Below are positions 1 to 64,000 of a DNA stretch of 64,000 nucleotides, in pieces. Where the stretch lies: NCBI GenBank assembly GCA_028554795.2, contig CM068824.1:156035789-156099788 (forward strand). Reading direction: 5' to 3'. The stretch's first letter is position 1, and the number at the start of each line of letters is the position of its first letter. A model generated the notes under the pieces. That model was given only the letters and a program-made list of their open reading frames with translations. It ran no database searches and was not told the DNA's origin. The stretch comes from Sinohyriopsis cumingii. Its lineage: Eukaryota; Mollusca; Bivalvia; Unionida; Unionidae. Position numbers and translations under genes: made by a program.

Positions 1-1187
1 ATATAGTATGAGACACATTCATTTGCACCTATCTGTTAAATAGTTGAAAAAAGCAAAGTAAGTTGTGTTTCCATGTGCAGTGAATACATATAATGCCCTA
101 AATGTACAAGTATTAATGAACCATCATGTTATTGCATTGGATGAAATGCATAAACTGACCACAATGAACAGGTGATTGCTACTGTAAGTATGAACCTTGT
201 TCCCAACCAAGAGTGGTCTCTCAAAATGGATCACTAATAGTTAAACATCATCCTATATCTAAAAACTGTTGATCTGTACATTAAAATACTAGTCTTTCCT
301 TACAGTTGGTCTTTAAAAAGATTGTTATTTCCAGTCAAGTTTTACTTTACTGAATTGTAATGACATGTGACAAATGGATAGACTGAAGCACAGTTGAACC
401 AGGGTAACACTAAATGCCACTTCCATATTCGAGGACCAGGTACACAAATATTATACAGCTAATTCAAAATCAAATTCATTTATCTCGAAGTCAGTTTACA
501 TTTTTCATCAGAACGGTTTGCAATGGATGAATAAGCCTCAACTGTAGCACATATATGCAGCAAAGTTATTTTGGGCACAAGTTAGTCTATGCTATCCACT
601 ATGTCATTGTTAAAATTAAAGCACAGAAGAAGTTAAAGCACAAATGACTAACATAAAATACCATAACTAATATAAATGTATGTTCACCTACACCTGAGCT
701 CTGCCTATAGTAAGTCCATGAAAAAACTATGGGACTAGCCTAATACATTTTTTAAGATGTGAGGGTAGACTGAATAAATGATATAACCATGTCATATTAC
801 AGTCAAACCATCCAAAATTGTAGTGTAGTTTAGTCCTGCAATATAAGACAAGGACTATGATATTTATTTCATAGGAAATTATGTCCTAACAAAAACTAGG
901 TTTACTATAGCATGCTTCCATCTAGATCAGGCAATGATAGTAATGTTATACCCCTTCCTTCATACCAACTCATTTACTTTTTCCAGGAAACATGTTCATT
1001 TCATAACATTCAAAGAACAAATTACTTTTCATTAAAAGGAATCCTTCTCAAGTGCCTTGGCCATCCATCAGGAAGTTATTTCTGATCATCCATTGTGTGC
1101 AGCACTAAAATCAATAGATGCTCATGTGCAACCAACTGATTCCATTTCACTTGGGAGTATTTATTTTAAGTAATAACCCAGCATGAA
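1..1187. other. Intronic sequence, no recognised feature
   Basis: AT-rich single-copy-looking sequence downstream (in gene sense) of the second SH3 exon. I looked on the minus strand for an SH2-type exon, such as one coding Trp-Tyr/Phe-Phe-Gly near its start, and found none. No open frame of note occurs on either strand. Confidence 0.5.
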
Positions 1188-4086
1188 ATATGTGTGTACA
1201 TGATATGACTTCATAAACTAGGACTAATACATTAGGACAGAAATCAATTTGTGCGCATTTGATATGATAACGACTTCATAAACTAGAATTGATACATTAG
1301 GATAGAAATCAATTTGTGCGCATTTGATATGATAACGACTTCATAAACTAGGATTGATACATTAGGATAGAAATCAATTTGTGCGCATTTGATATGATAA
1401 AGAACTCATAAACTAGGATTGATACATTAGCATAGAAATCAATTTGTGCACATCTGATATGATAACGACTTCATAAACTAGAATTGATACATTAGGATAG
1501 AAATCAATTTGTGCGCATTTGATATGACAACGACTTCATAAACTAGGATTGATACATTAGGATAGAAATCAATTTGTGCGCATTTGATATGATAACGACT
1601 TCATAAACTAAGATTGAAACATTAGGATAGAAATCAATTTGTGCGCATTTGATATCATAATGACTTCATAAACTAGGATTGCTACATTAGGATAGAAATC
1701 AATTTGTGTGCATTTGATATGATAACGACTTCATAAACTAGGATTGATACATTAGGACAGAAATCAATTTGTGTGCATTTGATATGATAACGACTTCATA
1801 AACTAGGATTGATACATTAGGATAGAAATCAATTTGTACACATTTGATATGATAACAACTTCATAAACTAGGATTGATACATTAGGATAGAAATCAATTT
1901 GTGCGCATTTGATATGATAATGACTTCATAAACTAGGATTGATACATTAGGATAGAAATCAATTTGTACACATTTGATATGATAAAGACTTCATAAACTA
2001 GGATTGAAACATTAGGATAGAAATCAATTTGTGAGCATTTGATATGATAACGACTTCATAAACTAGGATTGACACATTAAGATAGAAATCAATTTGTGCG
2101 CATTTGATATGATAACGACTTCATAAACTAGGATTGATACATCAGGATAGAAATCAATTTGTGCACATTTGATATGATAACGACTTCATAAACTAGGATT
2201 GATACATTAGGATAGAAATCAATTTGTGCGTATTTGATATGATAACGACTTCATAAACTAGGATTGCTACATTAGGATAGAAGTCAATTTGTGCGCATTT
2301 GATATGATAACGACTTCATAAACTAGGATTGATACATTAGGATAAAAATCAATTTGTGCGCATTTGATATGATAAAGACTTCATAAACTAGGATTGAAAC
2401 ATTAGGATAGAAATCAATTTGTGCGCATTTGATATGATAACGACTTCATAAACTAGGATTGATACATTAGGATAGAAATCAATTTGTGCGCATTTGATAT
2501 GATAACGACTTCATAAACTAGGACTGCTACATTAGGATATAAATCAATTTGTGCGCATTTGTTATGATAACGACTTCATAAACTAGGATTGCTACATTAG
2601 GATAGAAATCAATTTGTGTGCATTTAATATGATAACGACTTCATAAACTAGGATTGATACATTAGGATAGAAATTAATTTGTGCGCATTTGATATGATAA
2701 CGACTTCATAAACTAGGATACATTAGGATAGAAATCAATTTGTGTGCATTTGATATGATAACGACTTCATAAACTAGGATTGATACATTAGGATAGAAAT
2801 CAATTTGTGCACATTTGATATGATAACGAATTCATAAACTAGGATTGATACATTAGGATAGAAATCAATTTGTACACATTTGATATGATAAAGATTTCAT
2901 AAACTAGGATTGAAACATTAGGATAGAAATCAATTTGTGCGCATTTGATATGATAACGACTTCATAAACTAGGATTGATACATTAGGATAGAAATCAATT
3001 TGTGCACATTTGATATGATAACGACTTCATAAACTAGAATTGATACATTAGGATAGAAATCAATTTGTGCACATTTGATATGATAACGACTTCATAAACT
3101 AGGATTGATACATTAGGATAGAAATCAATTTGTGCACATTTGATATGATAACGACTTCATAAACTAGGATTGCTACATTAGGATATAAATCAATTTGTGC
3201 GCATTTGATATGATAACGACTTCATAAACTAGGATTGATACATTAGGATAGAAATCAATTTGTGCGCATTTGATATGATAAAGAACTCATAAACTAGGAT
3301 TGATACATTAGGATAGAAATCAATTTGTGCACATCTGATATGATAACGACTTCATAAACTAGAATTGATACATTAGGATAGAAATCAATTTGTGCGCATT
3401 TGATATGACAACGACTTCATAAACTAGGATTGATACATTAGGATAGAAATCAATTTGTGCGCATTTGATATGATAAAGAACTCATAAACTAGGATTGATA
3501 CATTAGGATAGAAATCAATTTGTGCACATCTGATATGATAACGACTTCATAAACTAGGATTGAAACATTAGGATAGAAATCAATTTGTGCACATCTGATA
3601 TGATAATGACTTCATAAACTAGGATTGATACATTAGGATAGAAATCAATTTGTGCGCATTTGATATGATAACGACTTCATAAACTAGGACTGAAACATTA
3701 GGATAGAAATCAATTTGTGCGCATTTGATATGATAACGACTTCATAAACTAGGATTGATACGTTAGGATAGAAATCAATTTGTGCGCATTTGATATGATA
3801 ACGACTTCATAAACTAGGATTGATATGTTAGGATAGAAATCAATTTGTGCGCATTTGATATGATAACGACTTCATAAACTAGGATACATTAGGATAGAAA
3901 TCAATTTGTGCACATTTGATATGATAACGACTTCATAAACTAGGATTGATACATTAGGATAGAAATCAATTTGTGCACATTTGATATGATAACGACTTCA
4001 TAAACTAGGATTGATACATTAGGATAGAAATCAATTTGTGCGCATTTGATATGATAACGACTTCATAAACTAGGATTGCTACATTA
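1188..4086. repeat. 65-bp satellite array, block 1 (about 44 units)
   Basis: Head-to-tail 65-bp unit containing the landmarks 'gatatgataacgacttcat', 'aaactaggattgatacatta' and 'ggatagaaatcaatttgtg'. The first unit, near 1188, is degenerate. Units differ by point variants (gcgc/caca/tgtg after 'atttgtg'; gatac/gctac/gaaac) and by a 60-bp form that lacks 'ttgat'. Variant units recur in the same order at several places (for example 'aaagaactcat' followed by 'acatctgat' and 'gacaacg' near 1397, 3270 and 6092). This shows multi-unit duplication and not only single-unit slippage. Confidence 0.97.
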
Positions 4087-5423
4087 CAGGGATCGTCCTG
4101 GGCTTCGCCAATGTCGCAAATTGCGATTTTTTTTCCTTATTGGCGACAAAAATATCCCATCTGGCGATTTTTTTTGGCGACAGACTTTTTGGTTATTTAA
4201 TTTGTACATACAATCATGGATTTGGACTGAATAAATTTAAAGCCAGAACGAAAGGAAGCCACAAACTTGACTAAGCAATGCATTGGAATCAATCTGTTAC
4301 ACAAACAATCCTTTGTTCTTATTGACAACCCCATCTTTACAGTGCATTGTTACATCATAATCTGCTTATGCTGACATCTGGGCTGAGTACTGTATGCTGT
4401 GATACAGTCAATCATGCTATCGCACTATACCTACAACTGACCGACTTCTGAAGACGCGAATAGAACAGATACAATTAATTGAATGGCTAATCCTTCTTTT
4501 TTTTTTTTTTTTTTACATATACCAATACAATAGTTTTGTTGAACCTTCATAGAAAACTGATAACCTTTGAAGTACCGACTACTGCGTATATATACAAAGC
4601 AAATGGAAAAAATCTCAATCACAATTATATCTGTCGCCAGTGCAGCATTTTACTCATTGATCTTTTCCTTTTGCCATCAATCCCATGTTACGGCTGCAGA
4701 GACTTAAACTCCGCAACAAAAAATAGCAAAAAAGAAAACAGTTTTGCATAATTAATAATAATTATTTATTTCTCAAAATACAGGAGTGAAAGAATACCTA
4801 AATAGGGTGTGAATTTATGCTTATATATACGGTCCAATATTGCCAAGTGTTGACTCATGTAAGTTTCATTCGTGGGAATGGAGATCCTATTTTGTTTGTC
4901 AAGAAAATTTATACAGCATTCAGTGATCATTCTTGGGATTTAGGAAGCAATTCACTACAAGCTTTGTGAAGTTAGCCATAAGGGGGGGGGGGGGGCTGCT
5001 GAGAGACTACTGGTGTCACCTGTCAGCACTGTAGACTGTGAATGTGGATTCAGTAAGATGAACCTCATAAAAACTGACATCAGAAATAAATTCTGCATCT
5101 CATCTCTCGAGAATTTAATGAGAATCAGCATGTACAGATGTGAAAAATTAGACTTTGAAACTGCGTTCAACAAGTGGGCAACCCTTAAATCGCGACGTAT
5201 CTTCATGTAACACTTTGTAACATTTTGTTAATGCTTGTTGTAATTAGAGTATTAACTAACCCATCTTTTGTAATTTTCATTGCCTGTTACATTAATAGAC
5301 TAAATTAACACTTGAAAAAATGTACACTACTTGTTCTGGCGACACTTTTTGAAAATTGGCGACAAAATATTGAGGTTGGCGATTTTTTTGGCGACAGCTT
5401 TTTAAAAGCCAGGACCATCCCTG
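4087..5423 (+). mobile_element. hAT-type DNA transposon remnant, copy 1
   Basis: A 1337-bp insertion splits the 65-bp satellite. Imperfect terminal inverted repeats start CAGGGATCGTCCTGGGCTT and end AAGCCAGGACCATCCCTG. Subterminal 'ggcgaca' and 'ggcgattttt' motifs occur at both ends. The flanks share only 'catta' (4082-4086 and 5424-5428), shorter than the 8-bp duplication usual for hAT. A short transposase remnant lies near the right end. Most of a transposase is missing, so the copy is non-autonomous. The homologous copy at 6908-8256 is nearly identical and sits in the same satellite context. Confidence 0.85.
4998..5210 (+). pseudogene. hAT transposase C-terminal (dimerisation) fragment, copy 1
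   Basis: About 66 residues remain. They begin near SPVSTVDCECGFSKMNLIKT and include the IRNK and 'LMRIS' segments that match the conserved C-terminal dimerisation region (hATC) of hAT transposases of the ZBED/ZNF862-like type. In active relatives this region pairs two transposase subunits. The DDE catalytic core and the BED finger are absent. A G homopolymer at 4982-4995 interrupts the upstream frame. The frame ends at a stop after RRIFM. This is a relic exon and is not expected to act alone. Confidence 0.75.
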
Positions 5424-6907
5424 CATTAGGATAGAAATCAATCTGTGCGCATTTGATATGATAACGACTTCATAAACTAGGATTGATACATTAGGATAGA
5501 AATCAATTTGTGCGCATTTGATATGATAACGACTTCATAAACTAGGATACATTAGGATAGAAATCAATTTGTGCGCATTTGATATGATAACGACTTCATA
5601 AACTAGGATTGATACATTAGGATAGAAATCAATTTGTGCGCATTTGATATGATAACGACTTCATAAACTAGAATACATTAGGATAGAAATCAATTTGTGC
5701 GCATTTGATATGATAACGACTTCATAAACTAGGATTGATACATTAGGATAGAAATCAATTTGTGCGCATTTGATATGATAACGACTTCATAAACTAGGAT
5801 ACATTAGGATAGAAATCAATTTGTGCGCATTTGATATGATAACGACTTCATAAACTAGGATTGCTACATTAGGATAGAAATCAATTTGTGCGCATTTGAT
5901 ATGATAACGACTTCATAAACTAGGATTGATACATTAGGATAGAAATCAATTTGTGCACATTTGATATGATAACGACTTCATAAACTAGGATTGCTACATT
6001 AGGATATAAATCAATTTGTGCGCATTTGATATGATAATGACTTCATAAACTAGGATTGATACATTAGGACAGAAATCAATTTGTGCGCATTTGATATGAT
6101 AAAGAACTCATAAACTAGGATTGATACATTAGCATAGAAATCAATTTGTGCACATCTGATATGATAACGACTTCATAAACTAGAATTGATACATTAGGAT
6201 AGAAATCAATTTGTGCGCATTTGATATGACAACGACTTCATAAACTAGGATTGATACATTAGGATAGAAATCAATTTGTGCGCATTTGATATGATAAAGA
6301 ACTCATAAACTAGGATTGATACATTAGGATAGAAATCAATTTGTGCACATCTGATATGATAACGACTTCATAAACTAGGATTGAAACATTAGGATAGAAA
6401 TCAATTTGTACACATTTGATATGATAATGACTTCATAAACTAGGATTGATACATTAGGATAGAAATCAATTTGTGCGCATTTGATATGATAACGACTTCA
6501 TAAACTAGGACTGAAACATTAGGATAGAAATCAATTTGTGCGCATTTGATATGATAACGACTTCATAAACTAGGATTGATACGTTAGGATAGAAATCAAT
6601 TTGTGCGCATTTGATATGATAACGACTTCATAAACTAGGATTGATACGTTAGGATAGAAATCAATTTGTGCGCATTTGATATGATAACGACTTCATAAAC
6701 TAGGATACATTAGGATAGAAATCAATTTGTGCACATTTGATATGATAACGACTTCATAAACTAGGATTGATACATTAGGATAGAAATCAATTTGTGCACA
6801 TTTGATATGATAACGACTTCATAAACTAGGATTGATACATTAGGATAGAAATCAATTTGTGCGCATTTGATATGATAACGACTTCATAAACTAGGATTGC
6901 TACATTA
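5424..6907. repeat. 65-bp satellite array, block 2 (about 23 units)
   Basis: Same 65-bp repeat as 1188-4086, with several 60-bp units ('aactaggatacattagg'). The last 850 bp (about 6060-6907) reproduce the order of variant units seen at about 3240-4086, including the paired 'gaaacatta' and 'gatacgtta' units. This block is therefore part of a roughly 2.82-kb segmental duplication that carried the transposon along. Confidence 0.97.
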
Positions 6908-8256
6908 CAGGGATCGTCCTGGGCTTCGCCAATGTCGCAAATTGCGATTTTTTTTCCTTATTGGCGACAAAAGTATCCCATCTGGCGATTTTTTTGGCGA
7001 CAGACTTTTTGGTTATTTAATTTGTACATACAATCATGGATTTGGACTGAATAAATTTAAAGCCAGAACGAAAGGAAGCCACAAACTTGACTAAGCAATG
7101 CATTGGAATCAATCTGTTACACAAACAATCCTTTGTTCTTATTGACAACCCCATCTTTACAGTGCATTGTTACATCATAATCTGCTTATGCTGACATCTG
7201 GGCTGAGTACTGTATGCTGTGATACAGTCAATCATGCTATCGCACTATACCTACAACTGACCGACTTCTGAAGACGCGAATAGAACAGATACAATTAATT
7301 GAATGGCTAATCCTTCTGTTATTTTTTTTTTTTTTTTTTTTTTTTTACATATACCAATACAATAGTTTTGTTGAACCTTCATAGAAAACTGATAACCTTT
7401 GAAGTACCGACTACTGCGTATATATACAAAGCAAATGGAAAAAATCTCAATCACAATTATATCTGTCGCCAGTGCAGCATTTTACTCATTGATCTTTTCC
7501 TTTTGCCATCAATCCCGTGTTACGGCTGCAGAGACTTAAACTCCGCAACAAAAAATAGCAAAAAAGAAAACAGTTTTGCATAATTAATAATAATTATTTA
7601 TTTCCCAAAATACAGGAGTGAAAGAATACCTAAATAGGGTGTGAATTTATGCTTATATATACGGTCCAATATTGCCAAGTGTTGACTCATGTAAGTTTCA
7701 TTCGTGGGAATGGAGATCCTATTTTGTTTGTCGAGAAAATTTATACAGCATTCAGTGATCATTCTTGGGATTTAGGAAGCAATTCACTACAAGCTTTGTG
7801 AAGTTAGCCATAAGGGTGTGGGGGGGGGCTGCTGAGAGACTACTGGTGTCACCTGTCAGCACTGTAGACTGTGAATGTGGATTCAGTAAGATGAACCTCA
7901 TAAAAACTGACATCAGAAATAAACTCTGCATCTCATCTCTCGAGAATTTAATGAGAATCAGCATGTACAGATGTGAAAAATTAGACTTTGAAACTGCGTT
8001 CAACAAGTGGGCAGCCCTTAAATCGCGACGTATCTTCATGTAACACTTTGTAACATTTTGTTAATGCTTGTTGTAATTAGAGTATTAACTAACCCATCTT
8101 TTGTAATTTTCATTGCCTGTTACATTAATAGACTAAATTAACACTTGAAAAAATGTACACTACTTGTTCTGGCGACACTTTTTGAAAATTGGCGACAAAA
8201 TATTGAGGTTGGCGATTTTTTTGGCGACAGCTTTTTAAAAGCCAGGACCATCCCTG
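6908..8256 (+). mobile_element. hAT-type DNA transposon remnant, copy 2
   Basis: This 1349-bp copy has the same ends, the same internal organisation and the same flanking 'catta' as the element at 4087-5423. It differs by scattered substitutions, a longer poly-T tract near 7322-7346 and an altered G tract near 7815. The same insertion point within a satellite unit and the matching satellite variants on its left indicate that it arose by duplication of a satellite-plus-element segment and not by a second transposition. Confidence 0.85.
7765..8043 (+). pseudogene. hAT transposase C-terminal fragment, copy 2
   Basis: An open frame of 92 codons. The last ~66 residues match copy 1 (SPVSTVDCECGFSKMNLIKT, then IRNK, LMRIS and RRIFM), and the frame extends upstream through the G tract with 'FVKLAIRVWGGAAERLLV'. 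The hydrophobic 'LLVSPVSTVDCE' start is typical of the hATC block. The catalytic core is missing. The longer open frame compared with copy 1 comes from the different G-tract length and is no sign of selection. Confidence 0.72.
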
Positions 8257-8843
8257 CATTAGGATAGAAATCAATTTGTGCGCATTTGATATGATAACGA
8301 CTTCATAAACTAGGATTGATACATTAGGATAGAAATCAATCTGTGCGCATTTGATATGATAACGACTTCATAAACTAGGATACATTAGGATAGAAATCAA
8401 TTTGTGCGCATTTGATATGATAACGACTTCATAAACTAGGATTGATACATTAGAATAGAAATCAATTTGTGCGCATTTGATATGATAACGACTTCATAAA
8501 CTAGGATACATTAGGATAGAAATCAATTTGTGCGCATTTGATATGATAACGACTTCATAAACTAGGATTGATACATTAGGATAGAAATCAATTTGTGCGC
8601 ATTTGATATGATAACGACTTCATAAACTAGGATACATTAGGATAGAAATCAATTTGTGCGCATTTGATATGATAACGACTTCATAAACTAGGATTGCTAC
8701 ATTAGGATAGAAATCAATTTGTGCGCATTTGATATGATAACGACTTCATAAACTAGGATTGATACATTAGGATAGAAATCAATTTGTGTGCATTTGATAT
8801 GATAACGACTTCATAAACTAGGATTGATACATTAGGATAGAAA
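8257..8843. repeat. 65-bp satellite array, block 3 (about 9 units)
   Basis: Right-hand remainder of the 65-bp satellite, alternating 65- and 60-bp units as in 5424-5990. It ends abruptly at 'ggatagaaagattctgacc'. Confidence 0.97.
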
Positions 8844-8857
8844 GATTCTGACCTAAC

Positions 8858-9078
8858 CAGAATAGGATAGCATGTTAAACAAAGAAGTAAGGTGTTGTCT
8901 AACGAATAGGACAGCATGTTAAACAAAGAAGTAAGGTGTTGTCTGACGAATAGGACAGCATGTTAAACAAACAAGTAAGGTGTTGTCTGACGAATAGGAC
9001 ATCATGTTAAACAAAGAAGTAAGGTGCTGTCTGACGAATAGGACAGCATGTTAAACAAAGAAGTAAGGTGTTGTCTGA
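8858..9078. repeat. 44-bp minisatellite (5 units)
   Basis: Unit 'gaataggacagcatgttaaa' followed by 'caaagaagtaaggtgttgtc' and 'tgac', five near-identical copies. It is unrelated to the 65-bp satellite that ends 15 bp upstream. Confidence 0.95.
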
Positions 9079-9623
9079 TAGCAACCCAGATACAGAAGCA
9101 AGGTATAGTCATGACAACTTCTAGTCATTTGTGTGATGAATTTGTTGTACAAGTTAAGAAAAGAGATTTCTGAGTATTCATTGAATCAAGCAGATATTAT
9201 CTAATCACTATGATTAATGTTTCTTTAAATGCCCATGAACTGGAAGTGATCTTTTGGCAGCTATCAACTTACAGAAGGCCTTAAAAAATCACAGTGCTTT
9301 ACTGTTCTGTGCTAAACATGAGTGACATGTACACATTTTATTCACCTTTAAGAAATTCCATGCAGAAAATAGTTTCAAAATGAGGCTTTAAAATAAATGA
9401 TTTTAATGTAACCACTTAATGACACTTTAATGTTTCTTTTCTTAAATGACTGCTTGAATCAGTAATGCTTTTCATATCATAGGGACGATTAATATTAAAG
9501 AAAATTATTTTTGTTAATTCACAGGTGCTAAATTACAAAGAATAATGAATGCTGGCAGATATTTTGGTTCACCCAACATGATAGATATCTCCAAGATTCT
9601 AAGGTTTGTTTAAATGAACTTAC
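9079..9623. other. Intronic sequence next to the SH3 exon donor
   Basis: Apparently unique AT-rich sequence. The intron starts at 9623 on the minus strand with a strong donor (GA|GTAAGT). Nothing else recognised. Confidence 0.5.
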
Positions 9624-9737
9624 TCCTGTGCTTCCAGGCTGTCTTCCACAGCTACATAATTGCGTGGAACGTATCCCTCAGTACGTGTGTTGGTATATCT
9701 GGGATCTGTGTGTCTGGCAAGCCACCAGTCAGCGTCA
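9624..9737 (-). CDS. Src-family kinase, exon coding the second half of the SH3 domain
   Basis: 114-bp exon entered in phase 2: one base completes a Ser codon, 37 codons follow, and two bases are left over. It codes DADWWLARHTDPR, then TEGYVPRNYVAVED and SLEAQ. The double Trp (DWWLAR), the GYVPRNYVA block and the closing ED-S segment are the hallmarks of the C-terminal half of a Src-type SH3, which binds proline-rich PxxP ligands. The Trp-Trp and the P..NY residues form the ligand groove. The acceptor is tttttag; the donor is gtaagttc. Between ARH and EGY the distal-loop segment (TDPRYTNTRT) is about five residues longer than in Src and Fyn, close to the longer loop of FRK. The 15 extra bases would also explain 114 bp against the roughly 99 bp I recall for vertebrate SRC. 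Confidence 0.92.
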
Positions 9738-10135
9738 CTAAAAATGGAAGGAAAAAATGATGCTGTGAAAGATGTTTGAATGAGAGAAATTTTGTTTTAT
9801 CAATGGCACTGAAATATCAAGACTAACTGTACACAAATATTGTTTATTTACCCGGGAAAAAATGGACTTTGTGTCCATAGAATATAATATAGGTAGAAAA
9901 TATGCTACAATGTACAATGTACATTTTATCAACTAGAAGTGTTAACAAATAGCTACCTTAACACAATATCATAACATTGTAATGACAATGTTGATGATGA
10001 AAAGGTTATAATCAATGTAAAGTCATACCAATGTTTATAATTATTAAAACAGGTGAGACAAAAAATCCACCAAGTCTTGCCAACAAGAAATTAGTAACAA
10101 ATTAGAAATAAGTTCACGCTACATGAATGACCCAC
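9738..10135. other. Intronic sequence before the second SH3 exon
   Basis: Contains the acceptor side of the 25.2-kb intron (minus-strand polypyrimidine and tag at 9740-9738). AT-rich and otherwise featureless. Confidence 0.5.
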
Positions 10136-10137
10136 CA

Positions 10138-10295
10138 CAAAGAAGCCACAGTGGCTCTGCGGTTAGCATGTCAAACTTGCAGTCAAAATAGGTGCAGGTT
10201 CAAATCCTACCATCAGAATAGTGCTGGCAACCATAATGTATCCATGGGCAAGACACTTTAATCCAATTGCCTTGGCTTGAAACAACCTACCAGTA
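10138..10295 (+). mobile_element. tRNA-derived SINE, family C (copy 1)
   Basis: The head has a box A-like segment 'gtggctctgcggttagcatg' and a box B-like 'ggttcaaatcc' about 40 bp later. The body contains 'gggcaagacactttaatcc', a motif widespread in animal SINEs with a V-domain-like body. Related copies are at 50165-50345 and 53688-53870. No clear target duplication was found. Confidence 0.65.
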
Positions 10296-10936
10296 CTTGT
10301 GTTACTGTACCATAAAGCAAAAGCCAACCAAAAGCCCACCATTGTTCCTGAAAACTCACCCTAGTTCAAAACCTTTACCAGAGAAATCAATGGATGAATA
10401 TACAACACAAGGTCAACACACGGTTATATGCCCCTCCTTTTATTTATGTTTGGGTATAAAAATTATGTTTGAAACTTCTTCAAGCTTCTGATCCTACAAG
10501 ATATGATACTGTATTTTCATTTTTACAAGAGATAAATCACAAAATATGTCAAGTCTAAAAGCATTGTAGGGAACAATACAGTACCTATGCAGCTCACCTT
10601 GCACTGTGATAAATATGTAATCTACAACCTCATCTTCACATTCAATAGTATCGGTAGTCTGCCACACACAAACATGTGTACATATAGGTATGCAAACATT
10701 CACACAGACAACATGTATATACACAGCCTCTTTTACAATAGATCTGATAATTTTGTAATTAATATTGACTGAAATTCAGCATGTTACTTTTATAACAGGA
10801 GATTAATAATTAAACCTTTCTCTAAAGAAAACACACAGGTTTTGAGCTCAGCCTCTTTACATCAATATTTTTAGACTAAAAGAGACACAAGTTTAATAAA
10901 TCAGAACATTCAAAGTAATTTTCAAACTCAAAATTG

Positions 10937-11143
10937 CCAGGACTTTTACAGTAAAACTCAAGGACTGACATCAGGGTAAAACAGCCAGGACTTTTACAGT
11001 AAAACTCAAGGATTGACATCAGGGTAAAATAGCCAGGCCTTTTACAGTAAAACTCAAGGATTGACATCAGGGTAAAATAGCCAGGACTTTTACAGTAAAA
11101 CATCAGGGTAAAATAGCCAGGACTTTTATAGTAAAATAAAACC
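10937..11143. repeat. 48-bp minisatellite (about 4.5 units)
   Basis: Unit 'ccaggacttttacagtaaaa' then 'ctcaaggattgacatcaggg' then 'taaaatag'. The paralogous duplication copy has a single counterpart at about 16469-16510, so the amplification postdates the duplication. The minus strand reads open through it because 48 is divisible by three. It is not a gene. Confidence 0.93.
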
Positions 11144-11292
11144 CCATGTATTGTACAAGAAGAGATCAGCAGAAAGATGTCTTGCCATTTCCAGAGTTGC
11201 CAAAAAAACTTGAATATCCAATCAATGCTGCTGCCAGACAATGTCATTCTCATAATGTCTAGCATTTTTCTCTGTAAAATCAGAGATAAAAC

Positions 11293-11393
11293 AATGTTTT
11301 AAAGTGTTTAATGTTTTAAAGTGTTTAATGTTTTAAAGTAATGTTTTAAAGTGTTTAATGTTTTAAAGTGTTTAATGTTTTAAAGTGTTTTGT
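11293..11393. repeat. 17-bp minisatellite (about 6 units)
   Basis: Repeats of 'gttttaaagtgtttaat', with one shortened unit near 11337. The paralogous copy (16660-16720) shows no such array. Confidence 0.93.
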
Positions 11394-12452
11394 TGATGAT
11401 TATACAGATTACTTAAATATCAAGGCAATTTCTGTGCCAATAAGACTGGTGAAGATAGTTTGTTTAATTGCCCACAAAAGGGAAAAAGAAGAAAACTTTT
11501 CTGCACCGGCCTATAATTATTCCCCCAACAACCTGATATACATTCTACCTTAGAATAATAAATATTTTCCCATAATAAACTGAGGTAGTCTACATTTGAA
11601 TAATGAACAGTATATCTATTGAACAAGGAAGTTACTACAACTCACTTGGCCTAATTTTAGAACCAGATAAAATGTAATGTTATGCAGCAATACACTGCAT
11701 GATTCAGTTTACATGTAGCTAACAAGATAAGGGAATAACTATATGCGTCAAGTATGTACATGTCCAGAAATTTTTTGTTTCACCATATTACTTATGTGTC
11801 AAATGATTACTGTGATCATAAAGATCGATGCACAGTATCAATATTTATTTCTTATGTACAATTTGAACAGTCCAATATGCACAACTGTTAATATGTGCAT
11901 TTTATTATAGTGTACAGTGTCTTAGTTGATATGTGCATTTTATTATAGTGTAGAGTCTTAGTTAATATGTACATTTTACTGTAGCGTACAGTGTCTTATC
12001 TTCTATATTTCCCATAGTACAAGTACCAGAGTGCTAAGATTATTTATATCCATGAAACTGTTTACACTGAAACAAACTCGATTAGATCAAAGTATGGACA
12101 TCAACATTACAGAAGTGGTAAGACACTTAAATAGTTTTTTTATTTATGGGTGTTCTTGAATATGGCAGTATTGATCGGATTTCACATTGGGTTTAATGGG
12201 ACTTTACAACAAACAGATGTTATTACAATACTGTATCTTTTTCTTACACCCCTAGTTTTCAGATGCTCTGCAGAATATACTGAGTGATATATCATTTTGT
12301 AAAAAACGGAATCAAGTTCATAGGGCACCATGTTCGAAACAAACCTAAAATATGTTTGATAGCAGAAGCAAATGAACATACATGCATACAGAGAGTAATA
12401 ATGGTACCAAAATAAAGCTGGAAATAATTTCTTGATTTCTCCAGGTACTGTA

Positions 12453-12453
<1 letters not shown>

Positions 12454-12490
<37 letters not shown>

Positions 12491-12795
12491 TTTGGATTTT
12501 TAACGTAGCTTTAACAATTTTTCAGTCATATCGCTATGATATCTGCAGTGTGGCAGTTTAGAGTGATGTCTAGCAATGGGGCATCATAAAACAGACATGT
12601 AGCATATGTCCCACCCAGTCACATTATCCTGACACCAGGCCGACTAGTCCTACCACTAACTTCTTAATGCTGAATGCCTAGCGAGGCACCTTTAAGTACC
12701 ATTTTTAGAAGTCTCTGGTATGACTCGGCCAGAGTTAGAAAATGTGACCTCCCACATCCAAGGTGGACACTCCAACCACTAGAGTGGTCTAAGTA
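12454..12795 (-). mobile_element. tRNA-derived SINE, family B (copy 1) with (TG)n tail
   Basis: Read on the minus strand, a tRNA-like head (its box B replaced by degenerate text near 12735) is followed by a body with 'ggcctggtgtcaggataatg' type sequence and a 3' tail that ends in a (CA)n run (12454-12489 as TG). Copies at 18945-19270 (same strand) and 19839-20164 (opposite strand) share the whole layout, including the CA/TG tail. Confidence 0.8.
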
Positions 12796-12800
12796 TTAAG

Positions 12801-12955
12801 TTGTTGATGTTGTATGGTTTAATGCCATTTTTCATCACAAGATAGGCTATACATGGTGGCCAGTATTATTGGTGGAGGAGGAACCCAGGAAAACTGCAGA
12901 AAGAACCACTGACCCACGAGAAGCTACCATCAAGCTTTCTCACATACCCACACTG
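12801..12955 (-). mobile_element. tRNA-derived SINE, family A (copy 1, 5'-truncated)
   Basis: Contains the family A body and tail ('caccaataatactggccacc' on the minus strand, then 'catcaacaa'), but the tRNA-like head is missing. It is flanked by a perfect 13-bp duplication tctaagtattaag (12788-12800 and 12956-12968), the mark of LINE-driven insertion. It landed at the head end of the neighbouring family B SINE. Confidence 0.88.
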
Positions 12956-13499
12956 TCTAAGTATTAAGTAATTGTATTTTAAAACTTTGTAGATAAATTA
13001 ACAACTTGCCTGGATTTATTTGTGTTACAGACAGGTGTTTGTGTCAGAATCATATGTTAGTCTGAAAATGTAAATTTTACATTATCTTGCTTATCATGTT
13101 TTGGAAAAAAATGAACATTTCTGTTGCAGAGATAGTGGAAGGATGCAAAATCACTTTTCAGTCTTAAAAATTTAACACATGAAAATCTTTACATTCTTGA
13201 AAAAGGGTTGTAAATTCCGCATATCTGAAAACTTCTCTGGCAAAAGTTCAAGGTTTTACGACTGTAATTAAATCCATGGTGCATGCTATGTTAATTCTTC
13301 CTTGAAAAATACATTGTTTCCAATCAGGCAACCAGAAAGAAACTGGGTCTGGTCAACAATTACTTGTAATCTTAAGCCAGGAAAGATGCAGAAAGCACAA
13401 TGCATTCCCTACTCTTTTCCATAATGTGAGAAGTCAAATTGTTACCAAAGAAAGAGCAGTAGAATAAGGAGATACATTGACATCATACTGGAATTCATT

Positions 13500-15195
13500 T
13501 TATGACACATATTTAATTTGTGGGACTGTATGGCATCTAATAGGAATTTAACATTATGCCCCCATTTTGAAATAGACGGATATGGTCTCGAATGGGAATA
13601 AGCATTAGCTAATGTTAAATCATTGGACATTCTCAAATGGGTCAATATGGGATATATGTGATGTAGATTAGGCCACCAATCTGAGGATTTATGGGGTCTG
13701 AGAAATGAAGTGTTAAAAATGTATAACATGCACGGGGCTACACATATATGGAGGCTACAAAAATTAAGGTTAGGCAGCCATTTTTAGGATTTATGAGGTC
13801 TATGGAAAATGTAATGTTAAAAATGCCCACTGGTTTAATATGTACGCACTCTGACTGACCAAAACCCAGTTATCTATTATCCATTATCCCACATTTACAA
13901 TCCATCAGTATGTTAGCTTACTTTTATACAACACCACTGTAGTGGCCAATACCCAGTGATCTACTACCCAATACCTAGTCAATATACTAACCACCAACAC
14001 CACATTTACTATCAAGATCCCATATTTACTATCCAGCACATCATTTGGAGTGACCAACACCCACATATCTACCAACCAGACAGGGTAACATGTAAAAGAA
14101 GGGGTATAAAATATAATTAAATCCTGCTATCCTCGTATACTTTCCCAATTATCCCCTTATAAAAATAGGAAACCCCCCTATTTCCATATATCTTCCCTAT
14201 ACTCCTCTTTTAAACAAAACTATCATCATTTATTAAACTCATAATCCCCACAATGCTAACAAAATTATCATACACAGAGTGAAAGAAGAGAAATAGGTAG
14301 CAGTACTCACACACATAAACAAACATAACCTTCTACAGACATTTAAAAAAAATAGAGACAAGAACAAAGACACACTTAAGGACTGGCGTTAGCTTGCCTT
14401 AAGAATCCAACTGCCATTCTAAGGAATCAATGGGTCAAGGTAAAATATGTTAAAATGTTCATAGATTTACCATGAGTAGTTACAGAAACAATAGGAACTT
14501 AACATTAGGCCACCAGTTTCAGCATATATAGGAACATTGGAAAATCCTATCTTTAAAAACAAATGTGCATGGGTTTAAAAAGTGGAGGGCATTCTGGTGA
14601 CAAGATGGGAAATTCTATGTTAAAAAATGTCCATAGGTTTACCATGAGTGAGACTATATGGTCAAACAGAAGTGTAATTTTAAAAAGATTTACATATACT
14701 ATCCAACAACCAGTTATTTACTATCCAATGAAACACATTTATCATTCAACACACTGTTGGAAGTGACCAATACCCCACATTTACTATTCAACACACCATT
14801 TGGAGTGACCAACACCTACTCATCTACTGGCCACACATGGTAAGCTGTAGAAGGTGGCACGTAGAATAAAATTTAAATCCCTTATCAAAACTACTTTCTC
14901 TATCCCTGATAACATGCCTATTATCCCCTTATAAACAAAATAAAACCCTTATCCACATATAACTTCCAAGTCATTACCTTCTAAACAAAACCACTATCCA
15001 TACCACCCTAATTGGCCCTATAAACCTGCCATGGAAGTGCATGGAGAAAAAATATATACACACTATATGTATATATGTAAATAAACTTATATATCATATC
15101 ATATCATATATGGAATGAAAGAAGAGAAAAAAGTAGGAATGCTTATACATATACATGAACATAGCCTTCTACAGACATTTGACAATATGGAGAGA
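13500..15195. repeat. Diverged tandem duplication of about 0.9 kb
   Basis: Segments around 13530-14340 and 14480-15190 correspond in order: 'aataggaatttaacattatg' and 'aataggaacttaacattagg'; 'tggagtgaccaacacc' in both; 'attatccccttataaa' in both; 'acataaccttctacagacat' and 'acatagccttctacagacat'. Divergence is high, so this is old. No coding evidence in either copy. Confidence 0.65.
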
Positions 15196-15717
15196 ACATA
15201 AAAACAGGCATTAGTTTACTTTTAAAATTCAAAACTCAAACATATCTGTTTTTGTAAATCCTGTGTTGTAGCCATGCATGGTTGCAGAATTTGTATTACT
15301 GTTGTTCATTTTACCAACCTACAAGTAAAAAGGTTTTTCTACAAAAAAAATATCGAATGTCATGTAAGACAGATTTAGTTCTTAGTACGTTAACAAACTT
15401 TACCCATGGTCAGTTCACTTCATTAAAAATAGTTTTTCTACTTATTGTACAATGAATGAAATGTGACCAAGAAGCTGTAGTGACCAGAGTTAAATTTGCC
15501 ACATTTTTAAACCAAGTCAGAATTTGGTGTGAAGCTAAATATTAACTTCAAGGTTGTAATGTCTTCTGTTCAAGTAAAAAAAAAACAGAAATGAAGTACA
15601 TCAAAGATTTACATCTTACATGGAGTGCTTTGTACTTCTTAAGAAATAAATTTTCTGTCTGTGAAATGCACAATGTTTCTATTCCTTTTGAAAGAAATGA
15701 AATATAAGATTATGCAG

Positions 15718-16215
15718 CACTTTTCTACCCTACGTTGATTCACATTTGTCTACCCTAGATTTAGTACATTGATTCACATTTTTCTACACTAGATTTAGTA
15801 TACTGATTCCTATTTTTCTACACTAGATTTAGTACACTGATTCCTATTTTTCTACACTAGATTTAGTACACTGATTCCTATTTTTCTACACTAGATTTAG
15901 TACACTGATTCCTATTTTTCTACACTAGATTTAGTATAGTGATTCCTATTTTTCTACAACAGATTTATTAGTACACTGATTCCTATTTTTCTACAATAGA
16001 TTTAGTACACTGATTCCTATTTTTCTACAACAGATTTAGTACATTGATACCTATTTTTCTACACTAGATTTAGTACACTGATTCCTATTTTTCTACAATA
16101 GATTTTAGTACACTGATACCTATTTTCTACACTAGATTTAGTACACTGATACCTATTTTTCTACACTAGATTTAGTATACTGATTCATATTTATCTACCC
16201 TAGATTTAGTACACC
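15718..16215. repeat. 34-bp minisatellite (about 15 units)
   Basis: Unit 'tttttctacactagatttag' then 'tacactgattccta', with variants cactag/caatag/caacag. Ends at 'tagtacaccaattcatactgg'. Confidence 0.95.
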
Positions 16216-16274
16216 AATTCATACTGGCATACCCATTATAGGCTTGCTTTGTTCCACATGACATTAAACCATTT

Positions 16275-18390
16275 TAATTAATATTGACTTAAAATCCAGC
16301 ATTTTTGTGTTTTGATAGCAGAAGAATAGTGAAACCATTTTGAATTGAAAACAAGACCAACACAGGTTTAAATTTGAATTCAGCCTCTTTGCATTTAGGT
16401 TTTTAGTCAAATGTGGAAAAAAAGACAAATTTAATTAATTAGTGATGTCAATTCAAATAATTTTCATACTCAAGGACAGACATGACGGGAAAGCAACCAA
16501 GACTTCTACAGTAATACAAAACCACATGTATTGTACAAGAAGAGATCAGCAGAAAGGTGTCTTACCATTTCTGGCATTGACAAAAAAACAACACTTTAAT
16601 ATTGCATCACTGCTGTTGCCAGAAAATATCAATCTCACCATTTCTAGCATTTTTCTCAGTAAAGGAGATGAAAAGGGCTTTAAAAATATTCTGCAGTACA
16701 AAAGCTGTTGATTAATGATTATTTAAAGCTATTTCATTGTCATGGAACTTTCTATACCTATAAGAATACGAAAATAATTTGTCTAATATTGTCAAGATCA
16801 AAAGAACCTATAATTTATAACCTGAACCTAAATAATATCTCTGTCAAATTACTGATACAGTCTTAGACCTTGAGTAACAAAATGATAAAATCCATGAACA
16901 AGGAAGTGATGGGGCTCTTTGCCAAGTTTTATAAACAGGTAAAAATTTAATTTTAGGCTGCAATACACTGTATGATAATAGTCTACCTGTACCTAGCAAT
17001 ACACTGTATGATAACAGTCAACCTGTACACCTAACGAGGGAATAACTACATACATATGTACATGTCAGGACTTTTGCCATATTACTTACATGACAGATGA
17101 CAAAAGAATTCATGAAGATCGGTACTATTAAATTTGAGAATATCTGGAAAAAAATAATTCTGTTTCCATCTTTTCTTTCTTATAAAAACTTGAACTGTGC
17201 AGCATGCTCAATAGTCAATGTGTGGATTTGATTGTCATGTACAGCATCTTGCCTCCTATGTTAGTTTTTCCCCATATTAATGTGTTATGGTAACAGACTA
17301 CTCAAATTATTTAGATCCCCAAAAAATATTTATACTGACAATAACTGAAGACTGGATCAAAGTAAGCTTGTCAACATTACAAGATGGTAAGATGTTCAAC
17401 GTTCAAATTTTACATAAGGGTTCAATGGGACTTTGCCCCAAATGAGACTTTAATGGGCATTCTTGTAACATGGCCATCTCAATTGGATTGTACATAGAGT
17501 CCAATGGGACTCTGCCCTAATGACACCTTAATGGGCATTCTTGTAACATGGCTGTCCCTATTTGATTTTACATAAAAGTCCAATGGGACTTTGCCATAAA
17601 TGTAAATGAGATTTTAATGGATATTCTTGTAACATGGTCATCTCAATTGAATTTTACATAGGGTTCAATGGGACTTTACCCTGAATAAGACATTATTGCA
17701 ATATTGTATCTATTTCTAACATCTTGATTTTTCAAATACTTTGCAGGCGTATCCTGAATGACATTTCAGCTTTGAAAATGATGGAATAAGGCTTACAGGT
17801 CACCATACTTGAAACAAACCTTACAAAATGTTAAATAAAAAGCAAATAAAAGTATGTGCATAATGAAAGTAATGGAGACACCAAGACAAAATGTTGAAAT
17901 ATTTTCTTAATTTTACCAAGTATCCAATGATCAACCGTATTTTAAAAATTAATCAGTAGATAAATTTACAACTTGCCTGAATTTGTTCGTGGTAAGAAAC
18001 GTTCATGTATCAAAATGGCATTCATCTGAAAATTGAGACTTTACATTATCTTGCTCACGATACTTCAGAAAATATTGATAATTTGATGTGGAGACAGTGG
18101 GAAGGATGCAAAAGCACTTTTAGATTTTAAAATTTAACAACTGGTCATGCTTTTTATCGAAACAACAGAACTGGAGGAAATCCTTAAACTTACATAAGAG
18201 TTAGGACAATTAAACTTTGAAAGTTTTTTATAACTATTTTTAATTCCTGTGAGACGAGACAATTACAATTCTTCCATAAGAGCAATTCACGGTTTAATGA
18301 CCCGTATTTTAATTACTGATGCCTGCTGAATGCCTGCTGAATGTTCTGTGAAAAATTTGTTGCTACCAATCAAACAATAAAAAAGATATC
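16275..18390. repeat. Old intronic duplication, copy B (pairs with 10755-13335)
   Basis: Colinear with copy A through the shared landmarks listed there. This copy lacks the SINE insertions but carries its own amplification at 17400-17695. The two copies lie in the same orientation about 5.5 kb apart. Confidence 0.8.
17400..17695. repeat. About 80-bp tandem repeat (4 degenerate units)
   Basis: Four units built on 'caatgggactttgcc', 'ttaatgggcattcttgtaac' and 'atggccatctcaattgg'. The paralogous interval in copy A (about 12145-12215) has one counterpart ('gttcttgaatatggcagta' ... 'aatgggactttac'). The array therefore formed after the duplication. Confidence 0.85.
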
Positions 18391-18944
18391 CAAAGTTTCA
18401 AACCGAAGAAGACATTTTGAGATGTTTTGTGAGTCTGCTTATGAGTATAATTCTAAATGCAAAAGGTTCATTGTACCCACCCCAACTCCTCACACTTTCT
18501 AATAATGCTGATGAGAGGTTGAATTGTCAGCAAATGATATAACTCAGCATGTACAAGTTTAGTGTTGCACCATGACTGAAATGTCATAGGGACATCTGTA
18601 TGTTACCTCGGACCATTATCATCATCAAAAGCAGCGCAAGAAAAAGTTTAAACACCACTTTTGCCTTCTTGCTAATGGATTCCCTCACTTTTTGTTGATC
18701 CTAGGCAATACCACTGATAGCACTAAAACTTCAACACAGAATCTGAACCTGTAAACAAATGTCATTTTTCTGCATCCGATTTTGTCTAACTTCCATAAAA
18801 TATGCGTCTAGTTGGTTTCTATTTCTACTAATTTTGTGACTTTTTTTCATTTTTCTTTAATTAAAGATCATATTTAAAACTAGAAAAAGTCATAGAGATG
18901 GTCTACCAGAAAAAGAAGATATCTAGGTGCAATGGTTCAGATAC

Positions 18945-19270
18945 TGTGTGTGAGTGTGTGATTTGGATTTTTAATGTAGCTTTAACAATTTTTCAGTTAT
19001 ATCACAACGATGTCTGCAGTGTGACAGTTTATAGTGATGTCTAGCACTGGGGCATCATTCCACAGTCATGTATAGCATAATGTCTCACAAAGTCACATTA
19101 TCCTGACACCAGGCCGACCAGTCCTAACACTAACCTCTTAATGCTGAGCGCCAAGCGAGGCAACTGTTAATACCATTTTTATAAGTCTTTGGTATGACTT
19201 GTCCAGAGATCGAACCCACTACCTCCTGCTTCCGAAGTGGACACTAAAACCACTAGGCCACTGGAGCAGT
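18945..19270 (-). mobile_element. tRNA-derived SINE, family B (copy 2)
   Basis: Well-preserved copy. On the minus strand a tRNA-like head holds a box B-like 'gggttcgatctctgg', then the body with 'ggcctggtgtcaggataatg', then 'aaaaatccaaatcacacact' and a short CA tail. Flanking duplication not resolved. Confidence 0.85.
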
Positions 19271-19718
19271 CGGTTCAGATAGTGTGGGTGGACGGATGGA
19301 TGGATGAATGGATGGATGGTGTTACAAATCTTGATTCTTTCCCTTGAAATAAGACTATGAACATCATATGGGGCAGCATAAGAAAATTTACAATTCAGAT
19401 AATCTTGGGTACCAAAACATTTTGCAACAGAAGTATATCAGTGACTGTACAGTAAAAATCACAACTTTTACCTTATTTCATCATTCAGCCTGATTCTACA
19501 GCTTAGATGTAACAATACTGAACAGAACACTCAACATATGTGTCAGAGATGAGTTAATACGTTGAGGATTTTAATCTTGTCCATATGATTCCATGATAAA
19601 TTATTATCTGTGGTGTGTTTCATGCAAAGGCACTTTACTCAAATCACCTTGGCATATTATAGCCTTTCATGTTATGATATGCTGTTAAACACCAAGCAAC
19701 CAACCCCACTAAAATACT

Positions 19719-19779
19719 ACCGTGTTATTTCTGAATTTGCGTCATAGCGGGGCGCGTTATAGCGGGGTTGCACTGTACT
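19719..19779 (-). mobile_element. pogo/Tigger-like terminal repeat remnant
   Basis: On the minus strand the text reads CAGTGCAACCCCGCTATAAC followed by 'gcgccccgctatgacgc'. Terminal inverted repeats of the CAGT...CCCGCTATAACG type belong to pogo/Tigger-like elements of the Tc1-mariner group. Only this end is seen and no partner end was found nearby. Confidence 0.5.
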
Positions 19780-19838
19780 ACCTTACAACAATGACTTAGT
19801 CCATCTGACATACAAAAAATACAGTCTAAAGTTTAAAG

Positions 19839-20164
19839 ACCACTCCAACAGCCTCAATGGTTAGAGCATCCGCCTCAGATGCAAGAGGTCACAGGTTTGA
19901 ACCCTCGCTAAGTCATACCAAAGAATCGTAAAACTGGTAAAAGCAGCTGCCTCACTAGGCACTCAGCATTAAGAGGTTAGTGTTAGAACTGGACGGCCTG
20001 GTGTCAGAATAATGTGACTGGGTGGGACATGATGCTACATGTCTGCAGCAAGATGCCCCTGTGCTAGACATCATTATATAATCCACATTGCATACATCAT
20101 AGCGATACAACTAAAATAGTAATAGCTACATTTAAAAATCTTATTCACACACACACACACACAC
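19839..20164 (+). mobile_element. tRNA-derived SINE, family B (copy 3)
   Basis: Plus-strand copy with a clear head: box A-like 'tcaatggttagagcatccg' and box B-like 'caggtttgaaccctcg'. The body contains 'ggcctggtgtcagaataatg' and 'gtgctagacatcat', and the tail is a (CA) run at 20148-20164. It gives the best view of the family B head. Confidence 0.87.
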
Positions 20165-21236
20165 TAAATTTTAGACATACATGTATTGCTATAAGTTTCA
20201 GATGAAGACACATGTAATGCCCACTGAAAATCACCAACCATTTATACCAGATTGACAACACCTACAGTGGAAATGAATTTCTAACCCAAAATGATGTTTC
20301 ATTACAATTAAAGTGCCAACTAAAACCACTTTTTCCTTGATTATCCATAAAGTTAGAAGTGGATTTTGTAGAAATCTTCACCAACATTAAGTGTTTGTTT
20401 ACACATCCTGTTAACATAAAATTGTGAACGACTTCCTTATTTCATTGATTCTAAAAGGGAACTAATTTAAAACCACACAGAAAAAAAAGTTAAAGACAAA
20501 GTGTTATTAGTCAAAATATAAAATGAACTGCAATTCTAGAAATCTGGCGTGTCACAGAGATCCTTCACAATAAAGCCCTTCAACATACTACTGCTCCCCA
20601 TATAATGTTGACATGATCATGGATTCCATTCAATTAGTCAAATTCTGCTTTACTACAGCAGTTTCAGCAACAAGTATTTCATCTAATTTTAATCCTTGTT
20701 TAATGATACCCAATCACTGTTATTTCACATTATTAAATATGTAATTAAATGCACCACTTTTTCCTTTTTTAATGAACTGTTATTACACATCCTTGTTGGA
20801 AAATACTTCACTAAAAGGTGACCTCCTTGTACAAGGGAGGAGAGTATTAATAATTATAAAGTAGCCCACTATCCTAAGGGCAATACATTTCCAGACAGAC
20901 TAGTAATTTTCATACTTTCAATATCAACCACTTTGGTTTTCATAAATGATCTCGACAATAAAGAGACTGAATGGAAGTTGAGTACAACCTCAGGATACTT
21001 AAACATGGCACTCAGAGTTTATGAGTTAATGAGTCTGATCAAAGCACAACGACAAAATAAAAGTTACTGTGTATAACCCAAAAATGACAGACAAATAGGA
21101 GGAAGGAATGAACCAACATCATTATATAATATACCTTATAACAGGTATATTGCAAAAAGCAGTGAGGAAAATCTAATCAGGTCTGCTCTAAATGCATGGA
21201 AATATAGTTAGTGATTAATGGTAATAATGAATCAGT
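20165..21236. other. Intronic sequence, no recognised feature
   Basis: AT-rich apparently unique sequence. No repeat unit, exon or element end recognised. Confidence 0.45.
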
Positions 21237-21246
21237 CTGAAATAGA

Positions 21247-21690
21247 CATGCACTCATTTGTACTGCTGTAAGGCTGTACAGACATACACTCATTTGTACT
21301 GCTGTAAGGCTGTACAGACATGCACTCATTTGTACTGCTGTAAGGCTGTACAGACATGCACTCATTTGTACTGCTGTAAGGCTGTACAGACATGCACTCA
21401 TTTGTACTGCTTTAAGGCTGTACAGACATACACTCATTTGTACTGCTGTAAGGCTGTACAGACATGCACTCATTTGTACTGCTGTAAGGATGTACAGACA
21501 TGCACTCATTTGTACTGCTTTAAGGCTGTACAGACATGCACTCATTTGTACTGCTGTAAGGCTGTACACGATGTACAGACATGCACTCATTTGTACTGCT
21601 TTAAGGCTGTACAGATATGTACTTATTTGTACTGCTGTAAGGATGTACAGACATGCACTCATTTGTACTGCTGTAAGGCTGTACAGATAT
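21247..21690. repeat. 36-bp minisatellite (12 units)
   Basis: Unit 'tgcactcatttgtactgctg' then 'taaggctgtacagaca'. Both strands read open for about 160 codons only because the period is 36 and the unit has no stop in those frames. No start context, splice context or flanking coding sequence supports a gene. Confidence 0.96.
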
Positions 21691-22227
21691 GCAGTTACAC
21701 AGGACTTCTCATTATGCTCCTATGGCACATGCAATTATAGGACTAAAACAGGACAAGAGACAAACACTAATAAATCCATCCATATAGTGGTGTAAACAGA
21801 CATAAAAAGCAGCAAAAAATATCAGAGAAACCTGAGGATAACCTATCTCAGTTAGCTGACTGAGAAGAGAGTGTGAAAAGGGAGAGAATGCATTTTTTAG
21901 GCTAGTTTTTGTCTTATCTGCAAAGCGTATGTGAGACACTGGTATGACTTTTCAAATGCAATTGTCATTGTTGCTGTTGGCAAAGACATCAACGTTACTT
22001 TAGCATTTAGTTCAACTTCTCCAACACTGCTTTTGGCTTTTTTTTTGTATAGATTCTGATGCATGCGTGGAAGGCAGCATCACTCCACCACCAGAAATGC
22101 CATATATAAAACCCACAACAACAAAAAAATCACATATTTTGGCACCCACTTTAATTACAACAAAAACAACAACAACAATCCTGCCCATACGTTAGGTAAA
22201 TGTATGATTTTCTTCAGCTAACTGACT

Positions 22228-22305
22228 TGGTTGGTCATAACACAGTTCGGTCTATAACACAGTTGGGTTCTATGGACCCCAACTACTGTGTTATAGTTGG
22301 GTCGA
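22228..22305. repeat. Inverted repeat, possible pogo-like remnant
   Basis: 'tataacacagttgggttc' is followed about 6 bp later by its near-complement 'gaccccaactactgtgttata'. The 'ctataacacagttcgg' style resembles the inner part of pogo/Tigger-type ends. Function unknown; could be a chance hairpin. Confidence 0.35.
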
Positions 22306-22697
22306 AATGTATATCTGTTTTGGCCTGCAGCCAAAAATATTTGGACACCCCTAGTCTACAGGAGAGAGAGAGCAGAAAAATAATTTTTTTAAAAAACAGG
22401 CCAAAATATGAAAATAGAGATTTTTTTTAATCACAAACAAAAGGGCAGATGTATTTTCTAAATGGGAAATGAAAGTAGTTCCAATAATGATATCACCACT
22501 GTGGCGATATCATTCCTGTACCCAATGACATATTTCTATATCTCATTACGATGTACACCAATTTCATATTTTTGAACTTCTGTATTATATATTGCACCAG
22601 TTCAACCATCTATGCCAATGGACATCACCTTTTTAAGGGGTAATGTAATAAAACCTTTCCATTGTCATGCTAGTGACCACCAATACATACAAGATAG

Positions 22698-22949
22698 TTG
22701 TTGTTGTTGTAATGTAGTTTAATGCCATTTCAGCACACGATAGGCTATACATGGCGGCCAGTATTAATAGTGAAGGAAGAACCCGGGAAAACCCCAGAAA
22801 GAACCACCGACCCACGAGAAGCTACTGGCAAGCTTTCTCACATACCCACACTGGCCAAATCCGAGACTCGAACCCACACAGACAGAGGTGAGATGGCAGT
22901 GATCCGTAATGGACAGCGCTTTAGACCACTCAGCCACTTAGGGCCCCAT
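22698..22949 (-). mobile_element. tRNA-derived SINE, family A (copy 2, full length)
   Basis: On the minus strand it starts 'ggggccctaagtggctgagt'. A box A-like 'tggctgagtggtctaaag' and box B-like 'gggttcgagtctcgg' mark a tRNA-like head. The body has 'aagcttgccagtagcttctc' and 'gaaccgggttcttccttcac'-like text, and the tail is (CAA)n. A 10-bp duplication tacaagatag flanks it (22688-22697 and 22950-22959). RNA polymerase III would transcribe an intact copy from the head; mobilisation needs a partner LINE. Confidence 0.92.
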
Positions 22950-22959
22950 TACAAGATAG

Positions 22960-24264
22960 TGATGAAGGATGCCATACGTCATGATGTAACTGCTTACAGG
23001 TCAAGACTACAAACTTCACATACATGTTCCAGCAGATATAGGTCCATACAGTTTGTTAGGAGTAATAAGCATCATAAATCCTGATCTAACAGCACATTAT
23101 GTAACAGCAGATCAGGGTTTGTGTTGTTTGCAGTTAGACTCCGCTTATAAATATGTCTATGGTACATCATTATGGTTTGCTGCTAGAGTGTAGTAAAACT
23201 GCCTGTGGGGAACCTCTATACTTTTCTACATGTACATCCTATTGCAGTTCTAACTTCCTGGTATAAAGTCATACATAATCTACCAGCATACTGATACTAA
23301 TGCTGACTCAAACCTAAATGACACATGGCTGTCATCTACATCCATCTGCATGCTTCTTTTCCCAAAACACATCCGTCTCAGGTATCTCCTCCCTTTTCTC
23401 CTGAACCCATGTTTATTAGTCTTAGATTACATTTCATAATGGTATCATATTCAGTATCATTTCAATTTTGTGTGAATACCCACTTTAAATTTTTGAAACT
23501 ATTTGCAAAGCATGATGAAAATATCTTGTAAATTAAACATTAAACTTCGGCAGGATATTCAGTCCAGTAAGTTGTGGATTTTTTGGGGGCTGTACGTTTG
23601 ACCAAGCTAACAAAAAGTAAAATGCTGACATAGGAGTACCAGTCAATTTGGAAGTTATCAGCATTCTACTAAACTAAACCTAGTTACGAACATTTGTCAA
23701 TGTGTTTGGAATGCATGTAATGTAGATGGTGAAAGTACCAAACACTGAATGAATATTGATTACAAGTTTATGACTCAATTACATTTTATCATTTAGTCAG
23801 TTTAAACAGCAACATTTTGCAGTCCAAGTGATATTTTGTCAGTAATGACGAACTCTCCTGTGTTGTGGTATTCAGGGGTTCACTTTTCAAATGGCTTGCC
23901 TTTAAATAAAAAACAAATTCTCTAAATACTTTTAAAAATAAATGCTTTAACTGCATCTTAAATATAAAAATAAATATTTTTTTCAACCTATGTTATATAA
24001 TTTACATACTGTACATAAGATTGTAGAGAAGTCCTGAAGGATAAATAGTCTTGTACTAAATGAGTTGCCTTCTATAAATAAAAGCATTATTATTATTATT
24101 ATTATTGCTGTAAGCATGCACTGTGCATGTTGAATTTAATGAGACAATTTATGCAGACCATGTAAGCAAGATTCATGCATGCCTATGCCCATTTCAAGAG
24201 TGGACCACCAGGTCACCAACAATATTATACTGAAGTAAAATGACAAGCTAGGTCATTCCAATGG
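22960..24264. other. Intronic sequence, no recognised feature
   Basis: AT-rich. A short (ATT)n run lies near 24088-24105. Nothing else recognised. Confidence 0.45.
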
Positions 24265-24274
24265 ACCTATATAT

Positions 24275-24453
24275 CAGGGGTGCACAACCTTTATCGGCCA
24301 AGGACCAGATTGCATTTTCTAAGACCACTTGAGGGCCACAAACACTAATTTCTTTAATATAATTACTGTTCACAGGCCAGATTTTTGTGTTGTTTTAATT
24401 TGCCCTGGGGGCCAGACAGAACAAGTTGGCAGGCCAGGGGTTGTGCACCCTTG
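24275..24453. mobile_element. hAT-type MITE (179 bp)
   Basis: Terminal inverted repeats CAGGGGTGCACAACC and GGTTGTGCACCCTTG. The 8-bp 'acctatat' occurs at 24454-24461 and, two bases off the left end, at 24265-24272. No coding capacity. The internal 'ggccagattt' and 'gggccagacag' segments are partly palindromic. CAGGG ends with 8-bp duplications are hAT traits. Confidence 0.82.
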
Positions 24454-24544
24454 ACCTATATGGATAAGTCATCAGTAAATTTGATCTGAATAAAATTTCA
24501 TAGACATGCAAATTTTTCATTGCTTGTATTATTCATACTTAGAA

Positions 24545-24620
24545 TACCTATACAACTGGGGTGCACAGCCCACAGACCAGATCCAGACCACAAACGTGTT
24601 CTGTCACACAATGGCCCTAA
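24545..24620. mobile_element. Possible fragment related to the 24275 MITE
   Basis: 'ctggggtgcacagcccacag' followed by 'accagatccagaccacaaac' resembles the left part of the neighbouring MITE. No second end was found, so this is weak. Confidence 0.35.
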
Positions 24621-24759
24621 AGTCATGAAACATGGGAGCACAAAAACTGAAACTCAAAATTCAAAACTCCAAAATTCAAAACGGTCTTTAGAAATTTTTA
24701 AAATTTTGCATCAAGATCCTTATAATAAGATGAAATCCATAAATGTATTGTCCTGAACC

Positions 24760-26270
24760 TCAAACAGAACAAAGTTATTGAAAATCAAAAATAAGTTTTA
24801 CATTTTTAGCACAAGTACAATTTTGTTTGTGATCAGGCAGTTTCATGTGCAAAATACTTGTTTACTTGTAACTTGAGACAAAATGACTGAGAAATAATCT
24901 TAATATAGTACCAATAGAAGAATATTCTTCTTCCTTCTTGAGCTATTTTTAAATATCCCCTTTGACTTGTTGCTCAACGCCTACACATGTCTATTACTGG
25001 ACTATCAGTGTAAGTAATTCCAAAGTATTATTCTGAAAATGAATATTTTAAAAAAGACCATGGTTCTATCCTCACAATCTACTCTGTGACCCCAGTTGTG
25101 AAAAGGTCTCCATTATATCACTGTCACAAGCCACATAAATAAATCCACTATGCGGCTTGCAGTGATGCTATGAATAAAATCCTTACTCATCCTTTACACG
25201 CAATTCATAACTCGTTTGTTATATGCCATTCAATGCAAGATGTGCCCACTCGTAAACACTCACTGCACAATTGACAAGAACAAAATGCCTTGGTAATTAA
25301 CTGTCCAGTAAGTACAGTCACACTTACCAGTATTTCCCCCTGTGGATAATTATGACAAGGGAAAAATCACTTTTGAGCAAGGAAGAGTAAATGGGAATTT
25401 TCTGAACTACTTCAGGCTTGGCCGCCAAAGACTTTTAGAATTTCTAACTTTCAAGTATCAGTCTGAATTTTCACTATCTTCAAGCTACTTTTAAGAATTA
25501 TTAAATTTGGGGCCACTTCTGGACATTCGTTAAATTCTTGACAATGATAATCGATAAAGTACATTGGCACATTTAAAAGACCTGAAGGTCATGGAGTTAA
25601 ATGAAAGACCTGAAGGACATGGTGTTAAGTGAAAGACCTGACCATGCTGATAATGAACCTATATATGGTGCATGATTTTGAAATCTGGGTTGTGATAAAG
25701 GGTTTAGGGGGCACTGAGGCACCCACCAGTCAGTGAACCTGCAAAAAAACTGGTGTGTGATTTTGAGTTTTGTGGCATCTTGTTATTTGTGGAAATTATT
25801 TTTCTTCTTTGGTCTCAGTGAACATAGCCTTTGTACTATTGACCCTGAAATCAAAAATGTCCTTGTCTCAAATGCAAGCCAACAACAAAGTTTGATCATT
25901 TGACTGTGCCATACATCTCACATTTTATAGTGTGGAAACTGACTTTTTTCTCCAAGTCTCCCTGACCTTGACCTCTGATGATTTAAATTCCAAATCAAAG
26001 GCATCATCCTCATCTAAAATGCAAGCCATTTACCATGTTAAATCAATGCAGGTGATTGTGTGGATTAGTTTTCCTCCTTTCAGTCCCTTTGACCTTTTGA
26101 ATCCAAAACAGTTTCTTCTCCTTAGTGCAAATTCAAGCTACTTATAATGTTTGGTAATGACAAACAGCAGAAGACAAAAGTCACTGTGTAAAAATGAAAC
26201 AGGATGGATGTACAGACAACACTTTAGTATGACATGATTCATCATATGATGGGCTTATGAAAAAACAGTA
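24760..26270. other. Intronic sequence with a short duplicated patch
   Basis: Apparently unique, except 'aaagacctgaaggtcatgga' recurring about 37 bp apart at 25577-25650. No coding evidence. Confidence 0.45.
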
Positions 26271-26277
26271 TAGCAGT

Positions 26278-26760
26278 AAATTACACAATGTTGATTATCT
26301 ATCCAGACTCTTCCTCATTCTGACCTATTCAATGTCAGTACAAATTTTTCTTTATCCTGTGTCCAGACTCTTCCTCATCCAGACCTATTCAAAATTGTAC
26401 AAATATTTCTTTATCCTGTGTCCAGACTCTTCCTCATCCAGACCTATTCATTGTCAGTACAAATTTTTCTTTATCCTGTGTCCAGACTCTTCCTCATCCA
26501 GACCTATTCAATGTCAGTACCAATTTTTCTTTATCCTGTGTCCAGACTCTTCCTCATCCAGACCTATTCAATGTCATTACAATTTTTTTCTTTATCCTGT
26601 GTCCAGACTCTTCCTAATCCAGACCTATTCAATGTCATTACAATTTTTTCTTTATCCTGTGTCCAGACTCTTCCTCAGCCAGACCTATTCAATGTCAGTA
26701 CAATTTTTTTTTTATCCTGTGCACCAATTTCAGTCTAGACTCGTCCCTCATCCATACTTG
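26278..26760. repeat. 60-bp minisatellite (about 8 units)
   Basis: Unit 'gtccagactcttcctcatcc' then 'agacctattcaatgtcagta' then 'caaatttttctttatcctgt'. Edge units at both ends are degenerate. Plus-strand frames read open through it because 60 is a multiple of three. Confidence 0.95.
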
Positions 26761-26919
26761 TTCAATGTCAATCCTCTGAACATACAATTTGTTATTATCC
26801 TGACAGAATTCATGTCTGACAGAAAGTCTGGATAACAGATATTTGAATAAAGCATGTCCTTTATCAACTTTAATAAATTACATATGTGCATTACTATCCT
26901 TAGATTCCTATACACATTA

Positions 26920-26921
<2 letters not shown>

Positions 26922-26983
<62 letters not shown>
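26922..26983. repeat. (TA)n microsatellite
   Basis: About 30 uninterrupted TA dinucleotides. Confidence 0.98.
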
Positions 26984-26986
<3 letters not shown>

Positions 26987-27304
26987 CATCTAGTATACAT
27001 GTATGAATTAGTGTTTAATGGTACATCAAAATATCTCCATGGTGCCAATTAAAAGTAAAGATTTATAAATTTAAAAATGAAGAATTGCACAAAAACTTTA
27101 GGAAGATAAACTCTTCCAATGAAAAGTGAACATTAAAGTAACACAATATAAAAGATAAATGGTAAAGATTTTAAAATTATGTAAATGTATCTCCTAAAAT
27201 AATACAAAGGCCAAAAATATACATAAATAAAATCTTTAAAATATAAAGTCAAAACTTTTAATAAGTATCAAACTTCTATCATGAAGTCAAAACTTTTCTC
27301 TTGT

Positions 27305-28600
27305 GTTCTGAAATGTGTGTGTGGAGTTTGGTGTTCTGAAGTTTGTTTGTGGAGTTTGATGTTCTGAAGCTTTGTGGAGTTTGATGTTCTGAAGCTTGTT
27401 TGTGGAGTTTGGTGTTCTGAAGCTTAGTTGTGAAGTTTGGTGTTCTGAAGATTGTGTGTGGAATCTGGTTTTCTTAAGCTTGATTGTGGAGTTCGATGTT
27501 CTGAAGCTTTGTGAGCTTGGTGTTCTGAAGCTTGTGTGTGGAATTTGATGTTCTGAACCTTGTTTATGGACTTTGGTGTTCTGAAGCTTGCTTCTGGAGT
27601 TTGGTTGTTGTTGTTGTAGGGTTTAACGCCATTTTTCAGCACACGATAGGCTATACATGGCGGCCAGTATTAATGGTGGAGAAAGAACCCGGGAAAACCC
27701 CAGAAAGAACCACCGACCCACGAGAAGCTACTGGCAAGCTTTCTCACATACCCACATTGGCTGAATCCGAGACTCGAACCCATGCAGACAGAGGTGAGAT
27801 GGCAGTGATCCGTAACAGAGAACACTTTAGACCACTCGGCCACTCAGGGCCCCCTGTACGGTTTGGTATTCTGAATCTTGTTTGTGACGTTTGATGTTCT
27901 TAAGCTTGATTGTGGAGTTTGATGTTCTGAAGCTCGCTTGTGGAGTTTGATGTTTCTTAAGTTTGCTTGTGGAGTTTGGTATTCTGAAGCTTGTGTGTGG
28001 AGCCTGGTGTTCTTAAGCTTGTTTGTAGAGTTTGGCATTCTGAAGCTTGTTTGTGAAGTTTGATGTTCTTAAGCTTGATTGTGGAGTTTGATGTTCTGAA
28101 GCCTGCTTGTGGAGTTTGGTATTCTGAAGCTTGTGTGTGGAGTTTGATGTTCTTAAGCTTGCTTGTGGAATTACGTGCTCTGAAGCTTGCTTGTGGAATT
28201 TCGTGCTCTGAAGCTTGTTTGTGGAGTTTGATGTTTCTTAAGCTTGCTTGTGGAGTTTGATGTTTTTTAAGCTTGCTTGTGGAGTTTGATGTTTCATAAG
28301 CTTGCTTGTGGAGTTTGATGTTTCTTAAGCTTGCTTGTGGAATTTCGGGCTCTGAAGCTTGTTTGTAAAGTTTGGTGTTCTGAAGCTTGTTTTGGAGTAT
28401 GACGTTCTGAACTTTGTGGAGTTTAATGTACTGAACTTTGTGGAGTTTAATGTACTGAACTTTGTGGAGTTTGGTGTTCTGAAGCATGTTTGTGGAGTTT
28501 GGTGTTCTGAAGCATGTTTGTAAAGTTGATGTTCTGAAACTTGTTTATGGAATCTGATGTTCTGAAGCTTGTTTTTGGAAGTTTCATTCCATATATTTTG
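27305..28600. repeat. 30-bp minisatellite (about 34 units), split by a SINE
   Basis: Degenerate 30-bp unit 'tgtggagtttgatgttctga' then 'agcttgcttg', diverged between copies, with shorter subtypes such as 'actttgtggagtttaatgta' near 28410-28470. A family A SINE interrupts it at 27604-27854. The long minus-strand frames (for example 27957-28487) are periodic translations of the array. Confidence 0.93.
27604..27854 (-). mobile_element. tRNA-derived SINE, family A (copy 3), inside a minisatellite
   Basis: Full-length. The head on the minus strand has 'tggccgagtggtctaaag' and 'gggttcgagtctcgg', and the (CAA)n tail is near 27604-27617. It lies within the 30-bp minisatellite, so it is younger than at least part of that array. 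The repetitive target obscures the duplication ('gtttg' on both sides is possible). Confidence 0.92.
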
Positions 28601-29344
28601 CCAAGTATAAAACAAATGCTGATTTTCTTTTTAAATTGAGGTCAGAATAACATATTTTCCACTGAGAAATGAGTAACTGCAAGTCAGCTTTGGCTGTTTA
28701 TCTGCGTCTACTTAATTAAGTCTCTGTGCAGTTCAAACAGTCTTCTATTTTTTTCCCTCTTTCATTGACCTCTATCCAGATCCAAAGTGTATGGTGGCAG
28801 TTACAGTTGACATGTAAAACAAAAGTTGTTGTTAACAGTTCAACATGTGCTCAGTGTCAAACAGACTGATTGCGGTGCTTGGAAGGAGATGTATTGAGCA
28901 AAGTGTAACAGTTTTATGTTTGCACACACAAATAGATATAGCCTGAAAAGTAGATGGAGATTAATTTGGCTGTGAAAAGTTTGTTATTTATGGTGAAGGA
29001 TGTTTTATCAGTATTTCTAGAATCACATACAACTGTATGTACCTACAGAAGTATTTAAACACATCAACATAATGTACAGTTTCTGTCACTTACAATGAAG
29101 GAAAACATATCTAGAGTAGGCAATTGACTTAGAAATATAGTACAGGTTATGATCAGGGCTTTTAATGCTGTCAGCCTCCATGGTCTGACATGTGTATAAA
29201 CAAATCTGAGTTACTTGAGCTTTTGTGAGGAACATCAAATTAATTCAACACAATAGCATGGCTACATGTATCAGCTATAATAAATTAATAAAGTAGTTAT
29301 TTTAAACAATGCAATTTCCTTTCTTTACTGATCTGAATAAAATG
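28601..29344. other. Intronic sequence, no recognised feature
   Basis: AT-rich and apparently unique; no exon or repeat recognised. Confidence 0.45.
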
Positions 29345-29349
29345 TCCAG

Positions 29350-29434
29350 TAGTCTTAAATGGTCTTTGTTTTCACTGTCATAAGGGTCTAGATGCATCAA
29401 ACTAGGTCTCTGTTGTCACTGTCATAAGGGTCTA
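29350..29434. repeat. 44-bp minisatellite, left part
   Basis: Unit 'ggtctagatgcatcaaacta' then 'ggtctttgttgtcactgtca' then 'taag', just under two copies. It continues after the insertion, at 30086. Confidence 0.92.
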
Positions 29435-30085
29435 GGGGGCGCTCACCAATTAATATGTACTTTAGAGAGAGTGACGTATGTAAGGTGAAGTAGTTTGCAT
29501 TTCAAACATGCACAATTGAGAGAATGTTGGCATACCTATATGCTACAGTAATGTAATGTGAATGATATTTCTTTGGATATTGTACTTTTGGAAATTTTAC
29601 ATGATTTAAGCACACTGCTAACTAAAATGACTGCTCCCTTGTGTTAAAAAATCAGCCTGAATTAGTCTAAAGTACACTATACACAGCAGCTATTAAAATA
29701 GGGAAAATGAATTTTGCCAGACTAGACAATACCAGCTTCTGAAAGTGCAATGAATGAATTACCAAATATATAAAATGTAAAAAAAGTTATCGGCTCTTTT
29801 TTATACAATTTACTTCTGAAGTTGAGGAAGTGAAAATGACCAAGTAGAGCTAGCACTTTTTTGAAAGGTGCACATTTGAAGTAAGGCCAAGCTGTATACT
29901 CTATAACCCATAGTACACCCATCAATCATACACCAAAATAAAGTGAATTAAATGTTCTTTTAATTATACCTAAGATATACAAGGTCTTTTTTAAATAGCC
30001 AGTATAACCAGTGAGGAAAGCTGGGGAAATTCTTTTTCTTTAAAATCCTAACCCTATGCAAAATATGAAACTGTAGAGCGCCACC
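29435..30085. mobile_element. 651-bp terminal-inverted-repeat element splitting a minisatellite
   Basis: The insertion starts GGGGGCGCTC and ends GAGCGCCACC, a 10-bp inverted repeat with one mismatch. Flanks carry a perfect 10-bp duplication taagggtcta (29425-29434 and 30086-30095). A 9-11-bp duplication fits Mutator-like elements, but the repetitive target makes its length uncertain, so superfamily is open. No transposase is recognisable; a 67-codon minus frame at 29722-29925 matches nothing I know. A diverged relative lies near 42640-42992. Confidence 0.78.
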
Positions 30086-30242
30086 TAAGGGTCTAGATGC
30101 ATCAGACTAGGTCTTTGTTGTCACTGTCATAAGGGTCTAGATGCATCAGACTAGGTCTTTGTTGTCACTGTCATAAGGGTCTAGATGCATCAAACTAGGT
30201 CTTTGTTTTCACTGTCGTAAGGGTCTAGATGCATCAAACTAA
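30086..30242. repeat. 44-bp minisatellite, right part
   Basis: About 3.5 further units of the repeat that begins at 29350, resuming after the inserted element. Confidence 0.93.
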
Positions 30243-31052
30243 AGTTAAATTAATATGTTTAACACATTTACACATCATATACTTTAGTCTCCAAGTCTGG
30301 TCATTCGGAATCACTTTCCAGATTCTATCAATCACACTTAGTGATAAAAGATATAAAAATTAAAATCTGGATACAGGTTTAAAGCAATCTTTACTAAATC
30401 CTTGAATATATGTAACAGCGACCTAGTCTTGGTGTGTGATACACATTAATACACAAATGAACCAACAATGCAGGTTGTATGTCAACTGATGTTGTAATAC
30501 TTGAAGTTCTGTGCTAACAGGAAAGGTGGATGGCTATATGGATCAACGGTTGGATGGACTGACAAAGAAAATCATACATACCCTAGTTTATCAAAGCTGG
30601 AAAATAATAATATACAATAAAAAAAACGTAGTCCCTCCATGCTACAGTTCCATTGCAAAACAGTTAGTTTGCCATTTTTTATAGCATTCTGATCCTCATT
30701 TGTTATACAACATTTGATTGAGTTCGTGCTTATTTAACAATCCCATGTTTTCTGTCAGTGCTATAAATATCTGAAAATATCATTCTTTGGAGCGATTCAA
30801 ACAGTACTTCAGTATTAATTTTAAATATCTTGGTAACTATACTTAAATATGCCTCCGAGACAATGCATTGTAACTGACAGCATATCAAAGCTTTATCTAC
30901 CACCTATAACATTAAAAACACCATGCTGAGACAATGAGACACAATACACTCACAAAGTATCAAATATGGTAATTTAGGAAAGATCATTTTCCAAAGAAAA
31001 GTAAACAAAATGCAGATATGATAAATTAACTATTTTGTTACACATTGTGTCA
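30243..31052. other. Intronic sequence, no recognised feature
   Basis: AT-rich; nothing recognised. Confidence 0.45.
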
Positions 31053-31060
31053 GTCAGTGT

Positions 31061-31317
31061 TGTTGTTGTTGTTGTTGTTGTAGGGTTTAACACCATTTTT
31101 CAGCACACGATAGGCTATACATGGCGGCCAGTATTATTGGTGGAGGAAGAACCCGGGAAAACCCCAGAAAGAACCACTGACCCACGAGAAACTACTGACA
31201 AGCTTTCTCACATACCCACATTAGCCGAATCCGAGACTTGAACCCACGCAGACAGAGGTGAGATGGCAGTGGTCCGTAGCGGAGAGCGCTTTAGACCACT
31301 CGGCCACTCAGGGCCCC
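31061..31317 (-). mobile_element. tRNA-derived SINE, family A (copy 4, full length)
   Basis: One of the best-kept copies. On the minus strand the head begins 'ggggccctgagtggccgagt' and has a box B-like 'gggttcaagtctcgg'. The (CAA)n tail lies at 31061-31082. An 8-bp duplication gtcagtgt flanks it (31053-31060 and 31318-31325). Confidence 0.92.
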
Positions 31318-31592
31318 GTCAGTGTAAAGGTAACTGATAATCCATTGTCATCAAAAAGAAGTCATCCATAAGCAAGCAGTGAGAAAATTAACACTGCTTG
31401 AATTTTATGAAATACATTTCAGCCCAACACTGAATAGAGAAATTTTTAATTGCTAAAAAGAAATTTGTTGGGTCAACAGCTACTGGATATTGAACATAAG
31501 GTCTCTGGTCGTCAGATTTATTCTGCTGCAATGTGATATTTTGCTCAGCATGAAATTAACCCTAATAGAGTTAAACGAAAAGGTCATCAGCC

Positions 31593-31990
31593 CCTCCTGT
31601 GTCTACTTCCATTTAAGTTACAGAACAAAAATTACAACAATGGACTGTGTCTATTCCCATTTAAGTTACAGAACAAAAATTACAACAATGGACTGTGTCT
31701 ATTCCCATTTAAGTTACAGAACAAAAATTACAACAATGGACTGTGTCTATTCCCATTTAAGTTACAGAACAAAAATTACAACAATGGACTGTGTCTATTC
31801 CCATTTAAGTTACAGAACAAAAATTACAACAATGGACTGTGTCTATTTCCATTTAAGTTACAGAACAAAAATTACAACAATGGACTGTGTCTATTCCCAT
31901 TTAAGTTACAGAACAAAAATTACAACAATGGACTATGTCTATTCCCATTTAAGTTACAGAACAAAAATTACAACAATGGACTGTGGATAT
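31593..31990. repeat. 48-bp minisatellite (about 8.5 units)
   Basis: Highly homogeneous unit 'gtgtctattcccatttaagt' then 'tacagaacaaaaattacaac' then 'aatggact'. The plus strand reads open as a 16-residue repeat (VYSHLSYRTKITTMDC). The low divergence suggests a recent expansion. Confidence 0.96.
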
Positions 31991-32182
31991 TTGTTAGCAA
32001 CATTTATTTCTTAAATAATGTACATAGATACAAATGGTAACATCAGATCGACCTGGAAAGTATTATTTGTTTATTTGAAATGTACATGCCCTCCTGGACT
32101 ATCATCCTACTGCCCGGAAAGAATTTCAAGTAATTCAAGGCAAGACCATTTCATTTTTTTTAAAATGAAGATTGTTGAAACT

Positions 32183-32430
32183 ATCTCTAATATTCTTGAG
32201 TGATATGATTTTTAAATTCACCAATGTTGCAGCCATATTTGTTGTAAGAATGTCACAGAAATTACATATATCTCTATTATTCTTGAGTGATATGATTTTT
32301 AAATTCACCAATGTTGCAGCCATATTGGTTGTAAGAATGTCACAGAAACTACATATATCTCTATTATTCTTCAGTGATATGATTTTTAAATTCACCACTG
32401 TGGCAGCCATATTGGTTGTAAGACTCTCAC
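32183..32430. repeat. 87-bp tandem repeat (about 3 units)
   Basis: Unit includes 'ttgagtgatatgatttttaa', 'attcaccaatgttgcagcca' and 'gtaagaatgtcacagaaa'. The array grades into the degenerate repeat to its right. Confidence 0.9.
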
Positions 32431-33720
32431 CATTTTCATTTAGAACAAATCCAGACACCATTTGAAAACATTTGGTGAAACAGACCCCTACGTTGATATG
32501 CCCACCCATTCCGGAGAACTAGTGACAAAATTTCAGTGTGTTCCCCATGACAATAGGACTTTCCATTTAGAACCAACTATGTATTATAATGAGTCTTCTG
32601 GTTTTAAAAAAACCTTGATAATAGGACTTTCCATTTAGAACCAACCACATTTCATAGGGAGTCTTCTAGTAAAAACCCCATGACAATATGACTATCCATT
32701 TAGATGGAATAGCAAAAACAAGATTTTTAAGATGACTGCTTTGGTGGCCATACATGACGTCAAATCAGTACCATTTTCTTTAGTGCCAACTAGATACCAC
32801 AAGAAGACTTCTGTTGAAAAGCCACTGCTGATAGGACTTTCCATCTAGCAGCAATAAGACTTAAAAGATGGCTACTGTGGAGGTCATATTTAATTCAATA
32901 TCACATCAGCATAATTTGTATTTAGGACACCATAATAAATCTTCTTATAAAAGCCCCATGCTAATGACTTTCTGTTCAGGAAAAGCAACAATAACAAGAT
33001 TTCCGAGACGGCCACTGTAGTGGACATATTGGCCATTGTAGAGGACATATTGTATGTCACAGCAATAGCAAGATTTCCTAGATGACAACACCTTTTCATT
33101 TAGGACCAACTAGATATCACAAGATGGTGTTCTACTGAAAACTCCATTTCAATATCACTGTTTTGAAGAAGCACTGATAACAATACTTTTCAAGATGACT
33201 GCCACAGTGGCAAAAAAAATGTGATGCCTGATTGATACCATTTCCATTTAGGACCAACCAGACATCAAAGGAAGCCTTTAAGAGAAACCCCATAGTGGAT
33301 GTCCAAGCAGAACCATTTTTAACAAGAAACAACAATACATCATAAGAAATCTTCTAGTGAAAACCCCATGTCGATATGTCTTTCTGTTCAGAAACAGTAG
33401 CAATAACAAACAAGATATTGGCCATAACAATCAGAATTAATTTCACCAGGACCAACTAGATATCATGTCTTTCTGTGAAAACCCAATACTGAAATGACTT
33501 TCCATCCAGGCAGTAACAAGATTTTCAAGATGGTTGTTTTGAGGGTTATATTGGATATCAGGAAGTAGCTACTGCAAGATTTCAAGACCGCTGCTGTGGT
33601 AGCCATGCTGGACACCAGAGCAGCACCATTTTTATTTCAAACAAACTAGACATCATAAAAAGTGTTTTAGTGAAAACTCCATGTTAATATTACCATCCAT
33701 TCAGAACACATGCCAGTTTC
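32431..33720. repeat. Degenerate dispersed-tandem repeat, roughly 100-150 bp units
   Basis: Recurring phrases with irregular spacing: 'gactttccatttagaaccaa', 'aagatggctactgtggaggtc', 'gccatattgg', 'agtcttctagtgaaaacccc'. About eight to ten diverged units are visible. The left array (32183-32430) shares 'gcagccatattggttgtaag', so it may be a recent local amplification from this field. No coding evidence. Confidence 0.7.
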
Positions 33721-34030
33721 ATTAAAGACCAAGAAAACTCTGGGATGAATGTGTGTGTAAAGTTTCATGGCAATCCTCAAACTAATTGTGATAACAAATT
33801 TGTGATATTAGACATAAGGAAACTGGATGTTGGGCAACAGGCCATCCCATAAACTTTTCTTGTCTGTGACCAGTACAGCTAAAACTTTGTATAAGAAGTG
33901 CATGTATATCCAACAAAATACTTTATGATCTCAATTTCTGAAACAAAATTCAAAGACATCTGATATAATGTTATGAAATGTATGAATGATCTGTCTAGTG
34001 TCAAAAGAAATACTAGTTATAACCAAATAA

Positions 34031-34695
34031 CGGGGGACCCTGGGTGGCCATGTGGTCTAAGGCTCTAGCCTTTACAGATCACTGACATCTCACTTCTGTC
34101 TGCATGGGTGACAGATCACTGACATCTCACTTCTGTCTGCATGGGTTACAGATCACTGACATCTCACTTCTGTTTGCATGAGTGACAGATCACTGACATC
34201 TCACTTCTGTCTGCATGGGTTACAGATCACTGACATCTCACTTCTGTCTGCATGGGTGACAGATCACTGACATCTCACTTCTGTCTGCATGGGTTACAGA
34301 TCACTGACATCTCACATCTGTCTGCATGGGTTACAGATCACTGACATCTCACTTCTGTCTGCATGGATTATAGATCACTGACATCTCACTTCTGTCTGCA
34401 TGGGTGACAGATCACTGACATCTCAATTCTGTCTACATGGGTTACAGATCACTGACATCTCACTTCTGTCTGCATGGGATATAGATCACTGACATCTCAC
34501 TTCTGTTTGCAAGGGTTACAGGTCACTGACATCTCACTTATGTATGAATGGGTTCAAATCTTGGGCTCGGCTAACATGGGTATGTGAGAAAGCTTGACAA
34601 TAGCTTCCCGTGGGTCAGTGATACTTCCCAGGTTCTTCCTCCACTAGATAGACTTGCCACCATGTACAACCTATATGTGCTGAAAACTGGCATTA
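34031..34695 (+). mobile_element. tRNA-derived SINE, family A (copy 5) with internal tandem expansion
   Basis: The left end 'gggggaccctgggtggccat' and box A-like 'tggccatgtggtctaagg' match the family A head. The body after 34548 ('ttcaaatcttgggctcggct', 'gtatgtgagaaagcttgaca', 'cttcccaggttcttcctcca') matches the rest. Between them the segment that other copies hold once ('gatcactgacatctcac' through 'tctgcatggg') is repeated about 13 times. Box A and box B are thus about 0.5 kb apart, where other copies have about 40-50 bp. Copy 5 is otherwise diverged, so it is an older insertion. Confidence 0.9.
34072..34548. repeat. 37-bp minisatellite (13 units) inside the SINE head
   Basis: Unit 'acagatcactgacatctcac' then 'ttctgtctgcatgggtt', 36-37 bp, 13 counted copies. 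Each unit corresponds to the part of the SINE between box A and box B. Confidence 0.95.
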
Positions 34696-34933
34696 AAAAC
34701 ACAGACTGACTGATGCAAATCAGTTACCATATCACTGAAACTGATTCTGGAAAACATCATGGAGAGTAGTTATAATTTAGGGGAATAGTTAACTGTCAAA
34801 TCAACTAGCCCTCCTATTCACAAAACAATCATCTTAAATTAAAGCCCTGAAAAATGAAAATTATACTGAAATAAGGGCTGCTTTCACCAGTCATCGATCA
34901 AATGAAGTATACTGAAATAAGGACTGCTTGTAC

Positions 34934-35033
34934 CTGTTATCGATCAGCTGAAGTATATCTCCCTTCTTGAAACTCAGGTCATCATCTGTCCTGGCATCAT
35001 AGTCATACAGAGCACGGAGGCAACCCTTGGATG
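34934..35033 (-). CDS. Src-family kinase, exon coding the first half of the SH3 domain
   Basis: 100-bp exon: two bases complete an Ala codon, 32 codons follow, and two bases are left over. It codes SKGCLRALYDYDARTDDDL, then SFKKGDILQLIDN. ALYDY is the classic SH3 start; the DARTDDDLSF segment is the RT loop with the acidic residues that contact basic ligand side chains; KKGD follows as usual. The acceptor has a pyrimidine tract (ttttttccctccag); the donor is cag|gtacaag. A 100-bp first SH3 exon in this phase is what I recall for vertebrate Src-family genes, which supports the assignment. Both alternative first exons splice to it in frame. Tec, Abl and other SH3 kinases are possible in principle, but the SH4-type N-termini argue against them. 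Confidence 0.94.
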
Positions 35034-35231
35034 CTGGAGGGAAAAAAATTAAATTTGAATCATGAGGTGAAACTTTCAGCCATAATAGGTTAACAATATT
35101 CTGAGATGATTCTGTGATTCTGATGGGCTGGAAATACAAGTATTAAGTGAAATCATAAAGACCATTTTCTACATATGTATACAATCCACTTCCTTTCTGA
35201 AACACAAGTGTTACAAAAAACAATAATCTTT

Positions 35232-35795
35232 GCTAATGAAATGACAACTAGTACAAATGTGTTGTATTAGCTACTGTATTGATTCCTGATACAAATGTAT
35301 TATATTAGCTACTGTATTGATACCTGCTACAAATGTGTTATATTAGCTACTGTACTGATACCTGATACAAATGTGTTATATTTGCTACTTTATTGATACC
35401 TGATACAAATGTATTATATTAGCTACTGTACTGATACCTGATACAAATGTGTTATGTGTTATATTAGCTACTGTACTGATACCTGATACAAATGTGTTAT
35501 ATTAGCTACTGTATTGATTCCTGATACAAATGTATTATATTAGCTACTGTATTGATACCTGATACAAATGTATTATATTAGCTACTGTACTGATACCTGA
35601 TACAAATGTATTATATTAGCTACTATATTGATACCTGATACAAATGTATTATACTAGCTACTGTATTGATACCTGATACAAATGTGTTATATTAGCTAAT
35701 GTATTGATACCTGATACAAATGTGTTATATTTTATACTGTACTAATAACTGGTACAAATGTGTTATATTTTATACTGTACTAATAAATGGTACAA
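35232..35795. repeat. 38-bp minisatellite (about 15 units)
   Basis: Unit 'gatacctgatacaaatgtgt' then 'tatattagctactgtatt', ending in degenerate units ('tatactgtactaataactgg'). It starts about 200 bp upstream (gene sense) of the SH3 exon. Confidence 0.95.
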
Positions 35796-36129
35796 ATTTA
35801 TTGTATTTGCAGTACATGATACAACAAATCTGACAAGAAGCTTAAATTATCTGAAACCTTTTGCAAAGAAATCAAGGTCAAAAGAGAGTTAACAATAAAG
35901 AGTTGTCAGGGAGATTCATGAAGTACCTCAGCAGGAAGAGCAACAAAGTCTAATTATTTATTCAATGTCAACTCAGGCCAGACTGGACTATGGTGTATCC
36001 ACTATAAAGGCACTTAGCTCCCATTTCATGGGCATGATATAGCCAATGTTTTAAATCTGTGATAAAAACCACGACATACACAAACAAAATTAATAATCAC
36101 AAGTACAAAGAGAATTATGAATGGAATAT

Positions 36130-36420
36130 TGTATGTGGTCCTTAGAGGCAACTGACACTTGCACACAACGATCAAGTTGTAAGGTCCCTGGAGTGTCCCT
36201 ACAAGTAGGGATACTTGTGTACAAAGACAAAATTGTTCTGTCTCTAGACAAGTGTCCTTTATAGGCAGTGGACACTTACACAAAAGTACAATGTTGTAAA
36301 GCCCCTGGAGTGTCCTAACAAATAGAGTGCACTTGCACACAAGGACAAAAATTTTAGGTCACAGAAATGTCCTTATAGACAAGGGATATCTGCACTCAGG
36401 GAAACATTTTAAGGCTCATA
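36130..36420. repeat. About 58-bp degenerate tandem repeat (5 units)
   Basis: Phrases 'acacttgcacacaagga', 'ttgtaaggtccctggagtgt' and 'cctaacaaatag' recur every 55-60 bp with high divergence. Confidence 0.8.
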
Positions 36421-38110
36421 TTGTGTCATTCTAGGAAGGTTTTATTGGAACATTATTTCATGTCTACTTTTCATCAAAGTTAGGAGAGATCTAAATTCAA
36501 AAAATACACTAATAAAAGAAGCAATCCTCAACAAATCAAATTTGACGCACTCAGAGACTAGTAATGTTTGTTTGACTGTGTGGGAAAGCAAGAACAAAAT
36601 TTTGACCAGCATTAAAAAAAATTGCCAACTGAATAAAATTGTGCTTCATGCTCAGATTTTTAAAAATAAAATTTAGAGGGAACAAAAATGGATCTTTATG
36701 CCATTACATGACCCCAGACAAGCAAAAGATTCTTTTTGATTTTACCAGCCTCCAATGACCAACATATAACCTGTCAATCAAGGTGCTCTATTACTGATAT
36801 GCAAATCATGTCCTTCACAAAATAATATCAGCATTAATGGGAGTAGATTCCTGTTAAATATGTAATATACCTCTAAGCAAATTCTGATCGATATGAAGTA
36901 TGATGGAATATCAGTACATTTCTGGCTGAATTCCTTCAGCAGCCTTAAGCAATCAACTGTTTTTGATTCAAGTCATTTACTTAAGTAATGAATCTGTATC
37001 ATTTTCTTTATATTCTGAAGAAAAAAACACCTTTCTATTCTCTCTTAGGTCATTGCTGAACACAAGCAAACCAACCTTAAGCTAGCTGACATATGGCTAG
37101 CACATATCCCCATGCTTTTGTACCCAGATTTACTCCCAACTTCATTGCCATAAAAAGTGACTAAAAGGCCCAGAATCTGACTTGCATTATAAATACATGT
37201 AGTGTGAATTTCCTAATTTTTCATGCAGTACCAAGTTAATATAGAAGTGTTTATTTCCTCATTATTCATGAAGTACATGTATTTTGTGCTTGCCTCAAAC
37301 CACACATTTAAAGACCTGATGATTCATTATTCTCCTATGGAAACAACAGAACCATTTTCCCCCGGAACCCTTGAATTTAAATACCACCAAAAATGTCAAT
37401 TATTTTTTTTACCAAAACCATGTAAATGTATCCCACAAAAATAATATGTGTATTTCTGCCAAGACTGCAGATATTTCTGTTTTCATTTACCAGAAAATGA
37501 AATATTAATATATCTAACCTCTGACACACTCCAATGGATCCATGGGAAACAACCAATAGAAATAACATTCTTGCACTTGAATACCTTGTGGACATATTTT
37601 GTACCAAAGCTGGTAAATTTCCACCAAAGAATATTTTATTTTTTAAAAGGGGAATGTGGAAGAGAGGAGAGAAATGTACAGAGACAACTGGATAGAGTGA
37701 GATAATAGTATTATAATAACAATGACACCAAAGTACAAGAATAATAAGCAATCTGCATGAAGTAAACTTTGTCTATTTCCTGTTCTTTCTTAATCTCTCC
37801 CATCCCAAAACAATATCATCAGATCTACAATAAATGTGTATTTTAAATCCTCATATTATAATATTACAAATACATGTAACAATGCAATTTAGGGTGGTGG
37901 ACTGTAAGGGCCATTTCGAAATGCAGTGATGGATGACTTGCTGTAAGGGCCAATTCAGGCCCTGTTAGTAGGTGATATTTTTCAAGCTTGCTTAAAAATT
38001 AGACAAGTCTACTTGTGGGTGTGTAAAAAAAAATTAAAGGCCACAACTATATTATTGATGATGCAGCTGAAACACTGAAAATCAAACTATGCCCATGTAG
38101 CACTATGCAC
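36421..38110. other. Intronic sequence, no recognised feature
   Basis: AT-rich. Short frames with hydrophobic stretches (37377-37751, minus) have no recognisable family or splice context. Nothing supported. Confidence 0.45.
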
Positions 38111-38117
38111 TAAGTAG

Positions 38118-38435
38118 CACAAGTCAAGGTCCAAGAGCCTGGATGCACCATGTTGGATTAGTCAAGGTCCAAATGCCTGCATGCACCATGGCAGATTAGT
38201 CAAGGTCCAAATGCCTGCATGCACCATGTCAAATTAGTCAAGATCCAAATGCCTGCATACACCATGTCAGATTAGTCAAGGTCCAAATGCCTGCATACAC
38301 CATGTCAGATTAGTCAAGGTCCAAATGCCTGCATGCACCATGGTAGATTAGTTAAGGTCCAAATGCCTGCATGCACCATGGCAGACTAGTCAGGGTCCAA
38401 ATGTCTGCATACACCATAGCAAATTTTAAGTCAAG
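38118..38435. repeat. 38-bp minisatellite (about 8 units)
   Basis: Unit 'agtcaaggtccaaatgcctg' then 'catgcaccatgtcagatt', with variants gtc/gcc/tag in the 3' part. Confidence 0.94.
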
Positions 38436-40079
38436 GTCAAAATGCAAAACAATATCATTATCATGTACTTTGATCTTCATAAGCGGACACAAAAATCTTA
38501 AAGAATAAAATATTTACATGATAAAACATTTTCTCTGGTTCTTTCATCCATTCATTTTGACACCCACTCACCAGCCAAAAGTGAGTGAAAATCAGTATAA
38601 CTACTCAACTTATTATAAATCATTTCCAAATAAGACCACTGAAATGACATAAGTTAAAGCTTGTCAAGCAAGACACAAGCATGTAAAAAAAGCAACAGAA
38701 ATACGGACCATGAATGGGCTGTTTTCTGCAAATTTCTTGAAGAATTGCTGAGCATGTACCCATTTGGCGTTCATTATACGTGGACAACCACCCATGACAT
38801 TGACTTTGATCTCAAACCTAAAATCCACAACATTCTCCTCAAAGCCTATGGTAAGTTGTCAAACATTCAAAACTGATGTTCCTCAAAGCCTATGATAGGT
38901 TGTCAAACATTCAAAACACCTTTGCTAAAAATGATGGTGATACAGCTGTATAAGACAACATATCCATACCTTTAGCATTTAAATTCAACCAATGGCCAGT
39001 CATATGAAATTTCACTTCTACCCAAGCTATCAAAATAAAATTCTATACAAAGGAAGTTAATGCACAAAAAGAACAATCAGAGGCCATAACTTCTTTTAAA
39101 TATGCTACTGTGACAATCAAATTCAGCTTAGGTCTCAATACATGTACTATTTAGTTCCAACTAAATCTGTTTAAAATCCAAAACAGAAGTCAATGTAGAC
39201 ACCAGAAGTGGGTGGTTCTGGCAATCAAGGGATATAACTCTGCTAAATGATGCAGAATGCTGATCATCAACTTCTGCCAGTGTACTATCAACATTGAGAG
39301 TCTACCAAATTTGTTGAAATCCAATCATAAATAAAGGAGTTGATATGCCGAAATGAAAGTATGTGGGTTCATGAAACAAGACCTTCTACTCTGCTAAATA
39401 TGTCAAATGCTGACAATTAATATGTCAAGATATCAGTACCAAATTGCCTAAAACCATTGGCTGAAATTCAATACAAAATATGGGGAAATGTGTATAAAAA
39501 AAGTGGGTTACAATTCCACTTGCAGAATCATAACAACCTAAACTGGCCCAGGTCTCATGAAATCAGCTGCAAAACAACACCATCTAGGCCATGTCATAAT
39601 TTAGGTTTATTTACCAGACAATCTGATTCATATTCTTGAAAAGATGTATGTATCATACCACCAAGTCTGCTTTAGAGGAAAATGGCTGGCGGACTGCATG
39701 CATGTAAAAAGAACAACTGGGCCAAACTGCTGTTTCAAGTGTTTCACCAATGATTAACTTTAATAATTTGAAATTTCCTACCCAAGTACATTTATGGCAT
39801 TTTTTTGTCCTACCAAATTATATGTATTAACTGCTACACCACCTAGGGTTGACGAAAATTACAAAACCACTGTGCACATTTACAGACTGCCTTAAAATAT
39901 ATCCCCAAGTTCTCCATTTTATATAGCACAGTGGAAGTCGCATGACATCATACAAATCCGGAATTTACTACACATTTTATATACCAAACTCGTACAAGTC
40001 TCTTCTAGTCAATCAAACAATCAAATCAAATCAATCAAATCAATCCTAATTTCCTCCATAAGGAGAATTCATTTACAAA
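38436..40079. other. Intronic sequence with a short AATC-rich patch
   Basis: 'aatcaaatcaaatcaatcaa' lies at 40020-40045. No exon or element recognised in the rest. Confidence 0.45.
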
Positions 40080-41250
40080 TATGTAGAACATGACAGATTT
40101 ACACTGTTGATCTTCGAAAACGTTCCTAAAGTTTACGTGTATATACGGGCTAAGGTTATAGATTTACTAACCCTGTCATAATTTTAATCATCAGCTGAAA
40201 ACTTTACATCAAACCTACTGAACTTTATTCGGACCTTGCCAGAACGCGTTTATACAGTCACAGATTAAAACTCTTCATAAACCACTACTGTATTCAGGCA
40301 TTGCAAAGACAATGTATTCATGACGGGCTTATTGCATACCCGAAATTACGCAATCTCTAGAGAGCCGTCTGTGTCGATTGTAGTTGTCGCAATTTTTCAC
40401 AAGCTGTCAAGTCTGCCTTCAGCCCCAGCTGATCAGTGATTTAATCTCTTTAAATACAGCTCGCTGATTATACAGACCAGCCATCGACAACTGGACGGCA
40501 ACAGATCACAGAAATTAGTGGCGGTCTTTTGTACTTGCTCCACTTTGTGTAATCTGTTGCAGTGCAGCCCAGAATAAATAGGCGCTTATTTTGCATAACT
40601 GTAGCTACATATATGGTCCAGTCAGACAATTTTAGCGTCACATTATATTAACAACAGTTAGATTCCAAAGTAAGTTCAGTATTACCGGTATTTACGAGCG
40701 AAAGAAAAAAAAAACAAATGATCTCGCAATGGACAAGTACAGGAAAAGGAAAGTTTATGCTGTGAATAGGATTGTGATTTTACGGGTTTCACCAGACTGA
40801 TGAAGACAGGGTCAGTTCTTTACAGGTGCCAAAAGAGAAAAATTTTAGGATCTATAATTTATAGTGATCAAGTGGACCCGCAGGAAATATCCCGTACAGT
40901 TTACCTAAGCCATAGTTGCATGCGATAAAGGACTTGTGTGATTTGGACGCCGGGACATTGAGCCCTTTAAAAAATATGCAGAGCGAAATATAATAAGCTC
41001 GAAAAAAAAGAAGGGGAAAAAATAACAAAAAAGCGATCCCATGAAATACTTCCAGAAGGGAATATACATCATGCGAGTGAAGTGGTTTGTTTTTTTTAAA
41101 ATCTAGTTGGGATTAATACTTTTGAGAACAAGTGCGTTTATTTCAGTCATCGATTTGAAGTGAATTAAATACATGTAAGTCTGTTATTTGGTGTTTTTTC
41201 TGGAATTCTGTGTTTTTGAATTGCTAAATGCGCATCACGGGATGTCACTC
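40080..41250. promoter_or_regulatory. CpG-richer island, candidate internal promoter or enhancer
   Basis: CpG dinucleotides are visibly denser here (for example 'gagccgtctgtgtcgattg', 'taccggtatttacgagcg', 'gacgccggg') than in flanking intron, where they are rare. The island lies 5-6 kb upstream, in gene sense, of the first SH3 exon. On the minus strand 'gcttag|gtaaac' near 40905-40918 could be the donor of a noncoding exon; 'acat|gtaagt' near 41172 is donor-like on the plus strand. I cannot tell which, if either, is used, and no coding first exon with a phase 1 end was found here. Confidence 0.35.
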
Positions 41251-42004
41251 AGATGTTCATGATTAATGAATCATGTTAAATAATTTCAACTAAAGACGAG
41301 ATATTTTACTGATAAAAATAACTTGACATTACTTGATGCATTTGTTCATCCATTAAATTGCAAAATTGGTGTAAACGGGATAAATATGCACCGGTGTGTT
41401 CTTAATTAAAAAAGATTTAAGCTTTTAACATCATGATGCACTGGCTTTCAGTGCAAATTAAATTGAATCATTATTCTGGCAACTTATTTTCTTATTATTT
41501 GAATCACTTTAACCTTGATACAGCATTATCCAGAAATTATAACCGGAAAGTGTGCGTGTATGTATGAACAAGTTCAAACAATTCCCCTGGGGCAAGATCC
41601 ATGATGTAATCGAAATGAGTGTTACATTTTTTATAGCCCTGGTTTGATAGATAAGGCCAAGTTTCAGGTCTATAACCACAATATTTAATGAACTGTTCTA
41701 GATTCTAACCCTTCTGTCAAAAAGAACAGGGATACAAAATGATACAAGGAGTGGGGGGGGGGGAAATCTAATTTCTGAAACTTATATACTTATGCACATC
41801 TATGTGTACAAACTGATCTCTACCCATGATCAAAGTTTTAAGTCCTGATCTGGAAAGTACTGGGAGTAGTTGTACAGCTATATTCCCATACTGATACAAA
41901 CTTTAATAATGTCGAGTTACGTAAAGAAAGAAATAAATGAGAAAGTATAAAGTTCATGAAGTACGAATACCCGTCCGCTGTGACTGAAAAGTGGCCTAAC
42001 TGTA
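41251..42004. other. Intronic sequence, no recognised feature
   Basis: AT-rich with a G homopolymer at 41753-41763. Nothing else recognised. Confidence 0.45.
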
Positions 42005-42012
42005 AACTAGAT

Positions 42013-42104
42013 CACAGGGGCTCGTATAAAATTGACCTGTCATACATGTACTATATAATAACTAGTATGACAGGTCACTTTTAAGCAACGATACAAGCCC
42101 TGTG
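42013..42104. mobile_element. 92-bp palindromic hAT-type MITE
   Basis: Starts CACAGGGGCTCGTATAAAAT and ends GCAACGATACAAGCCCTGTG; the two halves form an imperfect hairpin of about 38 bp meeting near 'catgtactatataataactag'. A perfect 8-bp duplication aactagat flanks it (42005-42012 and 42105-42112). No coding capacity. Confidence 0.88.
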
Positions 42105-42639
42105 AACTAGATGAAACTGACAACTATATGGATGCAGAGATGAATCACAGTTAATGGTATAATGCATTTGCCACATTCATTGAAAGGAAAAGAAATTTTT
42201 TGATGATTTTGTACAAACCGATAATGTAGGAAAATTGATACGAAAATGACTAGAACAAACAAAATAGTAATGAACAGTGCAGTCTGAAAACCATCTCCAA
42301 AACTGTGCAACCAATCAAGAATCAAACACATATCCAAACAGGTATCTGTAAATATAGTAGCCTTCACTTGGACACAATGGCAATTCTTACTTCTCCCCAA
42401 CCCCACCCTGGGCAAATTTTCTATATAAATCTTCTATGCGACACAACCACCTGCCTTTTGTCTGCCTTGAGCATTTACTGGAGAATATTGACAGTGATCA
42501 CGTTTATTTGATAAACAAGGCATTATATAACTGGCATATTATGTGAACTGATCTGTTAACATTTCACATCTGCTTGCACTCCCCATGTTCCAGTCACACT
42601 AGATTAAAGGTGCTAATACACTAGATTGGATTCAAAAGC

Positions 42640-42992
42640 AAGATAGCATTTAAAAGTTGTCTGCAAAGGCAGGCAACATTTTGGAAATTTTGGTCACAAA
42701 GAATATCCATATATGGTTTCTTTTGATTCCCTATTCATCATGGTCTCTTACATAAGCTGACTGTCTTTACATCTAACTGAGGAACTGAAAATGAACAAAC
42801 GGAGCTAATGGTTTTTGAAGGGTGTACAAGGTCAAGCAGTTTACTCTCAAACTCAAATTACCCAACATGCCAGAATAAAGAGAATTTTACAATACCTAAG
42901 ATATACAAGTTTTTTTCCAAAATAGTCAGGACTACCAGTGTGGGAAATTATTATTATAAATCAATCCAATTGCAAACCACAAAACAGTAGAG
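42640..42992. mobile_element. Diverged relative of the 29435-30085 element
   Basis: Shared text with 29850-30080: 'tacctaagatatacaagt' and 'tacctaagatatacaagg'; 'atagtcaggactaccagtg' and 'atagccagtataaccagtg'; 'aaacagtagagc' and 'aaactgtagagc' at the right end. The left boundary is uncertain. Confidence 0.6.
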
Positions 42993-44007
42993 CTTAACTT
43001 GTATAAGCAACTACAACACAGTATATCAGCTTGATGGTCTTTTTGTCATTGGAAGGTCGGTCAGTGGTAGGGCAGTGCAATTTGATGGGTTGACATACTG
43101 GTTGTATTTCTAATATGCAGATTACTGTCAGAGACTTATCATTTGTTCATGTAAATTCTAATCATTAATAAGGTAAAAAAAATTATTTCCAATAAGACGA
43201 CCTGTAATTTGTCAGTAATTTTTAAGTGTAGCCTTCAAATTCAAAGCTGACAAGATGCAAAGCAACAGATAAACTTCACATAAAAGTAGAACTTTATTAA
43301 ATGATCAGTAAAATACTTAAATCATATCTGGATAACAAATCAGGAATGTCTTATTTATCATGGTATATGTGATCAGGGGATGAACATGCTGATAAATAAA
43401 TTCGCACCACGCAGATTAGTCACCATGTGTTAATTTGTAGAAGGTGAATGAGTGTTGCAAATAGTTTTTCTTTTTGCATTGACAGAAATTAGTGCATGTG
43501 CCTGTAATGACTGTCAATGACGAATTTTCAATTTAAAGAATAAAAAGTCAAACAATTAAATAAGTATTCACAACTGATGAAGATTAAAGTAACCTGTATA
43601 GGGTAATTATCATTTTGTATTGATTTTTTATATCTTGCATTAATATGGGTATCGAGTAGAAAAAACTGTTAACACATCAATATATTGATTAATCTGTCAC
43701 TCCTATATATAAAAAACAGCTTTTCAATGCAGACAAATTGTAAGAAAGATACGGGCAGTTTAAAGCGTCAGAGGTACTCCTGTAAAGTTAGACCTGTTTC
43801 TTGATGAACTTCACTGAATCTAATATTAAAACCAAATCCAAATTCAACACAGATAGGCCAGTATCCAGATTTTAATGTAATGATTTTCCACCTTTTTGCT
43901 TTTAATCCAGAAATCCATAATTTAAGGGTCTTTTCAATAAGACTTGGGGTCAAATCATAAAGGTTGACATGTCATCATATGTGCTCATGTATAATGCAGT
44001 CAACTGC
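42993..44007. other. Intronic sequence, no recognised feature
   Basis: AT-rich; nothing recognised. Confidence 0.45.
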
Positions 44008-44198
44008 AAAATGACCTCTGTCTGCGTGGGTTCAAGTCTAGGATTCGGCCAATGTGGTTATGTGAGAAAACTTGCCAGTAGCTTCTCATGGGTCGGTGGG
44101 TCTTCCCGGGTTCTTCCTCCACCATTAATACTGGCCGCCATGCATAGCCTATTGTGTACTGAAAAATGGCGTTAAACCCTACAAAAACAACAACTGCA
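44008..44198 (+). mobile_element. tRNA-derived SINE, family A (copy 6, 5'-truncated)
   Basis: Starts within the head at 'atgacctctgtctgcgtggg', includes box B-like 'gggttcaagtctagg', the body and a 3' end 'gttaaaccctac' with a CAA-rich tail. It directly abuts the 54-bp minisatellite. Confidence 0.88.
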
Positions 44199-44204
44199 AA
44201 TGCT

Positions 44205-45052
44205 GCATAGACCCAGCTATAACACCATAGGTGTTAATGTTTTATGCATAGCCAAATGCAAATGCTACATAGAAACAGCTCTCACACCATACATCTTCAT
44301 TTATAATTATGCACAGTCAACTGCAAAAGTTGCATAAACTGAGCTATACCATATGTTAACTTATAATGCAGAGCCAACTGCAAAAATTCTGCAAAGATGA
44401 GTTATAACACATTAATGTATAATGCATGGCCAACTGTAAATGCTGCAGAGAGGAGTTATAACACATTAATGTATAACATATACCAATTGTAAATGCTGCA
44501 AAGATGAGTTATAACACATTAATGTATAACGCATGGCCAACTGTAAATGCTGCAAAGATGAGTTATAACACATTAATGTATAACGCATGACCAACTGTAA
44601 ATGCTGCATAGATGAGTTATAACACATTAATGTATAACGCATGGCCAACTGTAAATGCTGCAGAGAGGAGTTATAACACATTAATGTATAACGCATGGCC
44701 AACTGTAAATGCTGCAAAGATGAGTTATAACACATTAATGTATAACGCATGGCCAACTGTAAATGCTGCATAGATGAGTTATAACACATTAATGTATAAC
44801 GCATGACCAACTGTAAATGCTGCAGAGAGGAGTTATAACACATTAATGTATAACGCATGGCCAACTGTAAATGCTGCAAAGATGAGTTATAACACATTAA
44901 TGTATAACGCACGGCCAACTGTAAATGCTGCAAAGATGAGTTATAACACATTAATGTATAACGCATGGCCAACTGTAAATGCTGCATAGATGAGTTATAA
45001 CACATTAATGTATAACGCACGGCCAACTGTAAATGCTGCATAGATGCAGCTC
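44205..45052. repeat. 54-bp minisatellite (about 15-16 units)
   Basis: Unit 'tgctgcaaagatgagttata' then 'acacattaatgtataacgca' then 'tggccaactgtaaa'. Left units are degenerate, central ones nearly identical, with alternating aaagatgag, tagatgag and gagaggag forms. The 227-codon minus frame is an 18-residue periodic read-through. Confidence 0.96.
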
Positions 45053-45485
45053 TAACACTATGAATGCAACTGACGAGCTGAATATACTTCCTGTTGATGT
45101 ATTTGTTTTTACTTGTCTTAATGCTATCTGCATAGACTCCGGCTTGCATTATACAAGAGTCTACGCTGTATGAAACTTGATGTATGTTGTAACTGTGTTT
45201 TCAAGCTATCACTCTAATTTGTCATTTCCTGAAAAAAAACATCAATCTTGTGTGCCATTGTGTTATATAAGGACATGTATATAAAAATGAGTTGTAGATT
45301 GAAAAGACATCTTTGATTCAGCAGATTTCCAGTCTCAGTTTTCCCAATTATTCCACCAATCCTCTATTTCCACTCTGAGTGTTATAATCATGTACTACAT
45401 ATATATGAACAAAATCATATATAAAAGGAACTGGCCAACATTATACATAAAAATGAGAGCCAAGTGCTAAAAACAAAGCAATATA

Positions 45486-45488
<3 letters not shown>

Positions 45489-45557
<69 letters not shown>
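45489..45557. repeat. (TA)n microsatellite
   Basis: About 34 TA dinucleotides, uninterrupted. Confidence 0.98.
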
Positions 45558-45559
<2 letters not shown>

Positions 45560-47739
45560 GCTGTCAGGCATTTCTGCGCACTTAAGGTTTCTGTCTCCAA
45601 TACTGAAGCAAAGGCATACTGAATTCAACTGATTGACAATAATAAAATACTGCAATGCTAACCATTTGAAATGAGGCAATTGTCACCGAAATATTCTGCT
45701 CAAAATAATATTGCTAGACACATGGGATACCACCCCCCACCCCCACCCGTTTTCATAACTCATGATATGTCTGCCTATTCTGTCCACAGCTCTGAAAAGA
45801 TGCAATGTTTATCTATCAGACTATAGACATGAAATTTATTACTTTGGACTGTTTCTGTCAGCAGTTTAGCTCAGTAAATAGGTCAGGTTTATAGCTACTT
45901 TTACAAAATTCAACTTAGCAATGCCAATAAATGGCAAAAGATATTAAGCAAACTAAACTGATGTAAAAAAAATTTGTAAAGGTAAACATTTTATCAAAAA
46001 CTAAACTATTATGTGAAAAAGAAACAACACTGAATAGGATGTAATACATTTACAATGTCTTGTTTATAGGGACAACTTACTAAAGAATTTAGAAACAGCC
46101 TATACTCTGGGGAATTTCTTAAGAATCCTGTTCTAGCGGCAAGTTGACACTTTGTGTAGCTGATGATTTTGTACATATGGGACATCTTGCAAAATTGGAA
46201 ACTTGGATTAAGATGCAGAATTTTTTAAGGTATACATTTCCATCATTAATGTTATGTATTTATTTGTATGATTCTAAAAGATACATAATAAAAATAGGAT
46301 TTTCTGGTTTACAGGTTCAAGAAGGTCATGGAGTGGGTCTTCACGTTGCCATTTAGAAATCACAATTTTACGTGCATTTCGAGTCGAAATGTGGGATATT
46401 TTTGTACACTTTATGAATATAACTTTTCTTAATTAAAGTACGATTGTTCTTTCTTGATACAAAATGGATTTTTGACCCCAAATAACACATGATCCAATGT
46501 TTACAGAAATGACATATCATTGCACAGAATTACCCAACACACATAATTTGCCAACATGGTGGTATGTATGTGTGTATATATATATATATACACACAATCC
46601 ATAAAATCTAGAGTAAACTCTGCGCACTGAACAATGATTTACCTGCGAACAATACTTTTATGTCCTAGGCTGAAAGAACCCAAACTAAATTCCTGCCAAT
46701 AAAGTAAAACATTATTACATGTATAATGTTCAGTTAAAACTGAAACTGGATTAACAAGGTTAACCTGTAGATTTAAAGGCAAGGATATTTCAGAATTCCT
46801 CTGTCTTCTCTCAAAATCATGGGAACTTAAGAAAGAAAGTCAAGAGGAAATAGATCAACGATAAAGCAGGAAAAAATAAAATTGCTTGTTTGGTTTGTAA
46901 TGGCACTTTCAACATATTATTGGGTATATGATGCCATAAAAATGGGACATAAGTGCTAAATGCATTTCCAAACACACCAGTTCAGCTAACAAAAGCTGAC
47001 CTAGATGCATTGAAATTATGACCCTAGAATTATGAATCCAACTCCACCAAAAGAGCCAACAAAACTCAATTTTAAACAAAAACACTTCCTTCAAGATACA
47101 CGTTTGTCATGGTTTCTTTGTTCTGTAAATCAAGTGAAATATAAAAGCTGTTCACAATGGTACCAAATGCAATATGTTTATTTGTTAATGGAATTTTAGT
47201 AAAACTCTGCAGAAAAATGGTATGTCAACCAATCATCCCTGTATCCACTCCACCCCCCTTGCTGCCTGCGGTGTGGAATGGGGTTGATAACAACAGATTT
47301 TCTTATTTTTTCCATGTACAAAGACAGTAATACCTTTAAAAAATTGTGTTGTTTCATGAAGTCAGTATCCTGTAAAGATTACAAAAATTAAGGGCTACAT
47401 ATGATGCCTAACTTTTGAGTACATCTGTACCAGATGTGGGGGATTAGTACTGTATAATATATACCCTTGAGATAATAAACATTTGAGCTCCAACTTAAGT
47501 TTTCAGTATCAGCTACCCAGAAACAGCATTTCAAAAGCAATGTAATTTGTCATTTTTGAATTTCAATCGGAAGTTGCTGATCATAGCATTCCTGTTCTAT
47601 ACAACTCAGCAGGCTCTACTGTGACTTCTATATGCTATACCTACAATATTATTCATGTTTTAAATGATACCCTCTACATTATTCAGGTTCATGTACCTAC
47701 AATAGTGTCCATTTATTATCACGAACATGCAATACAAAC
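45558..47739. other. Intronic sequence, no recognised feature
   Basis: AT-rich. A short palindromic microsatellite 'gtgtgtatatatatatatat' to 'acacac' lies near 46570-46595. No exon recognised. Confidence 0.45.
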
Positions 47740-47914
47740 CTGAAAAAGAAACACTTCCTGATACATGTGGACCTGGTGGATACGAATTTGATTTAACTTT
47801 TGATGAATTTTCATCTACTAATCCGTCTGCTGTCGAATGTGTGTTGTTCTTATCCTTTCCTTTAAGACCGCCACTACCTCCCTTGTGGAAGGATAAGGAA
47901 TGCTTGCCCCCCAT
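47740..47914 (-). CDS. Src-family kinase, alternative first coding exon (MGGKHS form)
   Basis: 58 codons plus one base, beginning MGGKHSLSFHKGGSGGLKGK and ending VSGSVSFS before the donor ag|gtttgt. Gly2 with Ser6 fits the N-myristoylation rule (MGxxxS/T), and Lys4, His5, Lys11, Lys18, Lys20 and Lys22 give a basic membrane-facing patch. There is no cysteine, so palmitoylation of the kind expected for MGNCC is not possible. The remainder is Ser/Gly-rich and disordered, as Src unique regions are. An in-frame TGA lies 12 bp upstream, so the ATG is the first in its frame. No convincing acceptor lies just upstream, so it is more likely a true first exon with its own promoter. The start context is weak (C at -3). 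Joining to 35033 gives SFS-A-SKGCLRALYDY in frame. Confidence 0.8.
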
Positions 47915-47930
47915 GAGGAAAAGTCACCAT
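47874..47930 (-). other. Overlapping upstream ORF at the MGGKHS start
   Basis: An ATG 16 bp upstream, in a better context (A at -3, G at +4), opens an 18-codon frame (MVTFPHGGQAFLILPQGR) that overlaps the main start out of frame. It would depress translation of the MGGKHS form unless the transcript starts downstream of 47930. Confidence 0.5.
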
Positions 47931-49860
47931 ATTTAGCAAAAAGTGAAACAAAATGGAGGGCACTCAAACCAAACAATGATGAAGCCAAGTGATTATTCAA
48001 CAGATGCCCTAAATTCACATTGTTTCTCTTCCTCTCAACACAAAATCCCTGCTGCTTTTAAAACTACCGGTGACTAATAAATGGTCGACACAGTCCTGGT
48101 ATACACACTGTCAACATAAATGAACAAGTGCACTGGTTCAATATACATGACTGAGTACGCAGGTGACTTGTCTGGTCACACTGTAATGAACACAAACACC
48201 CCAGACATTTCTAGTGGAGCAGCCATACAAAAGGCTCTGCGTGTTTGTTAATTATATTGTAGAGTACACAGAAAACCACCCAAAAGAACCTAACTAAAAT
48301 TCGTGCACTTAAAGGAATTGGTTTTGAAATTTCAGTGGTTGCACAGGTAAACAGGTCAGTGCTTGGCTGTCAAAACAAACAGATACAAGGTTGAAAAATC
48401 AATGCCTGCTACACAAAGTCAATATATTAAAGGAAATATTTATTGGAATTCAAGGACAATTATGTATATTTCTTTTGGAATCTCACCAATTGACATGAGC
48501 TGCTCATAAGCTGCACATGAGAACCTTGTTAGAAATGTAAGGAAACGGGGTATATTTTGCAGGCTCATGTGTGCAGTTTGTTAGATCTTGTGAGCCAAGG
48601 AAAAATTAACCGGATTCTCACATGTGCAGATTTTGCTCACGTGAGAATCCAAATTTTCACACGAGAAAGTAGAACTTAGAAAACATTCTTTTCCATTACA
48701 TACAACCATTTTGATTAAACACTTATTTCAAATTTATTCAAAGTTGGATTTTCTCATGCGAGTTATCACATGAGCAATTTGGACTTAAATATTTTGTGTA
48801 AATGTTAAATGTCGAGCATCCAGATTATTGTCAAATAGACATTATTTCTATTTTGCACATGCTGCTGCTTTGTTGTTTTTTTTAAAATTTTAAAACATGT
48901 CAACTTATTTTCTCACTCTGAGTTTTAGTCTTATTCTGACCCAACAGTCTCAGCCACATCAAATCAAGTTGAGGCTACAACATCGTAGCTAAAAAGAGTA
49001 TATATTACATGCCATTATTACAGAAAACTGTATGAAAAATGTATAAGCAGTTAAAAAGTTTGTCACAAATCAGCTGAATTCATGTGGATTAGTAGTAAAG
49101 ATGAAAATAGACACAAAAGAAATTGATAAATTATTTGTACATAGCACTCACTTCAACCAGTGTACATGTCTAGAATAACTTTTGCGAATTGTCATAAAGT
49201 CCATAAATGATGACTGTTGTATTATCCTCAACCTGCCATGGTTCATTCCATAACGACGGTACGGTGCAACATGTTTTTAAGTTTAACAAAATCCCTCTTC
49301 TCTAACATTTTTCAGTCACATAACATCCATCAGTCACATTGATACATCCCGAGGTTTTTTGTTGTTGTTTTTTTCTATAAAATTTTTTTTTTATGATATC
49401 TGGCACCATTTATTTTCAATTTAAGCTGGACTGCTATGTGTGTAGTATCATAATAGAATGAATCTAGGGCAAATGGTTTCACATTCAAAAACCTGTCTGT
49501 TTTGTTGGAACTGTTTGATGTAAAATTCATGCAGAATTTACCAATGCGTGAATTTTTATTCAATTTTTTTTAAACTGTTATTAAGTAGCAAACTTTTTTT
49601 ATTCTTTATGTTTAAAGATTTCAGTCTGTATAGTTGTCCGTTTCGTTAATTTTTTTTTTCCTAACATGGTATGAGAAGTGCATGTTAAGGTAGCCAAGTT
49701 AAACCAGACATTCATAATGTGCTTTCTTTTATTTGACCCAGTTAATGTCGTCAGGATCTGAAAACAAGAGTGTTTTAAGTCATGAGAAAATTGGCACACG
49801 AACCATGGACAGGCATGAAGTTAGGATGGTCAAGCTTGAAATATCAGCACTGATTATTAA
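47915..49860. other. Upstream of the MGGKHS exon, with an E-box-like palindrome cluster
   Basis: Candidate 5' UTR and promoter region of the alternative first exon (minus strand). Between about 48490 and 48785 there are many variants of CTCACATGAG/CTCACGTGAG ('gctcacgtgagaa', 'tctcacatgtgc', 'tatcacatgagc'). Nothing else recognised. Confidence 0.4.
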
Positions 49861-49942
49861 ATAGGTCACTTGAGAAAGGAATGTATTATTATATAGAACA
49901 CATATGACAAGTAAATTGTGAGCAACCATACAAGCCCCTGTG
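49861..49942. mobile_element. Fragment related to the 42013 palindromic MITE
   Basis: 'gagcaaccatacaagcccct' followed by gtg matches the right end of the 92-bp MITE ('gcaacgatacaagccctgtg'). The left end was not found. Confidence 0.5.
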
Positions 49943-50164
49943 ATGAATAAATGCATACATGACACAAGCCTCGAATTGTAATTATTAGTCTGTCTTGATC
50001 TGAGCTTGGAACACTTTTTTTAACGGGTACCCAATTGTTCGTTTTATTAACCAGGTTATTATCAATGGGAGAGTACCTGGTTATCCATTGGCATCTTTAC
50101 CCAGAAGTAGTCAAATTTGGAATATGCGATGTGACTTGCAGGTATCTCCTCAATAGTGCAGTTT

Positions 50165-50345
50165 ATATGTTTGCTACTGAACTATGGTAATTCTATTGGT
50201 AGAGCAATTTGACTCATAGTCCAAAGGATGAATTTTCAGACTGGGTTGGCTGCATAAGTGTGTCCTTGGGAAAACAGTTGGTTCCTATTTTCACAGTGTG
50301 AGATAGACACTGTGTTAAAGTGCCATCTAATCCAAACTACAATTA
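50165..50345 (+). mobile_element. tRNA-derived SINE, family C (copy 2, diverged)
   Basis: Box A-like 'attggtagagcaatttgactc', then a body with 'gtgtccttgggaaaacagt' and 'gtgttaaagtgccatctaatc'. Diverged from the copy at 53688. Confidence 0.6.
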
Positions 50346-50732
50346 TGTAGTTTGCCTTTACCTTGTCAAACAAATCTTCAAAAATCCACCTTACAGAATG
50401 TCTCATATGCTGTGATCAGAAAAAAAACTTGTACCAACTTTTTTATTTCCATTTCAAGTTTCATTTTTCAACAGTTCAAAACTGAGCCTGCTAACTTAAA
50501 TTCAGTGGACAGCAGGAAGCGCAATGATTCAAAGAGAACAAACTCCAAGTGAAAATGTTGCAGACTGGCAAATGATGAAATTCAGAAGCAGGAATGTCAA
50601 TTACACATTTTGTTTGCTTTGAATTTTCTGGAACAGTGAAGAATGGTCTTCATGTGAAGCAAATTCACAGCAGTATCTTTCATTATGACCTTAACGTTTG
50701 TAGAATGAATGTGATGTATTAAATATAACAGG

Positions 50733-50763
50733 TACATACATACATACATACATACATACATAC
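50733..50763. repeat. (CATA)n microsatellite
   Basis: About seven tetranucleotide units. Confidence 0.95.
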
Positions 50764-50904
50764 TCTAGTTGTCTTATCTTATTAGAAGATCACTAATCAA
50801 ACTCAAATAATATGCTTATGATTACTAGATTTGAATATTGATCTGACTGTTTAATTCTTGTAAAAGATGTATGTATTCAATAAAAACTAAATACTATAGT
50901 CATT

Positions 50905-51130
50905 TTTTGTTGCTTTTGCTCATGTGAGCAAGATGTTGCTCACATAAGCAGACTTGCTCACATGAGCAGATCTTGCTCATAAGCATGCCATTTTCAGATG
51001 AGCAGACTTGCTCTTGTTAACAATTCCCGAACATGTGATTTTCTTATTAGAAACTACTTCCTCACATGAGTTCTACCTAATTTGCATGTTAAATTGCACA
51101 TGAGACTAACCTGACTTAAATCTCACGTGA
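50905..51130. repeat. Cluster of CTCACATGAG-type palindromes
   Basis: 'gctcatgtgagcaa', 'gctcacataagc', 'gctcacatgagcag', 'gctcataagc', 'cctcacatgag', 'gcacatgag' and 'tctcacgtgag' occur within about 225 bp. A similar cluster lies at 48490-48785. Confidence 0.6.
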
Positions 51131-51322
51131 GAATCTCATGCAGAAGGGTAGGCAGTTTTGGTGTGGGAAACCCTTTTGAGAATCTCATGCAGAAGGGTAG
51201 GCAGTTTTGGTGTGTGAAACCCTTTTGAGAATCTCATGCAGAAGGGTAGGCAGTTTTGGTGTGGGAAACCCTTTTGAGAATCTCATGCAGAAGGGTAGGC
51301 AGTTTTGGTGTGGCAACCCTTT
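51127..51322. repeat. 49-bp minisatellite (4 units)
   Basis: Unit 'gagaatctcatgcagaaggg' then 'taggcagttttggtgtggga' then 'aaccctttt'. It starts inside the preceding palindrome cluster. Confidence 0.95.
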
Positions 51323-51439
51323 TGCATAGCGGTTTACCATTTACCGGTGTGTCAACTTTTCTTGTTGTTTTTCTTGCTCCAAACATAACATTAAGAGTTC
51401 CTTGGCCTATATACTTGAATGCTGGTCCCTTCAATTTTC

Positions 51440-51530
51440 AAATTACTCGAACCCATACTGATATGGGCGAGATGTCGGTCATCTGTAAAGACTACCACCT
51501 TAAACCACTTTGTCACCCAGCACCCCTACA
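51440..51530 (-). mobile_element. tRNA-derived SINE, family A head fragment (copy 7)
   Basis: On the minus strand: 'gggtgctgggtgacaaagtg', then box B-like 'gggttcgagtaat'. Only the tRNA-like head survives. Confidence 0.65.
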
Positions 51531-51687
51531 ATTATCAGTGGTCAATTTTCCCATTTTATACTGCTTCTTACATGCAAGCAGCCATTTATCATCAGGCAAA
51601 TTTCCTGGCTCGAGGAAATTATTGCAATATCAAAGAAATTCTTCAGCAAAGCAAGGATTAAATCATATACCATATATTATTTTGTTT

Positions 51688-51937
51688 TTGTTGTTGTAGG
51701 GTTTAATGCCATTTTTCAGCACAAGATGGGTTATACATGGCGGCCAGTATAAATGGTGGAGGAAGAACCTGGGAAAATCCTGGAAAGAAGCACCGACCCA
51801 CAAGAAGCTACTATCAAGCTTTCTCACATACCCACATTGGCCAAACCCCGAGACTCAAACCAATGCAGACAGAGGTCAGATGGCAGTGATCTGTAATGGT
51901 GAGTGCTTTAGACCACTCAGCCACTCGGGGGCCCCTC
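51688..51937 (-). mobile_element. tRNA-derived SINE, family A (copy 8)
   Basis: Full-length with head ('tggctgagtggtctaaag' on the minus strand), body and (CAA)n tail. 'ccatatat' occurs on both sides (about 51671 and 51939), so a short target duplication is likely. Confidence 0.9.
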
Positions 51938-52098
51938 CATATATCATGGAAAATTGCTCTAATTTCATATCAGATTAAATAACACCTATAAATAACCAAG
52001 CCAGGAGGAGGATATTTTTGTTTTTTAATCCTTAAAATGCATAAACATAGCATGAAAAAAATGTCAAATTTTAATGTCTGGAAGAAAAATAGAGTAGA

Positions 52099-53470
52099 GT
52101 AATAATAATAATGACTTTATTTAAAGAGGGTAAAACAATTAGCTAAGAACTAATCTACCTTGAGACCCTCATACAAAGGAATTTATTTATTTAAGCTGCA
52201 TCTCTGAAGCCACTGGATATATTGGGTTTGATAAAAGGAAATTTATAATCTCAACTGGAATACTATTCCAGAGCAGAGTTCCAGAGTATTGAAAACTTTA
52301 AAAAATAATTCCTCATTTGGTTTGGGAATTGAATACTGTTTGGTAGACATGGATCGCAGGTGGGGAGTATTGCCAGGTAGCCTATACTGGAATAGTGATT
52401 GTAAATATTCAGAAGCACTATTATGAGATATCCTGTACATTAATTTGGCTTTTCTCAAACAGATTTGGTCTTTAATAGATAATATTTTTAACCTACCAGC
52501 TAAATTCTCCTTGCTTTGTTTCTGGATTGATATTAACCCAAATGCTCTTTTTTGTTTGAAGATGTGCCAGTTTTGCTATGTTTTTATCATTTGAATTACC
52601 CCATACTGTATTACAATAGTCTAAATAGGGTTGTATGTAACTGTTATAAAATAGTTTTCTGTACCTTTCAGGGAGAAGATATCTTATCCTACTGAGAAGC
52701 CATAAACTTGAATTGGCTTTTTTTAACTGATATCTTTTATATGTTCAATCGATGATAGGTTATTATTTACCAAAACACCAAGTAGTCTATCATGACAAAC
52801 CATTTGCAGATTTTTATCCTTCCATGTTAGACATAGTTCATCACTATCAAGATTTGTCCTTTTTTGCCAAGTTGAGATAAGTAATATTTTAGTTTTACCA
52901 GTATTTACCACCATGCCCTTGCATATGCCCCAGTTTTTTAGGGCATTCTGTAAAGAAATTTCGAGTTCATGTTTTGTGTTTTGCATGTCTAACAATGTTG
53001 CATCATCTGCATAGAGATCTGTAGATGATATTGAGTCCCTTAATAAAAATGATAGGTCATTAATAAATAAAATAAATAGTAATAGACCTAGAATTGAGCC
53101 TTGTGGTACTCCAAATCTAATTGTTCCAGGTTCAGACAGTTGTTGTTGTAAGGTTTAATGCCATTTTTCAGCACAAGATAGGCTATACATGGCGGCCAGT
53201 ATAATTGGTGGAGGAAGAACCCTGGAAAACCCCGGGAAGAACCACCGACCCACGAGAAACTACTGGCAGGCTTTCTCACGTACCCATGTAAGCCAAGCCT
53301 GAGACTCAAACTCACGTAGACATGGTGAGATGGCAGTGATCCGTAACGGTGAGCGCTTAAGACCACTCGGCCACTCGGGGCCCAGGTTCAGACAGAACAT
53401 TATTTATAAAAACAGAGTCATTTCCAGCATGCATTCATCTGTCTGAAACAGCCACTGTTCTTCAGGCCCC
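52099..53470 (-). pseudogene. 5'-truncated non-LTR retrotransposon (LINE 1), reverse transcriptase part
   Basis: The minus strand codes the second half of a reverse transcriptase: GVPQGSILG, the catalytic YADD box (53002-53013), NTGKTKILLIS, LLGVLVNN, then RYRKLFYNSYIQPYLDYCNT and VWG. These blocks, in this order, are the palm and thumb of Jockey/CR1-like LINEs, which copy RNA into DNA at the insertion site. A one-base frameshift near 52725, the lost 5' part and a SINE inserted at 53140-53381 make it non-functional. The 3' end is an (ATT)n tail at 52099-52113. The exact clade cannot be given from this fragment. Confidence 0.85.
53140..53381 (-). mobile_element. tRNA-derived SINE, family A (copy 9), inserted in the LINE
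   Basis: Full-length copy. On the minus strand the head is 'tggccgagtggtcttaagc', box B-like 'gagtttgagtctcagg', and the tail is (CAA)n. A 14-bp duplication ccaggttcagacag (53126-53139 and 53382-53395) flanks it, exceptionally clear. Removing it restores the LINE frame just upstream of GVPQGS. Confidence 0.94.
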
Positions 53471-53687
53471 TTAATCCAAATTGGTGCACAGACTGAACCT
53501 TTATTTTAAGCATCCACTTCCACATGTTACCATTAATTGTAACCAAAATAGCTATTTGCAAATATTTTTCCTTGCTGGCTTTTGGATACTGCTTTTTTTT
53601 CTTCTTCCTTCTGCATATTGTAAAACAAGAACTATGTTGTGATTACCAGCTAAATTCTTCTTGTTTGGGATTTTTGTTTGTTTAACA

Positions 53688-53870
53688 GGACTTTTAATAA
53701 AAATAATGGCTAAATCATGCAGATGAAATTAAAGTTAGGTGTCTTTTCCCAAGGACACAATAAGGCAGCTGATCAGGGCTCTCTTGGACAGGTATTCAAC
53801 CCATGACCCTTAGATTACAAGTCTGACACTCTACCAATGGGGCTAACATGAATCCCAATTAAATTTAGAC
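53688..53870 (-). mobile_element. tRNA-derived SINE, family C (copy 3)
   Basis: Best family C copy. On the minus strand: box A-like 'ccattggtagagtgtcagac', then 'cttgtaatct' at the anticodon position, which suggests descent from a tRNA-Thr(TGT)-like gene, box B-like 'gggttgaatacc', and the body motif 'gtgtccttgggaaaagacac'. Not a functional tRNA: the acceptor stem is not paired. Confidence 0.75.
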
Positions 53871-54769
53871 TGCTAAAGTAATTCTGCCTATTAATGGAAA
53901 TTAATTTTGTATAAACCATTCTTCCATTGATCAGGTTGAAGTTGGTCTTATGTACATTTTTGGGGGGTTGATGATACAAGTCAGAAGAAATGATCTGTTC
54001 GTGGGTTTTGTTCATGGCAATCTTCTTGATTTAAAACCCTCCTCTACAGTACAAAGAAACCTGAAAAACTATATGCTCATAAAGACTTAGTCTCCAATCC
54101 AGGTTCACATTTAGCATTTTCTAGATAAAAAAGCAAATCCCAACATTTGAACAATATGACTGTGTTTATTGATGATACAAAAGACAACCAAAATATCATT
54201 GGATTTTTTTAAAGGAATCTGGTGCCAGAAGTGCAAGTATATGAGAGATATATATTAAGTTGGACAATTAGTATTTGGTACTAACAAGTTTCTGTTCATA
54301 AAAGTTCCAAACAATGCTGAAATTGAAACTATGGAAATGAGTTCTGAGTTTGTTTTGAATTGCTTAAAGATATATGGATGTTTCCAAATCTATGCAAACT
54401 CCAAGATATTAAAAATGTAATACCTTTAAATTTTTGAGTGCTAATGATATCAGTATAGATGCATCCTGGATAATGGCTTCTGTGTAGAGAAAATGATATG
54501 TACAATGGCATTTTCTGGACCTACATATGTCTGAAACGCGCTTTCAATTCTGCACCAAAGAGTCAGGTGCAAATTTCAGTTAAATGAGTGTTCAAAACTC
54601 AATACTGTTTAAGAACTGAAATTCCATCAATAAAACAATGTCTCTATTTTTTCAGTTACAACTAGGATAAGATCTCAAAAGATTCTTTTACTAAAATCTA
54701 ACGTTCATTATCAACCAATCTTGGCCAGCCAAACCCATATATATTCTATTTTATCTTCACCTCTGGCTC

Positions 54770-56040
54770 GCATTTTTACATACAATTAATACCAGGTGTC
54801 CTATTTCCACCCTTGAATTTCTTGACAGAGCTAGGAATAGTAGATGAATGCATAGGTAAGCACTGTGCATAGTTTTGCTTGTCAAAGACTGCATTAGGGA
54901 ATATTAAATTGTACTGCAAGTTCATGTTCAACAATAAAGCAACTGTGCATTTCAGGCAACATTTAAGTATTTGAGCTTTATTTAAGAAAATCAGAAAAAT
55001 ATGGAAGAGATACTTGAGTTGACTTAATACCATGAGGAGTATTATTCCAAATAAGTTCACATGAAATTGAAAACTATTTTTGAATGACTTCTTTTTCTGG
55101 CATGGGTACTCTGAAATTATAACCTGTTGATATCATAAATTGGGGTATTTTTTCATGCATTGTTAATGCTTTGGTAACATGCATTGCATTTTGAAAAATT
55201 ATCAATTATTTTACATGCCTTTTCCTGGAGTCAGGAATTGTTTCTCATATTTGTAGCAGCTGGATTTCCCAAAAATTATATTACAGTGGTCAAGATGGGT
55301 TTGAATGCAATGTTTGTGAAATGTAACTCTACCATAATGGAATGTCAAGGCCATGCTTTTCTTTTTTGCTGTCTTGTTCTTTCAGCCATGTGGTTATAAG
55401 TTGGACTACTGTTTTATTTCTACTGAGGATCATGTTTTCTTGCACCATAATTCTGTTGAGAGCAGTTGGAAGGTTTCAGCCTGTTTATTCTGGGCAACAA
55501 ACAAGGTATGCGTAGTTTCATCAGCATACATGCAAGTTGATGAGACTGCATCTCCTGTCTCCATGGGTAATATGTGAACAGAACAAGTAACAAGGATCCA
55601 AAGATAGAACCTTGTTGTACTCCATAACTTATGGTTTTATTTTCAGATATTTTCCATTTAATGTTACCGATTGGGATCTATTGCACAAGAATGATGTGAA
55701 CCACTCAATAGTATCATTACAACATTGACAGAATTTTAACTTTGCAAGAAGAATTTCATTGACTTTATCAAAGGCTTCTTGAAAATACATCAGTATAATA
55801 TCTTCTAACTTTCCTTCATCAGAGACATTCAACCATTTGCCAATCATCAAAACATGTGAAATTTTGCAATAATGATCTTTTCAAAGGCTTTTCTAGTTAT
55901 TTAGGAAGAGATGGAAGAATTGATATTGGTCTGTATTTTATTTTACATCCTCTTTTGATTCAGCTTTGTATAGTGGTATTACTTTGGCAGTTTTCCAAGA
56001 ACTGGGAATCTGACTTGCTTCCAGACTGTGGTTACATGGA
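54770..56040 (-). pseudogene. Decayed non-LTR retrotransposon (LINE 2), reverse transcriptase part
   Basis: Minus-strand fragments in the expected order: WKTAKVIPLYKAES (about 55980), PISILPSLPK (about 55930), FQEAFDKVNEILLAKL and WFTSFLCNRSQSVTLNGKYL (55850-55629), YGVQQGSIFG (about 55600), MYADETT (about 55530; the catalytic YADD carries D to E) and HLDHCNIIFGK (about 55290). The tail end codes ENYAQCLPMHS-like text near 54850. Several frame breaks and stops separate the pieces, so it is long dead. Clade probably CR1/Jockey-like. Confidence 0.8.
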
Positions 56041-56154
56041 AAGGTAGTACACTGTGGTAGTATACTGTACTATCAGCTTTAGGACACATGGTATTAACTG
56101 TATGGAAAAAAGGGAACCAATCTGAAAATCGCTAAAGATAAAACAGAGTATTTA

Positions 56155-56928
56155 TGAGTTTGGCTGCAGATAAATACATGTATATGCAGTACCAGACACT
56201 GCAGATATATACATGTATATACAGTACCAGATGCTGCAGATAAATACAATGTATATACAGTACACACACTGCAGATAAAATACATGTATATACCAGACAC
56301 AGCAGATAAATACATGTATATACAGTACCTGACACTGCAGGTATATACATGTATATACAGTACCAGATGCTGCAGATAAATACATGTATATACAGTACAC
56401 ACACTGCAGATAAATACATGTATATACAGTACACACAATGCAGATAAATACATGTATATACAGTACACACACTGCAGATAAATACATGATTATATAGTAC
56501 CAGACGCTGCAGATAAATACATGATTATACAGTACCAGACACTGCAGATAAATACGTATAAACCAGACACAGCAGATAAATACATGTATATACAGTACAC
56601 ACACTGCAGATAAATACATGTATATACCAGACACTGCAGATACATTTCATGTATATACAGTACCAGACACTGCAGATAAATTCATGTATATACAGTACCG
56701 AGACACTGCAGATAAATATGTGTATATATACAGTACCAGACACTGCTGATAAATTCATGTATGTACAGTACCAGACACTGCAGATAAATACATGTATATA
56801 CAGTACCAGACACTGCAGATAAATTCATGTATATACAGTACCAGACACTGCAGATAAATACATGTATATACAGTAGCAGACACTGCAGATAAATACATGT
56901 ATATACCAGACATTGCAGATATCTAGAG
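56155..56928. repeat. 35-bp minisatellite (about 22 units)
   Basis: Unit 'cagataaatacatgtatata' then 'cagtaccagacactg', with shortened units lacking 'tacagtac'. Open frames on the minus strand switch between the three frames through the 35-bp period and are not genes. Confidence 0.96.
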
Positions 56929-57594
56929 CAGTAGTACTACTATTGGGTGTAAATTGCAATGATGCGCTCAGAGCGATTGCCTCGTTTTAAAAAGCAGATA
57001 CATGTCTCAAATGTTTGAAATAAAATGTAAAACTTTTGATGGTAAGATTTTCTTGCAATCTGTTTTGAGAAAGGCAAATTAGGGAATGTAATTAAATGTT
57101 CTTATCAGTTTTTTTTAAGGACAATTTGTCAAGACAGGACCATGGCAAAATTACGGAATTGTGTCTAAGCTTTGTCTGTAAAAAGAAAGGCTGGATTAGA
57201 ACTGGTGCAGAATTATTCTGACTTTTGATAAAACCATGATTAAAGCAAACATAGCATTTTGTTTTCAATCAAAAGAGATTTTATTTTTTTAAATCCCAGT
57301 ATACATTGAGTTTTACCACAATGTGTGGAAAAGCAAAATTTTATGAGAACTGTTAAGCAAGACCTTCTTTTTTCTTTAATAAAATCTTTGATTTGTAAGT
57401 CCTCACTAACTAAGCAAGAAACTGAACTCTGGAAAGCTTAATCTGGTCATAAAGACTTCACAATATGCACACTGATGTATTTTTAAATAAAAAAAAAGAA
57501 GTGAGACCTGTGCCACAACATCATGCTTCATGGAAAAAACAACTAAGTGGGCAAATCAAAACTTGACATTCAATTAATGACATGATTAAATTAC
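56929..57594. other. Intronic sequence after the MGNCC exon
   Basis: AT-rich and apparently unique. Contains the donor of the MGNCC exon at its right edge (caag|gtaatt on the minus strand). Confidence 0.5.
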
Positions 57595-57772
57595 CTTGTG
57601 GTGTTGAAGCTTCGTTCTGTGGCTGCCTGTTTACATTTCTCGTCGGATCTTCCGAATAGCGATCTATGCTGTTAGGTTTGGTGGTAGCATTGCTTGTTAC
57701 TTCTTTATTTGCAATATCAGAAAACTTCTGATCTACATCATTTTTCTGTCCAGATACACAACAATTTCCCAT
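57595..57772 (-). CDS. Src-family kinase, alternative first coding exon (MGNCC form)
   Basis: 59 codons plus one base, beginning MGNCCVSGQKNDVDQKF and ending NEASTPQ before the donor caag|gtaatt. Gly2 is the myristoylation site; Cys4 and Cys5 are likely palmitoylation sites, the usual dual anchor that places Src-family kinases in lipid-ordered membrane. The rest (for example SNATTKPNSIDRYSEDPTRN) is a polar, disordered unique region. The start context is strong (A at -3, G at +4) and an in-frame TGA lies 12 bp upstream. Joining to 35033 gives TPQ-A-SKGCLRALYDY in frame. MGNC starts also occur in Src42A-type kinases. This exon has an upstream acceptor, so a further 5' noncoding exon should lie at higher coordinates. 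Confidence 0.92.
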
Positions 57773-57880
57773 GTTTGTTAATCACTTGTTTTTCATCCAA
57801 ACAAAAAGTCATTCATGTACACAAACAATCCTTTTACATAATGATGTAGTGGAGTGAGGTTCTTATCCAATGCTTCCAGA
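57773..57880 (-). other. 5' UTR part of the MGNCC exon, with two small uORFs
   Basis: An acceptor (atttacctacag on the minus strand) ends at 57881, giving 108 nt of 5' UTR in this exon. It holds an ATG-TAA start-stop pair and two short upstream frames: MNDFLFG-stop and, overlapping its stop by the ATGA arrangement, MKNK-stop. All end before the main ATG. Confidence 0.6.
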
Positions 57881-58590
57881 CTGTAGGTAAATGAATAAAA
57901 AATAATAATAAATAAACAAATTCAGACTTATTTTCTTCATAGTATGTGCAATCATTAGACAGTAAGTGCAGTCAATTAACTTTTGCCTTGTGAATTGAGC
58001 TGAATATAGAATGACTAAGAAATACAAACATTTGTCAAGCTCACAGACTTAATAGAGACCTGACTGCTCACAGACTTAATAGAGACCTGACTGACATAAT
58101 TCAGAACAAAACATTATTATACATTTTTACATTTTGTATGTTCTTAGAACTTAAAGAATCAACAAAGATGTCAGGATGGGATTTGAACTTAAGTTCCTTT
58201 GTTCCCTCCTCTTCTGTATCTGGACTTGTCGTATGACTTTTTTGTAACAGACAGTTCTAATTAAAACGAAATTGGTGTAATAATATAAATAAATATGTAC
58301 CCTGAACTAATCAACTGGATACGGACATTTCATAACAAAAAAGAGGAGGAAGTAATGTATCAGTAATGACAGTCAATATTAGTCATGGGAATCAGTCAGA
58401 ATTTCATAATCTATTATCAGCTACACTTAACCAACTAATAGTCCATTATAATTGGTTACGAAGAGTACATTTTAATTTTTGTTTGTTATACAATTATATC
58501 TTTGCTCAAGAGTTAAAAATGTTAATAAATGTGCAGGAGTAATCTATTTTAATGACACATATCCTTTAACCTAATAATAATATTACATTT
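57881..58590. other. Upstream intron of the kinase gene, no recognised feature
   Basis: AT-rich. 'ctcacagacttaatagagac' is present twice at 58039-58090. No noncoding first exon could be identified. Confidence 0.45.
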
Positions 58591-58597
58591 TTTTATA

Positions 58598-58601
58598 TAA
58601 C

Positions 58602-58636
<35 letters not shown>

Positions 58637-59066
58637 GGACTTCTTTCTATAGCGCCTAATCTTTAGAAGCTCTAAGCACTTTACAACATTAAACAACACC
58701 TAAAACATAAAAAACATATATAATGATATGATTGAACAAAAACAAACACCATGAAATTAGAAAACATAAAACATGCTGAAAATATTTAAGGTAGGAAACA
58801 TTATTAGGTCTTTAAGTTTGTTCTTCCAGTCGAAATAAGTGAGTTTTAAGAGCTCTCTTGAATGGATTCACTGTGTCTTTGTGTCTAAGTTCAGTGGACG
58901 ATTCATTCCATGTTGCTGGGCCCTGGTATGCAAAAGAACATTGTCCAAATGACTTTGTTTTCATAGTGGGTCTCAGTTCAGAAGCTACATCTGTTGTCGC
59001 TCTTTTGTCAAACCAAACTTATTTCTGGTGGAATCAGCTCCACTTCAAACAAAAATTACATTCTTA
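58598..59066. repeat. (AAT)n tail plus dispersed repeat of retroelement type
   Basis: (AAT)n at 58598-58635 is followed by 'aaggacttctttctatagcg' and 'cctaatctttagaagctct', a motif I associate with 3' ends of dispersed retroelements in marine invertebrates. The orientation would be minus with the (ATT)n run as tail. Family not determined. Confidence 0.45.
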
Positions 59067-60340
59067 AGATGTCAGATACTGATTATGCACTGAAAGAAAC
59101 TTGTACACCATGTGATTTCACTCCTTTCAAACACTTACAAGAATTTTCTTCAAAAATGTAACTTTTTTTACTCCTGGCCATTACACCCAACATTCCACAA
59201 AAATTATTTGAAGGACTGAAGGTCAGTTAAGCTTACAGCTGCTGTTTATTGGTGCCACATCCATTAGTAATTCAAAACATTATGGTACAAAAAAGCTACA
59301 AGAAATTCTTAATTTAAATCCTTTTGCACTGAAAACATGTTTGGAGTTACTCGAGAATACATTCATTAGCAAATATTCAAGATGAGGGGAACAACAACAA
59401 AAATAGTTACTTCCAATAATCACTCCATTATTACAGACTTCAAAACTGATCTGCTCCCATTTCAGTCCTGTCAGAACCAAACACTGCCATGGCTAAATAA
59501 TATGATACATCAGTCATATGTTGAAAATTTAAATTTTTTAAACAAATTAAGGTATGTACAATAGTTTGTGGATTTAATATCAATATATAAAAACACTTCC
59601 AATCACATAGCTGAGGACTAAATGGCAGAAGAAATCTCAAACGTAAACTCTTCAACTGCATTTAAAGCACCTGCAGTCTGGAAATATTTGGGGTTTCAAG
59701 GGTCAAATAATTACAAAGCCATTAGTAACAAAAATCACATGTAGATTCTGCACAATGGTCATTGTAACCTTACTGCATGATCAACACCAACACAGTGATA
59801 AAGTCACCACGTGCAAAAAACATATGAACAAGGTTGGAGTCAACATCATGATATGTATCATCACTCCCATACTCTAGTGAATCACCCAATAAATGTATGA
59901 CAAATAAAGTCATCTGTACAATAGTGTATCACCCAAGTACAGTGATATGCATAAAATATCTTCCAAGCAGATGATACACAGCCTTACACCATAGGTAATG
60001 TATCAAAGATTCCATATATGCATAAATACAACTGATCAAAAACACATGTACAAACAATAAATATCATAGTGTATATTTAATGACTAAAGAGCCAACAGTT
60101 TCTACACTCCTGCCGAAAGTCATTCAATCATAAAATAATGGTCAAAGGAATCTTGTTAATAGGAACCAGGGACTTCCATTAAATTTAAACTTGGAGGTGA
60201 GTTGGTAAAGTAAGCAAGGATCGTGGTGGGACCTCCTCCAAAGGGGATAATATTTTTTTTAGAAGTGCCCAGTTGTAAATTAAAAGTAGCAAGGTAGACC
60301 ACCTGGCTCCCGGCTGATAAGGAAAGCCCTGATAGTAGTT
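59067..60340. other. Upstream sequence, no recognised feature
   Basis: AT-rich; no exon, element end or tandem unit recognised. Confidence 0.45.
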
Positions 60341-60344
60341 GAAT

Positions 60345-61765
60345 ACTTGTCTAAACACTCCTTTTTAATACAGCAGTGAAATACTAACTTGTCTAGATAC
60401 TTTTTAATACAGTAGTGAAATACTAACTTGTCTAGATACTTTTTAATATGGTAGTGTAATACTACTTGTCTAGATACTTTTTAATATGGTAGTGTAATAC
60501 TAACTTGTCTAGATACTTTTTAATACAATTGTGTAATACTAACTTGTCTAGATACTTTTTAATATGGTAGTGTAATACTAACTTGTCTAGATACTTTTTA
60601 ATACAGTAGTGTAATACTAACTTGCCTAGATACTTTTAATACGGTAGTGTAATACTAACTTGTCTAGATACTTTTTAATACAGTAGTGTAATACTAACTT
60701 GCCTAGATACTTTTAATACGGTAGTGTAATACTAACTTGTCTGGATACTTTTTAATACGGTAGTGTAATACTAACTTGTCTAGATACTTTTTAATATAGT
60801 AGTGTAATACTAACTTGTCTAGACAGTTTTTAATTCAGTTGTGTAATACTAACATGTCTAGATGCTTTTTAATACAGTAGTGTAATAATAACTTGTCCAG
60901 GCAGTTTTTAATACAGTTGTGTAATACTAACTTGTCTAGATACTTTTTAATACGGTAGTGTAATACTAACTTGTCTAGATACTTTTTAATATGGTAGTGT
61001 AATACTAACTTGTCTAGATACTTTTTAATACAGTAGTGTAATACTAACTTGTCAAGACAGTTTTTAATACAGTTGTGTAATACTAACTTGTCTAGATACT
61101 TTTTAATATGGTAGTGTAATACTAACTTGTCTAGATACTTTTTAATACAGTAGTGTAATACTAACTTGTCCAGATACTTTTTAATACAGTAGTGTAATAC
61201 TACCTTGTCTAGACAGTTTTTAAAACAGTTGTGTAATACTAACATGTCTAGATACTTTTTAATATGGTAGTGTAATACTAACTTGTCTAGATACCTTTTA
61301 ATACAGTTGTGTAATACTAACTTGTCTAGATACCCTTTAATACGGTAGTGTAATATTAACTTGTCTAGACACTTTTTAATAATGTAGTGTAATACTAACT
61401 TGTCTAGATACTTTTTAATACGGTAGTGTAATACTAACTTGAAGAGATACTTTTTAAAATGGTAGTGTAATACTAACTTGTCTAGATACTTTTTAATACG
61501 GTAGTGTAATACTAACTTGAAGAGATACTTTTTAATACAGTTGTGTAATACTAACTTGTCTAGATACTTTTTAAAACGGTAGTGTAATACTAACTTGTCT
61601 AGATACCTTTTAATACAGTAGTGTAATACTAACTTGTCTAGAGAGTTTTTAATACAGTTGTGTAATACTAACTTGTCTAGATACTTTTTAAAACGGTAGT
61701 GTAATACTAACTTGTCTAGATACTTTTTAAAATGGTAGTGTAATACTTGTCTGAATACTTCCATG
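60345..61765. repeat. 39-bp minisatellite (about 36 units)
   Basis: Unit 'actttttaatacagtagtgt' then 'aatactaacttgtctagat', with alternating tacagtagtg, tatggtagtg, tacggtagtg and tacagttgtg forms. The minus strand stays open for 309 codons as a 13-residue repeat of the type KKYLDKLVLHYCI. Its lack of splice context and presence of similar arrays elsewhere make a protein unlikely. Confidence 0.96.
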
Positions 61766-62039
61766 TATAGAGTTCAACGACCATGGGATGAATGGTCTTA
61801 TAGGTGTAAATTAGAATTACCAGAAAACCAGCCTGAAACAGTCACTGTGAATGCATTTAAGACTCTAAACACACATTGGTTCAAAATGTGATACATTCTT
61901 GCGTAAAACATTGAAACAGTGTATACTGAGCAATATTCCTACCAAGAGCCACCCACCCACCCATGATATAAAAACATGAACTTGCCCCAAAAAATACTTT
62001 CAACATTGTGAGATGAAGATGTACATGCAAATGCCCTGA

Positions 62040-62255
62040 TGACTGCATGAACTCACTTTACAGTGTGTAGCCCTTGTCTGCATGAACTCACTTTACAGTG
62101 TGTAGCCCTTGTCTGCATGAACTCACTTTACAGTGTGTAGCCCTTGTCTGCATGAACTCACTTTACAGTGTGTAGCCCTTGTCTGCATGAACTCACTTTA
62201 CAGTGTGTAGCCTTTGTCTGCATGAACTCACTTTACAGTGTGTTGCCCTTGTGCA
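62040..62255. repeat. 35-bp minisatellite (6 units)
   Basis: Unit 'tgcatgaactcactttacag' then 'tgtgtagcccttgtc', nearly identical copies. Confidence 0.96.
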
Positions 62256-63871
62256 ATGTCACAGATCATGACAAAATGATTATCATACATAGGCCAGTAC
62301 CATTATTTAAATTATAAAATACTATACTTGGAGAAAAAGAATAAAGCCAAATTGCCTTCAGTAATGAAACAGTAATAACAATAAAAATTAACTGATACTT
62401 ATGTAGTATATGCTCTTGTTAAAACAACAACATAGAATCTTATGAAATTGCTAGATGCAGTTATGAAACGTCTTGTGCTTTGGTATAAAAAAAAAACACT
62501 CTCTCGTGCAGTTGAAACAATGGTTAGAGTATAGAGATCTTAAAACAAATGGAACTCAACCAAAATGAAGCTGCAACATTGATTATACATAATGTCTACA
62601 TAATACGGAACCCAACAACATCAACAGAAAAAGGAAATAAATTACCTCTTCTAAGTTTAGTAATAAATTTCCCTTCTATTGAAAATCAAAGGCAATGCTG
62701 GAAAAATGTCAGTTGTTTCGTTACCTGGTTGTTTCATAATGTGGATTCAAACCAGCAACTTCAAAAGATGTTTTTATACATATACATGTATTAATTTCAC
62801 ACATTCTTTGGTAATGTTTTAGTTTTTATTGAATCGCTTTGTAAATATCTTCCCTACACATAAGGCTGTTTCTGTTCTACTGGTACATGTCTTAAACACT
62901 ATAAATTTATTCTTGTAATTTAACGCATTGTAATACTTGTCTGTCCAAACTGTTATTGTAAGATCTATTTTGACTCGTTATATATTTTTTTAAATTTATT
63001 ATTTTATTGTACTTTCAATTTTTTTTTAAAATTTGACTTCATTTCATTTTTAATAATAAAACTGCAATAATTAAAGGTACACTCTGCTATTCAATGATTC
63101 GCTCAAAGTTGTTTCATTTTTATATCAAATAATCTAGACCACATATCACTACAAGCCATCTGAGATTCAATTCTAAGTGGTCACTCATGCCCATGCCCAG
63201 TCAGTCGTAAAAGATGCATACGGCTCTTAGGAGCTGCTAGCTAATACAAAATGGCAGCACTCGAGTCTTTCTTCTGCCATCATGGCATTCATATTGCATC
63301 TCAACAACTGTTATTTTCATCAAAATATCTTGTCAATCAACAGCCATCATGTTTCCCAAGTACTCTCCAAAGGATGCTGGTAACAAGACTGCTAATTGGC
63401 CAGATTACAAAGAAAGTATGGAAGAGTGAGTCTTTATAAGTTATGTCTTAAATGTACAATAGCATTTGCAGAAATACTTGGTACAAAGCATCCAAGTTGC
63501 AAAATGACGTGCACTGTTTTGACTTCCCCCACAAACAAATTCCAGTTCATTACATCATAACATAATGATCATTTTATTTTTCAAGTGCATAATTTAAAAA
63601 AATTATCATTGAATTGAGTCTTTTTTATCAGTCCAGGCTCCTCGAGTCCTTGTATCATTTCTGTAAAGTAATGAAAATTAAATGATGAAAGAGGCTTGTG
63701 CTTCAACATCGGGAAAGCAGTTTTTATTGTCAGCTTAAATCAGTGGATTTTTCCAAGGGGTGTGGGGGTTTTTAAGATCAAATTTGAAAGGGTTAGTTTT
63801 CATCTACTCTATCCAAATCATCACAGTAAAACAGTTTTTATTATTTACAACTAAATTACAGAAAGATCAAA

Positions 63872-63903
<32 letters not shown>

Positions 63904-64000
63904 CTCATATATCTTTGCAGGGTCAAACAATGCATAGAGGCAAACACAGTCAGTCCAATGTCCCAAGTGGACAAAACACAAAAGTTATCACTTAAAAAAG
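62256..64000. other. Upstream sequence with an (ATT)n run, no recognised gene
   Basis: The 81-codon plus frame at 62549-62794 has no recognisable family. (ATT)n lies at 63869-63898. Whether the kinase gene's noncoding first exon lies here cannot be told from sequence alone. Confidence 0.4.

Follow-up and report, generated by a model that had tools for sequence, protein, structure and literature searches.

The site of action of a Src-family kinase depends on the type of its membrane anchor, and a gene that carries both kinds of anchor on one catalytic body would make the effect of the anchor testable without differences between paralogues. Here, we asked whether a locus of Sinohyriopsis cumingii, lying partly within a 64,000-nucleotide stretch of DNA (the whole stretch analyzed, hereafter the window), is such a gene. 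The initial annotation had described two minus-strand exons, starting MGNCC and MGGKHS, each ending in phase 1 and reaching a single SH3 exon through an Ala codon, and this description was confirmed by coordinates, donors and frames. Exon A (57595..57772, minus strand, 178 nt, phase 1) encodes an SH4 and unique region, MGNCCVSGQ...ASTPQ/G, with the start context AACAAACATGGG and the donor AAG/GTAATT. Exon B (47740..47914, minus strand, 175 nt, phase 1) encodes an alternative SH4 and unique region, MGGKHSLSFHKGG...SVSFS/G, and ends at the donor CAG/GTTTGT. The acceptor that both would share, CTCCAG, opens the common SH3 exon 1 (SH3a; 34934..35033, minus strand, 100 nt, donor CAG/GTACAA), which is followed by SH3 exon 2 (SH3b; 9624..9737, minus strand, 114 nt); the Pfam family SH3_1 was found on the joined SH3 sequence. 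The final G of exon A or B and the CA of SH3a form an Ala codon (G/CA), and the joined A-SH3 and B-SH3 frames are both open, so that phase and frame permit in-frame splicing of either exon to one acceptor. On a generic scoring table, the donors scored 3.41 (A), 1.97 (B), 1.29 (SH3a) and 2.34 (SH3b). A search for repeats around the exons, tRNA and Rfam families revealed nothing bearing on A or B.

The SH2 and kinase exons lie beyond the window (G000:C1:156035613-156005437, contig coordinates), so that the window by itself did not suffice to establish the term kinase of the initial annotation. The downstream sequence, taken from C1:155986000-156035800, bore the term out: seven further exons were found, each with an AG acceptor and, apart from the last, a GT donor, and the stop is intact. 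The gene thus has 11 coding exons counting A and B, or 10 per transcript, and the assembled proteins are 521 aa (A form) and 520 aa (B form) long. The common exons measure 100, 114, 104, 150, 165, 260, 154, 132 and 209 nt, sizes that we take to resemble those of vertebrate SRC, with the second SH3 exon 5 codons longer here. Pfam placed SH3_1 (66-117), SH2 (132-214) and PK_Tyr_Ser-Thr (255-500) in order on the assembled A form. The best match among solved structures was c-Src (625.8 bits), followed by Fgr (587.5), Hck (575.8) and ABL1 (386), which places the protein nearer to Src-family members than to Abl. The activation-loop segment DDEYNPKQG aligns with DNEYTARQG of Src and the tail STEPNY with STEPQY; the aligned tyrosines are presumably the regulatory ones. 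Judged by its sequence, the gene is an intact Src-family kinase gene, with c-Src nearest among solved structures. It shares the order SH4, unique region, SH3, SH2, kinase and tail, together with the regulatory tyrosines, with the rest of the family (SRC, YES, FYN and the invertebrate Src64- and Src42A-type genes); however, those genes have one SH4 exon, whereas two alternative ones are present here. On its anatomy, the locus is a real gene whose two alternative SH4 exons are well formed, and A and B are both probably real exons.

The two N-termini differ in the chemistry expected of an anchor. Exon A carries two cysteines, Cys4 and Cys5, and a net charge of 0 over residues 2-23; exon B has no cysteine and a net charge of +4 over the same residues, with basic residues at Lys4, 11, 18, 20 and 22. 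The cysteines and charges proposed initially stood, except that the cysteines of A had been placed at positions 3-5 and are at 4 and 5. The myristoylation part held less evenly: against a myristoylation pattern, MGGKHS of B fits as a sequence match only, and MGNCCV of A has Gly2 but fails at position 6, a Val. In a published table (PMC10783869), Src is listed with myristoylation alone, and Fyn, Lyn, Yes, Fgr and p59 Hck with palmitoylation in addition. By its cysteines A resembles the latter class, and by its charge B resembles Src. Exon B matched 0 Pfam families and 0 solved structures, and exon A matched one sub-threshold Pfam family. We also considered B as a duplicate of A and rejected this, as no alignment between the two exons was obtained.

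The explanation that we consider likely is that this intact Src-type kinase gene has two mutually exclusive first coding exons that give different predicted membrane anchors. For the N-terminus from exon A, the prediction is myristoylation of Gly2 and palmitoylation of Cys4/Cys5; for that from exon B, it is myristoylation of Gly2, with the basic stretch holding it. The phase-1 donor of A or of B would be joined to the same SH3 exon, and the same regulated kinase would thus come with either of two membrane anchors. Transcription of B probably starts at a site of its own within the A-SH3 intron, and A probably lies behind a noncoding leader exon. From these features we infer that both junctions are used, that start sites are chosen between, that the lipids are attached and that the two forms differ in membrane location.

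The anatomy supports two alternative SH4 exons in one Src-type gene, and a second line of support came from a protein search of the same genome with B joined to SH3. This search revealed a B-type exon in a second gene (51% identity over query 1-68, E 8e-10). The exon, 175 nt long and reading MGGKHSLCFFKGGSGSPKERDK...SVSHA, lies at G000:C1:155952152-155951978 on the same strand as the SH3 exons of that gene (SH3 exon 1, 155944598-155944499; SH3 exon 2, 155934505-155934386, 120 nt vs 114 nt here), about 53 kb past the stop of the window gene, which ends at 156005437. Seven more exons follow in order, with AG/GT splice sites, down to 155853254. The complete paralogous kinase has 523 residues and is 79.5% identical overall to the B form, with a core dN/dS of 0.26; its first junction codon is Glu vs Ala here. 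Between the two B exons there are 43 substitutions in 175 nt, no indel and no stop, and the 12-nt donor context is the same. No A-type exon was detected in the paralogue by the own-genome protein search. As its sole detected SH4 exon is B-type, the paralogue, if expressed, most likely starts from B. Exon B, which had been doubted earlier, thus appears to be the conserved anchor, and A was found only at this locus: with E up to 10, the own-genome protein search returned no relative of the exon A part elsewhere among the best candidates listed. Because exon A is off the myristoylation pattern and no relative of it was found in the genome, the case for it is one of anatomy (Cys4/Cys5, start context and donor). 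Further B copies were seen neither in the 344 kb examined nor genome-wide beyond the paralogue, among the best candidates listed. Two candidate intronless B-SH3 copies were rejected, since C1:142964770 is a Src42A-like gene that begins with an MGGCLSC of its own and C1:125440145 is a degenerate SH3 copy, and hence there is no evidence of a retrocopy. The paralogue's B carries Cys8, so a cysteine-free start is not a fixed property of B-type exons. Pattern searches for relatives gave 8 matching stretches in a virus collection (viral_contigs) and 113 matches in a prokaryote collection (genome_contigs), with 0 confirmed in either, as expected for viruses and prokaryotes.

Could B be a chance open frame? 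The 64 kb window was scanned for ORFs that start with ATGGG, span at least 30 codons and run into a phase-1 donor scoring 1.2 or more. The minus strand gave two (A and B) and the plus strand one, and B alone among them fitted the myristoylation pattern. Markov nulls of order 2 and order 4 for the A-SH3 intron (400 sequences each) gave ORFs of any kind of at least 57 codons at 0.03 and 0.0425, and those with the myristoylation pattern at 0 and 0.0025, respectively; an order-3 null gave 0.007. An ORF like B is thus expected by chance 0-0.007 times in the A-SH3 intron. Across 499,602 strand-bases of this genome (loci L009-L033, with 5,000 N among all loci collected), the matches of at least 30 codons fell in four non-repetitive places and one tandem repeat, and none of them had the myristoylation pattern. 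Codon usage placed A and B both inside the noncoding range, not separable from noncoding open stretches; the codon-usage score was dropped as uninformative for either exon. This leaves a chance origin with nothing more in its favor than uninformative codon statistics, against the expectation above and the paralogous B exon, which matches at E 8e-10 and has identical boundaries. Retention of a B-type exon by a complete tandem paralogue makes it very unlikely that B arose as a chance ORF, and we regard that reading as highly improbable.

Whether B is maintained as protein was assessed by comparing the window gene with its paralogue, within one genome. The dN/dS of the whole of exon B was 1.13 (bootstrap 0.55-2.84), not distinguishable from neutral, and its pN of 0.25 was not significantly lower than the core pS of 0.28 (Fisher p 0.56); the frame beyond the SH4 region therefore shows no purifying selection. 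Codons 1-16, the SH4 region, had a dN/dS of 0.26, a value based on 5 nonsynonymous and 4 synonymous changes only. With the 43 substitutions placed at random, the frame would stay open with a probability of 0.10. The main block of similarity to the paralogue (47727..47999, minus strand), by blastn, runs from -85 to +13 of exon B and covers 273 columns at 79.1% identity with 1 gap base; two short islands of 31 and 63 nt lie deeper in the intron after B. Over the 293 columns of the SH3a block there are 13 gap bases, none in the exon and all in the adjoining intron. The SH3b block (8 gap bases in 240 columns) is no useful indel control, since 6 of the 8 can be the difference in exon length (120 vs 114 nt). 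Flank identities from one aligner were dropped because unrelated controls averaged 0.77 (up to 0.84). Unique domains are described as divergent among family members and well conserved in each individual member (PMC4075076). The pattern of B is what a conserved anchor ahead of a rapidly changing unique region would give but, in view of that description, is no proof of it.

The region before exon B is more alike in the two genes than the exon itself. The 26 nt directly before the B ATG are identical in both, and the 60 nt before it are 91.5% identical, above exon B. An upstream ORF of 18 codons (47874..47930, minus strand) overlaps the start of exon B out of frame and has the same stop in the window gene and the paralogue. 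Its ATG, 16 nt earlier, has an A at -3 and thus a better context than the B ATG, which has a C. Such an overlapping ORF would reduce translation of B unless transcription starts between the two ATGs or scanning is leaky, and it may hold the B form back. B is not alone in having upstream ORFs, since the putative leader of A has four upstream ATGs, one overlapping the A start. This leader, a possible 5' UTR part of exon A (57773..57880, minus strand), would follow an acceptor-like site, CTACAG/TCTGG, with its first exon base at 57880. By one acceptor rule applied to the 700 nt upstream of each ATG, A has one site, 108 nt upstream, and B has none, which suggests that a transcription start lies within B and that A is preceded by a leader exon. 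Acceptor-like sites occur at about 1.0 per kb on the minus strand, and the leader acceptor of A is thus weak evidence. A role for B as an internal exon after A was rejected, as an in-frame TGA lies 12 nt before the B ATG and the acceptor rule was satisfied by no site within 700 nt.

These observations bear on two further readings. After tandem duplication, the paralogue may have kept B and this gene may use only A, so that exon B is a relic here. That would account for the B-type exon being the sole SH4 exon detected in the paralogue, for a whole-exon dN/dS near 1, and for a poor B start, with its overlapping upstream ORF and weaker context. Against a relic, exon B of this gene retains its ATG and phase-1 donor, its frame is open, and the 26 nucleotides before the ATG match the paralogue exactly; the 175 nt of B show no indel, against 13 gap bases in the intron adjoining SH3a. 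We consider this reading unlikely. Alternatively, B could be transcribed as an alternative first exon with a mainly translational or regulatory role, the upstream ORF keeping B protein low or limited to certain conditions. The 18-codon ORF has the better start context and a stop kept in both copies, and the 60 nt before the ATG are closer between the copies than exon B. Yet both copies keep the downstream frame open, and it reads as an SH4 anchor; with only two copies, constraint on the upstream ORF is not separable from that on the SH4 region. This reading seems to us less probable than a relic. Alternative use of A and B as coding first exons remains our preferred explanation.

A broader proposal, which we put forward tentatively as something short of probable, is that the anchor is switched by first-exon choice in this gene, and that the tandem copy would be limited to the myristoyl-plus-basic anchor, with a start region of its own and the conserved upstream ORF. 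If true, anchor type would be partitioned both within one gene and between neighbors, a snapshot of the isoforms of one gene becoming two genes. The neighboring copy, in which only a B-type exon was found, would then show isoform partitioning after duplication.

Related arrangements are known. The related kinase ABL1 has alternative first exons, 1a and 1b, before SH3; one form is myristoylated and the other lacks an acyl anchor, so that no choice between a palmitoyl and a basic anchor arises. A '1B isoform' of ABL1 is named in a PDB record. In Hck, the p61 form is not known to be palmitoylated. Two murine Hck isoforms reportedly arise from alternative initiation codons, according to the title of a cited reference, whereas alternative SH4 exons are present here. 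In the literature, p59 Hck is placed at the plasma membrane, in palmitoylated and non-palmitoylated forms, and p61 is lysosomal (PMC3798898), so that, as proposed here, one kinase occupies different membranes and one of its products includes palmitoylated forms. Because p59 and p61 come from one vertebrate gene, the suggestion in the initial annotation that vertebrates use separate genes for such a distinction was too strong. In the KChIP genes, alternative 5' exons and promoters put N-termini that differ in their membrane-association motifs onto one shared core (PMC3973911), as would be the case here, but KChIPs are unrelated calcium sensors. In the passages of that source, the myristoylated mammalian forms named all belong to KChIP1, and a choice between myristoyl and palmitoyl within one gene does not appear. 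Alternative SH4 exons in a Src gene were not found in the freely accessible literature searched. Separate genes exist in this animal too: the same genome has another gene, at C1:142964770, with its own cysteine-bearing SH4 start, MGGCLSC, which we take by resemblance to be Src42A-like, and many further Src-type exon copies lie on the same contig.

A complete Src-type paralogue was located in tandem with the window gene, on the same strand of the same contig (C1:155853254-155952152; loci L034-L036 and L041-L047). A protein search of its own genome detected, among the best candidates listed, only the B-type first exon for this paralogue. At exon B, an upstream ORF of 18 codons (window 47930-47874, minus strand) is conserved in the window and in the paralogue stretch carrying the B-type exon (L034); in both, it is out of frame with exon B and overlaps the start of that exon, and its start context is better than that of the exon B ATG.

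Many more copies of Src-type SH3, SH2, and kinase exons were found at C1:134.47-135.20 Mb and 125.42-125.44 Mb (loci L038-L040), where no A- or B-type SH4 exon was detected. Some copies contain stops within the match, and one (L039) apparently lacks its acceptor. These copies may represent a lineage-specific Src expansion. The same contig carries a gene at 142964400-142966500 (L037), which we take to be Src42A-like by resemblance; it begins with MGGCLSC, and a single exon holds its SH4, unique region, and SH3.

On other contigs, kinase-family matches occur in arrays with a spacing of ~7.7 kb (C2:2.64-2.78 Mb, C193, and C603), most of them within open frames of 459 aa.

Within the window, long ORFs at 21177-21795, 26233-26835, 31457-32040, 44466-45200, 56094-56906, and 60835-61773 appeared by eye to be tandem repeats rather than genes, and an array was confirmed at 56164-56906. 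Minus-strand fragments at 52243-53154 and 55420-55880 resemble, by eye, LINE-element reverse transcriptase.
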